From NCBI RefSeq assembly GCF_019744875.1, contig NZ_JAIETU010000006.1, positions 372,001 through 436,000 on the forward strand: DNA of 64,000 nt, read 5' to 3'. Position 1 is the first letter of the stretch. Each line of letters begins with the position of its first letter. This document shows positions 1-64,000 of the stretch, piece after piece. Origin of the DNA: Hyphomicrobium sp. GTDB taxonomy: Bacteria > Pseudomonadota > Alphaproteobacteria > Rhizobiales > Hyphomicrobiaceae. Position numbers and translations under genes: made by a program. The notes below the pieces were generated by a model that was given only the letters and a program-made list of their open reading frames with translations, did no database searches and was not told where the DNA came from.

Positions 1-581
1 AACTCGGCGCCCGAGATACCGATGATCACCTTGTCCTTGACGACGATGGGCGCCATCGTGCCCGTCTCGCCCTTCTTGGGATCGCCGTTGACGGCCTTCC
101 AGACTTCCTTGCCGGTCTTGGCGTCGATCGCGACGACCGTCGTATCGGCCTGGTGCAGGAACAGCTTGCCGTCTGCATAGGCGATGCCGCGGTTGACGGT
201 ATCGCAGCACATGACGCCGATAACCGACGGATCCTGCTTGGGCTGGTACTTCCAGAGGATCTGGTTCTCGTTGTCGAGATCGAGCGCGAAGATGTTGTTC
301 GGGAACGGCGTGTGAATATACATGATGTTGCCGATGACCAGCGGCGAGCCTTCGTGGCCGCGGAGAACACCGGTCGAGAACGTCCATGCGACCTTGAGAT
401 CGCCGACGTTCGATGCGTTGATCTGATCGAGCTTCGAGTACCGGTGATTTGCGTAGTCACCGGTGGGGATCGCCCACTGCTTCGAGTCGCTCGTGTTCTT
501 AATGACGTCGTCGTTAGCGAAGGCCGGCATCGCCAATGCCGACGTCATCAGTAGTGCGACCGCACATCCTGATCTGCGCAT
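1..581 (-). CDS. xoxF: PQQ-dependent lanthanide-type methanol dehydrogenase XoxF, partial
   Basis: The protein would oxidise methanol in the periplasm, passing electrons from PQQ to a cytochrome c. The visible 193 codons are the N-terminal part; the gene continues past the left edge. It starts at ATG 581-579 behind a strong AAGGAGG ribosome site (plus-strand 589-595). A signal peptide ends about residue 22 (ALAMPAFA). XoxF-like stretches include [14 protein letters not shown], the vicinal cysteine pair in [10 protein letters not shown] (residues 125-126) and a beta-propeller stretch ending DAKTGK. The wording matches XoxF better than the calcium enzyme MxaF, but the lanthanide-diagnostic Asp lies outside the window, so that point is from family resemblance. 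Its neighbours do not look functionally linked to the polyketide genes. Confidence 0.88.
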
Positions 582-966
582 ATGTGTTCCTCCTTGAGAT
601 GGTTTTTTGGCTTCGAAAGCTTGCGCTTTCGGCGGAGTGCGCGGCGCTGGGTTCGACGTGGTGTGTGCCAAGTGTTCCTGTGCCGATTACCTCTGCGCGG
701 CAAAGATAGGGGCCGGTCGTCGCTCGGCCCTAGGACCGCTCCTGGACGATCACGTGGTGCCAGGGCGGTGCCGCGGTGTGGGCTGTCGGACCTTTGTTTT
801 GGGCCCATCCTGGCTTCGCAACCGAGCCGATGCGGGCGAGACATCTGGCGCGGAAACGCACGTTTCACAGTCAATGGGGACGCGTGGTCCCATGATCTGG
901 CGGCGGCGTGGCCCTATAGATTGGCCACGCGAGCGCTATATGATGGTGCCACGTCGCGCCTGACCG
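582..966. other. Intergenic region between xoxF and the MocR-type regulator
   Basis: About 385 bases separate two divergent genes. It must hold the xoxF promoter on the minus strand and the regulator promoter on the plus strand. I see no convincing open frame with a ribosome site. The only clear structure is the repeat pair at 906-958, described separately. No consensus sigma-70 promoter with correct spacing was identified by eye. Confidence 0.6.
906..958 (+). promoter_or_regulatory. Repeat-rich candidate operator upstream of the MocR-type gene
   Basis: Two structures overlap here. One is a perfect inverted repeat, GCGTGGCC (906-913) and GGCCACGC (923-930), with a 9-base spacer. The other is an imperfect direct repeat: CTATA at 914-918 and again at 936-940, each followed by a GAT/TGG-like block and CCACG. 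The copies are 22 bases apart, close to two helical turns. MocR/GabR/PdxR-type regulators commonly bind direct repeats near their own promoter, so autoregulation is plausible. That role is inference. Confidence 0.4.
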
Positions 967-990
967 GTGGTGCTCGCTGGAGAAAATGCC

Positions 991-2505
991 GTGCCCTTAC
1001 CGCTTAAACTTCATGCGGCCAGCCCGATAAGTCTGCAAACGCAGATCTTCGAACAGGTGCGCAGCATGATCCTCGAAGGGCGGCTGAGGCCGGGCGAGGC
1101 TCTGCCGTCGACGCGGACGCTGAGCGAGCAGTTCGGGATTGCGCGCAATACGACGGCGCTCGCGTACGACCGCCTGGCGGCGGAGGGATACATCGAGACG
1201 CGGCGGTCCGTGGGCACGTTCATCTCGATGCAGATCCCGGAAGGCGTTCTCTATACCGCCACGCATCGGCCCGCTTCGCCCGCGCGCAGCACGAAGCGTT
1301 CGGCGGTCAAAAGCTCTGATCCTCCTGCGCGATCGCAGGCGCTCGTCAATCCGAACCGGAAGCGGCTCGTTGCGGATTTCTGGGTCGGACGGCCCGATCC
1401 GGACTCGTTTCCGCGCAAGATCTGGGCGCAGTTGATCCATCGGCGACTGCTCGGCTCGGGATCGGCGCTGACGGAATACCGCGATCCGTCGGGTCTGCTT
1501 GAGCTTCGCGAGGCGATTGCCGAGCGCGTGCGGCCGACGCGCAATATCGTGACGAGCGCCGACGAGATCATCATTGTCGGCGGCTGCCAGGACGGCCTCA
1601 ACCTTGTGAGCCGGATGATGCTCGCAGCCGGCTCGACGGCGGTTGTCGAGACGCCCTGCTACCAGGGGGCCGCGTTTCTCTTCGAAAACTTCGGGGCCAA
1701 GATCGTGCCCGTTCCCGTCGACGAGCGCGGGCTCATTTGCGGGCGCCTGCCGGACGTGAGGAACGCGATCGCTTATGTCACGCCCTCTCACCAGTATCCG
1801 CTCGGGGTGACGCTTTCTCTCGAGCGCCGCCTGGAGCTGCTGGCCTGGGCGGCGGAAACCGATTCCTACATTCTCGAGGATGACTACGACAGCGACTTCC
1901 GATTCCACGGTGCTCCCCTCGCAGCGCTCAAGGGATTAGACCTGATGGGGCGTGTCATCTACCTCGGCACATTCTCCAAGAGCCTCGGCGCCGGGTTGCG
2001 TCTCGGCTATGTCATTTTCCCGACCGAGCTGCTCGAGCGCGCGCGTCACATGAAGACGCTCATGAACAATGGGCAGCCTTGGCTGGAGCAGGCAACGCTT
2101 GCGGACTTCATGGAGAGCGGCGGCTACGAACGGCACGTCCGGCGCATCCGCAAGCTCTATTACTCGCGCCGCAATGCGCTTCTGGCAGCGCTCGACAAGC
2201 ATTTTGGCGGGGGCGAGATCATCGGCGCGGAAGCGGGAATGCATCTCGCCTGGCGGCTTCCCCACGACTTGCCGCCGGCAAGCGAGATCGAGAAGCTGGC
2301 CATCGAAGCGGGCGTCGGCGTCTACACGCTGGCGACGGGTGCGGCCGTCAACTTCGAAACCTCGGCTGACAGCGACCGCTATCTCGTGCTCGGCTTCTCG
2401 TCCTTGACGGAACGCGAGATCTCGAAAGGCATCGCGCGGCTCGCGGAGGTGCTTTCGGTCAAAGCGTCGGGGCAGCGCCGCGCCGCGCAAGCGCTGGCCC
2501 GCTAA
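991..2505 (+). CDS. MocR-family (GntR/aminotransferase) transcriptional regulator
   Basis: This is a cytoplasmic transcription factor made of an N-terminal GntR winged helix-turn-helix and a C-terminal fold-type I aminotransferase-like domain that binds PLP. The winged helix is visible in the first 75 residues, with LRPGEALPSTRTLSEQFGIAR as its core. The large domain contains the Schiff-base lysine in GTFSKSLG, encoded at 1978-1980. The open frame can begin at GTG 967. GTG 991 is preferred because GGAG lies at 979-982 with an 8-base spacer; this gives 504 residues. Related proteins control vitamin B6, GABA or taurine metabolism; the target here is unknown. It diverges from xoxF and converges with the glycosyltransferase with only 19 bases between stops. 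The start codon is the main uncertainty. Confidence 0.85.
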   Translation: MPLPLKLHAASPISLQTQIFEQVRSMILEGRLRPGEALPSTRTLSEQFGIARNTTALAYDRLAAEGYIETRRSVGTFISMQIPEGVLYTATHRPASPARSTKRSAVKSSDPPARSQALVNPNRKRLVADFWVGRPDPDSFPRKIWAQLIHRRLLGSGSALTEYRDPSGLLELREAIAERVRPTRNIVTSADEIIIVGGCQDGLNLVSRMMLAAGSTAVVETPCYQGAAFLFENFGAKIVPVPVDERGLICGRLPDVRNAIAYVTPSHQYPLGVTLSLERRLELLAWAAETDSYILEDDYDSDFRFHGAPLAALKGLDLMGRVIYLGTFSKSLGAGLRLGYVIFPTELLERARHMKTLMNNGQPWLEQATLADFMESGGYERHVRRIRKLYYSRRNALLAALDKHFGGGEIIGAEAGMHLAWRLPHDLPPASEIEKLAIEAGVGVYTLATGAAVNFETSADSDRYLVLGFSSLTEREISKGIARLAEVLSVKASGQRRAAQALAR

Positions 2506-2524
2506 CACGCTTGTTTTCTCGCGC

Positions 2525-4546
2525 CTAGGGCTGCCAGAGGCGGTTGTCGGACGCGATGTGCTCAGATTCAGCCCACACCGCGAGCCGTTGGCGATAGGCC
2601 TCGCGGAGGTGCTCCGTGGTGGCGTGGTGCGTGCCGGAGACGGCGAAGTCGAGGCCGATCTCAAAGTAGGCGTTCATGTTCGTGAAGTTGGGCTTTGGCA
2701 GCCGGTCTTCGACGGCCTCGGTCCACATGTGATGGAACAGGGCTTCCAGCTCGCGTACAAGGCGCGGCGTATCGAACAGGGTCGATGACGGCCGGTTGGC
2801 TTCGAGACGCGCCTTGAGGCTATCCGTTTCGGCCTGGTTGCGGCCCAGTGCGATGGCGCGCTGGGTGAAGCTCTCGATGTCGTTGCAGACGAGATCGCCG
2901 AGGCCCGCTGCCTGCACCACGCTTGCACATACGCGCGCGGGGAACGTCGTGCCGGTGTAGGTCAGCACGGGAACGCCGATCCACATGGCATCGGATGCGG
3001 TGGTGTGCGCCCCATAGGGGCTGTTGTCCAAGAAGAGATCCGCGAGGCGGTACCGCGCCAGATGCTCGGGGTTGGGCTGGCGGCCGGCAAACACCAGACG
3101 TTCGGGCGCGACACCTGCCTCAGCCGCGGCCGCGCGGAGGCGCTCGTCGGTTGCGGTGCCGCCGCTCAGCAGCCACAGCACGCTGTCCGGGACCTCACGC
3201 AGAATGGTGAGCCAGGCGTCGAGAACATCCGGCGTGAGTTTCTGCGAGCCGTTGAAGCAGCAGTAAACGTATCCATGGGCCGGCAATCCGGCGTCTTCCC
3301 GGCTCGGCGTGGCCTCTGCGACGACGCGCTTGCGGTCGTTGGGTTGATAGCAGGGAAGGCGCAGCACCTTTTCCGAGACGTAGATCTCGTCCTCTTCCGG
3401 CAGCACGATGGGGTCCGCGATGATGTAGTGATGATGCGTGCTGCCCATCGTGCCAGGATAGCCGAACCAATTCACGGCAACGGGAGCAGGGCGATAGGCA
3501 AAGATGCGGGAGCGCGCGTCCTTGGTGTAGCCGTTGAGGTCGATCAGGATGTCGATGCCATCGGCGTGAATGCGCTGGGCGGCATCGGCATCGGAGAGCC
3601 GCGTGATGTCGACCCAGTGGTCGACGGCCTGCTCGGCGCGGCGGCGCGTCGGATCCATGCGATCGATGCCGCAGTAGTAGGCCGTGATCTCGAACGCGGT
3701 CTTGTCGTGGCATTCGAGAACGTCGGCCATCGCGAAGCCCACCGCGTGCTCGCGCAGGTCGGATGAAATGTAACCGATGCGCAGCTTGCCGCCACGTCCG
3801 GACCGCTTCCGGGCCGAGCCGTCGGGGCAGAGCGGCGTGCGCGGCGCGCCGGTCAGCTCGCGGCTGTATTTGTGTGCGCGCGCCAGCGCGAACATCGGAT
3901 CGTGGCTCAGGGCGGCGAGAGAGAGCGGCGAGATCGCTGCATAGAGCTTGGCCACGTCGACATGCTCGCTGCCGGCCATGACTGGCCATTTGCATTGGCG
4001 CTGGCGCGCGGCGACCCAGTGCTGCACGACCTCGGGCTGATGCGCATTGATGTCGAGAGACTGCCTCAGCGCGTCTTCGGCGGGCTCGTCCTGCTGGAAT
4101 GCTTCGAGCACGCGGCCGAGCTGCTGCAACGCGATGAGCTTGTGCTTCACCGAGTTGCCGTCGATCGAAGCCGTCTGGGCGACGAGCTGAAGCCACTGCG
4201 TGACGGCGCCGCCGGCCTGTCCGTCGTCTTCCAGCAGCCGCCCGAGATTGATGTGGGAGGGCAGAAAATCCGACTTGATGCTGAGGCTGGCCCGCAAAGC
4301 GTTCATGGCGCCGTAGCGGTCGCCCGCTTTGTTCAGGGCGACGCCGTAGTTGAAGTAGACCGCGTGGAGCAGCGGGTTCGTGGGATTGCGCGCGATCCAA
4401 TCGCGATAGCTGTTTGCCGCGCCCGCGATATCGCCCTGCTGCTCCTGGGCATCGGCGAGCGTGAAGAGGTCGCCGACACTCAGGGTGTCGAGGCGGATAG
4501 GCGGCGTTTCGGGCGGATTGGCAGGGAACGACGGAACAATGGTCAT
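2525..4546 (-). CDS. TPR-containing SPINDLY/OGT-family O-linked N-acetylglucosamine transferase (GT41)
   Basis: A 673-residue cytoplasmic glycosyltransferase of the OGT family. It would transfer a sugar, usually GlcNAc from UDP-GlcNAc, to Ser or Thr of a protein. Residues about 25-190 form TPR helices (repeats around FTLADAQEQQG, FNYGVALNKAG and SHINLGRLLED). Residues about 245-640 are the catalytic part, with the HAVGF histidine motif after ISSDLRE, DLNGYT, and FNGSQKLTP containing the lysine expected to contact UDP. Length is normal for bacterial TPR-OGTs. The start is ATG 4546 with AAGGA upstream. It lies 42 bases after the octapeptide-repeat gene on the same strand, so the two are probably co-transcribed. 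The Ser/Thr-rich repeat protein is the obvious candidate substrate, by inference. Confidence 0.9.
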   Translation of the reverse strand: MTIVPSFPANPPETPPIRLDTLSVGDLFTLADAQEQQGDIAGAANSYRDWIARNPTNPLLHAVYFNYGVALNKAGDRYGAMNALRASLSIKSDFLPSHINLGRLLEDDGQAGGAVTQWLQLVAQTASIDGNSVKHKLIALQQLGRVLEAFQQDEPAEDALRQSLDINAHQPEVVQHWVAARQRQCKWPVMAGSEHVDVAKLYAAISPLSLAALSHDPMFALARAHKYSRELTGAPRTPLCPDGSARKRSGRGGKLRIGYISSDLREHAVGFAMADVLECHDKTAFEITAYYCGIDRMDPTRRRAEQAVDHWVDITRLSDADAAQRIHADGIDILIDLNGYTKDARSRIFAYRPAPVAVNWFGYPGTMGSTHHHYIIADPIVLPEEDEIYVSEKVLRLPCYQPNDRKRVVAEATPSREDAGLPAHGYVYCCFNGSQKLTPDVLDAWLTILREVPDSVLWLLSGGTATDERLRAAAAEAGVAPERLVFAGRQPNPEHLARYRLADLFLDNSPYGAHTTASDAMWIGVPVLTYTGTTFPARVCASVVQAAGLGDLVCNDIESFTQRAIALGRNQAETDSLKARLEANRPSSTLFDTPRLVRELEALFHHMWTEAVEDRLPKPNFTNMNAYFEIGLDFAVSGTHHATTEHLREAYRQRLAVWAESEHIASDNRLWQP

Positions 4547-4588
4547 GCGTATCGGTCCTTGAAGCTCACGCGATCAATTCGACTTCAA

Positions 4589-7500
4589 TCAGGAAACTGC
4601 GGCTTCGAGCGCTGCGATCTGCTCGCTGGTCATGCTGGCGAGCTGCGTCTCGGTGAAGGCGGAAATCTGCACGCCGTTGAGGGCGCCGATCGTGGTGGTG
4701 GTCAACCCGCTGATGGCCGTGGGAGTCAGAGAGCCGATCTGGGTGGTGGTGAGGCCAGCCACCTGGTTGGTCGAGAACGATGCGATGACGCTGGGCGACA
4801 TGCTGTTGAGCTGCTGCGTCGAAAGTGCGCCGATCTGAGTGGGTGAGAGCGCGCCCAGCTGAGACGCGCTGAGCGCGGCCAGCATCGACGTGGTCATGTT
4901 GACGATCTGAGACGCGTCGAAGGCTGCGATCTGCGTTTGCGTGAGGGCTGCGATCTGCGGTGTGGTCAGGGCGCGGATCTGGACGCGCAGGAGGCCCGAA
5001 AGCTGTGTGGGGCTGAGGCCCGCGATGTCCGTTTCTGACATGGCGCGGATCTGGGTCGAGTCCATCGCAGCAATCTGCGTTGCCCTGAGGCCGGAGAACT
5101 GCGTCTCGGTCAGGGCGGCGATCTGCGCCTCGCTCAGGCCGGGGAGAGCACCAGCCGAGATTGCGCCGATCTGCGTCGAGGAGAGCGCGCCGAGCTGGGT
5201 TTCGGTGAGGCTTGCCAGTTGCGTCGAGGTCAGGCCGCCGATGCCGGTTCGCGACAGCAATCCAACCTGCGTGGTCGTCAGGCTTTCGATCTGGCTTGGC
5301 GTCAACGCGCCGATGCCCGTGGCGGACAGCCCGGCCAGTTGCGTGCTCGTCAGCGCCTTGAGTTGCGTGGTGGTCAGGCCGGCGATGGCGGTGCTCGACA
5401 GTGCGGCGATCTGGGTCGCGCGGACGGACGACATCTGCTCGCTGGTGAGCGCCGAGATCTGCGTGTTCGTGAGGCCGGAGATTGCGCTTGTCGAGAGCGC
5501 GCCGATCTGCGTCACGGTCAGCGCGCGCAGTTGCGACGTGCTGAGGGACGCAAGCGTGGTCGCCTTCAGGCCGGCCAGCGAGTCGGGCGCGAGCGCTTGG
5601 AGTTGCCGCGTCGAGAGAGAGTCGATCTGGGTTGTGCTCAGCGCGCCGATCTGGGTGGCGCTCAGGCCAGCGAGCTGCGTGGTCGTGAGCGAGGCGAGGC
5701 GCGTGCTCGAAAGGCTGTTGATCGCGGTGGTAGAGAGGCCGGCGATCTGCTGCGGGTCGAGGGCTGCGAACTTCGACGGCGTGAGAGACTCGATCTGCGT
5801 GACGGTCAGGCCCGAGAGCCCCGAGGGCGAGAGCGCCTTGAACTGGCTTGCGGCCAATGCGCCGAGTTGCGTGGTCGTCAAGCTTGCGACCTGCGACGAG
5901 GTCAGGCCGTAGAGCGCGGTCGTGCTCAACACGCGGATCTGATCCGGCGTCAGGCTGCCGAGCTGGGTGACGGAGAGCGCGGCGATGCCCGTCGTCGAGA
6001 GCGCGCTGAACTGGGTGGTGGTGAGCGCGGCAAGCTCGGACTCGGAGAGCCCGGAGAGCGCGGTCGGCGAAAGGGCCGCGATCTGCGTGGGCGTGAGGCT
6101 CGTGAGCTGGCTCGTCGAGAGCGCGCCGATCTGGGTGGCGCTGAAGCCGCTGATGGCCGTTCCCGAGAGGGCCCTGAGGCTTGTCGTCGAAAGGCCGGCG
6201 AGCTGCTGCGTCGTCAGCGCCGCGGTGTGCTCCGAGGTGAGCCCAGCGAGCTGCGTGGCCGACAGGCGCGCGATCTGGGTTGTCGTGAGGCTGGCGATCT
6301 GCGCGGTCGTGAGGCCGCGAATTTGCGTCATGGTGAGGGCGCCGAACTGAGCGGTGCTCAGGCCGGCCAACTGTTCGGTCGAAAGCGCGCCGATCGCGCT
6401 CGGCGCGAGGGCTGCGAGCTGGGTCGGTGTCAGGGCCGCAAGCTGTGAGGTGGTCAGCGCCGCGGATTGCGCGTCGGTCAGGCCGCCGAGCGCGGCGGTC
6501 GACAGGGCGGCAAGGCGCGCGGGCGACTGGCTCTGGAGCTGCGCCGTGGTGAGCGCCGCGACCTGCTGGCCGGTCAGGCCACGCAGTTGTTGGGTCGTCA
6601 ACGCCGAAAGCTGATCTGTGGTGAGCGACGAAATCGCGGCCGTAGAGAGGCCGGCGAGCTGCGTTGAAGAGAGCGATTCCAACTGGCCGATGTTGATCGC
6701 AGCAACCTGGACCTCGCCCAGGGCGCCCAACTGGGTTGCGGTGAGGCCGCGCAGCTGGGTGGTGGTGAGCGCGGCAATCGCGGTCGTCGAAAGTCCGGCC
6801 AAAGCCGATGTCGAGAGCCCCGAGATCTGCCGCGAGGTCAATGCTCCGAGCTGTTCCGAGCTGAGGCCGGAAATCTGAGACGCCGTCAGTCCGGCAATCT
6901 GCTCGGACAGGAACATTGCGAGCCGCTCCGGCCCGAATGCGCCGAGCTGCGCCGGGGTCAGTGTTCCGAGCTGCGTCGCGGTGAGGCCGCGCAGCAGCCG
7001 GTCGTCGAGCCCGGACAGGGTCGTTGCATCCAACGCCGCAAGGGCTGCTGGCGCAATGCCGCCGAGCTGGGTCGAGCTCAAGCTCGCGAGCAGCGTGGTC
7101 GACAGGCCGGCGATCCGCGTGCCGTCGAGGGCGGCGATCTGTGCCGCGCTCAGTCCATCGGCCTGCAGCGTCGTAAGCAACTGGAGCTGGTCGTCGGTCA
7201 GGGCGGACAGGGTGGAGGGCAGCAGCGAGCCGATCTGGTTCGACGACAGCGCGGAGAAATGCCCGGCGGGGAGGCTTTCGATCTGCGTGGCGGTGAGCCC
7301 GCGCATCTGCGTGGCGGTCAGGCTCGAGAACTGAGCCGCCGAGAGGGCGCCGATCTGCTCGGTCGAGAGCGCGGACACCTGCGCGGCGCGTAACGCCAGG
7401 AGCTGGGTCGGGCTGAGAGACGCGATCTGCTCGGTTCCGAGCGAGCCGATGACTTCCGGTGCGATGCCAGCGATCTGCGACGTGGTCCAGCGTGACATCT

Positions 7501-10282
7501 GCGCTGGCGAGAAACTTTCGATCTGGGCGGAATCGAGCGCGCCGATCTGCGTTGCGGTCAGGCCGGCGAGCTGGGTGGCGCTGAGCGACTGGAGTGCCGT
7601 GATGGACAGTCCCGCAATCGCAACCGTCGAGAGCGCGGAAATCTGCGTCGCCGAGAGGGACGCGAGCTGTCCGGCGCTCAATGATACGACCTGATATTCG
7701 GAGAGCGCGCGCACCTGCGTCGTGGTCAGGCCGGAGAAGAAGCTCTGTGAGAGCTGCATCATTTCTTCGACGGAAAGTCCGGTGATCCCGTCCGCGGTGA
7801 GGGCGGCGATCTGCGTGGTCGACAAGGCGGCGAGCTGGGTCGACGTCAAGGCCGAGATCTGCGCGTTGCCAAGACCCGAAATCGCGCGCGTCGACAGGGC
7901 AGCGATCTGCGTTTCGGATAGCGCCGCGACCTGGTTATCGCTGAGCGCCGATGCCTGGCCGGCGTTGAGCCCGGCGATCTGCTCGGTGGTCAGCTGTGAG
8001 ATGGTCTGCGCCGTCAGGCCGCCGATGGCGTTTTTCGACAGGGCGCCGATTTGCGTCGACGTCAGGACGCCGACTTGCGTGCCCGTCAGCGCTCCCGCCT
8101 GCTCCTCGTTCAGCGCGCGAATTTGTGTGGATGTGAGGGCGCGGACCTGGTCTGTCGAGAGCGAGGCGATGACGTCGGGCGACAGTCCGGCGATACCTGC
8201 GGCAGAGAGCGCTGCGACCTGGCTCGGCGACAGACTGGCGAGCTGCGACGGCGTGAGCCCCGAGACTTGCGTGGAGTTGAGGCTCGCCAACCCGGTCGTA
8301 GAAAGGCCCGCAACCTGCGTTGCAGACAGCGTCGCGATCTGAGTTTCGTTGAGGCCGCGAAGCTGGGCGGCCTTGAGACCGTTGATCTGGTCGACAGACA
8401 ACGCGGCGATGTCGTCGGCATCCAGGCCCGCGATGGCCGTGCTCGTGAGGTTGGCCAACTGAGCGTTGGACAATGCGCTGAGCTGGCTTGCGGAGAGTGC
8501 CGCGAGCTGTGTGTCGCGCAGACCTGAAATCGCCTTGGCGCCAAGCGCGCCGATCTGCGTGGTCGTCAGGGCCGCGATCTGGGTCGTCGACAGCAGCGCC
8601 ATCTTCTCGGCGGTGAAGCCACCGATCTGGGCCGGGCTCAAGGCGGCAATTTCAGCGGGCGAGAGATCGGCGATGAGCGTGGCGCTCAGGCTGGTGATCT
8701 GGCTCGGCGAAAGGGCCGCAATCTGGGTCGGCGTGAGATTGCGGAAGGTCGTCGCCGTCATGCGCCCCATTTGTGTGGGCGCCAAGTCGCGCACGTCGAA
8801 GCGGATGTTGCCGGTCACGGCGAGGGCTTCGATCTGTGTCGCCGAGAGCGACTTCACCTGTTGCGAGGTGAGGCTTTCGAGCTGGGTGGGCGCGAGCGCG
8901 AGGATCAGGTTCGTCGATGCGGCGGCAATCTGAGACGGCTTCAGGCCGCGGAGCTGCGCGGTGGACAGCGCCGTGAACTCGGCCGGCGACAGGCGATTGA
9001 TTGAGCCCGTCGAGAGCGCGCCGAACTGAGTGGCGCTCAGGCCCAAGATCTGCGCCGTGCTGAGCCTGTCGAACGTGGTGGTCGAAAGGCCCGACAATTG
9101 CGTGGCCGAGAAGCTGGATGGCGGGATTGCGTTGAGGGCAGTCTCCGACAAGGCTCCGAGCTGGGACGCAGAAATTCCGGAGACCTGCGCCGCTGTGAGC
9201 TGGGCGAGCTGCGTCGTTGCGAAATTGTCGAGCGTCGTTGCCGTCGCCCCGCCGATCTGGCGCGCGGTCAGGCCTGCGATCTGCGTCGTCGTCAAGGCGC
9301 GCAGCACGGACGGCGGCAGGTTGTTGATCGTGGTTGTCGACAGAGACGCGATCTGCGTCCCGCGCAGGGCGGCGAACTGCGTTTCCGTAAGATTGTCGAT
9401 GGCGGTGGCGGTGAGCTTAGCGAGCTGAGCCGTCGTGAAATTCTCGGCTTGGAGTGCGCCGAGCGAGCTTGCCGGGAGCGCATTGATCTGTGCGGCAGTC
9501 AGGCCGCGAACCTGCGTCGCGGTGAGCGCGCCGATCTGCGTGGCCGTCAGCGTGTTGAGCAGGCCTGACGTGGACGTGGAGAGCGCGCGCGCCGACAGGC
9601 CGCTGATCTGGGTCGCCGAAAGGCTCTGGATCTCGTCTGCGGAGAGCACGCTCAGCGCGGTCGCGGACAAGCCGGAAATCTGGCTCGACGACAAGGCCGC
9701 GATCTGCGAGGCGGAGAAATTGTCGAACGCCGTCGCGCTGAACCGGCTGATCTGAGACGAAGACAACCCGGAAAAATCCAGCGCCTGAAGCCGCTCGGGT
9801 GACATTGTGTTGAGGCGGGTGGCGGGGAAGCTCCGCACCTGGGTCGGCGTGAGATGCGAAAGCTGGGTTGGCGTGAACTTTTCGATCGTCTGGCTGGAAA
9901 GGCCCGCGATCTGCGTTGCGGTCAGTGCGCGAAGCTGTTCCGGCGACAGTTTCTGGATGTCGGCTTCGGACAGGGAGTTGAGCTGCGTCAGGGTCAGGGC
10001 CGCCGTCTGGCGCGCAGTGAAGGCATCGAGGTCGTCAGCCGCGAGGGCTTCGAACAGGGCGAGGCTGAGCTTGCTGAGGCTGACCGTCGACAGCGAGGAC
10101 ACCGTCGTCGCGGTCATGGCCTCGATGTTGGTGGTGCTGAGCGCGTTAAGCTGCGTTGCGCTGATTGCGGCGGCCTGCGACGTCGTCAGCGCCTCCATGT
10201 CGGAGGTCTGCGCGTCACGGAAAGCGGACTGCGACAGTCTCGCGATGAGCGATGCCGAAAGGCCGGAAAAAATAGATGTCAT
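4589..10282 (-). CDS. Giant Ser/Thr-rich octapeptide-repeat protein (1897 aa)
   Basis: I do not recognise a named family. From about residue 8 to residue 1891 the protein is a run of about 230 octapeptides of the form L-[ST]-x-x-[QAED]-[IL]-x-[AGS], for example LSTTQIAA, LTATQVRG, LSPAEIAA. The register is broken only a few times, for example near LDFSG, STSTSGLLNT and GNIRFDVRD, all in the N-terminal third. I find no signal peptide, membrane segment or calcium-binding repeat, and no cysteine by eye. Ser/Thr at position 2 with Gln/Glu at position 5 resembles a helix N-capping box, so each unit may form a short helix stacked in a thin solenoid. The gene heads a two-gene unit with an O-GlcNAc-type transferase. 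Surface, storage or scaffold roles are all possible; the location is unknown. Confidence 0.85.
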   Translation of the reverse strand: MTSIFSGLSASLIARLSQSAFRDAQTSDMEALTTSQAAAISATQLNALSTTNIEAMTATTVSSLSTVSLSKLSLALFEALAADDLDAFTARQTAALTLTQLNSLSEADIQKLSPEQLRALTATQIAGLSSQTIEKFTPTQLSHLTPTQVRSFPATRLNTMSPERLQALDFSGLSSSQISRFSATAFDNFSASQIAALSSSQISGLSATALSVLSADEIQSLSATQISGLSARALSTSTSGLLNTLTATQIGALTATQVRGLTAAQINALPASSLGALQAENFTTAQLAKLTATAIDNLTETQFAALRGTQIASLSTTTINNLPPSVLRALTTTQIAGLTARQIGGATATTLDNFATTQLAQLTAAQVSGISASQLGALSETALNAIPPSSFSATQLSGLSTTTFDRLSTAQILGLSATQFGALSTGSINRLSPAEFTALSTAQLRGLKPSQIAAASTNLILALAPTQLESLTSQQVKSLSATQIEALAVTGNIRFDVRDLAPTQMGRMTATTFRNLTPTQIAALSPSQITSLSATLIADLSPAEIAALSPAQIGGFTAEKMALLSTTQIAALTTTQIGALGAKAISGLRDTQLAALSASQLSALSNAQLANLTSTAIAGLDADDIAALSVDQINGLKAAQLRGLNETQIATLSATQVAGLSTTGLASLNSTQVSGLTPSQLASLSPSQVAALSAAGIAGLSPDVIASLSTDQVRALTSTQIRALNEEQAGALTGTQVGVLTSTQIGALSKNAIGGLTAQTISQLTTEQIAGLNAGQASALSDNQVAALSETQIAALSTRAISGLGNAQISALTSTQLAALSTTQIAALTADGITGLSVEEMMQLSQSFFSGLTTTQVRALSEYQVVSLSAGQLASLSATQISALSTVAIAGLSITALQSLSATQLAGLTATQIGALDSAQIESFSPAQMSRWTTSQIAGIAPEVIGSLGTEQIASLSPTQLLALRAAQVSALSTEQIGALSAAQFSSLTATQMRGLTATQIESLPAGHFSALSSNQIGSLLPSTLSALTDDQLQLLTTLQADGLSAAQIAALDGTRIAGLSTTLLASLSSTQLGGIAPAALAALDATTLSGLDDRLLRGLTATQLGTLTPAQLGAFGPERLAMFLSEQIAGLTASQISGLSSEQLGALTSRQISGLSTSALAGLSTTAIAALTTTQLRGLTATQLGALGEVQVAAINIGQLESLSSTQLAGLSTAAISSLTTDQLSALTTQQLRGLTGQQVAALTTAQLQSQSPARLAALSTAALGGLTDAQSAALTTSQLAALTPTQLAALAPSAIGALSTEQLAGLSTAQFGALTMTQIRGLTTAQIASLTTTQIARLSATQLAGLTSEHTAALTTQQLAGLSTTSLRALSGTAISGFSATQIGALSTSQLTSLTPTQIAALSPTALSGLSESELAALTTTQFSALSTTGIAALSVTQLGSLTPDQIRVLSTTALYGLTSSQVASLTTTQLGALAASQFKALSPSGLSGLTVTQIESLTPSKFAALDPQQIAGLSTTAINSLSSTRLASLTTTQLAGLSATQIGALSTTQIDSLSTRQLQALAPDSLAGLKATTLASLSTSQLRALTVTQIGALSTSAISGLTNTQISALTSEQMSSVRATQIAALSSTAIAGLTTTQLKALTSTQLAGLSATGIGALTPSQIESLTTTQVGLLSRTGIGGLTSTQLASLTETQLGALSSTQIGAISAGALPGLSEAQIAALTETQFSGLRATQIAAMDSTQIRAMSETDIAGLSPTQLSGLLRVQIRALTTPQIAALTQTQIAAFDASQIVNMTTSMLAALSASQLGALSPTQIGALSTQQLNSMSPSVIASFSTNQVAGLTTTQIGSLTPTAISGLTTTTIGALNGVQISAFTETQLASMTSEQIAALEAAVS
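4610..10261 (-). repeat. 24-base tandem coding repeat array (octapeptide units)
   Basis: The coding sequence is a tandem array of diverged 24-base units. The register is exact over long distances: the block GATCT ends at 4980, 5460, 5940 and 8700, all separated by whole multiples of 24, and 4980 to 8700 is 155 units with no net indel. Individual units differ at many bases while the Leu, Ser/Thr, Gln and Ile positions persist. This suggests selection on the protein pattern rather than very recent DNA duplication. Confidence 0.85.
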
Positions 10283-10707
10283 CGCCTCGCACCCGGGATG
10301 GCGCTCGCCGCAATGGAGCCGCCGTCGGCGGAACGATCAAGCGCAGCCAATCTATTGTACCCTCAAGTGGAATCACGCGGAGTGTCAAACGAGAGAGGCG
10401 TAAGGGGGGCGCGTGCCGACAGAAACTTGGGGATAAGGGCGATTGGTTCGCGCACGGCCCTTTTCGGGCGCTCCTCCGGCATCCGATTCCCTGCAAAGAG
10501 GTTGGCGGCGAAATCGTCTTGGCCAGCGCATCTCTTTCCGCGGATTTCCCTGGCTGACGCTTTGGGGGTTGGCTGTGGATACGGCGGTTCTGCGGCGGGA
10601 CAGCCTCGTCCTGCCCGGTAGTATCGCATGGACAAGAATCGTGGCGACGCCCCTATCCCGCGCTCGCTCGGCCATGGTTCGGGAGCCCAGGATCCAGGAG
10701 CGCCGGC
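10283..10707. other. Intergenic region between the repeat-protein gene and the first P450
   Basis: About 425 bases lie between divergent genes. Upstream of the repeat gene on the minus strand there is a good -10-like TACAAT (plus 10354-10359) and a perfect TTGACA (plus 10383-10388). They are 23 bases apart, too far for an ordinary sigma-70 promoter, so I do not call one. The 10-mer TGGGGATAAG at 10428-10437 recurs at 26349-26358. AGGAG at 10696-10700 is the ribosome site of the P450. This region is probably the left border of the polyketide cluster. Confidence 0.5.
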
Positions 10708-12009
10708 ATGTCCGAAACACTCGATCGCATCGATGCATCCGATGATGTTCTCGATGCAGCCGTGCCGCCCGATGTCGCGACAGAAGGCGACGCTATCGAT
10801 TGGTGGGGCATGCTCACCGACCCCAAGTTTCTGAGCAATCCCTATCCGGACCTCAAGCGCGTTCGCGAGCGGGGAGCCGTCCATTTCGATCCGGTGACGG
10901 GGCTCTACTTCGTCACGCGGTCGCGCGAATTCGGCGCCATGGCCAAGACGCTGGACATGGGCCGCGACACGCGCTTCTGGGCGAACGGCTGGAACAGCCC
11001 CGAGAACCGGGCGCGCGATCCCGAGACGTACGAGCTGTTCCGCGAATTCCAGCCGCAGATGATCAACGCCAATGCGCCGGACCACCGGCGCACGAGATCG
11101 GTCTACGACAAGGCGTTCCGTCCCGGCGACATGACGCGCTACCTGCCGATGATGGAAGAAGAATGCCGCAAGCTGCTCGACGCGCTGCCTGACGACGGTC
11201 CGGTCGACTTCATGGATGCGTTCGCCAATCCGTTGCCACATCGCATTTCGCTCAGGCTTTTCGATATCCCGGCCGAAATGGATGAGACGGTCGCCAAGTG
11301 GATCGCCGCCCTGAGCTGGCTCGGCAACATCGTCATGTCGCCGGAGCAGAAGCGGGAGGCGCAGACGGCTCAGCGCGAATTCAAGGAGTACGTGCGCGGC
11401 CATCTCGCCAGCCGGAGCGCGGACCCGGGCAATGGGCTGATCGGCATTTCGCTTGCCGCGGCGGCGACCGGCACGATGAGCGAGGAAGAGACGCTCAACA
11501 ACGTGGCGATGCTCATCTCGGGAAGTCGGACGACGCTGACGCTGCTCGGCAACGGGCTCTTGACGCTGATCCGAAATCCGGCGCAGTTCGAGTTGCTGCG
11601 CGCCGACCGGGGCCTGATGCGAACGGCAATCGAGGAGATGCTGCGCTACGAGCCAGGCAGCAGCATCATTCCGCGTGCGGCGATCAACGACTTCCAGTGC
11701 GGCGAAGTCCGTATTCCCGCCGGCGCGCTGGCGATCGGCCTCGTCGGGGCGATCAACCGCGACCCCGAACGCTTCGACAATCCCGACGAGTTCGACATCA
11801 CGCGCAATCCGAACCACCACTCTGCATTTGGGGGAGGTGCGCACATCTGCATCGGCAAAGCGCTCGCCCGCATGACCACGCAGATCGCGTTCAACGCGCT
11901 GATGGACCGGTTTGCGCGGATCGAGCTGGCCGGGGAGCCCGTCTGGTGGACGGACCGGAGCGATCAACGCGGTCTCGAGCGGCTGCCGCTGCGATTTGGG
12001 CGGGCATGA
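10708..12009 (+). CDS. Cytochrome P450 with atypical I-helix
   Basis: A 433-residue soluble bacterial P450, expected to oxidise a polyketide intermediate or product with external ferredoxin and reductase partners, none of which are in the window. The haem loop is FGGGAHICIGKAL with cysteine 381, and the K-helix ExxR is EMLR. In the I-helix the usual acid-alcohol pair (A/G-G-x-E/D-T-T) reads SGSRTT, with Arg 274 in place of the acid; the two sister P450s have the normal SGNETT and AGHETT. The loss may alter proton delivery. AGGAG precedes the ATG by 8 bases. The gene overlaps the next P450 by ATGA. The N-terminal IDWWGMLTDP stretch is shared with both other P450s here, marking a local paralogous family. 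Confidence 0.93.
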   Translation: MSETLDRIDASDDVLDAAVPPDVATEGDAIDWWGMLTDPKFLSNPYPDLKRVRERGAVHFDPVTGLYFVTRSREFGAMAKTLDMGRDTRFWANGWNSPENRARDPETYELFREFQPQMINANAPDHRRTRSVYDKAFRPGDMTRYLPMMEEECRKLLDALPDDGPVDFMDAFANPLPHRISLRLFDIPAEMDETVAKWIAALSWLGNIVMSPEQKREAQTAQREFKEYVRGHLASRSADPGNGLIGISLAAAATGTMSEEETLNNVAMLISGSRTTLTLLGNGLLTLIRNPAQFELLRADRGLMRTAIEEMLRYEPGSSIIPRAAINDFQCGEVRIPAGALAIGLVGAINRDPERFDNPDEFDITRNPNHHSAFGGGAHICIGKALARMTTQIAFNALMDRFARIELAGEPVWWTDRSDQRGLERLPLRFGRA

Positions 12010-13250
12010 TGGCGCAAGACGCCATGCCCGAGGTTGCTGCGATCGACTGGTGGGGGATGCTCACCGATCCGGCCTATCTCGCCAACCCGCATGCTGAGCT
12101 GAAGCGCATCCGCGAGCTCGGCGCGGTGCATCGCGACGATTATACGGGCATTTACTTCGTGCTCGGTCACAGCGAGTTCCGCCAGATGGCCATGGCGCCC
12201 GAGATGGGGCGCGATACGCGGCTCTGGACCAACGGCTGGAGCCGGCCGGGAAGCCAGGAGAGCGACCCGGTCAGCTACAGCCTGTACAGCGAATTCCATC
12301 ACCAGATGGTCAATGCCGATCCGCCGGATCATCGGCGCATGCGGGACGTGTACGAGAAGGCGTTTCGCCCCGGACAAATGGCGCTTCTGGTCCCCATGAT
12401 CGAGGCCGAGTGCCAAGAGCTCGTGGACGCGCTGCCGGTGGGTACCCCGGTCGATTTCATGGCCGCGTTCGCCAATCACCTGCCGCTGCGCGTGTCGCGG
12501 AACCTGTTCGGGATACCCGCGGACATGGACGCGCAACTCGCGGTCTGGAACGCGGCCCTGATCAAGATCGGCGACATTCTGATGCCGGCCGACCAGAAGC
12601 GCGACGCGTTGGCGGCCCTGCGTGCCTACAAGGCCTATTTGAAGGGCCATCTCGAGGCCTGCCAGGGGCAATCGGGCGACAGCTTCATCGGGTTGGCGGC
12701 CGCCGCGCTCGCGGACGGCACCATGAACGAGGACGAGACGCTCAACAATCTCCTGGGCCTCGTCTCCGGCAACGAGACGACGGTCACGCTTCTCGGCAAC
12801 GGAATGCTGTCGCTGCTGCGCAATCCGGCGGAGTTCCAAAAGCTGCGGTCGAACCCGGAGCTGATGCGGCCGGCCATCGAGGAGATGCTGCGCTACGAGC
12901 CCAGCATCAACTTCATTCTCCGGGTGGCGATCAGGGATTACACCTGCGGCGGCGTTTCTGTTCCAGCCGGGTCGCTGGCCATCGGGCTGGTGGGCGCCAT
13001 CAACCGCGATCCGGCGCGCTTCGAGCACCCCGACACCTTCGATATCGCGCGCCAGCCCAACGCGCAGTCCATCTTCGGCGGCGGTCCGCACGTCTGCATC
13101 GGGGCGGCGCTCGCCCGTCTCGAAGCGCAAACGGCGTTCGGGGCTCTTCTGCGACGGTTCGAGCGCATCGAGTTGGCTGGTGAGCCGGTCTGGTGGTCGG
13201 ATCGGACCAACCAGCGGGGGCTGCAATCGTTGCCGCTGCGGTTCGTGTGA
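12006..13250 (+). CDS. Cytochrome P450 (tandem paralogue)
   Basis: A 414-residue P450, clearly paralogous to the preceding gene along its whole length. Cysteine 364 lies in FGGGPHVCIG, EMLR supplies ExxR, and the I-helix SGNETT is intact, so normal oxygen activation is expected. The start is ATG 12006 (or 12009), overlapping the upstream stop; a longer in-frame extension to 11298 lies inside the previous gene and is not credible. It probably hydroxylates or epoxidises the polyketide; the site is not predictable. A 147-base gap follows. Confidence 0.92.
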   Translation: MMAQDAMPEVAAIDWWGMLTDPAYLANPHAELKRIRELGAVHRDDYTGIYFVLGHSEFRQMAMAPEMGRDTRLWTNGWSRPGSQESDPVSYSLYSEFHHQMVNADPPDHRRMRDVYEKAFRPGQMALLVPMIEAECQELVDALPVGTPVDFMAAFANHLPLRVSRNLFGIPADMDAQLAVWNAALIKIGDILMPADQKRDALAALRAYKAYLKGHLEACQGQSGDSFIGLAAAALADGTMNEDETLNNLLGLVSGNETTVTLLGNGMLSLLRNPAEFQKLRSNPELMRPAIEEMLRYEPSINFILRVAIRDYTCGGVSVPAGSLAIGLVGAINRDPARFEHPDTFDIARQPNAQSIFGGGPHVCIGAALARLEAQTAFGALLRRFERIELAGEPVWWSDRTNQRGLQSLPLRFV

Positions 13251-13323
13251 GGGGGCCGTTTCCGATCCGCGCGCACCCGGCGTAGACAGGAAATTTTCAG
13301 TATGAGATGTTTTTTCTAGCGAT

Positions 13324-13343
13324 TCGAGAGGCGGGGCTCTCGA
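13324..13343 (+). other. Stem-loop between P450 and DUF697 genes
   Basis: TCGAGAG (13324-13330) pairs with CTCTCGA (13337-13343) around a 6-base loop. There is no T-run after it, so it is a weak terminator candidate; the T-run at 13309-13316 precedes it. It could be a processing or regulatory hairpin in the 13251-13397 gap. Confidence 0.25.
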
Positions 13344-13397
13344 TGGCGTCGCCGCTGGCGTTCCCTTGAGCAATCTCAAAGCTACTTGGAGGTCCGC

Positions 13398-13892
13398 ATG
13401 TCGGAGCGCATCGAAAAGGCGAACGCCTTGATCCGCCGCTATTCCTACTGGTCCGCCGGGTTCGGGCTCATCCCGGTGCCGGTGGTCGATCTCGCCGCCA
13501 TCACCGGAACGCAGATCAAGATGGTGCACGCGCTCTCGGGTCTCTATGACCGCGAATTCTCCGAGGATCGCGTCCGCGCCGCCATCGGCGCGCTGGCGGG
13601 CGCCGCGGTGCCGATCGCAGTCGGGGCCAGCACGGTTTCGGCGCTGAAAACGGTTCCCGTGCTGGGCCAGATCGCCGGTACGCTCGCGCTGCCGGCGCTC
13701 GCCATGGCCGCGACCGTGGCCGTCGGCCGCGTGTTCGTGCACCACTTCGAGGCTGGCGGGACGCTACTGGATTTCGATCCCGCAAAGATGAAGGCTTACT
13801 TCGAAGCCGAGTTCCAGAAGGCGAAAGACGGAACCAGCGCCGATGCGCCGGCCAACGCTTCCGCTGGTGAGACGACGCAGACGGCTGCCTGA
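13398..13892 (+). CDS. DUF697/YcjF-like membrane-associated protein
   Basis: A 164-residue protein starting at ATG 13398, with GGAGG at 13388-13392; an in-frame TTG at 13386 is rejected for that reason. It has a helical N-terminus (SERIEKANALIRRYSYWSAG), a hydrophobic segment PVPVVDLAAITGTQI, and a long Ala/Gly/Val-rich membrane hairpin around residues 65-120. This pattern matches DUF697 (YcjF-type) proteins, whose function is poorly defined and which often sit near GTPases or membrane stress genes. The C-terminus is Ala-rich and soluble. It lies between cluster P450 and thioesterase genes; whether it serves the pathway is unclear. Confidence 0.75.
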   Translation: MSERIEKANALIRRYSYWSAGFGLIPVPVVDLAAITGTQIKMVHALSGLYDREFSEDRVRAAIGALAGAAVPIAVGASTVSALKTVPVLGQIAGTLALPALAMAATVAVGRVFVHHFEAGGTLLDFDPAKMKAYFEAEFQKAKDGTSADAPANASAGETTQTAA

Positions 13893-14113
13893 GCCGTCGT
13901 TTCCAAGCCGTCGTAGTCATGCCGATGTGCACGCGCGGCGCGACCAACCTCGAACGGTCGATGCTGGCACGCACACGCGTCCCTCCGTAGATTTCAGCTT
14001 TGTGCCAGCGGCTTATCCTCGGCTTTGTGCCGGGCGGCGCTGGTGGCCCGCTGCCGAATCAGAAACCTTCGGCGCTGTGGAGCGCGCAGCAAGCGCCAGC
14101 CACGGGGGGTGGT

Positions 14114-14326
14114 ATGGTCGTCGGTTTCTACATCCTGTTCGCGATCCTGGTGGGCCTGTTTGCGATTGGACGCAGCGGAGGCTTCTTCCTCTATTTCATG
14201 CTGTCCATCGTGTTGACGCCCATCGTGGCGCTGATCATCCTGATCATGGCCACGCCGGTCGTGGTCGATACGCGCGGCGCGCCGGTGAAGAAATCCTGGC
14301 GGAAACGCCCGCTCTCCCATGTCTGA
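14114..14326 (+). CDS. Small two-segment membrane protein
   Basis: A 70-residue protein with two hydrophobic stretches (GFYILFAILVGLFAIG and FFLYFMLSIVLTPIVALII) and a basic C-terminal tail ending KKSWRKRPLSHV. The start is set at ATG 14114, after a G-rich stretch (14104-14112) that can act as a ribosome site; a longer frame to 14000 is less likely. It overlaps the SPFH gene by 8 bases, so the two are probably translated together. I do not recognise a family. It may be a small partner of the SPFH protein. Confidence 0.65.
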   Translation: MVVGFYILFAILVGLFAIGRSGGFFLYFMLSIVLTPIVALIILIMATPVVVDTRGAPVKKSWRKRPLSHV

Positions 14327-15647
14327 TGTCCTCGTTTCCCAACCGCTTCACGAAGCGGCGCTGTCGTCCGGGCGCAAATGGTTTCTGCGCAACCGGCGCG
14401 GGCTGATGCTTGCGCTGCTGGTGGCGATGTTCATCATCACAGCGCTTGCGCCGAGAATATTCATCACCATTCCGTCGGGGCATGGCGGCATTCTCTGGCT
14501 GCGGTTCTTCGGCGGCACGCAGGATCAGAGCTCGGCGCTCGGCGAGGGGCTGCATGTCATTCCGCCGTGGGATCACATCTTCATCTACGACATGCGCATT
14601 CAGGAGCACGATCAAGCCTACGAGGTGATCGCGCGCGAAGGCCTGCAGGTGACGGTGCGCAGCTCGTTCCGCTGGCAGCTCAACCCCGCCACGCTGCCGC
14701 GGCTGCACAAGTTGATCGGACCGAACTACGTCGACGTTTTGCTGGTGCCGGAAGTCGGGTCGGTTTTGCGAGAGCGGATTTCTCAGTATGAAATCGAGGA
14801 GCTGTTCTCGTCGCGCAGGACGCAGATCCAGGGTGAAATTCTGCGGGCCGTCGCCCGGGAAATGCCCGGCGAGGCCGTCAACAGAATTGGCATCAACGGC
14901 GAAGATCACGGCGGCGAAGACTTCGTGTTCATGACTGACATCCTGCTCAAGGATGTGACGCTGCCGTTCCGGCTGCGCAGCGCCATTGAGCGGAAGCTCG
15001 AACAGGCGCAGATTTCGCAGGAGTACGGTTTCCGCATCCAGCGGGAGCGGCTCGAAAGCGAACGCAAGCAGATCGAGGCGCAGGGCATCCAGGCCTTCCA
15101 GCAGACGGTTCAGGCCGGAATTTCGGAAGCCTATCTGAAATGGCGCGGTATCGAAGCTACGCTGCAGCTTGCGACCTCGCCGAATTCCAAGGTCGTCATC
15201 GTGGGCGGCGGTTCGCAAGGGTTGCCGTTGATCCTCAACACCGGCGACACCCCGCAGATACCGGCCCCTCCGCCTGCGGCCGCAGCCTCGTCGCATCCGG
15301 CGAAGGTGCAGAAGGCCGACGCGGAGAACGCGGGGCGGATCGCAGGCTCTATCGACATGTCTCCGCCGCAGTCCAATTCGCCCTTCGAAACCCTGGCGCA
15401 CCCGCGTGGCACGGCCGAGGACGCTGCCATCGAGGCAGAGGCAATGGCTGCTGAAAACGCAGCGAATGCGGCGGTCAAGACGAGCGCGACAACGCCCGGC
15501 GCCACGTCGAGCGAGGAGCCCGGTGCCGATGCGCCGCCGTATATTCTCCGCTCGTTCGCTGATGCGTTCGGCTATCGCCTGAAGCCGATCGCTCCACCCG
15601 CATCCGCCTCGGCCGAGATCGTGGGTCCCGGCGAGCAGCCGCGCTAA
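14319..15647 (+). CDS. SPFH/band 7 (prohibitin/stomatin-like) membrane protein
   Basis: A 442-residue protein with a short cytoplasmic N-terminus, one membrane segment (about residues 28-47, LMLALLVAMFIITAL), then a band 7 domain (about 48-260) with the typical VPEVGSVLRERISQYEIEEL and DILLKDVTLP stretches. A coiled coil follows (RIQRERLESERKQIEAQG). The C-terminal third is Pro/Ala-rich and probably disordered. SPFH proteins form membrane microdomain scaffolds or protease regulators. It is cotranscribed with the small membrane protein upstream, and its stop codon overlaps the convergent thioesterase stop (15644-15647). A role in organising or protecting membranes around the exporter is only a guess. 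Confidence 0.88.
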   Translation: MSDVLVSQPLHEAALSSGRKWFLRNRRGLMLALLVAMFIITALAPRIFITIPSGHGGILWLRFFGGTQDQSSALGEGLHVIPPWDHIFIYDMRIQEHDQAYEVIAREGLQVTVRSSFRWQLNPATLPRLHKLIGPNYVDVLLVPEVGSVLRERISQYEIEELFSSRRTQIQGEILRAVAREMPGEAVNRIGINGEDHGGEDFVFMTDILLKDVTLPFRLRSAIERKLEQAQISQEYGFRIQRERLESERKQIEAQGIQAFQQTVQAGISEAYLKWRGIEATLQLATSPNSKVVIVGGGSQGLPLILNTGDTPQIPAPPPAAAASSHPAKVQKADAENAGRIAGSIDMSPPQSNSPFETLAHPRGTAEDAAIEAEAMAAENAANAAVKTSATTPGATSSEEPGADAPPYILRSFADAFGYRLKPIAPPASASAEIVGPGEQPR

Positions 15648-16417
15648 TTTGCTGTGAGTGCGCCGTCAGGCGACGTGACGATGGCCGAGAGGTCGGCGGC
15701 GAGCGCTGCAACCAGTGCGTCGCGCGCGTCCTGCAGATAGAAGTGGCCGCCGTCGAACAGCCGCGGGGCTCGGGGCTGGCGCGTGAGGGACTGCCAGCCT
15801 GCGATGTGACCAGGCGCCATCTGCGCATCGTCCCGGCCGCCATAGATGAAAAACGGCTCGGCAAGCGGCGGTTCATCCCGGTACGCGTAGGTTTCGATTG
15901 CCTCGATGTCAGCACGCATGACGGGCAGGAGCATGCGCATCATGTCGGGCTGTTCGAGGATGATCTGCGGAATGCCGTTATAGCGCGCGCAAATCGCCGC
16001 CACGAAGTCGTCGTCGGAGAGGACATGGATCGGCGTGTCGTGGTCGACGATGTGGGGCGCGCGCCGGCCGGACAGCACCAACGCCCGCGGCGGAGGGGCG
16101 CCGAGACGACGGAGGTTGCGGGCCGTTTCGAACGCGATGAGAGCGCCCATGCTGTGGCCGAAAAACGCGTACGGACGGTCCGCCAGCGGCAACATGGCCT
16201 GGGTGAGACCGTCGGCGATGGCGGCGATGCGCGTCATCGGTGGCTCGGCCCGGCGTCCTTCGCGGCCGGGAAGCTGGATGGCGCGGAGCTCGATCCAATC
16301 GGGCATCACGGCGCGCCATGGGAAATAGAGGGATGCGCCCCGGCCGGCGTGCGGCACGCAATACAGGGTGAGCCGGGCGGATGGCCGCTGTTGGACGACA
16401 AACCAAGGAGAGGCCAT
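15644..16417 (-). CDS. Type II thioesterase (PKS/NRPS editing)
   Basis: A 257-residue alpha/beta hydrolase that would remove wrong or stalled acyl groups from carrier proteins of the assembly line. The catalytic Ser 89 lies in FFGHSMGALIAFE, the likely Asp in YGGRDD (196/197), and His 225 in DGGHFYL. The CVPHAGRGASLYFPW beginning is characteristic of the family. The start is ATG 16417 (MASPWFV), with a weak GGAAAG ribosome site; a longer open frame upstream runs through the divergent transferase gene and is rejected. It is divergent from the phosphopantetheinyl transferase with 84 bases between starts, a common pairing in biosynthetic clusters. Confidence 0.93.
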   Translation of the reverse strand: MASPWFVVQQRPSARLTLYCVPHAGRGASLYFPWRAVMPDWIELRAIQLPGREGRRAEPPMTRIAAIADGLTQAMLPLADRPYAFFGHSMGALIAFETARNLRRLGAPPPRALVLSGRRAPHIVDHDTPIHVLSDDDFVAAICARYNGIPQIILEQPDMMRMLLPVMRADIEAIETYAYRDEPPLAEPFFIYGGRDDAQMAPGHIAGWQSLTRQPRAPRLFDGGHFYLQDARDALVAALAADLSAIVTSPDGALTAN

Positions 16418-16501
16418 CTGCTTTCCGTGTTTTTTATAGCGAGGCGGGGGCAACGCGCTCACGTCGTTTGCGGTCCCCGTTCGGCATAGTAGACTTGGGG
16501 C

Positions 16502-17284
16502 GTGACCGTACCAAACCTTCTTGACCCCATCCCGCCCATTTCCACAACGGCCGTCCGCGTGCGGTGGCTGGTGCTCGAATCCGTTGCAGCAGAGCATTGG
16601 GCGGCGTTCGCGGCCCTTCTCGACGACGCGGAGCGCGCGCGGGCCGCGCGTTTCCACTTCGAGCGGGATCGCCAGGCGTATGTCGCGGCACATGCTCTGG
16701 CGCGCACGTTGCTCTCGGTCGAAGCGCCTCGCCCGACCAGCGACTGGCGCTTTGTCGAGGGTGTGCAAGGCAAACCCGAGATCGTGCGGGAGCCGGGGAT
16801 GCCGCCGCTGCGGTTCAACCTCTCCCACACCCATGGGCTCGTCGCGGTGGCGATGACCCACGCGCACGATCTCGGCATCGACGTCGAATCCATCGATGCC
16901 GGACGCGCCGGTCTCGACTTCGCCGAGCGGGTGTTTGCGCCGGCCGAGATCGCGGCGTTGCGCGCGGTTCCGCCCGAGGCGTTCGCCGAGACGTTCTATG
17001 CGATCTGGACGCTCAAGGAGGCCTGTATCAAGGCGCTGGGCGGTGGGCTTTCCGTGCCGCTCGATGCATTCGCGGTGTCGTGGGACCCGCTCTCGGTTCA
17101 GTTCTCCGATACGCTGGGCGAGGATGGCGCGCACTGGCGTCTTTTCCGGGCGACGCCGACGCCCGCCCATGCGCTGGCGCTCGCCCTGCGTCATCCAGAG
17201 CCCGCGGCTGTTACACTCGATGCGACCGGCATCAGGCCACAGGACATTCTGGCCCTGGCCGCGCAGGCTGGTGCGAACCTCTGA
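16502..17284 (+). CDS. Sfp-type 4'-phosphopantetheinyl transferase
   Basis: A 260-residue enzyme that converts apo to holo carrier proteins by adding phosphopantetheine from CoA to the conserved Ser. It has the family motifs: FNLSHTHG (105-112), GIDVE (125-129, magnesium and CoA binding) and WTLKEACIKALG (169-180). The length fits the two-lobed Sfp type used by secondary metabolism. The start is GTG 16502. Given twelve ACP domains or proteins in the window, this is very likely the activating enzyme. The stop is one base from the stop of the convergent phosphoesterase. Confidence 0.94.
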   Translation: MTVPNLLDPIPPISTTAVRVRWLVLESVAAEHWAAFAALLDDAERARAARFHFERDRQAYVAAHALARTLLSVEAPRPTSDWRFVEGVQGKPEIVREPGMPPLRFNLSHTHGLVAVAMTHAHDLGIDVESIDAGRAGLDFAERVFAPAEIAALRAVPPEAFAETFYAIWTLKEACIKALGGGLSVPLDAFAVSWDPLSVQFSDTLGEDGAHWRLFRATPTPAHALALALRHPEPAAVTLDATGIRPQDILALAAQAGANL

Positions 17285-17285
17285 T

Positions 17286-18107
17286 CTAGGTGGCGTCCGA
17301 CGCGGGCCAGATGGGCCGGAGGTAAGCGGCCATGCCGCGCTGAGGGTCCCACTGCTGGGGATATCCGAACGACACCTCTTCGAAGCGCGTGCCGTCGCGC
17401 CAGTCGGTGCGGCGCACGTGAAGATGCCCGCTTACGGCTACGCGCACGTTGAAGCGCGTGTGCCAGTCTTCGGTCAGCACCGTGCCGCACCAGGGTGAGA
17501 AACGCGGCACGCGCGGGATGTACACGAGGTCGCGCCGTAACGGATAGTGATTGGCGATGATCTTCGGAACGTCGGGGCCAAGCTCGATGAGGCGACGTTC
17601 CGTTTCCCGGCACCTCTGGTGGCACCAGTCGGAAATGGATGCGAACGGAGCAGGGTCGAGCAGCATCTCGTCGCCGCAGACCGAGCGCTCCTCGCGCGCC
17701 CAGGCGACGACGGAGGCGAGCGGGATCTCCGGCGGACGGAAGCTGTAGTCATAGAGCAGCAGCGTCGGCACGATGACGAATGGCTCGCCGTCGCCCGGCC
17801 AGACCAGGTACGGGTCCTCGGGTGTGACAACGCCCACGTCGCGGGCGATCGCGACCATCGCCTCGTACTTGAGCAGTCCCCTGCCGGCAGGGCCGGGGAC
17901 TGTCCACAAGTCATGATTGCCGGGCGCCCAGATCACCTTTGCGAAGCGCTCGCTGAGCAGCACAAGCCCCTCGCAAAACCGTTCGAGGCTTTCGGCCACG
18001 TCGCCGGCAACGATGAGCCAGTCGTCTGGGAATGCAGGCATTTCCAGGAGCGCCTGCATGTTCGGGGAGCTGCTGAGATGCAGGTCGCTGATCGCCAGCA
18101 GTTTCAA
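17286..18107 (-). CDS. Calcineurin-like metallophosphoesterase
   Basis: A 273-residue protein with all the metal-binding blocks of the superfamily: ISDLHL (6-11), AGDV (34-37), GNHD (63-66), NHYPLR and GHLH near the C-terminus. It should hydrolyse a phosphomonoester or phosphodiester using two divalent metals. The substrate cannot be read from the sequence. It sits between the phosphopantetheinyl transferase and the FkbM operon. It could act on CoA or phosphopantetheine-type compounds, or may simply be a neighbour unconnected to the pathway. Confidence 0.88.
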   Translation of the reverse strand: MKLLAISDLHLSSSPNMQALLEMPAFPDDWLIVAGDVAESLERFCEGLVLLSERFAKVIWAPGNHDLWTVPGPAGRGLLKYEAMVAIARDVGVVTPEDPYLVWPGDGEPFVIVPTLLLYDYSFRPPEIPLASVVAWAREERSVCGDEMLLDPAPFASISDWCHQRCRETERRLIELGPDVPKIIANHYPLRRDLVYIPRVPRFSPWCGTVLTEDWHTRFNVRVAVSGHLHVRRTDWRDGTRFEEVSFGYPQQWDPQRGMAAYLRPIWPASDAT

Positions 18108-18274
18108 GCGGGGCTACCCCAATGAATTGAGCGCGTCTTGCGTCGGAAGACCCGATGGCCCCGGGATACGACAGGGTCGCTGTCTTCCGTATGCAATGGA
18201 ATCGACGTAACCAAGAAAGCGCTTGGCGTCAAAGCGCTATGCGGTTGCGCTTGCAAAGTCGCTCCGATTGGCCG

Positions 18275-18288
18275 TCTGCAACGAAATG
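18275..18288 (+). promoter_or_regulatory. Shared 14-base motif, copy 1 (upstream of FkbM operon)
   Basis: TCTGCAACGAAATG occurs here and, identically, at 26415-26428, in front of the exporter-PKS operon. Both copies follow a TTGCG block about 30 bases earlier and a GTCGC in between. This copy ends 10 bases before the FkbM ATG, and the 191-base gap (18108-18298) holds nothing else I recognise. A common regulator site or promoter element is plausible; no regulator of the pathway is visible. Confidence 0.4.
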
Positions 18289-18298
18289 GTGATGCCAT

Positions 18299-19114
18299 AT
18301 GGTCCTCTCGACAGCGACCTTGCCGGATGGCCGCAGCGTGCATTGCGTCAACGCCTATGAAGTCGACTTTTCGTGGCACGAAATCTTCGCGGATGATCTG
18401 ACGGCGCACGGACTCTCCCTGCCGCAGGACGGTGTCTATGTCGACGTCGGAGCCAATATTGGGCTCTTCGCGCTCTATCTCAATGACCTGTGTCCGAATG
18501 CCCGGCTGGTTGCTTACGAGCCGATGCCGGCCTCCTTTGCCGCCCTCGAACGCAACATCGAGAAAATGGGCGGGCGGGCGCATGCTTTCCAGATGGCTTT
18601 GGGCGCGGCTGCGGGCGAGCTGGAGTTCGACTATTATCCAGGCATCAGCGCGCTTTCGACCGCGAATTCCGCGGCAGGCGATGTGCTGTCCGGCGGCCTC
18701 AAGAACCTGCTGTTCAGTAATGGCGCGAGCGCGGACGTGCGCGCAATCCTTGACCGTAGCGGGGCGAGCGAACGGATGGGCGACGAAGAGTTCATCGCCC
18801 AGCTTTTCCGCGTGGAGCGGGTGCGCGCGGCCGTGGACACGCTCTCGAACCAGGCCGATCTGCACGGGCTCGGCCCGATCGACCTCGTGAAGATCGACAC
18901 GGAAGGGGCCGAGAAGGATGTGCTGGCCGGCATCTCTGATGGGCTCTGGCCGCGGATCCGGCAAATGCTGGTGGAGGTTCATCTCGGCCGCGACGAGACC
19001 GACGCGATTGCCGCCGATCTCGGTGCGCGCGGATACAAGACGTCGATTGGAAATCACCCGCTCGCTGAGGGCGGTGCACCGGTGTTCCACGTTTATGCCG
19101 CGCGGAGCGCATGA
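18299..19114 (+). CDS. FkbM-family O-methyltransferase
   Basis: A 271-residue SAM-dependent methyltransferase of the FkbM type, often found in trans-AT polyketide clusters, where it methylates a hydroxyl group. The SAM-binding motif I, VDVGANIGLFALY, is at about 48-60, YEPMPASF follows, and IDLVKIDTEGAEKDVL is the characteristic downstream block. The start at ATG 18299 lacks a good ribosome site, but no better in-frame start exists. It is the first gene of an operon and overlaps the P450 by ATGA at 19111-19114. Expected role: O-methylation of the polyketide, perhaps after P450 hydroxylation. Confidence 0.92.
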   Translation: MVLSTATLPDGRSVHCVNAYEVDFSWHEIFADDLTAHGLSLPQDGVYVDVGANIGLFALYLNDLCPNARLVAYEPMPASFAALERNIEKMGGRAHAFQMALGAAAGELEFDYYPGISALSTANSAAGDVLSGGLKNLLFSNGASADVRAILDRSGASERMGDEEFIAQLFRVERVRAAVDTLSNQADLHGLGPIDLVKIDTEGAEKDVLAGISDGLWPRIRQMLVEVHLGRDETDAIAADLGARGYKTSIGNHPLAEGGAPVFHVYAARSA

Positions 19115-20400
19115 CGATGGTCTGCCAGGCGGAGCGCACGGCGGACGTCGGCCAATCCCCGGCTGTGCGTGACCTGCCCGCCATCGACTGGTGGACGATG
19201 CTGGCCGATCCGGTATTTCTCGAAAGTCCCTATCCGGAACTGGCCAGGCTGCGGGCGCTCGCGCCGGTTCATCATGATCCCGTCTCGGGCGTGTATTTCA
19301 TTCTTGGGCACCGCGAGTTTGCGCGCGTCTCGAAGTCGTCCGCGATGGGGCGCGATACGCGGCTTTGGACGGGCGGCTGGTCGTCGCCGGAGTATGCGGC
19401 GGAAGACCCGGTCGGCTTCCGGCTCTACAGCCAGTTCCAACCGCAGATGATCAACAGCGATCCGCCGGACCACGGGCGCATGCGCGGCGTCTACGAGCCG
19501 GCGTTTCATCCGCAGGCCGTGGCGGCGCTGGAGCCCATGATCCGGGCCGAGGCGGACCGGCTGATCGCGGCGATGCCGGACAGCGGCGTCATCGAGATGA
19601 TCGACGCCTTCGCCGGGCCTCTTCCGCTTCGGGTGCTGCGCAATCTGTTCGACATGCCGGAAGCGATGGACGACGACATCGCGCGGTGGAGTGCGGCGCT
19701 CATCAAGATCGGCGACATCATGATGACGCCGGAGCAGAAGCACGACGCGCTGGATGCGCTCGATACCTTCAAGGCGGTGCTGCGCCGCCATCTCGCGGAA
19801 CGGCGCGGGTGTCCGCATTCGGGGCTCATTGGCCGCGTGCTTGTGGCTGAGGAGACGCGCGTTCTCGACGAAGAGGAGACGCTGACCAATCTCGTGTCCA
19901 TGCTCGTAGCCGGACACGAGACGACGGTGACGCTGATCGGAAACGGGCTGCTTCTGCTGCTGCAGAACCCGCGCGAGATGGCGCGGCTGCGTGCCGATCG
20001 CGGGCTGATGCGCACGGCGATCGAGGAGTTTCTTCGGGTCGAGCCGGGCGGCAACATGATCCTGCGCATCGCGCGCGAGGACATGGAGATCGGCGGCTGG
20101 CGCATCCCGGCGGGCGCGCCGGTGGTCGGGCTGATCGGCGCGGTCAATCGCGATCCGTTGCGTTTCAGGAATCCGGACGTGCTCGACATCGGACGCACGG
20201 CGAATGCGCATGCGACCTTCGGCGGCGGCATCCATTTCTGCGTCGGCGCACCGCTGGCGCGGCTCGAGACGCAGATCGCGTTCGACGCGCTCCTCGACAG
20301 GTTTTCGCATATGTCTGTTGCGGGGCGGGCCGAATGGCGGCTTGACCGCATCAACGCGCGCGGCCTCGGGAGCCTGCCGGTGCAGGTTGGGGCGGCGTGA
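19111..20400 (+). CDS. Cytochrome P450 (third paralogue)
   Basis: A 429-residue P450 related to the two at 10708-13250, sharing IDWWTMLADP near the start, the MGRDTRLWT stretch and the IGAVNRDP stretch. Cysteine 377 lies in FGGGIHFCVG. The I-helix is AGHETT with both catalytic residues, and EFLR gives ExxR. The ATG overlaps the FkbM stop and the gene's own stop overlaps the HMG-CoA synthase start by one base. Tight coupling to FkbM suggests hydroxylation followed by O-methylation, an inference. Confidence 0.93.
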   Translation: MTMVCQAERTADVGQSPAVRDLPAIDWWTMLADPVFLESPYPELARLRALAPVHHDPVSGVYFILGHREFARVSKSSAMGRDTRLWTGGWSSPEYAAEDPVGFRLYSQFQPQMINSDPPDHGRMRGVYEPAFHPQAVAALEPMIRAEADRLIAAMPDSGVIEMIDAFAGPLPLRVLRNLFDMPEAMDDDIARWSAALIKIGDIMMTPEQKHDALDALDTFKAVLRRHLAERRGCPHSGLIGRVLVAEETRVLDEEETLTNLVSMLVAGHETTVTLIGNGLLLLLQNPREMARLRADRGLMRTAIEEFLRVEPGGNMILRIAREDMEIGGWRIPAGAPVVGLIGAVNRDPLRFRNPDVLDIGRTANAHATFGGGIHFCVGAPLARLETQIAFDALLDRFSHMSVAGRAEWRLDRINARGLGSLPVQVGAA

Positions 20401-21653
20401 TGTCTTCCGTCGGGATCGAAGCGCTGGGCGTCTACGGCGGGGCGGCTTACGTCGATGTGCAGGAGCTGTGCGCGCATCGCGGGCTCGATATCCAACGCTT
20501 CGAAAACCTGATGATGCGCGAAAAGTCGGTGGCGCTTCCCTGCGAAGATCCGGTGAGCTTTGCGGTCAATGCTGCGCGCCCGCTGGTGGACCGGCTTTCC
20601 GAGAGCGAGCGCGATCGGATCGAGATGATCGTGACGTGTACGGAATCGGGCATCGATTTCGGAAAGTCGCTCAGTACCTACGTGCACGCGCACCTGGGGC
20701 TTCAGAAAGCGTGCCGCTTGTTCGAGGTGAAGCAGGCCTGCTACTCGGGTACGGCGGGGCTGCAGATGGCGGTCAATTTCATCCTGTCGGGCACGGCGCC
20801 CGGTGCGAAGGCGCTGGTGATCGCGACGGACATTTCGCGCTTTGCGCTTGCCGACAAAGGCGCCATTGAGGAGTGGGCCTATTCGGAGCCGAGCTCGGGC
20901 GCGGGTGCGGTCGCGATGCTGGTCAGCGATGCGCCGCATCTGTTCCGCATCGACGTGGGCGCGCATGGCAATCATGCGTTCGAGGTCATGGACACCTGCC
21001 GTCCCGGCCCGGATACGGAAGCGGGAGATGCCGATCTCTCGCTCATGGCCTATCTCGAATGCTGCGAGCATGCCTTCCGCGACTATGCGCGCCGCGTGGA
21101 GGGCGCGGACTTTCGCGACACGTTCCACTACCTCGCGTTTCATACGCCATTCGGTGGCATGGTGAAGGGCGCGCACCGTCATCTCATGCGGCGTCTCTGC
21201 AAGGCCGCCTCAAGCGACATCGAAGCCGATTTCACGCGCCGAATGGCGGCAAGCCTCGTCTATGGGCAGCGCGTTGGAAACACGGCCGGCGCGTCGGTGT
21301 TTCTTGCGCTCGCAGGCATCATCGACACGGCGGACATCGGCGGGCCGCAGCGCGTCGGCCTCTTCTCGTACGGCTCTGGGTGCTGCTCGGAGTTCTTTTC
21401 CGGCGTGGTGCCAGTGGATGCGCCGGGGCGGCTCAAGGATGCCGGGATTGCGGCGGGGCTCGACCGGCGCTACCGGCTCTCGATGGGAGAGTACGACGCG
21501 ATCCTCGGCAGCACGGAGACGGTCCGCTTCGGGACGCGCGATACACAGCTCTTGCCGGAAACGATGCCGGGCATCGGCAACGGCGTAGGCGGAACGCCGC
21601 GGTTGGTTCTCGAGGCGATCGCGGGCTATCATCGCAAGTATCGCTGGATCTAG
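20400..21653 (+). CDS. HMG-CoA synthase-like protein for polyketide beta-branching
   Basis: A 417-residue homologue of HMG-CoA synthase (PksG/MupH/BryR type). It joins an acetyl carbanion, delivered on the donor ACP, to the beta-keto group of an ACP-bound polyketide. Catalytic Cys 114 lies in VKQACYSGTAGL, with FHTPFGGM holding the His and SYGSGCCSEF near the C-terminus. It starts at ATG 20400, sharing its A with the preceding TGA. The neighbours supply the rest of the cassette: donor ACP, decarboxylating KS and ECH1. The last step (ECH2) is a domain in module 5 of the PKS. Its target ACP should be that of module 5. Confidence 0.95.
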   Translation: MSSVGIEALGVYGGAAYVDVQELCAHRGLDIQRFENLMMREKSVALPCEDPVSFAVNAARPLVDRLSESERDRIEMIVTCTESGIDFGKSLSTYVHAHLGLQKACRLFEVKQACYSGTAGLQMAVNFILSGTAPGAKALVIATDISRFALADKGAIEEWAYSEPSSGAGAVAMLVSDAPHLFRIDVGAHGNHAFEVMDTCRPGPDTEAGDADLSLMAYLECCEHAFRDYARRVEGADFRDTFHYLAFHTPFGGMVKGAHRHLMRRLCKAASSDIEADFTRRMAASLVYGQRVGNTAGASVFLALAGIIDTADIGGPQRVGLFSYGSGCCSEFFSGVVPVDAPGRLKDAGIAAGLDRRYRLSMGEYDAILGSTETVRFGTRDTQLLPETMPGIGNGVGGTPRLVLEAIAGYHRKYRWI

Positions 21654-21681
21654 GGGGATGGCCACTTTGGGAGCTTGCGCG

Positions 21682-21927
21682 ATGGAGCCGGATACCGTTT
21701 TCGCGACGTTGCTGGCCCAGATCCGGGATGTGGTTCCGGAGCTCGGCGCTCACGCGTTCGCGCGCTCGGATTCGATGGCCGATCTTGGCGTGAACTCCAT
21801 CGAGCGCAGTGAAGTGCTGCTGCTGACGCTCGATGCGCTGGGCCTCAAGGTGTCGCCGATTGCGTTTCATGGCGCGCGAAATATCGGTGAATTGTCCGAT
21901 CTGATCCATGCCAAGCTCGCCGCTTGA
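21682..21927 (+). CDS. Donor acyl carrier protein of the beta-branching cassette
   Basis: An 81-residue free ACP. The phosphopantetheine Ser is residue 39 in LGVNSIERSEV. The N-S-I/V-x-R pattern, rather than D-S-L, is typical of AcpK/MacpC-like donor ACPs of HMG-CoA-synthase cassettes. It would carry malonyl and then acetyl. The frame could begin at 21658, but ATG 21682 has GGGAG at 21669-21673 with an 8-base spacer. It overlaps the following ketosynthase by 20 bases. Confidence 0.92.
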   Translation: MEPDTVFATLLAQIRDVVPELGAHAFARSDSMADLGVNSIERSEVLLLTLDALGLKVSPIAFHGARNIGELSDLIHAKLAA

Positions 21928-23125
21928 TCGCACGGCTCCGGCCGTCACCGGCATCGGCATTGCGACCGGGTTCGGCTACGGCAAGGACTGCTTCGTCGAA
22001 GGGCTGTTCGGCGGGCGCAATCTGTTTGCGCCTCTTTTGCGGTCCGGTCGTCAGCCCGCCCCCGGAGAGAAGCGCTTCATCGGCATCGAGGTGCCCGAGC
22101 CGCCCGAGGTGTTGACGCGCCGGATCGCGCGCACGGCGGGGCTTTCGGCGCGTGTGTCGGTCGCGGTGGTTGCGGACGCCTGGGCCGAGGCGGGGCTCGA
22201 TGAGGTCGATCCCACACGTATCGGGCTCGTGCTTGGCGGATCGAACCTTCAGAGCCGCGAGCTGATGCTGGCGCAGAAGGACGCAGAGACGCGGGGACGG
22301 ATCGTTTCGCCGCATATGGGGTACGCATTTTTCGATACGGACATCGCGGGGCTGTGCGCGGAGCGGTTCGGCATTCGGGGCCGCACACTGTCCATCGGGG
22401 GGGCATCGGCCAGCGGCGCGGCGGCCGTCATCCAGGCGGCGGAGCTGGTTGCGTCCGGTCACGTCGATGCCTGCATTGCCGTCGGCGCGCTACAGGATCT
22501 CAGCGCCTTCGAGTTCGAGGCGTTGTCGCTGATGGGCGCGCTCAGTCCAGGGGATCGCTGCCGTCCGTTCGATCGCGCACACGACGGGTTCATGTTCGGA
22601 GAGAGCGCGGCGGCACTCGTGATCCGGCGCGGCGATGCGGTGCTTCCGGGAGACGCCTATGGATGCCTCACGGGATGGTCGCACATTTCGGACGGGCGGC
22701 GCGGGCCCGAGCCCTCGTTGGAGGGCGAGTTGCGCGCGATCCAGTCGGCGCTCCAGGCGGCGGGCCTTCAGCCGGGCGAGATCGACTACATCAATGCACA
22801 CGGAACTGGGACGCCGCTTGGCGACGATACGGAAGCGGCGGCCTGTTGCGCGGCGGGGCTGACGCATGCGCCGGTCAACGCCACCAAGTCGATCATCGGG
22901 CACGGTCTTGCGTCGGCGGGCGCGGTCGAGGTGGCGGCGGCGCTGCTTCAGATGCGCGTCGGGCGTCTTCATCCGACGCATGGACTTGAAAATCCAATCG
23001 ACGCGGGGCTGCGCTGGGTGCAGCGTGATCCGTTGGACGCAACCGTACGCAATGCTCTCAGTCTGTCGTTCGGGTTCGGCGGCGTGAATACGGCCATCGT
23101 GTTGTCCGCCCCGGAGACGGCATAG
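21908..23125 (+). CDS. Decarboxylating ketosynthase-like protein (active-site Cys to Ser)
   Basis: A 405-residue FabF-like protein. The position of the nucleophilic Cys is Ser 167 (SIGGASASGA, codon 22406-22408). The downstream catalytic His motifs are kept (AHGTGTPLGD and KSIIGHGL). This pattern marks the KS of HMG-CoA-synthase cassettes that decarboxylates malonyl on the donor ACP to acetyl without condensing. The ATG lies inside the end of the ACP gene, so the two are translationally coupled. A fatty-acid FabF is excluded by the missing Cys and by context. Confidence 0.93.
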   Translation: MPSSPLDRTAPAVTGIGIATGFGYGKDCFVEGLFGGRNLFAPLLRSGRQPAPGEKRFIGIEVPEPPEVLTRRIARTAGLSARVSVAVVADAWAEAGLDEVDPTRIGLVLGGSNLQSRELMLAQKDAETRGRIVSPHMGYAFFDTDIAGLCAERFGIRGRTLSIGGASASGAAAVIQAAELVASGHVDACIAVGALQDLSAFEFEALSLMGALSPGDRCRPFDRAHDGFMFGESAAALVIRRGDAVLPGDAYGCLTGWSHISDGRRGPEPSLEGELRAIQSALQAAGLQPGEIDYINAHGTGTPLGDDTEAAACCAAGLTHAPVNATKSIIGHGLASAGAVEVAAALLQMRVGRLHPTHGLENPIDAGLRWVQRDPLDATVRNALSLSFGFGGVNTAIVLSAPETA

Positions 23126-23133
23126 GATCGGTC

Positions 23134-23895
23134 ATGGGCTACGAAACACTCGATGTGCGCTTCAAGGATGGCCTCTGCCGCGTGCGGCTGGATCGCGCCT
23201 CTGCAGGCAATGCGCTCAACGCGCGCATGGTGGACGAGCTTACGGAGGTGCTCGCGCGCTGCCAGAGTGAGCCTGACGATCGGCCCGTCACGATGGTGGT
23301 GCTGGAAGGGGCAGCGGATGTTTTCTGCACCGGTGGCGACTTCGAGGCGACGGCGGCGGGTGCGGGGCTCGATCCCGCACAGCTCTACGATCTCTGGACG
23401 CGGCTGGCCGCGGGGCCGTTTATTTCCATCGCTCTGGTGCGAGGGCGCGCCAATGCGGGAGGCGTGGGCCTCGCGTGCTCCTGCGATCTCGTGCTGTGCG
23501 ATCGGTCGGCGACGTTTGCGCTCTCGGAGTTGCTGTTTGAGCTGTTTCCGGCGTGCGTCATGCCGTTCCTCGTCCGGCGCATCGGCTTGCAGAAAGCGCA
23601 CTATCTGGCGCTGATGACGCGCCCGCTCGGGGCCGCAGATGCGTTGGCGTGCGGGCTTGCCGATGCGGTGGGCGACGACGCGGAGGCGCTTCTCGCGAGC
23701 CACCTTCCGCGCCTCGGCCGTCTCACCCGGCCGGCGATTGCGCGCTACAAGTCGTTCATGGGCGATCTGGCGGAGATCGTCGAACGCGCCAGGCCGATGG
23801 CGTTGGCGGCCAATCGTGAGATGTTCGAAGATCCGGCCGTGAGGCGCAACATCAGCCGCTATGTGACAGAGATGAAGCTGCCCTGGGAGGCGTGA
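23134..23895 (+). CDS. Enoyl-CoA hydratase-like dehydratase ECH1 (PksH type)
   Basis: A 253-residue crotonase-fold enzyme that would dehydrate the HMG-type branch to a glutaconyl intermediate. Oxyanion-hole segments are VFCTGGDFEA and RANAGGVGLACSCDL. It ends the operon that also encodes the HMG-CoA synthase. Its 3' end overlaps the convergent amidotransferase gene by 37 bases. PksH-like rather than PksI-like, because the other required ECH is embedded in PKS module 5 (about 47620-48390). Confidence 0.9.
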   Translation: MGYETLDVRFKDGLCRVRLDRASAGNALNARMVDELTEVLARCQSEPDDRPVTMVVLEGAADVFCTGGDFEATAAGAGLDPAQLYDLWTRLAAGPFISIALVRGRANAGGVGLACSCDLVLCDRSATFALSELLFELFPACVMPFLVRRIGLQKAHYLALMTRPLGAADALACGLADAVGDDAEALLASHLPRLGRLTRPAIARYKSFMGDLAEIVERARPMALAANREMFEDPAVRRNISRYVTEMKLPWEA

Positions 23896-25856
23896 CCGGC
23901 TCGTGCGCCGGCCCGGTAGTCGGCAAAGGTCATGCGCGCGGGGGCAGCAGGTGTCAGCCGTTCACCCGAGACGAACTGGCGATGCAGCAGCGCCAGAGAC
24001 ATCAGGAACATGAACGTCTGATTTTCCTTGGTGCTGATCTCGGCGGCCGGGCGTGACAGGATCTTGGCCACCAGCGCGCGCGCAAACCGCACGTCGAGGT
24101 ACGGCAGCTTGGCCAGCTCCTGGTCCGAGCACACCGCATCGAGCATGTCGGGGCGGATGGCCGCGAACGCGGCGCTGTCGGGCGCGCGATAGGGGAACTT
24201 TCGCTTGGCGCTGATCGCGGGCGGAAGGCTGTCTGCAAAGGCCTTGCGAAGAAGCCGCTTTTCCTCGAAGCCGTCATCGAAGCGGAGGTTGACCGATCCG
24301 GCGAGATCGACGACCGCCTTGTCGAGAAACGGGCAGCGATTTTCCACGCCGTGGGCAAGGGCCATGCGGTCCCCCTGCGTCGAGAGCAAGTAGCCCGGAA
24401 GCAGCGTCTGGAACTCCAGCCATTGCGCCTTTTGCACCGCGGTCATCGCGCCGAAACCCGGATCGTGAGCGGCGTGTCCGGTGATGGCGGCGAAAGCGTC
24501 CCCCGGCTCGCGCAGTAGGCGCGTCGAGAAACGGCCGTTCTGGAAGCGCAGCTCGTGCGAGAACAGCCCCGGCATGCGCTCGCGCGAGAACTGGTGATAG
24601 AGGCTCGTCACGGCGGCGAGATCCTGCGGGCCGTAGTGATCGAGGTGCGGATAGAGCGAGGCGATGCGTTGGAGGCGCGTGGCGCCGTCCATGCCGTCCC
24701 AGGCCGCGCGAAGCTGCGTTTCCTTGAAGAGGTCGTAGCCGAGGAAAGCTTCGTCCGCGCCTTCGCCGGAAAGCACGACCTTGATGCCGGCTTCGCGCGT
24801 GCGCTTCGAGAGCAGATACATTGGCACGAAGGCGCTGCGGAATGTCGGCACTTCAGCGTGATAGAGCGCGGCCTCGAAGTTCGCCACGATGTCGGAATGG
24901 CCGATGGTGAGCGTCGTGTGATCGGTCTTGAGGAACCCCGAGATCTCGCGCTGGGCGTCCGATTCATCGAGGTCGGCACTTTCGAACGCGAGTGAGAACG
25001 TCCGGACGGGGCGCTCGGTCTCGCTGCTCGTCAGGAGCGCGATGACGGACGAGTCGAGGCCGCCGCTCAGGTAGACGCCAACTTCGACGTCGCTGCGCAA
25101 CCTCAGGCGTACGCTGTCGATCAGCGTGGCGCGGATCCGGGCGATGGCGTCGGCTTCGGTGGCAATGGCCGGGCCGCGATCGAAGGTCAGGTGCTCATAG
25201 CAGCGGCGCGTCAGCGTTCCGTCGCGGATTTCGAGCCATTCCGCGAGGCCGAGGCTTTCGATGCCGGTGAAGCCGGTTTGGTGGGGAAGCGGCGTCCATT
25301 GACCCAGGATCGACGCGATCTGTCCGGCGTTCTGCTCGAAATGAAATCCCGGATAAGCCACGAAGGCCTTCATCTCCGAGGCGAACAGAACATCGTCTTT
25401 ATGCCGCGTAAAATAGAGAGGGCGTTTGCCGAAGCGGTCCCGAGCCAGCACGAGCGATTGCAAGTCCCTGTCATAGATCGCGAATGCGAAGCCGCCGTTC
25501 AGCTTGGGCAGGCATTCGGGGCCCCAGGCGATCCAGGCTTCGAGCAGCACCTCGGTGTCGGAGCGTGTGCGGAAGACGCGGCCGTGCGCTTCGAGTTCGT
25601 CGCGGAGCTCGCGATAGTTATAGATTTCGCCATTGTAGGTGAGCCAGTAGCGGCCGCTCGCGTCCGACATCGGCTGGGCGCCGGCCGCCGGATCGATGAT
25701 GGCAAGCCGCGCAGTGCCGAGCGCGCAGATGTCGTCGGCAAATCCTCCTGCGGCGTCCGGACCGCGGTGGCCGATGCGGCCGAGCATGGATGCCAGAATA
25801 CCGTCGAACTTCGTGCTGTCCGCGTCGCGTGCCAGGAAGCCGACGATACCGCACAT
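23859..25856 (-). CDS. Asparagine synthetase-like amidotransferase (AsnB family)
   Basis: A 665-residue two-domain enzyme. The N-terminal class II glutaminase starts with the nucleophile Cys 2 (MCGIVGF), followed by HRGPD and YNGEIYNYREL. The synthetase domain has the ATP PP-loop SGGLDSS (264-270). It should activate a carboxylate with ATP and amidate it with ammonia from glutamine. In polyketide clusters such enzymes make terminal amides or malonamyl-ACP starters. It lies 48 bases after a free ACP on the same strand, so an ACP-bound carboxylate is the likely substrate (inference). A housekeeping asparagine synthetase is less likely in this setting. Confidence 0.9.
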   Translation of the reverse strand: MCGIVGFLARDADSTKFDGILASMLGRIGHRGPDAAGGFADDICALGTARLAIIDPAAGAQPMSDASGRYWLTYNGEIYNYRELRDELEAHGRVFRTRSDTEVLLEAWIAWGPECLPKLNGGFAFAIYDRDLQSLVLARDRFGKRPLYFTRHKDDVLFASEMKAFVAYPGFHFEQNAGQIASILGQWTPLPHQTGFTGIESLGLAEWLEIRDGTLTRRCYEHLTFDRGPAIATEADAIARIRATLIDSVRLRLRSDVEVGVYLSGGLDSSVIALLTSSETERPVRTFSLAFESADLDESDAQREISGFLKTDHTTLTIGHSDIVANFEAALYHAEVPTFRSAFVPMYLLSKRTREAGIKVVLSGEGADEAFLGYDLFKETQLRAAWDGMDGATRLQRIASLYPHLDHYGPQDLAAVTSLYHQFSRERMPGLFSHELRFQNGRFSTRLLREPGDAFAAITGHAAHDPGFGAMTAVQKAQWLEFQTLLPGYLLSTQGDRMALAHGVENRCPFLDKAVVDLAGSVNLRFDDGFEEKRLLRKAFADSLPPAISAKRKFPYRAPDSAAFAAIRPDMLDAVCSDQELAKLPYLDVRFARALVAKILSRPAAEISTKENQTFMFLMSLALLHRQFVSGERLTPAAPARMTFADYRAGARAGHASQGSFISVT

Positions 25857-25904
25857 GGAGGAGAGGTCCTTCGTGGCCGGCCGTATTGCGACGTAGGCAG
25901 ATTG

Positions 25905-26210
25905 TCAGGCTGTGATCGGCAGCGGCTGAACGTCGTCCATTGCCGCACCGCTGGTCGCCGCGCCGCGTTGGGCGATCTTGCGCAGAACGTGGACGCAGAT
26001 CTGAGTGCAACTCACGAGCAACGCGTCCGTCAGTTCGGATTCAGTGAACTTGATGTCGAATTCCCGCTCCAGAAAGCGGTGAAGCTGAACGTAGCCGAAG
26101 GAATCCATCACGCCTTCGCGAAAGAGATCCGTGTCTTCGGGAAAGGTTGCGTCGAATTCGACAAGAAACTGCTGTTCGATAAACGCGCGAATTCTGTCTT
26201 CCACTTGCAT
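25905..26210 (-). CDS. Free-standing acyl carrier protein paired with the amidotransferase
   Basis: A 101-residue ACP with Ser 37 in REGVMDSFGYVQL. An alternative TTG start at 26225 is possible, but ATG 26210 follows a run of six G bases as ribosome site. It is the first gene of a minus-strand pair with the AsnB-like enzyme, divergent from the exporter-PKS operon. It resembles the discrete ACPs that travel with amidotransferases and probably carries the acyl group to be amidated. It is distinct in sequence from the beta-branching donor ACP. Confidence 0.88.
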   Translation of the reverse strand: MQVEDRIRAFIEQQFLVEFDATFPEDTDLFREGVMDSFGYVQLHRFLEREFDIKFTESELTDALLVSCTQICVHVLRKIAQRGAATSGAAMDDVQPLPITA

Positions 26211-26490
26211 CAGGCAGCCCCCCAACCGACTGAACGGAGATGCTCCGTGGCAGGAGCCAAAGTTCGCGAATCCCCTTCCGGAATCTAGGGGACGGCCGAC
26301 GTGCGTAGCAACGGAAATGTCACGCCATTTCTGCGTTTACGCATCTCATGGGGATAAGCGTGCACATCCCGGGTGGTCGCCTTGCGGTCCCGTCGCCCTT
26401 TCACTTAGCTGCTATCTGCAACGAAATGACCGTCTGAGCGTCACTGGCGCCGAATGACGCTGACCACCGTCGGGGGGCGTGGAGCGTAAA
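26211..26490. promoter_or_regulatory. Divergent control region of the ACP-AsnB and exporter-PKS operons
   Basis: Within 280 bases there are several structures: a hairpin ACGGAG-ATG-CTCCGT (26234-26239 with 26243-26248), TCCCCT/AGGGGA arms (26271-26276 and 26287-26292), an inverted repeat GAAATG-n6-CATTTC (26314-26319 and 26326-26331), a palindrome TGCGT-TT-ACGCA (26332-26343), a 10-mer shared with 10428-10437, and the 14-mer shared with 18275-18288. Such density fits a regulated divergent promoter for the main biosynthetic operon. Confidence 0.5.
26415..26428 (+). promoter_or_regulatory. Shared 14-base motif, copy 2 (upstream of exporter-PKS operon)
   Basis: TCTGCAACGAAATG, identical to the copy at 18275-18288. 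Here it lies 62 bases upstream of the ABC exporter start at 26491. GAAATG inside it also matches one arm of the nearby inverted repeat at 26314-26331. See the finding on shared motifs. Confidence 0.4.
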
Positions 26491-28146
26491 ATGCATGTGC
26501 TGCGCTTACTCTCCATCGGGTCGTTCGATACGTTCCGCAGCGGACTGCTGGTCACCTGCATCGCCGGGCTCGGCAATGTTCTGCTGATCGGCCTCATCAA
26601 TTCCGCAGCGGAGACGGCGGTGGTGGGTGAGCCCGTCGGCATCCAGCTTCTGGTGATGTACGTCATCGCGTTTGCGATCTTCTACGTGGCCGACCGGATT
26701 TCCTTGCGGGAGGCGAACCGGCTGCTGCAGCGGCGGCTCGCGGACCTGCGTACGCGTGTGGTGGAGAAGATCCGCTCGGCGGAGCTCAGGCCACTGGAGC
26801 ACATCAGTCGTGGCGAGATTTACGCGACGGTCGTGCAAGAGACCAATCATCTCTCGCAGAGCTTTCCGCTGCTGGTCAGCGCGGCACAGAGCGTCTGCCT
26901 GCTGGCATTTTGCCTGCTCTACATCGCCTATCTCTCCGTTGCTTCGTTCGCCGTCGTTCTCGGGGTGACTGTCGTGGGGTTGCTGCAGTTCTGGCTGCGG
27001 CGGCGGCGGCTCTCGCGCGCCATGGCCAGCGTGCACGCGCAGGAAGCCGAGATGTTGAACGCGCTCGGCCATTTCACCGAAGGCTTCCAGGAGATCCGCC
27101 TCAACGCCGACAAGAGCGACGCGCTGCAGCGCAGCTTCGCGTCCATCGTGGAAGGCCTCGAAGCGAAGCTCGTGGGCATCGGTGGGACGTGGGTCGGCCT
27201 CCTGCTGTTCTCGAATGCGTTTCTCTACTTCCTCGTCGGCGTGGTGATCTTCGTGCTGCCGATGTTCTTCAGCGGCTATACCGACGTGATCTATAAAATC
27301 GTGGCGGTTGCGATCTTCTGCGTCGGGCCGGTGATGGCCGTGACGTCGACGGCGCCGCTGTACGACAAGGCGAACGTCGGTCTCGCGCACGTATTCGCGC
27401 TCGAACAGCGCCTCGATGCGGGAGCGGTCAAGCAGCCCGAGTCGGCTCGCGACGCGCTCGCGCCTGACTTCCGCGCTTTTCGCGAAATCGCGGTCGATCG
27501 CCTGCTGTTCAACTACCGGAGCGAAAGCGGGGCGAGCCTGTTCAAGGCGGGCCCATGGGATTTTAGGATTGCCCGAGGGGAGATCATCTTCCTCGTCGGC
27601 GGCAACGGCAGCGGCAAATCGACGGCGCTCAAGCTGATCTCCGGGCTCTATCAGCCCGATAGCGGCGCGATCCGAGTCGACGGCGTGCCCGTGACGGATG
27701 CGACGCTGCAAAGCTACCGCGAAATGTTCTCGGCCATCTTCACCGACTTCCATCTCTTCGATCGGCTCTACGGTCTGGACGCCGTCGATCGGGAGCAGGT
27801 CGACATGCTGCTGCAGTACATGGGGCTAGAGGACAAGGTCACGTTTTCGGACGGGCGGTTCTCGACGCAGGATCTTTCGACGGGGCAGCGCAAGCGGCTG
27901 GCGATGGTCGTGGCGCTTCTGGAGCAGCGCGAGGTCTACCTGTTCGACGAGTGGGCGGCGGATCAAGACGCGTGGTTCCGCGATGTTTTCTACAAGGGCC
28001 TGCTGCCGGCGTTGAAGCGCACCGGCAAGACCGTGATCGCGGTCACGCACGACGACCGCTACTGGAGCTGCGCGGACCGGTGCATCGCGCTCGATGTCGG
28101 AGAGATCGTTCCCGAGCAGCAGCTCATTGCGGCGGGGGCGGGCTGA
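26491..28146 (+). CDS. SyrD-type ABC exporter, half-transporter 1
   Basis: A 551-residue fused permease-ATPase of the SyrD/PvdE cyclic-peptide exporter type, likely exporting the polyketide. The N-terminal half has about six membrane helices. The ATPase part has Walker A GGNGSGKST (about residue 370), signature LSTGQRKR and Walker B VYLFDEW followed by AADQD. The start at ATG 26491 is chosen because GGAG lies at 26481-26484; a GTG at 26479 is the alternative. One base separates its stop from the next gene. It probably forms a heterodimer with the neighbour. Confidence 0.92.
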   Translation: MHVLRLLSIGSFDTFRSGLLVTCIAGLGNVLLIGLINSAAETAVVGEPVGIQLLVMYVIAFAIFYVADRISLREANRLLQRRLADLRTRVVEKIRSAELRPLEHISRGEIYATVVQETNHLSQSFPLLVSAAQSVCLLAFCLLYIAYLSVASFAVVLGVTVVGLLQFWLRRRRLSRAMASVHAQEAEMLNALGHFTEGFQEIRLNADKSDALQRSFASIVEGLEAKLVGIGGTWVGLLLFSNAFLYFLVGVVIFVLPMFFSGYTDVIYKIVAVAIFCVGPVMAVTSTAPLYDKANVGLAHVFALEQRLDAGAVKQPESARDALAPDFRAFREIAVDRLLFNYRSESGASLFKAGPWDFRIARGEIIFLVGGNGSGKSTALKLISGLYQPDSGAIRVDGVPVTDATLQSYREMFSAIFTDFHLFDRLYGLDAVDREQVDMLLQYMGLEDKVTFSDGRFSTQDLSTGQRKRLAMVVALLEQREVYLFDEWAADQDAWFRDVFYKGLLPALKRTGKTVIAVTHDDRYWSCADRCIALDVGEIVPEQQLIAAGAG

Positions 28147-28147
28147 C

Positions 28148-29800
28148 GTGGTCATCCTAAACTTCATAAGGGGCGCCAGCGCCAACGACCTCAGGAGGAT
28201 GCTGCTGCTGACGCTCGTGGCGGGCGTCGCCAATGCGCTGCTGGTTGTTGTCGTCAATGAGGTGGCGAACAAAGTGGCGGTCGGCGCGAGCCCGGCGCTC
28301 TGGCTGTGGCTGCTCTTCGTCGCGTCGTTCGGGATCTACTACCAATGCAACCGAATTGCGCTTCTGCGCGCCAACATCGTGATCGAGCGGCTGTTGCGGG
28401 ACTTGCGCGTGCGCGTCACGGACAAGTTGCGCATGTCGGAGCTGCCGGTGGTGGACGGCATCGGCCGCAGCCAGCTCTACGGCCTGATTTCGCGCGAGAC
28501 AACGCATCTGTCGGTGACATTTCCTCTGATCGTGGACAGCTTCCAGCAAAGCGTGCTTCTGGTCGTGTCGCTGCTCTATCTCGCCTACCTGTCGCCGATG
28601 GCGCTCGTCATTTTCATCGCCGCGGTTGCGATCGGCATCCTCGGCTATCGGCGGATCAACGACGATTTCCGCGACACGCTCGAGCGCGGTTTTGGCCACC
28701 AATCCCGGATGCTCGATGCTACGGGTGACATCATCAACGGCTTCAAGGAGCTGCGGCTCAATACGCGCCGGAGCGACGCGGCCATGGCCGCATACGGCAC
28801 CGCGTCGGCCGCAGCCGAAACGGCCGCCGTCGAGGCCGGCGAGCACTGGGCGTCACTCATTCTCCTGAGCAGCTTCGTGACCTACCTGATGCTCGGCGTC
28901 GTGGGATTCATCCTGCCTCAATATCTCACCGCGCACGGCGTTCTGGTCTTCCAGCTCATCCCGACGCTGTTGTTCTGCATGGGGCCGCTGGCCAAGATCG
29001 TGGCGCAGTCGCCACTGTTCATCCAGGCGGACGTGGGGTTGAGGGCGATTGCGGACATCGAGCGGCAACTGGACGCCGGTGGGGCGGTGTCGCCCGCCGA
29101 GGCGCGTGCCATGGGCGGGGCCTGCCGCGGTTTCCGTGAGATTGCTTATCGCGGGCTCACGTACACGCACGGGCGCAACCACGACGGCGCGGGATTCCGG
29201 GTGGGTCCGCTGGATCTTGTCGTTCACGCTGGCGAGACGCTGTTCCTGGTTGGCGGCAACGGCAGCGGCAAGTCCACGACGCTGCGTCTTCTGACGGGAC
29301 TTTACCCGGCGGACGACGGCGTCATCGAAATCGACGGGCGGCCGCTCGAAGAGCGCGCGGTGGCGGGGCTTCGCGAGCAGTTCAGCGCCGTGTTCGCGGA
29401 CTTCCATCTGTTCGACCGGCTCTACGGCATCGAGGATGCCGATCCGGCCGAGGTGCAGCGGATGATCCTGGAGATGGGACTTGCGCACAAAGTCCGCTTC
29501 GAGAACGGCCGCTTCACCCAGATCAGCCTGTCGACGGGGCAGCGCAAGCGGCTCGCGCTGATCGCGGCGCTGCTCGAGGATCGCCCGATCTATGTGTTCG
29601 ACGAGTGGTCGGCGGAACAGGACGTTCTCTTCCGCAAGTACTTCTACACGAAGATCCTCGCAGACCTGAAGGCGAAGGGCAAAACGATCATCGCCGTCAC
29701 GCACGACGAGCGCTACTGGCATGTGGCCGACAGGGTCGTGCGGCTCGATCTCGGCGCGGTGCTTTGGGAGCGTCCCGGCGCGGCCTGGAGGGAGGCATGA
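28148..29800 (+). CDS. SyrD-type ABC exporter, half-transporter 2
   Basis: A 550-residue paralogue of the preceding exporter, with the same layout: about six membrane helices, Walker A GGNGSGKST (about residue 369), LSTGQRKR, and a Walker B YVFDEWSAEQD. It begins at GTG 28148 immediately after the previous stop; the open frame extends upstream into that gene but without reason to use it. It overlaps the AT-ER gene by ATGA. Both ATPase sites look intact, so the pair should be an active heterodimer. Confidence 0.91.
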   Translation: MVILNFIRGASANDLRRMLLLTLVAGVANALLVVVVNEVANKVAVGASPALWLWLLFVASFGIYYQCNRIALLRANIVIERLLRDLRVRVTDKLRMSELPVVDGIGRSQLYGLISRETTHLSVTFPLIVDSFQQSVLLVVSLLYLAYLSPMALVIFIAAVAIGILGYRRINDDFRDTLERGFGHQSRMLDATGDIINGFKELRLNTRRSDAAMAAYGTASAAAETAAVEAGEHWASLILLSSFVTYLMLGVVGFILPQYLTAHGVLVFQLIPTLLFCMGPLAKIVAQSPLFIQADVGLRAIADIERQLDAGGAVSPAEARAMGGACRGFREIAYRGLTYTHGRNHDGAGFRVGPLDLVVHAGETLFLVGGNGSGKSTTLRLLTGLYPADDGVIEIDGRPLEERAVAGLREQFSAVFADFHLFDRLYGIEDADPAEVQRMILEMGLAHKVRFENGRFTQISLSTGQRKRLALIAALLEDRPIYVFDEWSAEQDVLFRKYFYTKILADLKAKGKTIIAVTHDERYWHVADRVVRLDLGAVLWERPGAAWREA

Positions 29801-32187
29801 GGGCCTTCCTCTTTCCCGGTCAGGGTGCGCAGCGCGTCGGCATGGGCGCGGAGCTGTTCGGCGCCTTTCCGGATCTCGTCGCGCGCGCCGACGACATTCT
29901 CGGTGTTTCGCTGGTGCAGCTTTGTCTTGAAGGGCCAGCAGAGCGCCTCATGCAGACGCGCTTCACGCAGCCGGCGCTGTTTGCGGTGGGTGCGCTCGCT
30001 TACCTCAGCCGACGTGATGCCTTGCCGCGTCCGGACTATCTGATGGGCCACTCGGTGGCCGAGTATGTCGCGCTGTTTGCGGCCGAGGCTTTGGACTTCG
30101 AAACCGGGCTTCGCCTCGTCAAGGCGCGCGGCGAGCTGATGGGCGCGGTGCACGGTGGCGGCATGGCGGCGGTGCTCGGCCTCGACGCCGATCAGGTCGC
30201 GGATGTGCTCGCGCGTCATGGCGCGGGCGACGTCTACGCGGCCAACGTCAACACGCCGCGCCAGATCGTGATCTCGGGGAAGCGCGACGCGGTCGTGCGG
30301 CTGGAGGCTGCGTTCCACGACGCGGGCGCGACGTTCTTCAAAGTGCTCGACGTCAGCGGGGCATTTCATACGCCGTTCATGACGCCCGCGCGCGATGCGT
30401 TTCGCGAGGTTGCGGCCAATGCCACGTTCTCCGCACCCCGCATTCCCGTCATTTCCAACGTCACCGCGCGGCCGCACGAGGCGGGGCTGCTTCGTGAGCG
30501 CATGGTGGAGCAGATCACGGCACCCGTGCGCTGGGCTGACAGCATCCGCTATCTCCTGGCGCAGGGACTGACGGTTGGAGACTTCGACGAGATCGCGCCG
30601 AAGGGCGTGAGCGTCGTCAAGGCGATGGTGGCACGCACGCTCAGCGAAGGCGGGCCGGTCGACGTGGCGCTGCGCGAGCCCGCGCCACAGAAGGCACCAG
30701 ATAAGCATTCGCCGGAGGGCACGCCGAACGGCAAGCTCAACGGCCATGCGCATGTCAATGGGAGCGCGGCTACGAATTCGGCGACTGCCGTCGAGATCGC
30801 GCCGCGCGAGGCGACACGGAACGGTGCGTCAGGCTTCAGCATGGAACGGCTCGGGTCGCGCGCGTTCTGCGCGGACTTCGACGTTCGCTATCCCTATCTG
30901 TCCGGCGGCATGTATCAGGGCATCGCCTCCGCGGATGTCGTCGTTCGCATGGCGAACGCCGGTCTTCTCGGGTTCCTTGGAGCTGGTGGCCTGCGGCTTC
31001 CGGCTATCGAGGCGGCGGTCCGAGAAATCCAGGCCCGGATCCCGGCCGGGGCACCGTACGGCGTCAATTTCATCGCCCATACGCATGCGCCTGAGCGCGA
31101 GGAGGAGCTTGCCGATCTCCTCATGTCGCTTGGCGTGACGACCATCGAGGCGTCCGCCTTCATGCAGGTGACGCCGGCGCTCGTGCGCTATCGCGCGAAG
31201 GGGCTGGTCAAGGATGGTAGCCGTATCCGCGGGCGGCACAGGATCATCGCCAAGGTTTCGCGTCCCGATGTGGCCGAGCAGTTCCTCTTGCCGCCGCCGG
31301 AGACGATCCTCGTCAAGCTCTTAGCAGGCGGGGCGCTGACGCCGGACGAAGCGGAGCTTGCGCGCCACGCGCCGGTTGCGGACTCCATTTGCGTCGAAGC
31401 CGACAGTGGCGGCCATACCGACCAGCGTATGCCGCTGACGCTGCTGCCCGCCATCCTCATGCTGCGCGACACGTGCGCGGCGCGTACGCCGCGTTTTGGG
31501 CGCGTGCATGTTGGCGCGGCCGGCGGCATCGGCACGCCGGAAGCCGCGGCGGCGATGTGGGTGATGGGGGCGGACTTCATCCTCACCGGGTCGATCAACC
31601 AGTGCACTGTCGAAGCCGCGACCAGCGATGCCGTCAAGGACCTGCTTCAGTCCATGAACGTGCACGACACGGATTACGCGCCCTCCGGCGAGCTGTTCGA
31701 ACTCGGATCGCGCGTGCAGGTGCTCAAGAAGGGCATTTTCTTTCCGGCGCGGGCGACCAAGCTGGTGGGGCTCTATCGCCAGCATGACGCGCTTGACGAG
31801 ATCGACGCGAAGACGCGCGGGCTGATCGAGGAGCGCTACTTCAAGCGCAGCCTCGCGGCTGTGTTCGAGGAGATCAGTGCGCGCTATCCGGGCCCCGAGG
31901 TGGACCGTGCGCGCCGCTCTCCGAAGCACCGCATGGCGCTGGTGTTCAAGGCCTACTTCCGCGATGCGACGCGATGGGCGCTGGCGGGCGATCTTGCGCA
32001 CAAGGTGGATTTCCAGGTGCAGTGCGGCCCGGCGCAGGGCGCGTTCAATCAGTGGGCCAAGGTGGCCGGTCTTTCCGATTGGCGCGACCGGCACATTGAC
32101 GAAATCGGGCTTCGTCTGATGGACGAGACGGCGAACCTGCTCGGTCGCCGCTTCTCGGCCATGCAGGCGGGATCGGCGCTGCCATGA
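29797..32187 (+). CDS. Trans-acting acyltransferase - enoyl reductase fusion (AT-ER)
   Basis: A 796-residue protein. Residues 1-285 are a malonyl-CoA acyltransferase that loads the AT-less PKS modules in trans: PGQGAQ, Ser 86 in GHSVAEY, Arg 111 in ARGELMG (binds the malonyl carboxylate) and His 190 in GAFHTPFM. The nucleophile elbow is GHSVA where GHSxG is usual. A low-complexity linker (about 286-345) follows. Residues about 346-796 are a PfaD-type, FMN-dependent enoyl reductase with GAAGGIGTPEAAAAMWVMGAD. The layout matches PksE-like AT-ER proteins. It is the only AT in the window. The ER can reduce an enoyl in trans, since no module has its own ER. The ATG overlaps the exporter stop. Confidence 0.94.
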   Translation: MRAFLFPGQGAQRVGMGAELFGAFPDLVARADDILGVSLVQLCLEGPAERLMQTRFTQPALFAVGALAYLSRRDALPRPDYLMGHSVAEYVALFAAEALDFETGLRLVKARGELMGAVHGGGMAAVLGLDADQVADVLARHGAGDVYAANVNTPRQIVISGKRDAVVRLEAAFHDAGATFFKVLDVSGAFHTPFMTPARDAFREVAANATFSAPRIPVISNVTARPHEAGLLRERMVEQITAPVRWADSIRYLLAQGLTVGDFDEIAPKGVSVVKAMVARTLSEGGPVDVALREPAPQKAPDKHSPEGTPNGKLNGHAHVNGSAATNSATAVEIAPREATRNGASGFSMERLGSRAFCADFDVRYPYLSGGMYQGIASADVVVRMANAGLLGFLGAGGLRLPAIEAAVREIQARIPAGAPYGVNFIAHTHAPEREEELADLLMSLGVTTIEASAFMQVTPALVRYRAKGLVKDGSRIRGRHRIIAKVSRPDVAEQFLLPPPETILVKLLAGGALTPDEAELARHAPVADSICVEADSGGHTDQRMPLTLLPAILMLRDTCAARTPRFGRVHVGAAGGIGTPEAAAAMWVMGADFILTGSINQCTVEAATSDAVKDLLQSMNVHDTDYAPSGELFELGSRVQVLKKGIFFPARATKLVGLYRQHDALDEIDAKTRGLIEERYFKRSLAAVFEEISARYPGPEVDRARRSPKHRMALVFKAYFRDATRWALAGDLAHKVDFQVQCGPAQGAFNQWAKVAGLSDWRDRHIDEIGLRLMDETANLLGRRFSAMQAGSALP

Positions 32188-35100
32188 CAGGGCCGGTCGC
32201 CATCATCGGCGTGGGGATGCGGCTGCCCGGCGCGGACAACCTCGATGCGTTTTGGGCGCATCTGGCGGCGGGCCGCTCGCTGATCACCGAGGTTCCGGCG
32301 CGTCGCTGGAGCACGCGCGAGTTCCGCGGCAATCCCGCGACGGGCCACAAGACCAACAGCATCTGGGGCGGCTTTGTTGCCGACGCGGACGCGTTCGACG
32401 CGGACTTCTTCAACATTTCCCCGCGCGAGGCCGCGTGGATGGATCCGCAACAGCGCTTCGCGCTGGAGATGGCCTGGCACGCGATCGAGGATGCGGGGCT
32501 GTGCGCGAGCGCGCTGGCCGGCAGCCGTACCGGCGTCTACATGGGCGTTTGCCATTGGGACTACGCCGAGCTGATCCAGAAGCACCTCGCGCGCGTCGAA
32601 GCGCATACGCCGACCGGTATCGCGTTCTCCGTGATCGCGAACCGCGTGTCGCATGCCTTCGATTTTCGCGGGCCCAGTGTCACGAACGATACGGCGTGCG
32701 CGGCGTCGCTCGTGGCCATCAACGATGCCGTGCGTGATCTCGACCGTGGCGTTTGCGACCTGGCGCTTGCGGGCGGGGTGAACCTCGCGTGGTCGCCGGA
32801 TCACTTCATCGCGTTTGCAAAGAGCGGCATGCTCTCGCGCGACGGTCTCGCGAAAGCGTTCGATGCGCGAGCGGACGGCTATGTGCGTGGCGAGGGCGGC
32901 GCGGTGTTGCTGCTGAAGCCGCTGGCGCGCGCCGAGCAGGACGGCGATCCGATCCACGCGGTCATCGCGGGCATCGGCACCAACCACGGTGGGCGCACCA
33001 GCTCGCTTACAGTCACCAATCCGAACGCGCAGGCAGATCTGATCGCTGACGTGCATCGCCGGGCTGGTGTCGCGCCGCAGAGCGTGAGCTATGTGGAGGC
33101 GCACGGGCCTGGCACGCCGCTTGGCGATCCGATCGAGATCGCGGGCCTCAAGACCGCATTCCGGGTGCGCGCGGCGGAGACCGGCGTGGAGCTGGAGGCC
33201 GGCTCATGTGGTATCGGATCGGTCAAGACGAACATCGGACATCTCGAAGGTGCCGCGGGTGTCGCCGGTGTCGTCAAGGTGCTGGCCGCCCTGCGTCACG
33301 AGGCGTTGCCGCCGAACGTCGGATTCGAGACGCTCAATCCGCTCATCGACTTCGCGGGATCGCCGTTCCGCATCCAGAGCGACATGACGGCGTGGCCGCG
33401 CGTTGCTGGCCATCCGAGGCGCGCTGGCGTGAGCTCGTTCGGTTTTGGCGGCACCAATGCGCATGTGGTGATTGAGGACGCGAAACGGCCATCAAGGCGC
33501 GCGTCATCGGCGAACGGGCGTATCGTGTTTCCGCTTTCGGCACGGACCGATGACGCGCTGAAGCGCTATGCCGCCGACCTGCGTGATTTCATCTTGCAGC
33601 GGCCGAACGTGGATTTCGCGGATGTCGCGCTGACGTTCCAGACGGCGCGCGAGCCGATGGCGTGCCGCGTCGCGTTCGTTGTCGAGGATTGCGCCGGGCT
33701 CGCGGCGGCGTTGTCCACCTTCATCGCGGGCACGAGCGACGAGCGCGTGCGGTTGCCGGGCGGAGAGATTGCGAGCGAAGATCCGTGGCGCGGCGCCGAC
33801 CTGTGGGTGGCGGGCGGAGAGGTCATATTCGATGTGCCGGAGGGCGCGCGCAGGCTGCATGCGCCGCTCTATCCGTTCATGCGCGAGCGCCATTGGTTCG
33901 ATACGGCTTTCGGCTCCAAGGACGCCGAGCCTGTGGCGCATCCGTTCCTGCATCGCAACGTCTCGACGTTCGATGCGATCGCCTACCGGTCGCGCTTTTC
34001 GGGATCGGAATTCTTCTTCGCCGAGCATGTCGTGCAGGGAAGGACGATCCTTCCCGGCGTTGTTGCGCTCGAGATGGCGCGGGCGGCTTTTGCCAGCGCG
34101 GCATCCGCCGTACGGCCGTTGCGGATGACGGATGTGGTCTGGAGGCGCGCGATCGTCGCCGGGGAAGGTCCAGTCGATGTCGACATGCGGCTGTCCCGAT
34201 CGGGTGAAGGCGCGGACTTCACCGTAGCGACGCAGGACAGCGAGGGGGCGAGCGCGACGTCCGTGCAGGGGCGCATCGAACCTGCTGAGGCTTCGGCCAC
34301 GCGGCACGATCTCGCTGCCTTGAAGGCTCGGGCTTCTGAAATGATCGACCCGCTGACGTGCTATGAGCGCCTTTCCGCGCGCGGCATTACGCACGGGCCC
34401 TCCTTCCAAGCGCTGGCGCCGGTGCATCGCGGAGACGGCTTCGTGCTGGCGGAGCTTCGGCTTGCGCGCCGCCTCGCGGGGTCGCTCGGTGAGCTTCCGC
34501 TGCATCCTGTTTTGCTCGACGCGGCCATTCAGGCGTGGGTCGCGCTCGATGCCGACGCACCGAAGGGTGCGGGCGTTCCGTTCGCCTGCCGCGAGGTGAT
34601 CGTTGCGCGGGCGTGTGAGGCGCGCATGTGGGCGTACGTGCGACCGTGCGTGCGCTCGCGGCGCGACGCTGGAGCATCCGGTGCCGTGCTGCATCTCGAC
34701 ATCGATCTCACCGATCGCGACGGCAACGTGTGCGTGGCTTTTCGCGAGGTGGCCTTGCGTCTCGTTGGGGACGCTGCCCATCGCGTGACAGACGCGGACA
34801 GACCCGCTTTGGATGAGGGAAGCAGCACTCGCCTCGTGCTCGCGCGCGGGATCTGGCAGGAGCGCCCCGCGCAGAAAGTCGGCGGGCCTGCGCGCAAGAT
34901 TGATGTCGACCTTTTCGTGTCTGGTGAGCTTTCCGGTTTTCAAGGTCTGCTCGCGCAGCGGATGGGGCTGAAGGTTCATGTTTTGCCGTTGCGTGACGAG
35001 TCCGACGATGCGGACACGGCCGGGCGCTGGTGGCGCGCGATCCACGCTCATCTGGCGGCGGCGATGGCGTCGGGGCTGAAGGAGTCGCGGAAAATTGTCA

Positions 35101-36400
35101 TTGTCGTGCCGGACGCTTTGCCGGCCTACCTCTCCGCGCCGCTCGTTGGGCTTCTGCGAACTGCCGCGCTTGAAAATCCCAAGCTGTGCGGTGTCGTCGT
35201 TCGCGTCGATGGCGCGCAAGATGCTGCCGGGCTCGCTGGCATCGTTGCGGCGGAGGCCGCCTGTTCGGATACGTTCGTCGAGGTTCGCTACAGCCGGGAT
35301 GGCGAGAGGTGCGTCTGGCAGCCTGAGCCCGTTGACGATCCGGTGTCCGAACGATCGGCGCTGCAACTCGATCCTGATGGCGCGTACTGGATCACCGGCG
35401 GCCTCGGCGGGCTGGGGCTGTTGTTTGCGGGGGGACTGGTTGCGCGCGGTGCGCGTCGCATCGTTCTCAGTGGGCGCAGCGGGTCGGTCTCGGGCCCGCA
35501 GGCAGAGCGGATCGAAGCGCTGGCACAGCGCGGCGCCGACGTCCGGGTCATTCCGTGCGACGTTGCTTGCCGTGAAGACGTTGCGGGGCTTGTTGCAAAC
35601 GTCGAGAGAACATTCGCGCCGTTGCGCGGCGTCATTCATGGCGCGGGCGTGCTGGACGACGCGTTCATTTTTGGTGGCGATGCGGATCGCGCGGACAAAG
35701 TGCTCCGGCCGAAAATCGACGGCACGCTCATTGTCGATGCCGCGACGGCGCATATCGATTTGCAGTTCTTCGTGCTCTGTTCGTCCGTCGCATCCGTGTT
35801 CGGCAACGCTGGGCAAGGCGCGTATGCGGGCGCAAATGCGTTCATGGACGCATTCGCCGAGCATCGCGCGGAGGCTATGCTCCGCGGCGAGCGCCGTGGT
35901 GTAACGCGCGCCATCGCCTGGCCGTTGTGGGCTGAGGGCGGCATGTCGGTCGCGCCGCCGTTCGTGGAAGCTCTGCGCCGCCGCTTCGGGACTGAGCCGC
36001 TGCCGAGCGACGTCGGCCTTGACGCGCTGTGGCGGCTGCTCTCGTTGCCGGACGCGACCCGTTCAGTTGTTCTGCACGGCGATCCCACGCGCATCGGTCC
36101 TCTTTTGGAGGAGGCCGCGGCGCCAGAGACGCCGCCCGCCGATGCGGACCGCGCGGTCCTTCCCGATGCGGATCTCGTTGCGCGCACCATCGCGCATCTC
36201 AAAGAGCTTCTGTCGGACGCGACGCAGATCGATGCGGCTCGCATTCGCGCCGAAACCGCGCTCGTCGAGTACGGTCTCGATTCGATCATCATCGTCGATG
36301 TGACGGCGCGCCTGGAAAGCGTGCTCGGGCCGTTGTCGAAGACGTTGTTCTTCGAGTATGTCACGCTCGCGAGCCTTGCCGCTCATTTGGTTGAGGAGCA
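32184..36400 (+). other. PKS module 1: KS-DH-KR-ACP
   Basis: KS1 has Cys 172 in an unusual TACAAS context and HGPGT instead of HGTGT. DH1 has His 615 in HxxxGxxxxP (EHVVQGRTILPG) and Asp 779 in DAAIQ, so it should be active. KR1 has GGLGGLG, catalytic Tyr 1214 and an LDD motif (B-type alcohol). ACP1 carries Ser 1367 (GLDSI). Expected outcome: an alpha,beta-unsaturated thioester. Confidence 0.88.
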
Positions 36401-39400
36401 CGGGGCGGCTCTTGCGCGGGCGTTACCGGGTGCCGCCGCGCCGATGCAGGTTGCGGCTTTGCAAAAGCGAGACGACGTAAAGCGGGAAGCGCCGCAAGAA
36501 AATCTCGCATCCGCCGATCACGACGACACGCACGATATCGCGATCATCGGCATCTCCCTTCGCGTCGCCAAGGCGGCGGATAAAGACGCGTTCTGGGAGA
36601 TGCTGTCGAAGGGGCTGCACGGCGTCGGGCCGGTGCCGCGCGAGCGATGGGATCACGAGGCGATCTATCATCCGGACCGCGACGTGCTCGGCAAGACGGT
36701 CGTCAAAACCGGCGCGTTTCTCGACGATATCGACGCGTTCGATCCGCGTTATTTCCGGATATCGCAGGCCGAAGCCGAGCTGATGAGCCCGGAGGTGCGG
36801 CTGTTCCTGGAGGCGAGCGTGGAGGCGTTCGAGGACGCCGGCTATTCGCGCGAGACGCTGCAAACGAAGATGGGCGGCGACGTTGCGGTTCTCGTGGGGT
36901 CGATGACCAACGAGTACGATTATTTCGGTTTCGAGAGCATGCTGTCGGGCGGAGCGCGGGCGAGCGGCAGCTATACCGGCACGTTGCCGAACATGGTGTC
37001 CTATTTCTACGGCCTGACGGGGCCCTCATATTTTCTCGACACGATGTGCTCGGCGGCGGCGACCTGCATGCACGAAGCCGTGCACATGCTGCGCGCGGGG
37101 CGCTGCAAGATGGCGCTTGCGGGTGGCGTGAGCCTGCTGCTGCACCCGCAGAAGCTGATCGCCGTTTCGCAGGAACATTTCACGAGCAAGACCGCTGATG
37201 TCGTGCGCGGTTATGGCGTCGGCGCGGACGGCACGATCCTCGGCGAAGGGGTGGGTGCGGTCGTCCTGAAGCGACGCGCCGATGCCATTCGGGACGGCGA
37301 CCACATCTATGGTGTGATCAAGGGCACGGCCGTCACCAACGCTGGCGTGCGGAACGGCTTTACGGTGCCGAGCCCCGCGCAACAGGCCGCGGCCGTTAGC
37401 GGTGCGATCGACGATGCGGGGATCGATCCGCGAACGATCGGGTATGTCGAGGGGCATGGGTCGGGCACTGCGCTCGGAGATCCGATCGAAGTCCGGGCGC
37501 TGACGCAGGCGTATCGCGCGCACACAGCCGACACGCAGTTCTGCCCGATCGGAACCGTGAAATCGAACGTCGCGCATCTGCTGGCGGCGGCGGCCGTGGC
37601 GGGTGTGGCGAAGGTTCTGATGCAGATGAAGCACGGCCAGCTTGCGCCGTCTCTGCATGCCGAAACGCTCAATCCCGATATTCCGTTCGCGACGACGCCG
37701 TTCTACGTCCAGCGCGCGCTTGCGCCGTGGCCGCGTGTGGCTGGGCCTGACGGTCGCGCGCTGCCGCGCCGGGCCGGCGTGACCTCGATCGGCGCGGGCG
37801 GCATGAACGCGCATCTGATCATCGAGGAGCACATCCCCGGCTCGCGCATGCCGCATCCGGGTGGGGCTGAAGTTTGCGTCTTTTCGGCGATGACCGAGGC
37901 CGCGCTTCTCCGGCTCGTGGCGCGGATGCGCGACTTCATCGCGTCGGCTCCCGAGCCGGCGCTCGCCGACATCGCCTTTACACTGCAAACGGGCCGAACG
38001 GAGCTGCCGTGCCGTCTCGCGGTCGTGGCCGAAGGCTGTGACGATCTTGTCGTCAAGCTGGCCGCGTTCCTGGCGAAGCCCGCGAGCGGAAGCCGCGTCT
38101 GGTACACGCCGAGTACGCTTGATCGCGAGCCGCGTTTCGATACGGTGCGCGTTGCGGCGGATACGGGCGCCCGCGCGCTGGATCGGGTGGCGACGGCGTG
38201 GGTGGACGGCACCGGCATCGACTGGGAGGCGCATCACGCGGGGCGGCGCCCCTACCGTGTTTCCTTGCCGACGTATCCCTTCGAGCGGGTGCGGTGCTGG
38301 TATCCGGCGCGGGCCGATGCGCCGTCCGTGGTTCGGCCGCTCGGCGCGCGCGCGTTGAGCGACGGCCTGTACACGGAACTCAAAGCTGACCCGCGGCAGC
38401 CCGCGCGCTCGGCCGGTGAAGGGCAGCTCGCGAGCGCGTTGACGGAGCTTGCGGCCGATCTTCTCAAGTTCGATCGCGGGACGCTGAGCGCGCGTACGTC
38501 GTTCTACGATCTCGGGTTCGATTCCATCTCGCTGACGCGGTTCGCAGCGCTGATCGGCGAGCGCTTCGGCGTGCCGGTCTCGCCCGCGATCTTCTTCGAC
38601 TGCGAGCACATCGAGGCGCTCGCGCAGCATCTCGCGTCGCGCGGCGCCGGGGGCGCCAGCGAAGTGGCTGTGCTCCCGGGGGCAGGGATTGCTTCTCAGG
38701 ACGAGCGTTCGCCGGGGCGTAAGAGCGGCGGCATGAGCATCGCGATCGTGGGCATGGCGGCGCGATTGCCGGGGGCGGAGTCGGTCGATGACTTCATCGA
38801 GCGTTTGCTCGCGGGTGAGGATCTGACAAGCCCGTTCCCGCACCATCGCTACACGGGCGCCTATGCGGACCGCCTGAAGCAGGCGAGCTTCGCGAAGCGC
38901 GGTGGCTTCCTGGCTGACGTGGACCGTTTCGACGCGGCGTTCTTCCGTATCTCGCCGGTGGAAGCGGAGCGCTTGGATCCCCAGCAGCGTCTCATGCTCG
39001 AGACGTCGTGGCGGGCGCTGGAGCAGGCTGGATATCGTCCGGAAGACCTGCCGCGCGATACGGGCGTGTTCGTCGGTGTGTCGGGACGTGACTATGCGAG
39101 CCTGCTCGAAGCCCACGCCATTGCGCACGACGGGTTCGCAGCCACGGGCAATTCGCTGGCGATGGTCGCCAATCGCATCTCGCATGTCCTCGACGTTCGG
39201 GGTCCGAGCGAGGCGATCGATACGGCGTGTTCCAGCTCGCTCGTGGCGCTGGTGCGTGCGGCGGATGCGCTGGCGGCGGGCCGCTGCGCGATGGCGCTGG
39301 TGGGCGGCGTCAATCTTACGCTGGCGGTCGAGGGCTTCGAGGGGCCGCACCTCGCCGGCATGCTGAGCCCGGACGGGCGCTGCAAGACGTTCTCGGTGGA

Positions 39401-42400
39401 TGCCAATGGCTATGCGCGTGGCGAGGGCGTGGTGGCGCTGTTGCTGAAGCCGCTTACGAACGCCGAAGCCGACGGCGACTCTATTTTCGGCGTTCTTGTC
39501 GGCGGCGCCGTCAATCATGGCGGACGGGCGGGCGCGCTGACGGCGCCTAACGCGAAGGCGCAGGCGGAACTCATCGAACAGGCGATGGCGGGCATCGATC
39601 CGGCCACCATCGGTTTCATCGAGGCCCACGGCACCGGGACGGCGTTGGGAGATCCGGTCGAGGTCGCAGCGCTCGGTGCCGCGTACCGGAAGCTTGCGGG
39701 CGACGGGGGTGTGCTGCCTCCGATCGGTCTCGGCGCGGTGAAATCGAACATCGGGCATCTGGAAGCCGCCGCGGGACTGGCCGGGGTTGTGAAGGTGCTC
39801 GGCGCGATGGAGCGCGGGATCATGCCGCCGACGCTCCACTGCCGCGCGCTCAATCCGCATGTCGAGCTTAGCGGGACGCCGTTCTTAATCGTTCGCGAGC
39901 CGACGCCGTGGCCGCGCCGTGTCGATGCGCAGGGCTCCGAGCTTCCGAAGCGCGCGGGCGTTTCGAGCTTCGGGTTCGGGGGCGTCAATGCGCATGTCGT
40001 GGTCGAGGCGTATGCGGGCGGGCGCAACCGGCGTCCGCCATTGGCTGCGCGCGCGTTTGCCGACACGCGCTTCTGGATTCCGGGCCAGAAGATTGGCTCT
40101 GCGTCTCCGGAAGCCACTCCAAAAGGCGAGGTCGTGCTTCATGTCCCGCGTTGGACTGAGGCGGCGCTTTCGCAGCCGAAGCGCGACGCGCCGCGACGGC
40201 GCCTCGTTCTCTCGTGCGGGGTCGACGTGTCTGAGACGGCGGGGTGTCGCGTCATCGATTGTATGCCCGCGACGGGGGATGTTGCGGCCCGGTATGCGGC
40301 GTCCGCGGGCGTCTTGCTCGAGGCGCTGCAATCGGAGCTGGCCCGCAGGGATGCCGCGCCGGTCTTCGTTCAGCTTGTTCATGCCTTGGAGGATGACGGG
40401 CCTCTGTTCGCTGGGCTCGGTGCGTTGCTTGATACCGCCCGCGCGGAATGCGCGCATCTCACGGGCCAGGTGGTTGGCGTTTCCGCAGGGCTTGCACCGG
40501 GCGCAGTTGCGGCGCTGCTCGATGCCGAGGCACGCCAGTCGGCGTATCGGTGTGTTCGAATAGAGAGGGACCGCCGCCTCGTTTTAACGTGGGAGGAAAG
40601 CCCGCATGCGCCGCTCGCGCGGCCGGCCTGGCGCGACGGGGGTGTCTATCTCATCACGGGCGGCTTGGGCGGGCTTGGACGTCTCCTTGCGTTCGACATC
40701 GCGGCGCGCGCGAACGCGCCGGTTCTCGTGTTGACCGGGGCGTCGCCGCTCGATCCCGAGCGCCAGTCCCTTCTCGATGCGCTGCAGAAGGCCGGCGCGC
40801 GAGCCCGCTATCATCAGGTCGACGTTTGCGATGCGGACGCGGTCGTGGAACTCGTGGCGGAGACGGTGCGCTGTGAGGGCGCTCTCAACGGCGTGTTCCA
40901 CTGCGCGGGTGTCCTGCGGGATCGCACGCTTTTGAACAAGACGCGCGCCGATCTCTACGCCGTGCTCGCTCCCAAGGTGACCGGCGCGCTGGCGCTCGCT
41001 GAGGCGTGCAAAGGGCTTTCGCTCGATTGCTTCGTGCTGTTTTCCTCGCTCGCGGGGGCTTTCGGAAACGCGGGGCAGGGGGACTATGCCGCTGCGAACG
41101 CGTTCCTCGACGCGCTGGCTCACACGCTGCGCGGCGAGCTTCCCGCTGTTTCTGTGAACTGGCCGCTGTGGCGCGACGGCGGGATGCGGATCGACGCCGC
41201 TGGGCAAGCGGCACTGTTCGCGGCGATGGGGCAGCGCCCGCTTTCCTCCGATGATGGTCTCGCTGCGTTGGGTGCAGCGCTCGCCATGGATGAGCCGCAG
41301 GTGGCGGTCGTCGCGGGTGATGCGCGGCGCATCCGGACTTATTTCGAGGCTGCGGCGCTGGCGGGCGCTTGTACGGATATCGCCGCAACCGATGTCGCCG
41401 CTGCGTCTGTGCCTGCGCGACCGGTTTCACGCCGCCTCGTCGAGCGCACGGAGGAGGCGCTGCGCCATCTGCTGTCGCGGGTCAGCGGCGTGGCGGCTGC
41501 GTCCATTGCGGCGGATACACCACTCGACGCCTACGGTATCGACTCGCTCATGATCACGCGGCTCAATCGCGAGCTTGGCGACATGTTCGGGCCGCTGTCG
41601 GCCGCGTTGCTGTTCGAGCATCGCACGCTCGCGGCGCTCGCGCGTCATCTCACGGACCAGCATCCGGACGGATGCCGCCGTTTCACGGGCGAAGAGGCGG
41701 TGGAAACGGAAATTCCCGCCGCGCCGGGGGCAGCGTGTGACGCGCGGCCGGACGTGCGGTTGCGTACGTCGCCGGAGCGTTCGCCTGCGACTGAGCGCGA
41801 GCCCATCGCCATCATCGGCATGAGCGGGCGATATCCGGGCGCCGAGGATCTCGATGCCTTCTGGGACAACTTGGCGGCGGGTCGCGATCTCGTCGGCGAG
41901 GTGCCGCAGGATCGCTGGCCGCTCGCGGGCTTTTTCGAGCCGGACGTCGAAACGGCCGTGGCGCGCGGGCAGAGCTATGCCAAGTGGGGCGGCTTCCTCG
42001 ATGGCTTCGCCGAGTTCGATGCGCTGCTGTTCAAGATCTCGCCGCGCGAGGCCGCGTCGATGGATCCGCAGGAGCGCTTGTTCCTGATGGCGGCCTGGGC
42101 CGCGTGCGAGGATGCCGGCTACAGCCGCGCGCGTCTCGCATTCCGGCACCGATCGCGCGTCGGCGTCTATGTGGGCGTCACCAAAACCGGCTTTGCGCTG
42201 CACGGGCCTTTCACGGGGGCCGGTGGTGCGGTGGTGCGGCCTACGACCTCGTTTGCTGGCATCGCCAACCGCGTCTCGCATGTGCTCGATCTCAACGGAC
42301 CGAGCGTGCCGGTCGATACCATGTGCTCGTCGTCGCTCACCGCCATTCACGTGGCGTGCGAGGCGCTGCGCGCCGGCACCTGCGAGATGGCGCTTACGGG

Positions 42401-45400
42401 CGGCGTGAATCTCTATTTGCATCCGTCGAACTTCGCGGAGCTGTCTGCTGCGCGCATGTTGAGCCCGGACGGGACGTGCAAGAGCTTCGGCGCGGGTGCC
42501 AACGGATTCGTGCCGGGCGAGGGCGTGGGGTGCCTGCTGCTGAAGCCGCTGTCACGTGCGCTGGCCGACGGGGATCGCATTCATGCCGTGATCCGTGGCA
42601 CCGCTGTCAATCACGGAGGGCGAACGAACGGCTACACGGTGCCCAATCTTGCCGCGCAGCGGGACGTGATCCGTGCCGCGCTCGACGCGGCCGGGCTCAA
42701 TGCGCGCGACGTGACGTGCATTGAAGCGCACGGCACGGGGACGGACCTCGGCGATCCGATCGAGGTGGAAGGGCTCGCGCAGGCGTTCGGAATGGATACC
42801 GCGGAGCGCGGGTTCTGCGCGCTCGGGTCGGTGAAATCTAACATCGGCCATCTCGAAGCCGCGGCGGGCATCGCGGGGCTGACGAAGGCCGTGCTGCAAA
42901 TGAAGCACGGGATGATCGCGCCGACGTTGCATGCCGCAGAGGCCAACCCCAAGCTCGATCTCGACACTACGCCGTTCCGGCTGCAGACGTCGCTCGGCCC
43001 GTGGAATGGGCCGCGTATTGCCGGCATTTCCTCGTTCGGCGCGGGCGGCGCCAACGCACATGTGCTGGTCGAGGAGTGGCGGCACGACGAGGGGCTGCGG
43101 ACAGGTGGCGCCACGCGAAGCTATCCAATTCTTTTGTCGGCGCGGGATCCGGAGAGGTTGCGCGTGGCGGCCGGGCGGCTGCTCGCGGTGGTGGAAAAGA
43201 ACCTTGCCGCGAAAAACTCACGAGGTGCAATCGACGGTTTGGGCGGCCCGACCGTCGCGGTTCTGCGCGCAAAGCTTGCCGAATTGCTGGATGTTTCACC
43301 GGCTGAGATCGATGACGCCGAGTCGTTCGACTCGCTCGGCGTTGATCGCGGGCATCGCGTTGCGCTCGCGTCCTGGCTTGAGAGTGACTTCCAGATTGGA
43401 TCTGCGCAACGGGCCGTGGATAGCGTCGAGACGCTGGCGCAACTCGGGGCGGGTCTCGTTGCGCAAGAGCCGGTGTTCGAGGCGGGCAACGACGTGGGTT
43501 CGCTCAGCATTGCTGATATAGCGTGGACGCTGCAGGTCGGGCGCGAAGCGATGGACGCGCGGCTTGCGATCGAAGCGGCCGACCTCGATGAGTTTCAAGC
43601 CGGTTTGCGCGCTTTCCTCGACGGGAAGATCGAACACCCGGGTCTTCACATCGGCAATGCGAACGATCACCGTGCGACCATTTCCGTCCTTAGCGGCGAT
43701 GACGAGATCCGCTCGCTCGCGGAGAGCTGGATCGCGCGGGGCAGCCTCGGCCGCCTGCTGACGCTTTGGGTGCAAGGGCTGGACCTCGACTGGGAGAGCC
43801 TTGCGGGGCCTGCTGCTGGGCGGGTCGTATCGCTGCCGTGCTACCCGTTCGCGCGCGAGCGTTATTGGATTCCGAATGCCGGGCAGTTGATGAGCGATAC
43901 GGCGTCGCGGCCCGAAGAGACGGATATTGCTCGTCTGGCGACGGATATGGAAGCGCTCGACGCTGCGATTGCGGCGGTGGTTCGCGCAAGTGTTGCCGCG
44001 TTCTCTGGCCGCACGCTTGCCGATCCCTTCGGTCGCTGGTGCGACGCCCTCGATGTGCTTCTGCCCGCCACGCTCGTGGAGCCGCGTGATGCCGCGTGGG
44101 CTGCGTGGGATCGTTTCAAGTCGCAGGCGTCGCCGTCGCTCGCGGCGCAGATTACGCTCGCTGAAACCATGCTCCGGGCATTGCCGGACATCCTGTCGGG
44201 CCGACGCGCCGCCCCCGCCGTCATGTTCCCAGGCGGGAAGCTCGATCTCGTCGAGGGCGTCTATACGGCAAACCCCGTCGCGGCCCGTTTCAGTGCAGGT
44301 GTGGCGCGCGCTGCAGCCGCGTGGGTTGCGGATCGGCTGAAGGTTGCGCCCGGAGCGTCGATCCGCGTCCTAGAGATCGGCGCGGGTACGGGGGCCACGA
44401 GCGCGCATGTGTTCGCGGCGCTGGCGCCGTTCGGCGCAGCCATCGCCGACTATTGCTACACCGACGTTTCGCGCGCGTTTCTCATCAAGGCGGAACAGCG
44501 CTTCAAGAACGATGCACCGTCTCTGTCGACGGCGCTGTTCGATGTCGAGAAGCCGCCGGCCGAACAGGGTCTCGCGGCAGGTCGCTTCGATCTCGTGATC
44601 GCCGCCAACGTGCTGCACGCGACCTCCGACATCGGCCGGACTTTGCGGCATGTGCGCGAGACGCTGGCGCCGGGCGGGGCGCTGCTCTTGAACGAGACCA
44701 GTCGTGCGTCCCTGTTCACGCACGTGACGTTCGGCCTGCTCGACGGGTGGTGGCGCTTCACGGATGCGGAGCGGCGCATTCCCGGCACGCCGTCGCTTTC
44801 GCCAGACGGTTGGCGGCGCGCGCTTGAGGACGCAGGATTTGTGTGGCGCGCCGGCTCACAGGATCGCGAGCTTGCGCTAGGCCAGCAGATCATCGTTGCA
44901 GAGCGTCCCGCTGTGGTGGCCGAGAAACGAGCGAGCGACCACTCGCGAAGCCTCCGCGATGTCATTCGCGGCGCCGTTGCCAAGACCTTGAACATGCCGG
45001 CTGAGGCCATCGCCGTTGAGACGCCGTTTGCCGATTACGGGCTCGATTCCATTCTGGGGGCGGAGCTGGTCGAGCGGCTGCGGGGTGTGCTCGGCATCCG
45101 GATCGAGCAAACGCGCCTCTACGATTTCGGCAGTGTGCTTCGTCTCGAAGATTACGTCGCGAGCGCCTTCCCGGACGCCGCTGCGCCGAAGATAGATGTT
45201 GCGGTGGCGGCCACGCCGCCTTCGCCGGTCGAGGAGGCGAAGCTTGCTCCGGCGATTGCGAGGCACGACCGCCGCGAGCCGATTGCCGTCGTGGGCCTCA
45301 GCGGGCGTTTCGCGCAGTCGCCCGATGTCGACGCGCTCTGGTCTCATCTGTTGGCGGGTCGTGATCTCGTCGAGCCTGTGACGCGCTTCAGCACTGCAAA

Positions 45401-48400
45401 TGGGCGCCACGGCAGCTTCATTGACAGCTTCGACCGTTTCGATTCCGTGTTCTTCGGCATCTCCGGTCTTGAAGCGACCTACATGGATCCGCAGCAGCGC
45501 GTGTTCCTGGAAGAGGCGTGGAAGGCGCTGGAGCACGGCGGGCACGCGGGCGCCGCCATGGAGGGCCGCCGCTGCGGCGTGTTCGTTGGGTGCAGTGCGG
45601 GCGACTATCAGGAGGTGTTCCGCAGCCAGCCTCCGGGGCAGGCCTTCTGGGGCAACACGGCGTCGCTGATCCCTGCGCGTATTGCCTACTGCCTCGATCT
45701 CAAGGGGCCGGCGATTGCCGTCGATACGGCGTGCTCGAGCTCGTTGGTCGCGCTCGATCTCGCGTGCCGCAGTCTTTGGAGTGGCGAATGCGAGATGGCG
45801 CTCGCGGGCGGCGTGTTCGTGCAATGCACGGACCGGTTTTTCCGGTATGCGGAAGCGGCCGGCATGCTGTCGCCGTCCGGCCGGTGCGCCGCTTTCGGCG
45901 CGGATGCGGACGGCATCGTGCCCGGCGAGGCGGCTGCCGCGGTGCTGCTGCGCCCGCTGTCGCAAGCGCTCGCCGACGGCGATACCATACATGGTCTTAT
46001 CGTTGCCTCGGGCACAAACCAGGATGGGGCGACCAATGGCATCACGGCTCCGAGCGCGGTGTCGCAAGAGCGCCTGATGCGCGAAGTCTATGCGTCATTC
46101 GGGATCGATGCGGCGCAGATCGGATACGTGGAAGCGCATGGAACCGGCACACGGCTCGGCGATCCCATCGAGTATGACGCGCTGGCGCGTGTCTATTCGG
46201 ATGCAGGGGCTCCGCGCGGATCGTGTCTGCTCGGGTCGGTGAAAGCCAATCTCGGGCACGCAACGACGGCCGCCGGGATCACGAGCGTGATCAAGCTTCT
46301 TTGCGCGCTCAAAGAGGGTGTCGTGCCGCCTGCGCTGCATGTTGCGCGCACCAATCTCGCCATTCGGTTCGATGACGGTCCGTTCCGGGTCAATGCGGAA
46401 GCCGAGCGCTGGCCCCATGCAGACGCGCCGTGCCGAGCGGCCGTCAGCTCGTTCGGGTTCAGCGGCACAAATGCGCACGTGGTGATCGAACAGGCGCCGC
46501 CTCTCGACGGCGTGCCGGATGCGGGGCGCGAATATCTCATTGTGCTTTCGGCGCGCACGCCTGCGCAGCTTCGCCAGCAGGCGGAGCGGCTCGCGGCGCA
46601 TCTCGGACGCACGCCCGGTCTTGCGCTGCGCGACGTTGCCTTCACGCTGCTCGGCGGACGGCGTCATCTGCCGCACCGGCTGGCGCTGGTCGCTAAGGAT
46701 GTGGCCGACGCGGTGGCCGCGCTCGCGGCGTGGCTGGCGGGCGATGTGAGCACTGTGAAGACCGCCGTGGCCGATGCGCCGTTTTCCGGTGTGCTTGCCG
46801 GCGGCGCGTCCGACGCGTCCGGGATGGCGGATCGGTTCCTCGCCGGTGTGACGCTGGATGCAGAAGCGCTGTTCGCCGGATCGGGACGGCGGCGTGTGCC
46901 GCTTCCGGTCTATCCCTTCGCGGAAACCCGCTATTGGGTCGATGAGGTTCCTCTTGCAAAACTTTCCGCTTCCGCAGTGCATGCCGCCGATCCGGTGGAC
47001 GTTGTGAGCGCGCCGTCGGATGCGTCGGGGGCGGGTCTCGCGTCCGCCCGGTCCGGCGAACGGGTGAAGGTCAAGCTCGCGCCGCTCGACGCAGCGATGC
47101 CGCACGACGCTCCCGCCGCGCATGTCTCGGTCCAGATCGAACGCGAGATCGGGGCGGACGGAGTGTGCACGCTCGCGCTCAGCCAGCCCTGGACCGCGCC
47201 ATTGGACATGGCTCTGGCGGATGAGGTGCAGCGCGTGTCGGAGCTGGCGGATGTGCGCTGCGTGCTGCTGGATGTGCAAGATGGGGCGCTGCCGGTTACG
47301 CGCGAGGCGGCCCGCGGGTTCCTGCAAGCCGTACGGGACTGCGCCGTTCCGGTTGTTGTCGGGCTTCCGGAGGTGCGGGCGGAGCACGCCACCTTGCTTG
47401 GTTGCGATTTTGATGCGCCGAGGGAGGACGCCGTCCTGCTTGCTCGGGCCATCGCGCGTGCCCCCCGGCTGGCACTCGTGGAGCTGAAGCGTCATCTGCG
47501 GACCGAACAGTCACCGACTGCGCCGACCCGTGACGTGCTTGAGGTTTCCGGCACAGCCGAGGTCGCGGCCTTCGCGGGCGCATTGCGCCGGATCGCGCTC
47601 GCATCGAGAGCGGTTACGCTGGACGCGTTCGACGACGGCGTCGTGCTGGTGCGCATGGAGGAGCGGAGCGGCCGGAACACGTTCACGCCCAACTTGATGG
47701 ACGGGCTCTGCGAGGCGTTCGACCTGATCGGGCGTTCGGCCGGGTTCAAGGCGGTTGTGCTGACGGGCTTCGATGGCTACTTCGCGCGTGGCGGCACGGT
47801 GGAGGGATTGGAGAGCCTGCAGCGCGGCGAGACGCAGTTCACGGACCGGCGCATCTACAGCTTGCCGCTCGAATGCCCGCTGCCCGTCATCGCGGCCATG
47901 CAGGGGCACGCCATCGGCGCGGGATGGGCGTTGGGTATGTTCTCGGACATCGCGCTGTTCGCGGAGGACAGCGTCTATCACAGCAACTACCTGGAACTCG
48001 GATTCACGCCGGGAGCGGGCGCGACGCTTGCGTTCCCGTACCGGCTCGGTGATCGGCTCGGGCGCGAAGTGCTGTTCTCTGCTACGCCGTTCAAGGGGCG
48101 CGATCTGAAGGCACGCGCGCCAGGCCTCACTGTGCGTCCCGCTTCTGAAGTTCTGGCGGCGGCGCTGCGGCTCGCGCACGGTCTGGCGCAGCGTTCGCGT
48201 GAGGAGCTGATCGCGGCAAAGGCCGAAGCATCGGCTCCGCTCATCGACGCGCTGCCGCGCTTTCTCGCGCGCGAGCTCGATATGCATCGGCGGACTTTTG
48301 TCGGGAACGACGACGTTCTGGCGCGAATCCGCACTGCGTTTTCGTCTCTGCCGTCGGCTGAGCGCGTGGCCGTGGATGAGCCCGCCGCCCTGCCGCACCG

Positions 48401-51400
48401 CCGCCGCGACGAGGTTCGCGCGGCCGTGGTCGCGAGCCTCGCTGAAGAGCTGATGATCGATGCGGCCGAAATTCGCGACGGATCGGGATTCCTCGATCTC
48501 GGCCTCGATTCCATCCTTGCCGTGACCTGGATCCGGCGTCTCAATTCGATGTTCGCGACGGAGCTTCCCGCTACGGCCGTCTATGCCAACCCAAGCGTGG
48601 GCGCGCTGGTGGACCGGTTGGCGCGCGAGGCGCCGCTGGCCGAGGTGGCACGCGTACCGGAGACGAGGGAGGCGCCGACGAGTAGCGCCGTTGCAGTGGC
48701 TTCGCCGGTCGTGGCTGCCGCGTTGCCGCCCAACGCGTCTCCCGCGTCGAAGCGCGCGAGTCAGCTTTCTCAGAATGATCGGCCGGCCATCGCCGTGATC
48801 GGCATGTCCGGACGTTTCCCGCAGGCCCCAGATCTCGACACGTTCTGGACCAACATCCGTACGAAGCGCGACTGCATCACCGAGGTGCCGCGCGACCGCT
48901 GGGATATCGCGACCCATTACGATCCGGATCCGCAGGCGCCGGGCAAATCCTATTGCAAGTGGATGGGCGCGATTTCCGGGGTGGACCGCTTCGATCCCGG
49001 CTTCTTCAACATTACGCCGCGCGAAGCGGAGCTGATGGATCCGCAGCAGCGGCTGTTCCTGCAGCACGCGTGGCATGCCATCGAGGACGCGGCCATCGAT
49101 CCGACGACGCTTGCCGGGGCGGCGTGCGGCGTGTTCGTGGGAGCCGGGCCGAGCGGGTATGCCGACCTCATCACGGATCGCAACGCCTACAGCCTGCTCG
49201 GCGCGGCGGGATCGATCCTCGCGGCGCGGATTGCCTATCTGCTCGATCTGACGGGGCCAGCGGTTTCGCTCGATACGGCATGCTCCAGCTCGTTGGTTGC
49301 CATTGCGCAGGCGTGCAACAGCCTCGTGCTCGGCGATAGCGATCTGGCGCTCGCGGGCGGAGCGTGCGTGCTGATCGGGCCTTCGATGTTCGTCGACACG
49401 TCGAAGGTGAGCATGCTGTCGCCGGGTGGACGCTGCTTCACCTTCGATCGGCGCGCCAATGGTTTCGTTCCGGGTGAAGGCGTCGGCGTGATGCTGCTCA
49501 AGCGTCTTGACGATGCGGTTCGCGACGGCGATCCGATCCGGGCTGTCATTCGTGGCTGGGGCGCCAATCAGGACGGAAAAACCAACGGCATCGCGGCGCC
49601 CAATCCGGAGGCGCAGGCCCGCCTCATCCGCGGGGTTCACGAGCGCTATGGCATCGCGCCCGAGAGCGTCGGGCTGATCGAATGTCACGGCACGGGGACG
49701 GCGCTTGGCGATCCGATCGAGATCGAAGGGCTTGCCGGGGCTTTTGCGGGATCGGGCGCTGCGGAAGCTTCGTGCGCCATCGGCTCGGTCAAGAGCAACG
49801 TCGGGCATCTGCTGGCCTCCGCCGGTGTCGCCGGAGCCATGAAGGCGGTGCTGGCGCTGGAGCACGCCGAGCTGCCGCCGACGGCTCACGTCGAGACGCT
49901 GAACCCGCATCTCGCGCTCAGCGGCACGCCGTTTGTCGTCAACACGGAGGCGCGCGCCTGGGCGGCTCCGGCAAGCGGTGTGCGCCGCGCCGGGGTGAGT
50001 GCGTTCGGCTTCAGTGGCACGAATGCGCATGTGGTTTTCGAGGCGGCGCCTGGCGTTGCCTCTCGTCCGGCCGCGAATGCAGGGCCGTGGGTGCTGCCGA
50101 TTTCGGCGCGCTCGGCGGATCGGCTCTCGGCCTATGCGCAGGCGCTTGCGGATTTCGTAGCGCGCAAACCTGATCTCGATCTCGGCGCGCTCGCGGCCAC
50201 GTTCCAGCGCGGGCGGGTGGCCTTGGCGGTGCGCCGGGCCATCGTGTTCCGGGATCGCGCCGCGCTTCTCCATGCTCTTGGCCGTCTCGCGCACGATGCG
50301 AATTCCGCGATGCCTCACACCGGCGATCCGCTGGATGCGTTGGCGAGGGCCTGGACGGCGGGTGAGCATGTCGACTGGCCGGGCAGCGATGCGCGGCGTC
50401 TCTCGGCCCCCGGCTATCCGTTCGCAACGGAACGGTACTGGGCGGAGCCGGTGCCAGCCGCGCCGAAAGCGCCCGTGCAGCTTCACAGACCGGCGAGGGG
50501 AGACGTGCGCGTGGCGGGCGAGGCGAGGGTTGCGATCATCGGCGGCGGGCCCACAGGCATCGGTGTCGGGCGTGAGCTCAACGATGCGGGCATCGCGTTT
50601 GACCTGTTCGAGGCGGAGGCCGATTTCGGCGGCGTGTGGAACGGCGACGGCGCGTGCGGGCGCACCTATGCGTCGCTCCATCTGATCTCGCCCAAGTTCA
50701 ACACGCAGGTGCAAGACTACCCGATGCCGGACGACTATCCGGCCTATCCCAGCCATGCGCAGATGCTCGCCTACGTTCGTGCCTATGCGCGGGCATCGGG
50801 GCTCTACGAACGGACGCGCTTCAATGCGCCGGTTACGCGGCTGTCGCCTGAAGGGCGCGGATGGCGGCTTGCGAGCGGCGACGGCTTCAGCCGGGTCTAC
50901 GATCTCGCCGTGGTGGCGAACGGGCTGCAGCGCGTGCCGCTCTATCCGGTCCCTGCCTATCCTGGCTCATTCGACGGCGAGACGCTGCATACGCGGGACT
51001 ACAAGTCGCCGGACCAGATCCGGGGTCGCCGCGTGCTCGTCATCGGCGGCGGCAACTCGGGGTGCGATGTGGCGGCCGAGGCGGTGCATCACGCGGCTTC
51101 CGTGATTCACAGCACCCGGCGCGGCTATCACTACCAGCCGAAGTTCATCGCCGGAAAGCCGACGCCGCAATGGATGATGGAGCTCGGCGGCAAGTTCGCG
51201 ACCAAGGCCGAGACGATGGCCTACATCGCCGAGGTCTTCCGGCTCGCAGGCTATGACGGCACCGATTACGGGCTGCCCGCGCCGGATCACGCGCTTGATG
51301 GCGCGCATCCGGTGATGAACTCGCAGGTGCTGCATCACATCGGCCACGGCAACCTGACGCCGAAGGGCGACGTGGCGCGCTTCGCGGGGCATACGGTTCA

Positions 51401-51839
51401 CTTCCGGGACGGATCGTCCAAGGAGGTGGATACGATCATCTACGCCACCGGCTATCGCCGCGACTTCCCGTTCCTCGACGCGTCACTGCTCGACTGGAAG
51501 GCGGGGATTCCCGATCTCTTCTTGCATTCCGTGCCGCGCAATCACGACAACCTCCTGTTCATGGGCTTCATCAACGCGGCAGGCGGGCTCGGCGACGGCC
51601 TCAAGACGCAGGGGCTGTTCGTGCGCGATTACGCGCGTGCCTATTTCGGCCGCACGCGCGGGCTCAGCGCGTTTCTTAGCGCCAAGCGCGTAGATGCGCC
51701 GGACCTCGGGCAAGACCACTTCGTGCAGTCGTATCGTCATCTTTGGGAGGCGGATCTCTGGAAGCTGCTCGCTGAAATGCGGAAATATCGCGACATGCTG
51801 ACAGACGCCCGTGCAGCCGACATGGATGCCGCGCAATGA
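32184..51839 (+). CDS. Trans-AT polyketide synthase, protein 1 (modules 1 to 6, KS of module 6 plus FMO)
   Basis: A 6551-residue modular type I PKS without AT domains. Order with rough residues: KS1 1-430, DH1 584-865, KR1 885-1310, ACP1 1330-1405; KS2 1449-1885, ACP2 2075-2148; KS3 2184-2610, KR3 2640-3075, ACP3 3085-3160; KS4 3205-3630, carrier-like insert about 3685-3762, MT4 3900-4235, ACP4 4250-4325; KS5 4364-4780, ECH remnant 4970-5110, ECH 5145-5400, ACP5 5405-5485; KS6 5535-5960, flavin monooxygenase 6112-6545. Every KS keeps Cys-His-His. The N-terminus is directly a KS with no loading domain, so the starter must come from a free ACP or from another protein. The module 6 ACP opens the next protein, reached by ATGA overlap. 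Single modules are described below. Confidence 0.96.
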   Translation: MTGPVAIIGVGMRLPGADNLDAFWAHLAAGRSLITEVPARRWSTREFRGNPATGHKTNSIWGGFVADADAFDADFFNISPREAAWMDPQQRFALEMAWHAIEDAGLCASALAGSRTGVYMGVCHWDYAELIQKHLARVEAHTPTGIAFSVIANRVSHAFDFRGPSVTNDTACAASLVAINDAVRDLDRGVCDLALAGGVNLAWSPDHFIAFAKSGMLSRDGLAKAFDARADGYVRGEGGAVLLLKPLARAEQDGDPIHAVIAGIGTNHGGRTSSLTVTNPNAQADLIADVHRRAGVAPQSVSYVEAHGPGTPLGDPIEIAGLKTAFRVRAAETGVELEAGSCGIGSVKTNIGHLEGAAGVAGVVKVLAALRHEALPPNVGFETLNPLIDFAGSPFRIQSDMTAWPRVAGHPRRAGVSSFGFGGTNAHVVIEDAKRPSRRASSANGRIVFPLSARTDDALKRYAADLRDFILQRPNVDFADVALTFQTAREPMACRVAFVVEDCAGLAAALSTFIAGTSDERVRLPGGEIASEDPWRGADLWVAGGEVIFDVPEGARRLHAPLYPFMRERHWFDTAFGSKDAEPVAHPFLHRNVSTFDAIAYRSRFSGSEFFFAEHVVQGRTILPGVVALEMARAAFASAASAVRPLRMTDVVWRRAIVAGEGPVDVDMRLSRSGEGADFTVATQDSEGASATSVQGRIEPAEASATRHDLAALKARASEMIDPLTCYERLSARGITHGPSFQALAPVHRGDGFVLAELRLARRLAGSLGELPLHPVLLDAAIQAWVALDADAPKGAGVPFACREVIVARACEARMWAYVRPCVRSRRDAGASGAVLHLDIDLTDRDGNVCVAFREVALRLVGDAAHRVTDADRPALDEGSSTRLVLARGIWQERPAQKVGGPARKIDVDLFVSGELSGFQGLLAQRMGLKVHVLPLRDESDDADTAGRWWRAIHAHLAAAMASGLKESRKIVIVVPDALPAYLSAPLVGLLRTAALENPKLCGVVVRVDGAQDAAGLAGIVAAEAACSDTFVEVRYSRDGERCVWQPEPVDDPVSERSALQLDPDGAYWITGGLGGLGLLFAGGLVARGARRIVLSGRSGSVSGPQAERIEALAQRGADVRVIPCDVACREDVAGLVANVERTFAPLRGVIHGAGVLDDAFIFGGDADRADKVLRPKIDGTLIVDAATAHIDLQFFVLCSSVASVFGNAGQGAYAGANAFMDAFAEHRAEAMLRGERRGVTRAIAWPLWAEGGMSVAPPFVEALRRRFGTEPLPSDVGLDALWRLLSLPDATRSVVLHGDPTRIGPLLEEAAAPETPPADADRAVLPDADLVARTIAHLKELLSDATQIDAARIRAETALVEYGLDSIIIVDVTARLESVLGPLSKTLFFEYVTLASLAAHLVEEHGAALARALPGAAAPMQVAALQKRDDVKREAPQENLASADHDDTHDIAIIGISLRVAKAADKDAFWEMLSKGLHGVGPVPRERWDHEAIYHPDRDVLGKTVVKTGAFLDDIDAFDPRYFRISQAEAELMSPEVRLFLEASVEAFEDAGYSRETLQTKMGGDVAVLVGSMTNEYDYFGFESMLSGGARASGSYTGTLPNMVSYFYGLTGPSYFLDTMCSAAATCMHEAVHMLRAGRCKMALAGGVSLLLHPQKLIAVSQEHFTSKTADVVRGYGVGADGTILGEGVGAVVLKRRADAIRDGDHIYGVIKGTAVTNAGVRNGFTVPSPAQQAAAVSGAIDDAGIDPRTIGYVEGHGSGTALGDPIEVRALTQAYRAHTADTQFCPIGTVKSNVAHLLAAAAVAGVAKVLMQMKHGQLAPSLHAETLNPDIPFATTPFYVQRALAPWPRVAGPDGRALPRRAGVTSIGAGGMNAHLIIEEHIPGSRMPHPGGAEVCVFSAMTEAALLRLVARMRDFIASAPEPALADIAFTLQTGRTELPCRLAVVAEGCDDLVVKLAAFLAKPASGSRVWYTPSTLDREPRFDTVRVAADTGARALDRVATAWVDGTGIDWEAHHAGRRPYRVSLPTYPFERVRCWYPARADAPSVVRPLGARALSDGLYTELKADPRQPARSAGEGQLASALTELAADLLKFDRGTLSARTSFYDLGFDSISLTRFAALIGERFGVPVSPAIFFDCEHIEALAQHLASRGAGGASEVAVLPGAGIASQDERSPGRKSGGMSIAIVGMAARLPGAESVDDFIERLLAGEDLTSPFPHHRYTGAYADRLKQASFAKRGGFLADVDRFDAAFFRISPVEAERLDPQQRLMLETSWRALEQAGYRPEDLPRDTGVFVGVSGRDYASLLEAHAIAHDGFAATGNSLAMVANRISHVLDVRGPSEAIDTACSSSLVALVRAADALAAGRCAMALVGGVNLTLAVEGFEGPHLAGMLSPDGRCKTFSVDANGYARGEGVVALLLKPLTNAEADGDSIFGVLVGGAVNHGGRAGALTAPNAKAQAELIEQAMAGIDPATIGFIEAHGTGTALGDPVEVAALGAAYRKLAGDGGVLPPIGLGAVKSNIGHLEAAAGLAGVVKVLGAMERGIMPPTLHCRALNPHVELSGTPFLIVREPTPWPRRVDAQGSELPKRAGVSSFGFGGVNAHVVVEAYAGGRNRRPPLAARAFADTRFWIPGQKIGSASPEATPKGEVVLHVPRWTEAALSQPKRDAPRRRLVLSCGVDVSETAGCRVIDCMPATGDVAARYAASAGVLLEALQSELARRDAAPVFVQLVHALEDDGPLFAGLGALLDTARAECAHLTGQVVGVSAGLAPGAVAALLDAEARQSAYRCVRIERDRRLVLTWEESPHAPLARPAWRDGGVYLITGGLGGLGRLLAFDIAARANAPVLVLTGASPLDPERQSLLDALQKAGARARYHQVDVCDADAVVELVAETVRCEGALNGVFHCAGVLRDRTLLNKTRADLYAVLAPKVTGALALAEACKGLSLDCFVLFSSLAGAFGNAGQGDYAAANAFLDALAHTLRGELPAVSVNWPLWRDGGMRIDAAGQAALFAAMGQRPLSSDDGLAALGAALAMDEPQVAVVAGDARRIRTYFEAAALAGACTDIAATDVAAASVPARPVSRRLVERTEEALRHLLSRVSGVAAASIAADTPLDAYGIDSLMITRLNRELGDMFGPLSAALLFEHRTLAALARHLTDQHPDGCRRFTGEEAVETEIPAAPGAACDARPDVRLRTSPERSPATEREPIAIIGMSGRYPGAEDLDAFWDNLAAGRDLVGEVPQDRWPLAGFFEPDVETAVARGQSYAKWGGFLDGFAEFDALLFKISPREAASMDPQERLFLMAAWAACEDAGYSRARLAFRHRSRVGVYVGVTKTGFALHGPFTGAGGAVVRPTTSFAGIANRVSHVLDLNGPSVPVDTMCSSSLTAIHVACEALRAGTCEMALTGGVNLYLHPSNFAELSAARMLSPDGTCKSFGAGANGFVPGEGVGCLLLKPLSRALADGDRIHAVIRGTAVNHGGRTNGYTVPNLAAQRDVIRAALDAAGLNARDVTCIEAHGTGTDLGDPIEVEGLAQAFGMDTAERGFCALGSVKSNIGHLEAAAGIAGLTKAVLQMKHGMIAPTLHAAEANPKLDLDTTPFRLQTSLGPWNGPRIAGISSFGAGGANAHVLVEEWRHDEGLRTGGATRSYPILLSARDPERLRVAAGRLLAVVEKNLAAKNSRGAIDGLGGPTVAVLRAKLAELLDVSPAEIDDAESFDSLGVDRGHRVALASWLESDFQIGSAQRAVDSVETLAQLGAGLVAQEPVFEAGNDVGSLSIADIAWTLQVGREAMDARLAIEAADLDEFQAGLRAFLDGKIEHPGLHIGNANDHRATISVLSGDDEIRSLAESWIARGSLGRLLTLWVQGLDLDWESLAGPAAGRVVSLPCYPFARERYWIPNAGQLMSDTASRPEETDIARLATDMEALDAAIAAVVRASVAAFSGRTLADPFGRWCDALDVLLPATLVEPRDAAWAAWDRFKSQASPSLAAQITLAETMLRALPDILSGRRAAPAVMFPGGKLDLVEGVYTANPVAARFSAGVARAAAAWVADRLKVAPGASIRVLEIGAGTGATSAHVFAALAPFGAAIADYCYTDVSRAFLIKAEQRFKNDAPSLSTALFDVEKPPAEQGLAAGRFDLVIAANVLHATSDIGRTLRHVRETLAPGGALLLNETSRASLFTHVTFGLLDGWWRFTDAERRIPGTPSLSPDGWRRALEDAGFVWRAGSQDRELALGQQIIVAERPAVVAEKRASDHSRSLRDVIRGAVAKTLNMPAEAIAVETPFADYGLDSILGAELVERLRGVLGIRIEQTRLYDFGSVLRLEDYVASAFPDAAAPKIDVAVAATPPSPVEEAKLAPAIARHDRREPIAVVGLSGRFAQSPDVDALWSHLLAGRDLVEPVTRFSTANGRHGSFIDSFDRFDSVFFGISGLEATYMDPQQRVFLEEAWKALEHGGHAGAAMEGRRCGVFVGCSAGDYQEVFRSQPPGQAFWGNTASLIPARIAYCLDLKGPAIAVDTACSSSLVALDLACRSLWSGECEMALAGGVFVQCTDRFFRYAEAAGMLSPSGRCAAFGADADGIVPGEAAAAVLLRPLSQALADGDTIHGLIVASGTNQDGATNGITAPSAVSQERLMREVYASFGIDAAQIGYVEAHGTGTRLGDPIEYDALARVYSDAGAPRGSCLLGSVKANLGHATTAAGITSVIKLLCALKEGVVPPALHVARTNLAIRFDDGPFRVNAEAERWPHADAPCRAAVSSFGFSGTNAHVVIEQAPPLDGVPDAGREYLIVLSARTPAQLRQQAERLAAHLGRTPGLALRDVAFTLLGGRRHLPHRLALVAKDVADAVAALAAWLAGDVSTVKTAVADAPFSGVLAGGASDASGMADRFLAGVTLDAEALFAGSGRRRVPLPVYPFAETRYWVDEVPLAKLSASAVHAADPVDVVSAPSDASGAGLASARSGERVKVKLAPLDAAMPHDAPAAHVSVQIEREIGADGVCTLALSQPWTAPLDMALADEVQRVSELADVRCVLLDVQDGALPVTREAARGFLQAVRDCAVPVVVGLPEVRAEHATLLGCDFDAPREDAVLLARAIARAPRLALVELKRHLRTEQSPTAPTRDVLEVSGTAEVAAFAGALRRIALASRAVTLDAFDDGVVLVRMEERSGRNTFTPNLMDGLCEAFDLIGRSAGFKAVVLTGFDGYFARGGTVEGLESLQRGETQFTDRRIYSLPLECPLPVIAAMQGHAIGAGWALGMFSDIALFAEDSVYHSNYLELGFTPGAGATLAFPYRLGDRLGREVLFSATPFKGRDLKARAPGLTVRPASEVLAAALRLAHGLAQRSREELIAAKAEASAPLIDALPRFLARELDMHRRTFVGNDDVLARIRTAFSSLPSAERVAVDEPAALPHRRRDEVRAAVVASLAEELMIDAAEIRDGSGFLDLGLDSILAVTWIRRLNSMFATELPATAVYANPSVGALVDRLAREAPLAEVARVPETREAPTSSAVAVASPVVAAALPPNASPASKRASQLSQNDRPAIAVIGMSGRFPQAPDLDTFWTNIRTKRDCITEVPRDRWDIATHYDPDPQAPGKSYCKWMGAISGVDRFDPGFFNITPREAELMDPQQRLFLQHAWHAIEDAAIDPTTLAGAACGVFVGAGPSGYADLITDRNAYSLLGAAGSILAARIAYLLDLTGPAVSLDTACSSSLVAIAQACNSLVLGDSDLALAGGACVLIGPSMFVDTSKVSMLSPGGRCFTFDRRANGFVPGEGVGVMLLKRLDDAVRDGDPIRAVIRGWGANQDGKTNGIAAPNPEAQARLIRGVHERYGIAPESVGLIECHGTGTALGDPIEIEGLAGAFAGSGAAEASCAIGSVKSNVGHLLASAGVAGAMKAVLALEHAELPPTAHVETLNPHLALSGTPFVVNTEARAWAAPASGVRRAGVSAFGFSGTNAHVVFEAAPGVASRPAANAGPWVLPISARSADRLSAYAQALADFVARKPDLDLGALAATFQRGRVALAVRRAIVFRDRAALLHALGRLAHDANSAMPHTGDPLDALARAWTAGEHVDWPGSDARRLSAPGYPFATERYWAEPVPAAPKAPVQLHRPARGDVRVAGEARVAIIGGGPTGIGVGRELNDAGIAFDLFEAEADFGGVWNGDGACGRTYASLHLISPKFNTQVQDYPMPDDYPAYPSHAQMLAYVRAYARASGLYERTRFNAPVTRLSPEGRGWRLASGDGFSRVYDLAVVANGLQRVPLYPVPAYPGSFDGETLHTRDYKSPDQIRGRRVLVIGGGNSGCDVAAEAVHHAASVIHSTRRGYHYQPKFIAGKPTPQWMMELGGKFATKAETMAYIAEVFRLAGYDGTDYGLPAPDHALDGAHPVMNSQVLHHIGHGNLTPKGDVARFAGHTVHFRDGSSKEVDTIIYATGYRRDFPFLDASLLDWKAGIPDLFLHSVPRNHDNLLFMGFINAAGGLGDGLKTQGLFVRDYARAYFGRTRGLSAFLSAKRVDAPDLGQDHFVQSYRHLWEADLWKLLAEMRKYRDMLTDARAADMDAAQ
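36528..38625 (+). other. PKS module 2: KS-ACP with variant KS
   Basis: KS2 has Cys 1622 in DTMCSAAATC, GHGSGT, and KSNVAHLL where KSNIGHLE is normal; the catalytic residues remain. After the KS there is only the usual flanking linker up to YPFERVRCWY, then ACP2 with Ser 2114 (GFDSI). No KR, DH or branching (B) domain is present. It may extend without reduction, or perform an unusual step. Confidence 0.85.
38733..41670 (+). other. PKS module 3: KS-KR-ACP
   Basis: KS3 is canonical, with Cys 2349 (DTACSSSL), EAHGTGT and KSNIGHLE. It has almost no post-KS linker. KR3 shows GGLGGLG (about 2823) and Tyr 2968 in GDYAAANAF, with LRD at the stereochemical loop (Asp kept, B-type predicted). ACP3 has Ser 3121 (GIDSL). 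Expected outcome: a beta-hydroxy group. Confidence 0.88.
41800..45165 (+). other. PKS module 4: KS-(carrier-like insert)-MT-ACP
   Basis: KS4 has Cys 3381 in DTMCSSSL. Between KS4 and the second half of its linker lies an extra segment of about 80 residues (about 43230-43470) that looks like a carrier domain whose Ser is Arg 3722. The C-methyltransferase has LEIGAGTGATS (from residue 4063). ACP4 has Ser 4289 (GLDSI). Expected outcome: alpha-methylation with the beta-ketone kept. Confidence 0.85.
45272..48640 (+). other. PKS module 5: KS-ECH-ACP, the beta-branching module
   Basis: KS5 has Cys 4517 (DTACSSSL). A crotonase-fold domain at about 47620-48390 (FARGG and GHAIGAGWALGMFSDIAL) is the decarboxylating ECH2 of the HMG-CoA-synthase cassette. 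About 130 residues before it resemble a truncated, inactive ECH (about 47110-47500). ACP5 has Ser 5443 and Trp 5449, six residues later (DSILAVTWI), the known flag for beta-branching carriers. Confidence 0.88.
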
Positions 51840-52190
51840 CCCGCGACCTCAGGGGCGACATGCGCGAGCTGATCGAGCGAGAGGTGATGGCGCGCGCGAA
51901 GGTGCGGGGCGGTGATGATACGGTGGTCGCGCCTCACGCGGGCGCGTCTATGCCGATTGCTCCTGCTGGGGGCGACGGTCTCGAGCAGGATGTTCTGCGT
52001 CTCGCCGCGGACGCGCTGCGCATGCGGCCCGAGCAGATCGATCCGGAAGAAAACCTCGCCAACTACGGCATCGATTCCATCGCAATAACCGAAGTGATGG
52101 CGTCCATCTCGCGCTTTTTCTCGGTGTCCATCGCGCCGACGACGTTTTTCGAAACGCGCCATCTCAAGGATCTCTCGCAGATCCTGCGCA
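48780..52190 (+). other. PKS module 6, split: KS-FMO on protein 1, ACP on protein 2
   Basis: KS6 has Cys 5700 (DTACSSSL). The following domain (about 50520-51720) is a class B flavin monooxygenase: FAD loop GGGPTGIG, NADPH loop GGGNSGCD, and the identifying sequence FDGETLHTRDY (from residue 6263). The ACP (Ser 81 of protein 2, GIDSI) follows an N-terminal helical stretch. The FMO could insert oxygen (Baeyer-Villiger) or hydroxylate the carrier-bound chain. Confidence 0.85.
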
Positions 52191-55100
52191 GGCGCTACGG
52201 CGCCGCTATCGAGGCGCACTACGCGAAGCCACATGCAGCGAAAGGGATTGTGCCGAAGCAGATCCCGGTCGCGCCGCGCGCGGAACTGCTCGAAGCGCCG
52301 CATCCGGCTCCAGCCGTCCAGCGCACGCAAGCCGGCACCGCCGAGCCGGTGGCGATCATCGGCATGGAGGGGATGTTCCCGAAGAGCGCCGATCTCGCGG
52401 CGTTCGCGGCGCATCTCGCGGCAGGCGACGATTGCATCGAAGAAATTCCACGCGCGCGCTGGGACTGGCGCGCCGTTGACGGCGATCCGAAGCGCGGGCC
52501 GTATTCCAATGTCCGGCATGGCGGCTTCGTGCCGGGGCACGATCTGTTCGACGCGGGTTTCTTCAAGATCCCGCCCAACGGAGCCGAGATGATGGACCCG
52601 CAGCATCGGCTGTTTCTCACGTGCGTGTGGAAGCTGATCGAGGGGGCTGGCCATGCGCCGGGCTCTCTGGCGGGCCGCAAGGTCGGGTTGTTTCTGGGCA
52701 TCAACTTGCAGGACTACGCCGATCTCGCCAACCGCGCGGGCGCGGTCGATCCGGCGCAGCTCACGGGCCTCGGGCACGCCTTCTGCGCCAACCGGTTGTC
52801 CTATCTGCTCGATATCCACGGCCCCAGCCAGGTGATCGACACGGCGTGCTCGAGTTCGCTCGTGGCGCTGCATCGTGCTGTCCAGTGCATCCGCCACGAG
52901 GGCTGCGAACTGGCCATCGCGGGCGGCGCCAACCTCATGCTGACGCCGACGCAGCACATCCTGTTCTCGCGCGTCGGCATGCTGGCGCCGGATGGTCGAT
53001 GCAAGACGTTCTCGCGGGCGGCGAATGGCTATGCGCGGGCGGAAGGCGTGGGCGCCGTGCTGCTGAAGCGCCTCGATCTGGCAGAGCGGGACGGCGATTG
53101 CATTCTCGGTGTCGTGCGAGGATCGGCGGAAAATCATGGCGGGGCTGCGTCGTCGCTGACGGCGCCCAATCCGCGCGCGCAAGCGAGGCTGATCGTCGAG
53201 GCGCACCGGCAGGCGGGGATCGATCCGCGCTCGCTCGGCATGATCGAATGCCACGGAACCGGAACGGTGCTCGGAGATCCGGTCGAAATCGAGGGCTTGA
53301 AGGCGGCGTTCGCTGAGCTTTATGCGGAGCACGGGCATTCAATGCGGGAGGCGTCGTGCGGCCTCGGGTCCGTGAAGTCGAACATCGGGCATGCGGAGAC
53401 CGCGGCGGGTATCGCGGGTGTCATCAAGGTGCTGCTCGGATTGCGCGCCGGGCGCCTCTGGAAGACACTGCATTGCGAGGATCCCAATCCGCTCATCGAT
53501 CTGCGCGGCACGCCGTTCTATCTGATGGACAGCGCGCGGGACTGGCCGCGCCCGGTGATCGATGGGCGTGAGCTGCCGCGCCGGTCCGCCGTCAGCTCGT
53601 TCGGAGCGGGCGGCGCCAACGCGCATGTCGTGATCGAAGAGTATGTGTCCGCGCCGCGCGAAGAGGCCGCTGGCGGCCCACACGTCATTGTGCTCTCGGC
53701 CCGCACCGAGAGCGCGCTGCGCGACGCTGCGCGGAACCTGGCCGCGCATCTCGCGAGCGACGATGCTGCCGAACAGGATCTCGCCGACATTGCTTTCACC
53801 CTGCAGACGGGCCGCGACGCGATGCGCGCGCGGCTGGCGTGCGTTGCGCACGACAAGCTCGAATTGCGGGCCCAGCTTGAGGCTTTTCTCGCGCATGGAG
53901 CGGCGGTTGGCGTCGTTACCGGTACCGTGGCGCGTAAAGGTGCGCCGGGCCTTGCGTTGCCTTCGATTGGCACCGACGACGTCGACGACGATCTCGCGCG
54001 TATTGCGGGCCATTGGGTGGCCGGTGGCACAGTCGATTGGGCCGCGCTGCATGCGGGACAAGCGCGCAGGCGCGTGCGGTTGCCGACCTATCCGTTTCAA
54101 GGCAAGCGCTACTGGCTGCCGGTTGACGGTGCGGCGGGCGCCCGTCCCGGCCCCGGACGTGGGCCGATGGACCTCACGGAGTCCGCGCCGGGGCGGTTTA
54201 CGCTGCAGCTTTCGCCCGACGCGTTTTTCCTGCGCGATCACGTGGTCGGCGGCACGCCGACGCTGCCCGGCGTTGCATACCTCGAGCTGATGCGCCGAGC
54301 TGTGAAGGCCGCGGGGCTGGACGGCGCGCTTGGGCAGATCGTGTGGCTGAAACCGCTTGCCGTGACGCACCCGGTCGAGATCGAAGTTGCCATCGATCTC
54401 GGGTCGCCGGGGCGGCCACGTATCGAGGTGACGCGGGTCGGAGGCGATGGGACGCGGCAGGTGCATGCCGAAGCGCGGCTTCTGCCGCTTGCCGAACGCC
54501 CGGCTCCTTCACCGGCCAGCTCGGACCGCGACGCGTCGCAGTCGCGCCTGTACGGTGCTGAACATGTGTACGCGGTTTTCGATGGCATGGGGCTTTCCTA
54601 CGGACCGTCCCATCGCGCAATTGTGTCGCTCGATTGTGGTTCCGACGAGCCGGGGTATCCGCGCGTCAGCGGCCACCTTCATCTCCCGCCTGCGGCTGGA
54701 CCGCTTACGGATTTCGCGCTGCATCCGAGCCTGCTGGATGGCGCTTTTCAGTGCGCACTCGGGACGGCGCTGGATGAAGACGGCGCGGGATCTGGCGGCG
54801 CGGCTCTGCCGTTCGCGCTGGATCGCATCGATGTGTTTGCGCCATGCGCTCGGGAGATGACGGTTTCGGTCCGGTCCAGCGGCGCGCGTGTGCGCCGCAT
54901 CCAGAAGCTGGACATCGATCTCATGGACGCCGATGGCATGGTGTGCATCCGCATGAGCGGGTTTGCGACGCGCCAATTGGCGCGGGCTGTGCCGGAGAAG
55001 GACGAGCACGCGACGTTGCTGTTCGCGCCCGATTGGCATGGCTTGTCGCCGGGCGAGGCTGAGGCGCCGGGACGGGTTGTCCGCCGCGATGCGTTTCTCT

Positions 55101-58100
55101 GCGGTTGGGGGGCTTCGTACGCTGAGGCACTGGCTACGGCGTTGCCCGGCTGGTCGTGCTGTGGTTTCGAAATCGACGGCACGGTGCTCGATGGCGGCTT
55201 CGCGGCGTGTGCCGAAGCACTGCTCGCGCACGTTCAAGCGCTGGCGCGCGCTGGTCGCTCTACGGAATTGCAGGTGGTCGTGCCCAGCGATGCGCCGTGG
55301 CTTGCGAGCTTGCAAGGCCTGCTCAAAAGCGTGGACTTGGAAGTGCCGAGCGTCACGTGCCGGCTGCTCATGACAGATGCCGGAGCGTCTCCGGAGGATC
55401 TTGCCCGGCAGATTGCTGCCGCGTCGCGTTGTCCTCAGGCGTCGCACGTGCGCGCGCAGGGCAGCGCGTTCCAAGTGTTGCGTTGGCGTGCATTGGCGCG
55501 GCCCGCAGCGGCGTCTCCGCATCCGTGGCGTGATGGCGGTGTGTATCTCATCACGGGCGGAACAGGCGGTTTGGGCAGGTTGTTCACGCGTGAAATTTCG
55601 AGGTGCGTCGCAGATGCGACGCTCGTGCTGGCGAGCCGAAGCGCAACTGAACCGGCGCTGCCGCCGGAGTGGTCATCTGAATTGAGCAGCGCGCGGGTGG
55701 AGATCATAGCGCTCGATGTTTCCGATGCAGAGTCGGTCGCCGCGGCGATTGCCGGCATTCGGTCCCGCCACGGCCGCCTGGATGGTGTGCTGCACGCGGC
55801 CGGATTGCTCGACGACTGCGCGCTCGCGGCAAAGACGGCGCAGAGCTTGCGCGCCGTGCTCGCTCCCAAGGTCGCCGGGACGTGTCATCTCGATCGCGCA
55901 CTCGGCGCGGAGCCGCTCGATCTGTTGCTGCTGTTTGCGTCCCTCTCGGGGGCTCTCGGAAATCCGGGACAGACGGACTACGCCGCCGCCAATGCATTCC
56001 TGGACGCGTTCGCGATCGATCGCGAAGCGCGCCGGAAGGCCGGGCTGTGCCATGGCCGCACACTGGCTGTGGATTGGCCGGTCTGGCGCGAGGGCGGCAT
56101 GCGTCTCGCGCCTCAGGCCGAGAAGCTGATGACGCGGACGACGGGGTTCACGTTGCTCGAGACGGAGGATGCGTTCTCCGCGCTTTACGATGCGCTGGCG
56201 AGCGGCGAGCCGCAGGTGGTGGTGGCGGCGGGAGACCGCGCACGGATCGAGGCGCGGTTCGGGATGGCTGCGAGCGAGCAGCAGCCTGCGTCAGGGCTGG
56301 ACCATGAAACGCCAACGGAGGCGAAGTCTCACGTGCGGAACGCGACTGCCGATGCCTCCGATCTCGAACGTGCCATTCTTCCCGCTTTGTTGCAGATCGT
56401 GTCGGCGCAGCTCAAGGTGGCGCTGGACGATCTCGCGCCGGATCTCGAACTCACCGAGTACGGCTACGATTCGATTTCCTTCACGCAGCTCGCGAACCTG
56501 TTGAACGACCGCTTCGGCCTGGCGCTCACGCCGACTGTGTTTTTCGAGCATGCAACGCTGGGCGAACTCGCGGCCTATTTTGCGCGTGACCATGCGCCGG
56601 AGTTTTCATCGGTGCTCGGGGTTGCGGCGCCGACCATACCGGCCGCCGTCGCGTCAGCTCCGCGACCGGCTGAGCGATCGACGCCGGCACAGCCTCGCGA
56701 GCAGCCGCGGCCTGACACGCGCGATGCGGCCGGGCGCGCGCCGATTGCCATCGTCGGCATGAGCGGCGTGTTCCCCGGTGCGGCTGACCCGGATGCGTTG
56801 TGGCAGAACCTTCTCGCAGGGCGCGACTCCACGCGCGCGTTGCCGGAGGATCGCTGGTCGCGACAGCCGGTCGATACGCCTCAACGCGGCGGCTTCATCG
56901 ATGGGATCGGTGAGTTCGACGCCGCGTTTTTCGGACTTTCGGCGCCGGAAGCGCGCCTCATCGATCCGCAGCAGCGGCTGCTCTTGACGCAGACATGGCG
57001 CTTGCTCGAAAACGCGGGCTACGCGCCGCGGGCATTGTCGGGCACAAGCATCGGCGTTTTCGTCGGCGTTGCGGATACGGGATACGGCCGGCTGGTCGCC
57101 GAGGCGGGCGGCCCGACCGAGGGCTACGCGATGACCGGGCTTGCGCCGTCGGTCGGTCCGAACCGCGTCAGCTTCCATTTCAATTTTACAGGGCCGAGCG
57201 TCGCCATAGAGACGGCGTGCTCCAGCGCGCTTGTCGCCATCCATCGGGCTGCCGAGGCTATTCATTCGGGTGACTGCGAGGCCGCCATCGCGGGCGGCGT
57301 CAATGCGCTGCTGTCGCCCGAGACGTTCGAAGGGTTCGCGCGCGCGGGCATGCTCGCAGCCGACGGGCGGTGCAAGACGTTCTCGGCGGACGCAGACGGC
57401 TACGGTCGCGGAGAGGGACTAGGTCTCGTTTTCCTGAAGCGGCTTGCCGATGCAGAGCGGGATGGCGATCGTGTTCTCGCGGTGCTGCGCGGAAGCGCTG
57501 AAAATCACGGTGGGCGCGCCAGCACGCTGACGGCGCCGAACCCCAAGGCGCAGGCCGCACTTCTCAAACAGGCTTACGCGCGCGCAGGGTTCGATCCGCG
57601 CACCGTGACCTATATCGAGGCGCACGGAACGGGGACGCCGTTGGGCGACCCGATCGAGGTGGAAGCGCTGAACGCCGCTTTCGCTGTGTTGTCTGATGAG
57701 GCGGAGACGCGGTTCGGGCCCGCGCCGCGCATGCCCTGCGGGATCGGCTCGGTCAAGTCGAATATCGGGCATCTGGAGCTAGCGGCGGGGGCGGCCGGTC
57801 TCATCAAAGTTCTGCTGATGATGCGGGCCGGAACGCTTGCGCGTTCGATCAACTGCGAAACGCTCAATCCGTACCTGAAACTCGACGACGGCGTTTTCCG
57901 GGTCGTGCGCGAGACGGAAGCATGGGTGCGCGCGCGCGATGCGGAGGGGCGTGAGGTGCCGCGCCGCGCGGGCGTCAGCAGTTTCGGGTTCGGCGGCAGC
58001 AATGCGCATCTCGTGCTGGAAGAGTATGCGCCCGCCGATGTGATGCAGTCTCTAACCGGGGTAGCGGGGCCGTTTGCCATCGTGCTTTCCGCCCGCTCTG

Positions 58101-61100
58101 AGCAGCAACTCGGCGAGAGCGCGCAGGAGCTACTTGCCGCGCTGGATGCGTTTTCCGACGCGGATCTCGCCAGCATCGCATTCACGCTGCAGAAGGGCCG
58201 GGATGCGATGGAGCATCGGCTTGCGTTCGCCGCGTCGCATATTTCCGATGTGCGCCGGCACCTGTCGGCGTTTCTTTCCGGCGTTTTGGATGGCGACGTT
58301 CGGACCGGCCGTGTCAAGGCGGGCCGGGGCATGCTTGGGCTACTCGACAGCGACGCCGAGGTGCGCCGTGCCTTGCTGGGCCTGCCGGAGCGCGGACGCC
58401 AGGATTTGCTGCTCGATCTCTGGGTGCACGGATTCTCGTTCGACTGGTCGGCACTCTATGGGGCAGAGCGGCCGAGCCGTGTGGTGCTGCCGGGGTATCC
58501 CTTTGCGCGGACCGTGCATTGGGTTCGTGGGGTTCACTCCGAGTCGGCTGGCTCGTCGACGGTTCATGCGCGGGCATTCGCAGGTCCGTCCGAAGTGGCT
58601 GTGGCGGAACACTCCGAAGGCGGGCCCGCGCCCGCGATGCTCGAACGGCTGACGGAGATCGCCGCCCGCCTGCTCGAAACCGATGTCGATGTGCTGGATC
58701 CTGATACCGAACTTGGCGAGTTCGGTCTCGACTCGATCTCCATGACAGCCTTCGCGGGGAAAGTGAACGACGCGCTCGGATTGTCGCTTTCACCTGCCGA
58801 CTTCTTCGAATTTGCAACGCTCGCGCGCCTTGCCGCGCATATCGAGAGCCTGGGGCGGGCGCCGATGGCGCGTGGGCGCGTCGCGGTCGAAGAGCGCGCT
58901 TCCGTGCCGTCTCCTATTTCGCCGCCCGATGACGATCCAGTTGTGATCGTCGGGGTGAGCTGCTGCTTCCCCGGAGCGGCGGACGCTGCCGCATTCTGGG
59001 AGAATCTCGCCACCGGCGTGGATTCGATCCGCGAAATCCCCTCCGACCGCTGGGACTGGCGAGCGATCCACGGCGATCCAAAAACCGAAACTGGAAAAAC
59101 CGACATCAAGTTCGGCGGCTTCATCGACGGGGTGTTCGCGTTCGATCCGCTGTTCTTCGGCATTTCGCCGCGCGAAGCGCTGCTCATGGATCCGCAGCAG
59201 CGCCTCATGATGATGCATGCGTGGAAGGCGCTGGAGGACGCGGGGCACGATCCGCGTAGCCTCGCCGGGCGCGCCGTTGGCGTCTTCGTCGGAACTGCGG
59301 CGAGCGGCTATTCCGATTTGCTCAGCGACGACGACACCTCTGGCCAGGGGTACGCAGCGACTGGCTCGGCGTCCTCGATCGGGCCCAATCGCATCAGCTA
59401 CTTCTTCGACTGGCACGGGCCCAGCGAGCCTGTCGAAACCGCCTGTTCCAGCTCGCTCGTCGCGCTTCATCGCGCGGTTCAAAGCCTCAAGTCCGGCGAG
59501 TGCGACTTGGCGCTCGCCGGCGGCGTCAACACCATCGTCACGCCCGAGGCGCACATCACGTTCGCCAGGGCCGGCATGCTGTCGCGCGATGGGGCGTGCC
59601 ACACGTTCTCGCGCAACGCGAACGGCTATGTGCGCGGCGAAGGCGCCGGTGTGGTGGTTCTCAAGCACCAGTCTGACGCGCTGCGCGATGGGGACGCCAT
59701 TTATGCCGTCGTGCGCGGCACCGCGGTCAATCACGGCGGGCGCGCCAATTCGCTGACGGCGCCCAACACGGCCGCGCAGGCGGACGTGATTTCGCGTGCC
59801 TATGCGGTCGCTGGCATCGACCCGTCCACGGTCGGCTACATCGAAGCGCACGGGACGGGGACGCCGCTCGGTGACCCGGTTGAAATCAATGCGCTGAAGC
59901 ACGTTTTTGCAGCGCGCGAGGCGGGTGCTGAGCCGTGCGGTCTCGGTTCGGTCAAGACCAACATCGGCCACCTCGAACTTGCGGCGGGAATTGCGGGCGT
60001 CATAAAGGTTTTGTTGCAGCTTCGTCATCGCGCCTTGGCGCCGAGCCTCAAGAGCGAGCCCGCCAACCCGTACATCGATTTGACGGGAAGCCCGTTCTTC
60101 GTCGTGCGGGAGCGCCAGCCCTGGCGTGCTATGCGCGATCGCGATGGCCGCGAGCTGCCGCGACGGGCCGGTGTCAGCAGCTTCGGGTTCGGCGGCGTGA
60201 ATGCGCATGTGGTGCTCGAAGAGTTCGTCGATCGCCGGAGTTCGCAGCCACGTCGCGAAGAGCCCGTCATCGTGCCGCTGTCGGGGCGCGATGCGCTACG
60301 CCTTGCCGATCAGGTACGCCTTCTCCGCGAGCATCTCACCAAGGATCGCGCAGGTGAAATCTCGCTCGCGGATCTGGCGTTCACGCTGCAGTCGGGGCGG
60401 ACGCATCTGGCGTGCCGCGCGGCGTTCGTGGTCAGGTCGGTCGAAGCACTCAAGATGGAACTCGACCGTTTTCTCGCCGCGGGGGTTCCGGTGGCGGATG
60501 GCGTAGCCGTCAGCGAGGCCGCTGGCATTGCACCCGCGGCCGGTGCAACGCTTCAGGAAATCGCGGCGCACTGGGTTTCCGGCGGTGAGGTCGATTGGGA
60601 CCGGGCAAATCCGGCGCGGCGACGTCTGCATCTGCCGACGTATCCGTTTGCGCGCGAGATCTACAAGGGCGGACGCGCGATCGAACGCGGCGCTGCAGCC
60701 AATGCTGCTGCCGTTGTGAGATCGCAAGCGCTCGCTCCGCAAGCACCGGGGCAAACGCTCTTGCGCGATCCGGATGCCTTCTACTTCAGCGATCATCGTA
60801 TCGCGGGCGCTCCGATGCTTCCGGGCGTGATGACGCTGGAGCTGGCGCGCGCCGCATCCGGCCAAGCTCTGCCGTTGTCTCTTGGAGATATCGTCTGGCT
60901 GAAGCCGGTGAGCGCTTCGGCGGGGGCATCGTCGCGGATCGCGTTCGACGCTGGCGGGCACGCGTTCCGCTTGCTTTCGGGCGACGGCGAGACTGAAGCC
61001 GTGCACGCGCAGGGCAAGCTACGCGCGTCTGCTGAGGCGGCGGGAATTCTCGATGTCTCGGCGGTGCGCGCACGCTGCTCGCGTTCGCGCACGCCGGAGT

Positions 61101-64000
61101 GGCTCTACGGGGCGTTCGAGCAGCTCGGCATGCACTATGGCCCCGCCTTCCGCTCCGTGACCGAACTTGCGTGCGGGGTCGATGAGGTGCTGGCGCGCCT
61201 GGCGCTGCCTCATGCGGCGGCGCGGGCCGGCGGCGACTTTATGCTCCATCCGAGTGTGATGGACGGCGCGCTGCAGGCGTCGCTGGCGCTCTACGGTGAA
61301 CAGATAGACGGTGGCACCGCCATTCCGTTCGCGCTCGACCGCGTGGATGTTCTCAGGCCGACGGCGCGAGAGATGTGGGCGCACATCCGGCAGCGTCCTT
61401 CGTCGGGGGCGATCAGGAAGATCGACATCGATCTCGCCGACGACAGCGGCACGATCTGCGTCCGGCTGGTGGGCTTTTCCGTGCGGCTCCTGCCGGCGCG
61501 CGATCGCCCGGCCAGATCGACGGATGTGCTTCGCGAAGCTGGTGCGCGCTTTTTTGTGCAGGCCATCGCGGCCGAGACGGCCGTTCCAGCGAGCCAGATC
61601 GCCTTGAGCGCTCCGCTCGATGCTTATGGCATCGATTCCTTCATGATCGTCCGGCTGACGGACGAGCTGGAAAAGACCTTCGGCGCGCTTCCCAAGACGC
61701 TCTTCTTCGAGCATCGGACGTTGCAGGCCGTGGTCGACTACTTCGTCGACAATCACGGGGAGCGCCTCGCGGAGGTGACGCGCACGACGGCCGCCTTGGG
61801 GGCCGCCCGAGTGCGGGATCGGGGTCTCAGCGAGGAACCCGCGTCCACAGCCACTGTCGATCTGGACGCGCCGATTGCGGTGGTCGGTCTTGCCGGGCGC
61901 TATCCCGGTGCGCGCGATCTCGACGGGTTCTGGGGCAATCTCGTTGCGGGTCGCGACTGCATCACGGAAGTGCCGCTCGAAAGGTGGGATCGCGGGCGCG
62001 TCTCCGGCGCTTTGAGCAGCGGCGCGGCTTGGGGCGGGTTCATCGACGGGATTGCGGAGTTCGATCCGCTGTTCTTCAACATCTCGCCGCGGGAAGCCCC
62101 GTTCATGGATCCGCAGGAGCGCCTGTTCCTGCAATGCGCGCACGAGGCCATCGAGGATTCCGGCAACACGCGGTCCGGCCTCGCACGCGGCGGCGATGTC
62201 GGCGTGTTCGTGGGCGTCATGTGGGAGGAGTATCAGCTCTACGGCGTCGAGCGCACGTCGGCCGGCGGTCCGCTTGCGCTCTCGAGCAGCCCCGCCTCGA
62301 TCGCCAATCGCGTTTCGTCGGTGTGCGATTTCCATGGTCCGAGCCTGGCCGTGGACAGCATGTGCTCGTCGTCGCTCTCGGCGATCCACCTGGCGTGCGA
62401 GAGCCTGCGGAGCGGATCCTGTGCGGCGGCCATCGCGGGTGGCGTCAATCTTTCGCTGCACCCCAACAAGTATCGCGCGCTTTCGCAGGGGCGCTTCCTT
62501 TCGGGCTCGGGGCGTTGCGAGAGTTTCGGTGCGGGCGGGGACGGCTACGTGCCGAGTGAGGGTGTCGGCGCGGCGGTGTTGAAGCGTCTCGACCGAGCCA
62601 TTGCCGATGGCGACCAGATCTATGGCGTAATCCGCGGCTCGGCGCTGAACCACGGTGGCAAGACCAACGGATACACAGTGCCGAATCCGCAGGCGCAGAC
62701 GGCGGTGATCCGCCGCGCGCTCGCAAAGGCCTGCGTGGCCGCGCGCGACATCAGCTATTTGGAAGCGCACGGCACGGGCACGAAGCTCGGCGATCCGATC
62801 GAGATTGCGGCGCTCTCGGCCGCCTACCGCGCTGACACTTCCGACACCGGGTTCTGCCGTATCGGGTCGGTCAAATCCAACATCGGTCATGGCGAGAGCG
62901 CGGCCGGGATTGCCGGGTTGGCGAAGGTGCTGCTGCAGATGCGCAATCGCCAGCTCGTGCCGTCGCTGCATTCCGAGACTCTTAACCCGGGCATCGATTT
63001 TGACGCGACGCCGTTCTCCGTTCAACGGCGCGTCGAGACGTGGGAGCGTCCGGCGGGAGCGCGGGGGCGACTGGCGGGGCTGTCCTCGTTCGGAGCTGGC
63101 GGCTCGAATGCGCATCTCATACTTGAGGATCACGAAGCATCGCCCGACACGGCTGTGCATGCGGGCCCGTTCGTGTTCCCATTCTCGGCCCGCGACGAGG
63201 GTGTGCTTGAAAACATTCTGCGCCGTTTCCTCGCGGCGCTGGACGGGCTGGGCGACGCCGATCTCGCATCGGCGGCTTTCGTGCTGCAGCAGGGGCGCGA
63301 GGCGTTCGAACAGCGCGTGGCCATCGTGGCGGCGGACTGTGCTGAGTTACGGAGCCGTCTGCGTGATGCCCTCTCGGGCGACCTGCGTCATGTCTACAAG
63401 GGGACTTGTCGCCCGGGCATGAGCCCTGCGGCGGAACTCAATCCGAGGTCTCCGGACGAGATCGCGCGCGCATGGGCGGACGGTGCAACGATTGAATGGG
63501 CGCGGTTCTGGCGCGGATTGCGGCCGCGCAAGATCAGCCTTCCGACGTATCCGTTTCTGCGAGAGATCTACTGGGTTCCGGGACTCGTGCCGCCGGTTGG
63601 GCCCGCGTCCGACGCACCAACGCCTTTCAAGTCCGCTGGAGCTGCGGCGCTTCCGCTGCTGTTGACGCCGGATTGGCAGCCCCGTGCGGCGGCGCCGTCC
63701 TCGGACTTGGATTCTACGGTGCGGAGGGTCGTGGTGTTCTGCGGTCTTGCGCCGTGTCCCATCGCATCGGCTGAAGTTCATGCGTTGGTTGTGCCCGCTG
63801 GCGACCGGTTCGGCTGCGCGGCGGACTATGTGCTGCAACTGATCCAGTCGCTTGTGACGTCGCGTTCGGGCCCCGTGTTGCTGCAAGTCGTCGTTGCGCG
63901 AGACGGCTCGGGCGATGGGCTCGAAGGGCTCGGCGGCCTGCTGCGCACGGCCATGCATGAGGTGCCCGAGCTGCGGTGCCAGATGATCGCGGCGGATGCG
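51836..64000 (+). CDS. Trans-AT polyketide synthase, protein 2 (ACP of module 6, modules 7 to 10, cut by window end)
   Basis: It starts at ATG 51836, overlapping the previous stop, and stays open to the window edge (4055 codons). Order with rough residues: ACP6 48-118; KS7 170-600, DH7 785-1045, KR7 1055-1490, ACP7 1510-1580; KS8 1636-2060, ACP8 2265-2335; KS9 2367-2790, DH9 2970-3235, ACP9 3235-3305; KS10 3345-3765, then the first part of a probable KR from about 3910. No AT is present. All four KSs keep their catalytic residues. The first 45 residues are helical and charged and may dock with the end of protein 1. The rest of the assembly line and the release domain must lie to the right. 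Confidence 0.96.
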   Translation, partial: MTRDLRGDMRELIEREVMARAKVRGGDDTVVAPHAGASMPIAPAGGDGLEQDVLRLAADALRMRPEQIDPEENLANYGIDSIAITEVMASISRFFSVSIAPTTFFETRHLKDLSQILRRRYGAAIEAHYAKPHAAKGIVPKQIPVAPRAELLEAPHPAPAVQRTQAGTAEPVAIIGMEGMFPKSADLAAFAAHLAAGDDCIEEIPRARWDWRAVDGDPKRGPYSNVRHGGFVPGHDLFDAGFFKIPPNGAEMMDPQHRLFLTCVWKLIEGAGHAPGSLAGRKVGLFLGINLQDYADLANRAGAVDPAQLTGLGHAFCANRLSYLLDIHGPSQVIDTACSSSLVALHRAVQCIRHEGCELAIAGGANLMLTPTQHILFSRVGMLAPDGRCKTFSRAANGYARAEGVGAVLLKRLDLAERDGDCILGVVRGSAENHGGAASSLTAPNPRAQARLIVEAHRQAGIDPRSLGMIECHGTGTVLGDPVEIEGLKAAFAELYAEHGHSMREASCGLGSVKSNIGHAETAAGIAGVIKVLLGLRAGRLWKTLHCEDPNPLIDLRGTPFYLMDSARDWPRPVIDGRELPRRSAVSSFGAGGANAHVVIEEYVSAPREEAAGGPHVIVLSARTESALRDAARNLAAHLASDDAAEQDLADIAFTLQTGRDAMRARLACVAHDKLELRAQLEAFLAHGAAVGVVTGTVARKGAPGLALPSIGTDDVDDDLARIAGHWVAGGTVDWAALHAGQARRRVRLPTYPFQGKRYWLPVDGAAGARPGPGRGPMDLTESAPGRFTLQLSPDAFFLRDHVVGGTPTLPGVAYLELMRRAVKAAGLDGALGQIVWLKPLAVTHPVEIEVAIDLGSPGRPRIEVTRVGGDGTRQVHAEARLLPLAERPAPSPASSDRDASQSRLYGAEHVYAVFDGMGLSYGPSHRAIVSLDCGSDEPGYPRVSGHLHLPPAAGPLTDFALHPSLLDGAFQCALGTALDEDGAGSGGAALPFALDRIDVFAPCAREMTVSVRSSGARVRRIQKLDIDLMDADGMVCIRMSGFATRQLARAVPEKDEHATLLFAPDWHGLSPGEAEAPGRVVRRDAFLCGWGASYAEALATALPGWSCCGFEIDGTVLDGGFAACAEALLAHVQALARAGRSTELQVVVPSDAPWLASLQGLLKSVDLEVPSVTCRLLMTDAGASPEDLARQIAAASRCPQASHVRAQGSAFQVLRWRALARPAAASPHPWRDGGVYLITGGTGGLGRLFTREISRCVADATLVLASRSATEPALPPEWSSELSSARVEIIALDVSDAESVAAAIAGIRSRHGRLDGVLHAAGLLDDCALAAKTAQSLRAVLAPKVAGTCHLDRALGAEPLDLLLLFASLSGALGNPGQTDYAAANAFLDAFAIDREARRKAGLCHGRTLAVDWPVWREGGMRLAPQAEKLMTRTTGFTLLETEDAFSALYDALASGEPQVVVAAGDRARIEARFGMAASEQQPASGLDHETPTEAKSHVRNATADASDLERAILPALLQIVSAQLKVALDDLAPDLELTEYGYDSISFTQLANLLNDRFGLALTPTVFFEHATLGELAAYFARDHAPEFSSVLGVAAPTIPAAVASAPRPAERSTPAQPREQPRPDTRDAAGRAPIAIVGMSGVFPGAADPDALWQNLLAGRDSTRALPEDRWSRQPVDTPQRGGFIDGIGEFDAAFFGLSAPEARLIDPQQRLLLTQTWRLLENAGYAPRALSGTSIGVFVGVADTGYGRLVAEAGGPTEGYAMTGLAPSVGPNRVSFHFNFTGPSVAIETACSSALVAIHRAAEAIHSGDCEAAIAGGVNALLSPETFEGFARAGMLAADGRCKTFSADADGYGRGEGLGLVFLKRLADAERDGDRVLAVLRGSAENHGGRASTLTAPNPKAQAALLKQAYARAGFDPRTVTYIEAHGTGTPLGDPIEVEALNAAFAVLSDEAETRFGPAPRMPCGIGSVKSNIGHLELAAGAAGLIKVLLMMRAGTLARSINCETLNPYLKLDDGVFRVVRETEAWVRARDAEGREVPRRAGVSSFGFGGSNAHLVLEEYAPADVMQSLTGVAGPFAIVLSARSEQQLGESAQELLAALDAFSDADLASIAFTLQKGRDAMEHRLAFAASHISDVRRHLSAFLSGVLDGDVRTGRVKAGRGMLGLLDSDAEVRRALLGLPERGRQDLLLDLWVHGFSFDWSALYGAERPSRVVLPGYPFARTVHWVRGVHSESAGSSTVHARAFAGPSEVAVAEHSEGGPAPAMLERLTEIAARLLETDVDVLDPDTELGEFGLDSISMTAFAGKVNDALGLSLSPADFFEFATLARLAAHIESLGRAPMARGRVAVEERASVPSPISPPDDDPVVIVGVSCCFPGAADAAAFWENLATGVDSIREIPSDRWDWRAIHGDPKTETGKTDIKFGGFIDGVFAFDPLFFGISPREALLMDPQQRLMMMHAWKALEDAGHDPRSLAGRAVGVFVGTAASGYSDLLSDDDTSGQGYAATGSASSIGPNRISYFFDWHGPSEPVETACSSSLVALHRAVQSLKSGECDLALAGGVNTIVTPEAHITFARAGMLSRDGACHTFSRNANGYVRGEGAGVVVLKHQSDALRDGDAIYAVVRGTAVNHGGRANSLTAPNTAAQADVISRAYAVAGIDPSTVGYIEAHGTGTPLGDPVEINALKHVFAAREAGAEPCGLGSVKTNIGHLELAAGIAGVIKVLLQLRHRALAPSLKSEPANPYIDLTGSPFFVVRERQPWRAMRDRDGRELPRRAGVSSFGFGGVNAHVVLEEFVDRRSSQPRREEPVIVPLSGRDALRLADQVRLLREHLTKDRAGEISLADLAFTLQSGRTHLACRAAFVVRSVEALKMELDRFLAAGVPVADGVAVSEAAGIAPAAGATLQEIAAHWVSGGEVDWDRANPARRRLHLPTYPFAREIYKGGRAIERGAAANAAAVVRSQALAPQAPGQTLLRDPDAFYFSDHRIAGAPMLPGVMTLELARAASGQALPLSLGDIVWLKPVSASAGASSRIAFDAGGHAFRLLSGDGETEAVHAQGKLRASAEAAGILDVSAVRARCSRSRTPEWLYGAFEQLGMHYGPAFRSVTELACGVDEVLARLALPHAAARAGGDFMLHPSVMDGALQASLALYGEQIDGGTAIPFALDRVDVLRPTAREMWAHIRQRPSSGAIRKIDIDLADDSGTICVRLVGFSVRLLPARDRPARSTDVLREAGARFFVQAIAAETAVPASQIALSAPLDAYGIDSFMIVRLTDELEKTFGALPKTLFFEHRTLQAVVDYFVDNHGERLAEVTRTTAALGAARVRDRGLSEEPASTATVDLDAPIAVVGLAGRYPGARDLDGFWGNLVAGRDCITEVPLERWDRGRVSGALSSGAAWGGFIDGIAEFDPLFFNISPREAPFMDPQERLFLQCAHEAIEDSGNTRSGLARGGDVGVFVGVMWEEYQLYGVERTSAGGPLALSSSPASIANRVSSVCDFHGPSLAVDSMCSSSLSAIHLACESLRSGSCAAAIAGGVNLSLHPNKYRALSQGRFLSGSGRCESFGAGGDGYVPSEGVGAAVLKRLDRAIADGDQIYGVIRGSALNHGGKTNGYTVPNPQAQTAVIRRALAKACVAARDISYLEAHGTGTKLGDPIEIAALSAAYRADTSDTGFCRIGSVKSNIGHGESAAGIAGLAKVLLQMRNRQLVPSLHSETLNPGIDFDATPFSVQRRVETWERPAGARGRLAGLSSFGAGGSNAHLILEDHEASPDTAVHAGPFVFPFSARDEGVLENILRRFLAALDGLGDADLASAAFVLQQGREAFEQRVAIVAADCAELRSRLRDALSGDLRHVYKGTCRPGMSPAAELNPRSPDEIARAWADGATIEWARFWRGLRPRKISLPTYPFLREIYWVPGLVPPVGPASDAPTPFKSAGAAALPLLLTPDWQPRAAAPSSDLDSTVRRVVVFCGLAPCPIASAEVHALVVPAGDRFGCAADYVLQLIQSLVTSRSGPVLLQVVVARDGSGDGLEGLGGLLRTAMHEVPELRCQMIAADA
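52343..56590 (+). other. PKS module 7: KS-DH-KR-ACP
   Basis: KS7 has Cys 338 (DTACSSSL), CHGTGT and KSNIGHAE. DH7 has His 802 in DHVVGGTPTLPG and Asp 968 in DGAFQ. KR7 has GGTGGLG, Tyr 1382 in TDYAAANAF and LLDD (B-type). ACP7 has Ser 1546 (GYDSI). Expected outcome: an alkene. Confidence 0.9.
56740..58850 (+). other. PKS module 8: KS-ACP
   Basis: KS8 has Cys 1795 in ETACSSAL, EAHGTGT and KSNIGHLE, so it should condense. Only the standard post-KS linker lies between it and ACP8 (Ser 2300, GLDSI). No reductive domain is present, so the beta-keto group would stay unless a trans enzyme acts. Confidence 0.88.
58932..61760 (+). other. PKS module 9: KS-DH-ACP without KR
   Basis: KS9 has Cys 2537 (ETACSSSL), EAHGTGT and KTNIGHLE. 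DH9 has His 2987 in DHRIAGAPMLPG and Asp 3143 in DGALQ, both intact. ACP9 (Ser 3268, GIDSF) follows directly, with no KR. The DH has no obvious hydroxyl made in its own module, so it may act on a hydroxyl from a different module, act with a trans KR, or catalyse ring closure or isomerisation. Confidence 0.88.
61868..64000 (+). other. PKS module 10: KS and start of probable KR, cut by window end
   Basis: KS10 has Cys 3510 in DSMCSSSL, EAHGTGT and KSNIGHGE. The linker ends near YPFLREIYW. The following sequence (LLLTPDWQP, VVVFCGLAP, LLQVVVARDGSG) resembles the N-terminal structural half of a KR. The catalytic half is beyond the window, so activity cannot be judged. Confidence 0.8.

Follow-up and report, generated by a model that had tools for sequence, protein, structure and literature searches.

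Features of the octad repeat protein

The window, a stretch of 64,000 nucleotides from Hyphomicrobium sp., holds a gene whose product is built of octapeptides almost from end to end, and the question it raises is what such a long and regular protein does. The first-pass annotation had placed an open reading frame made of octads at 4589..10282. These coordinates hold and the strand is minus: the frame of 1897 residues reads from 10282 to 4589, while frame 1 of the plus strand contains in-frame stops over the same stretch. About 82% of the protein consists of Ala, Leu, Thr, Ser, Gln, Gly and Ile, and Cys is absent. The strict motif given initially, L-[ST]-x-x-[QAED]-[IL]-x-[AGS], matched 99 times, with 85 of the 99 matches sharing one register modulo 8. 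Identity at lag 8 was 0.337, compared with a mean of 0.111 (sd 0.007, maximum 0.134) for 1000 shuffles. A phase-tracking model delimited 228 complete octads, close to the approximately 230 copies counted at first.

According to this model, Leu occupies position 1 in 84% of the octads, Ser/Thr position 2 in 80%, position 3 in 38% and position 4 in 60%, Gln position 5 in 63%, and Ile/Leu/Val position 6 in 86%. Position 7 is chiefly Ala, Ser or Gly and position 8 chiefly Ala, Gly or Ser. At least one Ser/Thr was present at positions 2-4 in 209 of the 228 complete octads, and the whole protein contains 533 of these residues. The N-terminal 60 residues (10103..10282, minus strand) have an MTSI-type start that is common to many relatives. 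No signal peptide was apparent by eye, and no further domain stood out in a Pfam scan, as had been claimed. The Pfam rows CAAP1, LRR_EndoS and Sigma70_r4_2 exceeded the whole-protein cut-offs, but no single stretch passed alone; since all of them lie inside the repeat, they were read as low-complexity sums and rejected.

The octad phase is kept exactly for 174.6 octads in the phase-tracking model, forming a pure region at about residues 496-1892 (about 4607..8797, minus strand). An exact 24-base phase had been reported over at least 155 units, and this stretch is confirmed and longer. The N-terminal ~500 residues run in more than one phase, with three-residue slips near residues 169, 278, 389 and 496, that is, every ~109 residues, and a few shorter local slips. 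Four diverged modules of 109 residues, each equal to 13 octads and one pentad, are found there (residues 61-169, 170-278, 279-387 and 388-496; 8795..10102, minus strand). Over the first 620 residues, identity was 0.32 at lag 109 vs 0.09 at lag 108 and 0.07 at lag 110. In relatives L036 and L037 the phase slips at nearly the same sites as in the window array, and the arrays of L038 and L039 consist of 109-residue modules almost end to end (lag-109 identity of 0.50 and 0.49, respectively). This higher-order repeat in the N-terminal quarter is a point absent from the first-pass annotation.

Orthologues from two other genomes of the same genus have 1897 residues each, like the window protein, to which they are 61% and 60% identical, with 68% identity between the two. 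The MAFFT alignment of the three contains zero gaps. For each of the two orthologues, 19 stretches of 96 residues were compared with registers shifted by up to 12 octads, and the unshifted register was the best in all 19. An alignment of the pure octad stretch was left out because gaps opened in it (280 columns for 240 residues). Such a gap-free, constant copy number is unusual for a tandem array, and three orthologues of equal length that align without gaps at 60-68% identity support the earlier proposal that indels are strongly disfavoured.

Repeat family and predicted fold

The repeat had been thought to belong to no named family. Pfam PF20080 (ALTTAQ_rpt) matched the whole array with an E value of 1.1e-217 (703.8 bits vs a cut-off of 26.4, 64 stretches), and the solved protein HeliScrew4 (9zem, 120 residues) matched over 107 residues (phmmer E 7.4e-17). 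A new repeat class, suggested on the proviso that no profile of a described family would match, is ruled out by these two matches. An NCBIfam search of the array returned no match at E 0.01. The Pfam name covers the repeat alone. In outline, 9zem shares the octad L-[ST]-x-x-Q-I-A-A. Over the 107 residues covered, Pro, Glu or Asp predominate at its positions 3 and 4 and Ser/Thr is at 0%, whereas the natural arrays have Ser/Thr there. Designed solenoids are reportedly the subject of a 2025 paper.

Two stretches were modelled with AlphaFold2. The mean pLDDT was 94.4 for residues 280-600 (13-row alignment) and 93.9 for residues 1340-1660 (three-row alignment), with a pTM of 0.83 in both cases. In each model an octad contributes roughly one helix, usually four to six residues long, and strands are absent. 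The very regular short-helix solenoid that had been anticipated is what the prediction returned, and disorder, the outcome named as its refutation, was predicted in neither stretch. Confidence is high in each block, which supports the modelled local fold well; the global twist is less certain. The long protein would then form a superhelix with approximately one short helix per octad. Judging from the octad pattern, Leu at position 1 and Ile/Leu at position 6 would pack the core and Ser/Thr at position 2 would cap the helix, while Ser/Thr at positions 3 and 4, which are probably exposed, would point outward.

A Foldseek search against the PDB gave weak matches; among the 50 listed of 568, mesothelin chains were the best (TM 0.19-0.34) and 9zem was absent. 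Membership of the leucine-rich repeats (LRR) was rejected on the period of 8 and the absence of strands in the two models, vs parallel beta strands and repeats of 20-30 residues. Sequence matches to LRR chains (E 9e-11 or weaker) were read as compositional. Armadillo membership was likewise discarded on the lack of strands and the weak Foldseek matches.

The neighbouring glycosyltransferase

The best clue to function is the neighbouring gene, which the first-pass annotation did not mention. The next gene 3' of the array, on the same strand, encodes a TPR + GT41 glycosyltransferase of the OGT/SPINDLY superfamily with 673 residues (2525..4546, minus strand). The two genes are 42 bp apart (4547..4588, minus strand). 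This gap carries an AAGGA, nine bases ahead of the ATG of the enzyme gene, and no terminator-like site could be found in it. The GT41 domain PF13844 scored 273.6 bits (cut-off 25) and TPR_14 28.4 bits (cut-off 23.5). Among solved relatives, XcOGT matched at E 1.6e-86, OGT (110 kDa subunit) at 4e-77 and SPINDLY at 8e-43. With these the window enzyme shares the TPR part, the GT41 domain and active-site residues; it differs from them in belonging to a separate high-scoring group, which is usually encoded next to an octad array.

The catalytic Lys and the HTT oxyanion-hole motif are present in the enzyme. In alignment, K436 falls opposite a Lys of XcOGT. Six enzymes compared with one another all carry K436, H514 and T516, and five of them carry T515. 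Judging from the motif, K436 and H514-T516 are the probable counterparts of hOGT K842 and H920-T922. Catalytic roles for these hOGT residues are described in published work (PMC4683255). A phage origin was not indicated by a tblastn search against a phage collection (no match at 1e-5). Five further GT41 matches were found in the window's genome, none of them next to an array; four fall within a single frame. That frame, of 2556 residues, lies at 374870-381541 of contig C2 (genome G000), with a PrtD-type secretion gene ~22 kb away; GT41-matching frames of 2562 and 1909 residues were seen in genomes G001 and G004, respectively.

In the preferred reading, to which a probability of roughly two in three is assigned, the two genes form a glycoprotein cassette: a cytoplasmic O-glycosyltransferase would be dedicated to a giant acceptor rich in Ser/Thr, and this acceptor would later be exported to become a surface or extracellular protein. 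The TPR domain of the enzyme would grip the octad solenoid, and the catalytic domain would add sugar to many hydroxyls of the array in the cytoplasm. In Caulobacter, the TPR part of FlmG, also a cytoplasmic TPR-glycosyltransferase, binds the flagellins that FlmG glycosylates (PMC7591256), which may serve as a precedent for a TPR part holding its substrate. The likeness drawn here is one of description, and the substrate there is flagellin vs the octad array proposed here.

Linkage and co-occurrence of arrays and enzymes

A search of a species-genome collection with a profile of six enzymes gave 255 confirmed relatives. The best 80 were taken together with their flanks; their identity over the best segment is 47-74%. 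An octad array lay within 1.5 kb in 77 of these 80 loci and within 400 bp in 68. Among the 77 arrays, 62 are upstream of the enzyme gene on the same strand and 15 are on the opposite strand. The array test required six motifs, with at least 20 present in 62 of the 77 arrays; it was passed by none of the 80 loci when reversed, by none when base-shuffled, and by no part of the window outside the array. Three enzyme loci (L090, L094 and L116) had no array. The sample is biased, as the 80 loci are those closest to a profile made from six linked enzymes. Twenty-one of the 77 arrays (loci L041-L120) reach a contig end, so that the repeats probably break assemblies.

Co-occurrence was evaluated in 59 relatives alongside the window's genome. 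Five of these relatives, from four genera, have long arrays of 36-87 matches (G001, G004, G009, G027 and G044); G019, with a single match in a 288-residue frame, was not counted. Members of the enzyme clade score no less than 1167 bits, vs 468 for the match that follows; they were present in exactly these five and the window's genome, and not in G019. The probability of drawing just these five from the 59 by chance is about 2e-7, kinship being ignored. A class sample of 289 genomes, including the window's, gave PF20080 matches in five others. The enzyme search of this sample covered the array-bearing genomes; enzymes near the clade (864-909 bits) were detected in three of the five, distant GT41 enzymes only in G099, and none in G200.

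Arrays were also collected without reference to the enzyme, through PF20080 or a plasmid tblastn of which 13 of 58 records were used. L040 and L128 (no strong array) and L129 and L139 (duplicates of L124 and L127) were left out. A GT41 gene was found within the fetched stretch at 14 of the 24 distinct loci, the window included, and was absent at 10. It lies 5-6 kb from the array in three of the 14 (L122, L124 and L133), and at L121 the enzyme is more remote, with 37% identity. Three of the ten unlinked arrays (L039, L130 and L131) are second arrays in genomes with a linked pair elsewhere. The linkage is weaker from the array side, where many arrays, rhizobial and other, have no adjacent enzyme.

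These ten loci would fit an array that is an unglycosylated structural rod or adhesin, in which Thr reflects helix capping, drift or water/ice binding, and in which the gene pairing is due to joint transfer. Joint transfer alone is a poor account of a pairing that recurs in many genera at 47-74% enzyme identity. Two further points, on the octad itself, bear on such a rod. Ser/Thr at position 2 is an ordinary helix N-cap and can be counted in its favour. The lack of Ser/Thr at positions 3 and 4 of 9zem indicates that the octad can do without Thr there, which counts against it. Taken together, the unglycosylated rod appears very unlikely.

Serine and threonine in linked and unlinked arrays

If the enzyme modifies the array, more hydroxyl residues are expected at the exposed octad positions of linked arrays. 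Linked (n=72) and unlinked (n=10) arrays were compared; the p values take no account of kinship and carry no correction for multiple comparisons. The median Ser/Thr fraction at position 3 was 0.74 in linked vs 0.48 in unlinked arrays (p 0.0017), and the corresponding values were 0.67 vs 0.31 at position 4 (p 0.0145) and 0.80 vs 0.73 at position 2 (p 0.014). Positions 7 and 8 did not differ between the two groups (p 0.83 and 0.64, respectively). The mean of positions 2-4 was higher in linked arrays both within rhizobia (21 vs 5 arrays, p 0.008) and outside them (51 vs 5, p 0.0001), while position 4 alone showed no difference within rhizobia (p 0.40). The window array is the lowest of the linked arrays at position 3 (0.38).

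The size required for this comparison, at least 300 codons together with 20 or more motifs, was reached by 62 of the 77 arrays, and 14 further linked arrays brought the set to 76. It was reduced to 72 by dropping the second copies L041, L042 and L045 and the broken L122; near-identical relatives were kept. Where a locus held more than one array, the array richest in motifs was used, which is not always the nearest to the enzyme. L126, labelled Roseateles in its record, was grouped with the rhizobia because its neighbours resemble a Shinella locus.

Sugar, export and flagellar neighbours

A sugar-nucleotide gene adjoins the array of G001, and its product matches a solved UDP-glucuronate decarboxylase (E 1e-129). 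A relative of this enzyme, at least 71% identical, was found in seven of the seven array-bearing genomes searched. Its gene lies ~0.7 kb or less from the array in four of them (G001, G004, G009 and G262) and on another contig in the window's genome, G027 and G044. UDP-xylose is put forward as a candidate donor on the ground that several arrays have the decarboxylase gene beside them. Beside the window array, neither this gene nor a secretion gene was recognized. UDP-galactopyranose mutase-like genes occur in 11 of the 80 enzyme loci; the group was judged by one representative, which scored 298.6 vs a curated cut-off of 303.75 and was clear in Pfam. All three array-less enzyme loci carry such a gene.

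Type I secretion parts, that is, an HlyD-like gene or a long secretion-type ABC gene, were detected in 10 of the 80 loci (L059, L060, L062, L064, L069, L071, L072, L080, L082 and L089). Seven ABC and four HlyD proteins were assigned by family scans and the remainder by BLAST clustering. Six of the ABC proteins had HlyB as their best family, yet fell below the curated cut-off; the PrtD-type ABC protein of L071 and the four HlyD proteins were above theirs. On a plasmid of Pseudoroseomonas cervicalis, genes for an O-GlcNAc transferase, a UDP-glucuronic acid decarboxylase, HlyD, a peptidase-type ABC transporter and the array are consecutive. The array of this plasmid (L122) is broken into several frames. 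A Cereibacter plasmid combines HlyD, an ABC transporter, a GT41 protein and an array annotated as 'heme utilization protein'. In the window's genome, PrtD-type secretion genes above cut-off are located on two other contigs.

According to the preferred reading, the sugar-coated rod would leave the cell, in at least some lineages via the adjoining type I system, and would then act as a surface or extracellular glycoprotein. The octad protein might instead be glycosylated and never exported, serving as a cytoplasmic filament or a storage-type scaffold, which would fit the lack of an apparent signal peptide and of a recognized secretion gene beside the window array. An N-terminal signal peptide is not required by type I secretion substrates. 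The type I genes that adjoin arrays in the 10 loci and on the two annotated plasmids are at odds with a purely cytoplasmic role, which is considered unlikely.

In five rhizobial loci (L087, L095, L103, L112 and L114) the array-enzyme pair lies near flgD, flbT or flgL, with these neighbours derived from clusters and one locus identified by family scan. Such a context, along with FlmG being a TPR-glycosyltransferase that acts on flagellins (PMC7591256), would suit an array that is a scaffold or partner, holding or regulating the GT41 enzyme whose true targets lie elsewhere, as flagellins do for FlmG. Flagellar genes were recognized at a minority of the 80 loci and at no place in the window, and the raised Ser/Thr content at positions 2-4 of linked arrays is unexpected for a mere scaffold. 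This explanation is judged quite unlikely, and glycosylation of the array itself is retained as the preferred reading.

Comparison with known systems

Both the repeat and the enzyme family are already known, and it is their pairing that was not found described. The literature search gave no description of it, most subscription journals lying outside the reach of that search. No paper was found on the function or partner of ALTTAQ, or on HeliScrew, and papers containing the string PF20080 were unrelated, as judged by title. The accessible text of a review on alpha-solenoids does not contain the word ALTTAQ (PMC11514114).

The array protein has no LPXTG-type motif at its end, as the array reaches the C-terminus. 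An LPXTG-type wall anchor is a defining feature of the serine-rich repeat proteins. These Gram-positive proteins are analogous in having a Ser/Thr repeat, O-glycosylation and dedicated export (PMC6973325). They differ from the present system, which has a predicted helical solenoid and a GT41 enzyme, belongs to Alphaproteobacteria, and would probably be exported by type I secretion vs their accessory Sec route. It is tentatively proposed, at slightly less than even odds, that an OGT-type clade serving one giant acceptor represents a Gram-negative, folded counterpart of these glycosylated adhesins. The TPR superhelix may track the octad superhelix, leaving hundreds of O-linked sugars, possibly pentoses from UDP-xylose.

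For a Thermobaculum OGT homologue, the authors of that study could identify no modified protein (PMC4683255). The tight gene pairing described here points to a candidate substrate, a regular and foldable scaffold that offers hundreds of possible sites, and so makes the question directly testable. If the preferred reading is correct, the arrays would supply bacterial OGT homologues with a natural class of substrates, and PF20080, on which no paper was found, would acquire a function. The pair would also offer a model for a TPR superhelix that reads a repetitive helical substrate.

Wider gene neighbourhood

A larger conserved neighbourhood was rejected, since tblastn with nine other frames of the window gave no match in seven relative loci; on this basis the adjacent polyketide cluster was taken as unrelated. 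A neighbour cluster of 20 loci was also discarded, as it was read as an antisense shadow of the GT41 gene. The region at 19111-51839 (plus strand) of the window looks like a trans-AT polyketide cluster. It contains a P450, an HMG-CoA synthase-like protein, a ketosynthase, an enoyl-CoA hydratase, an acyltransferase with an NMO domain and ABC transporters, together with a frame of 6551 residues.
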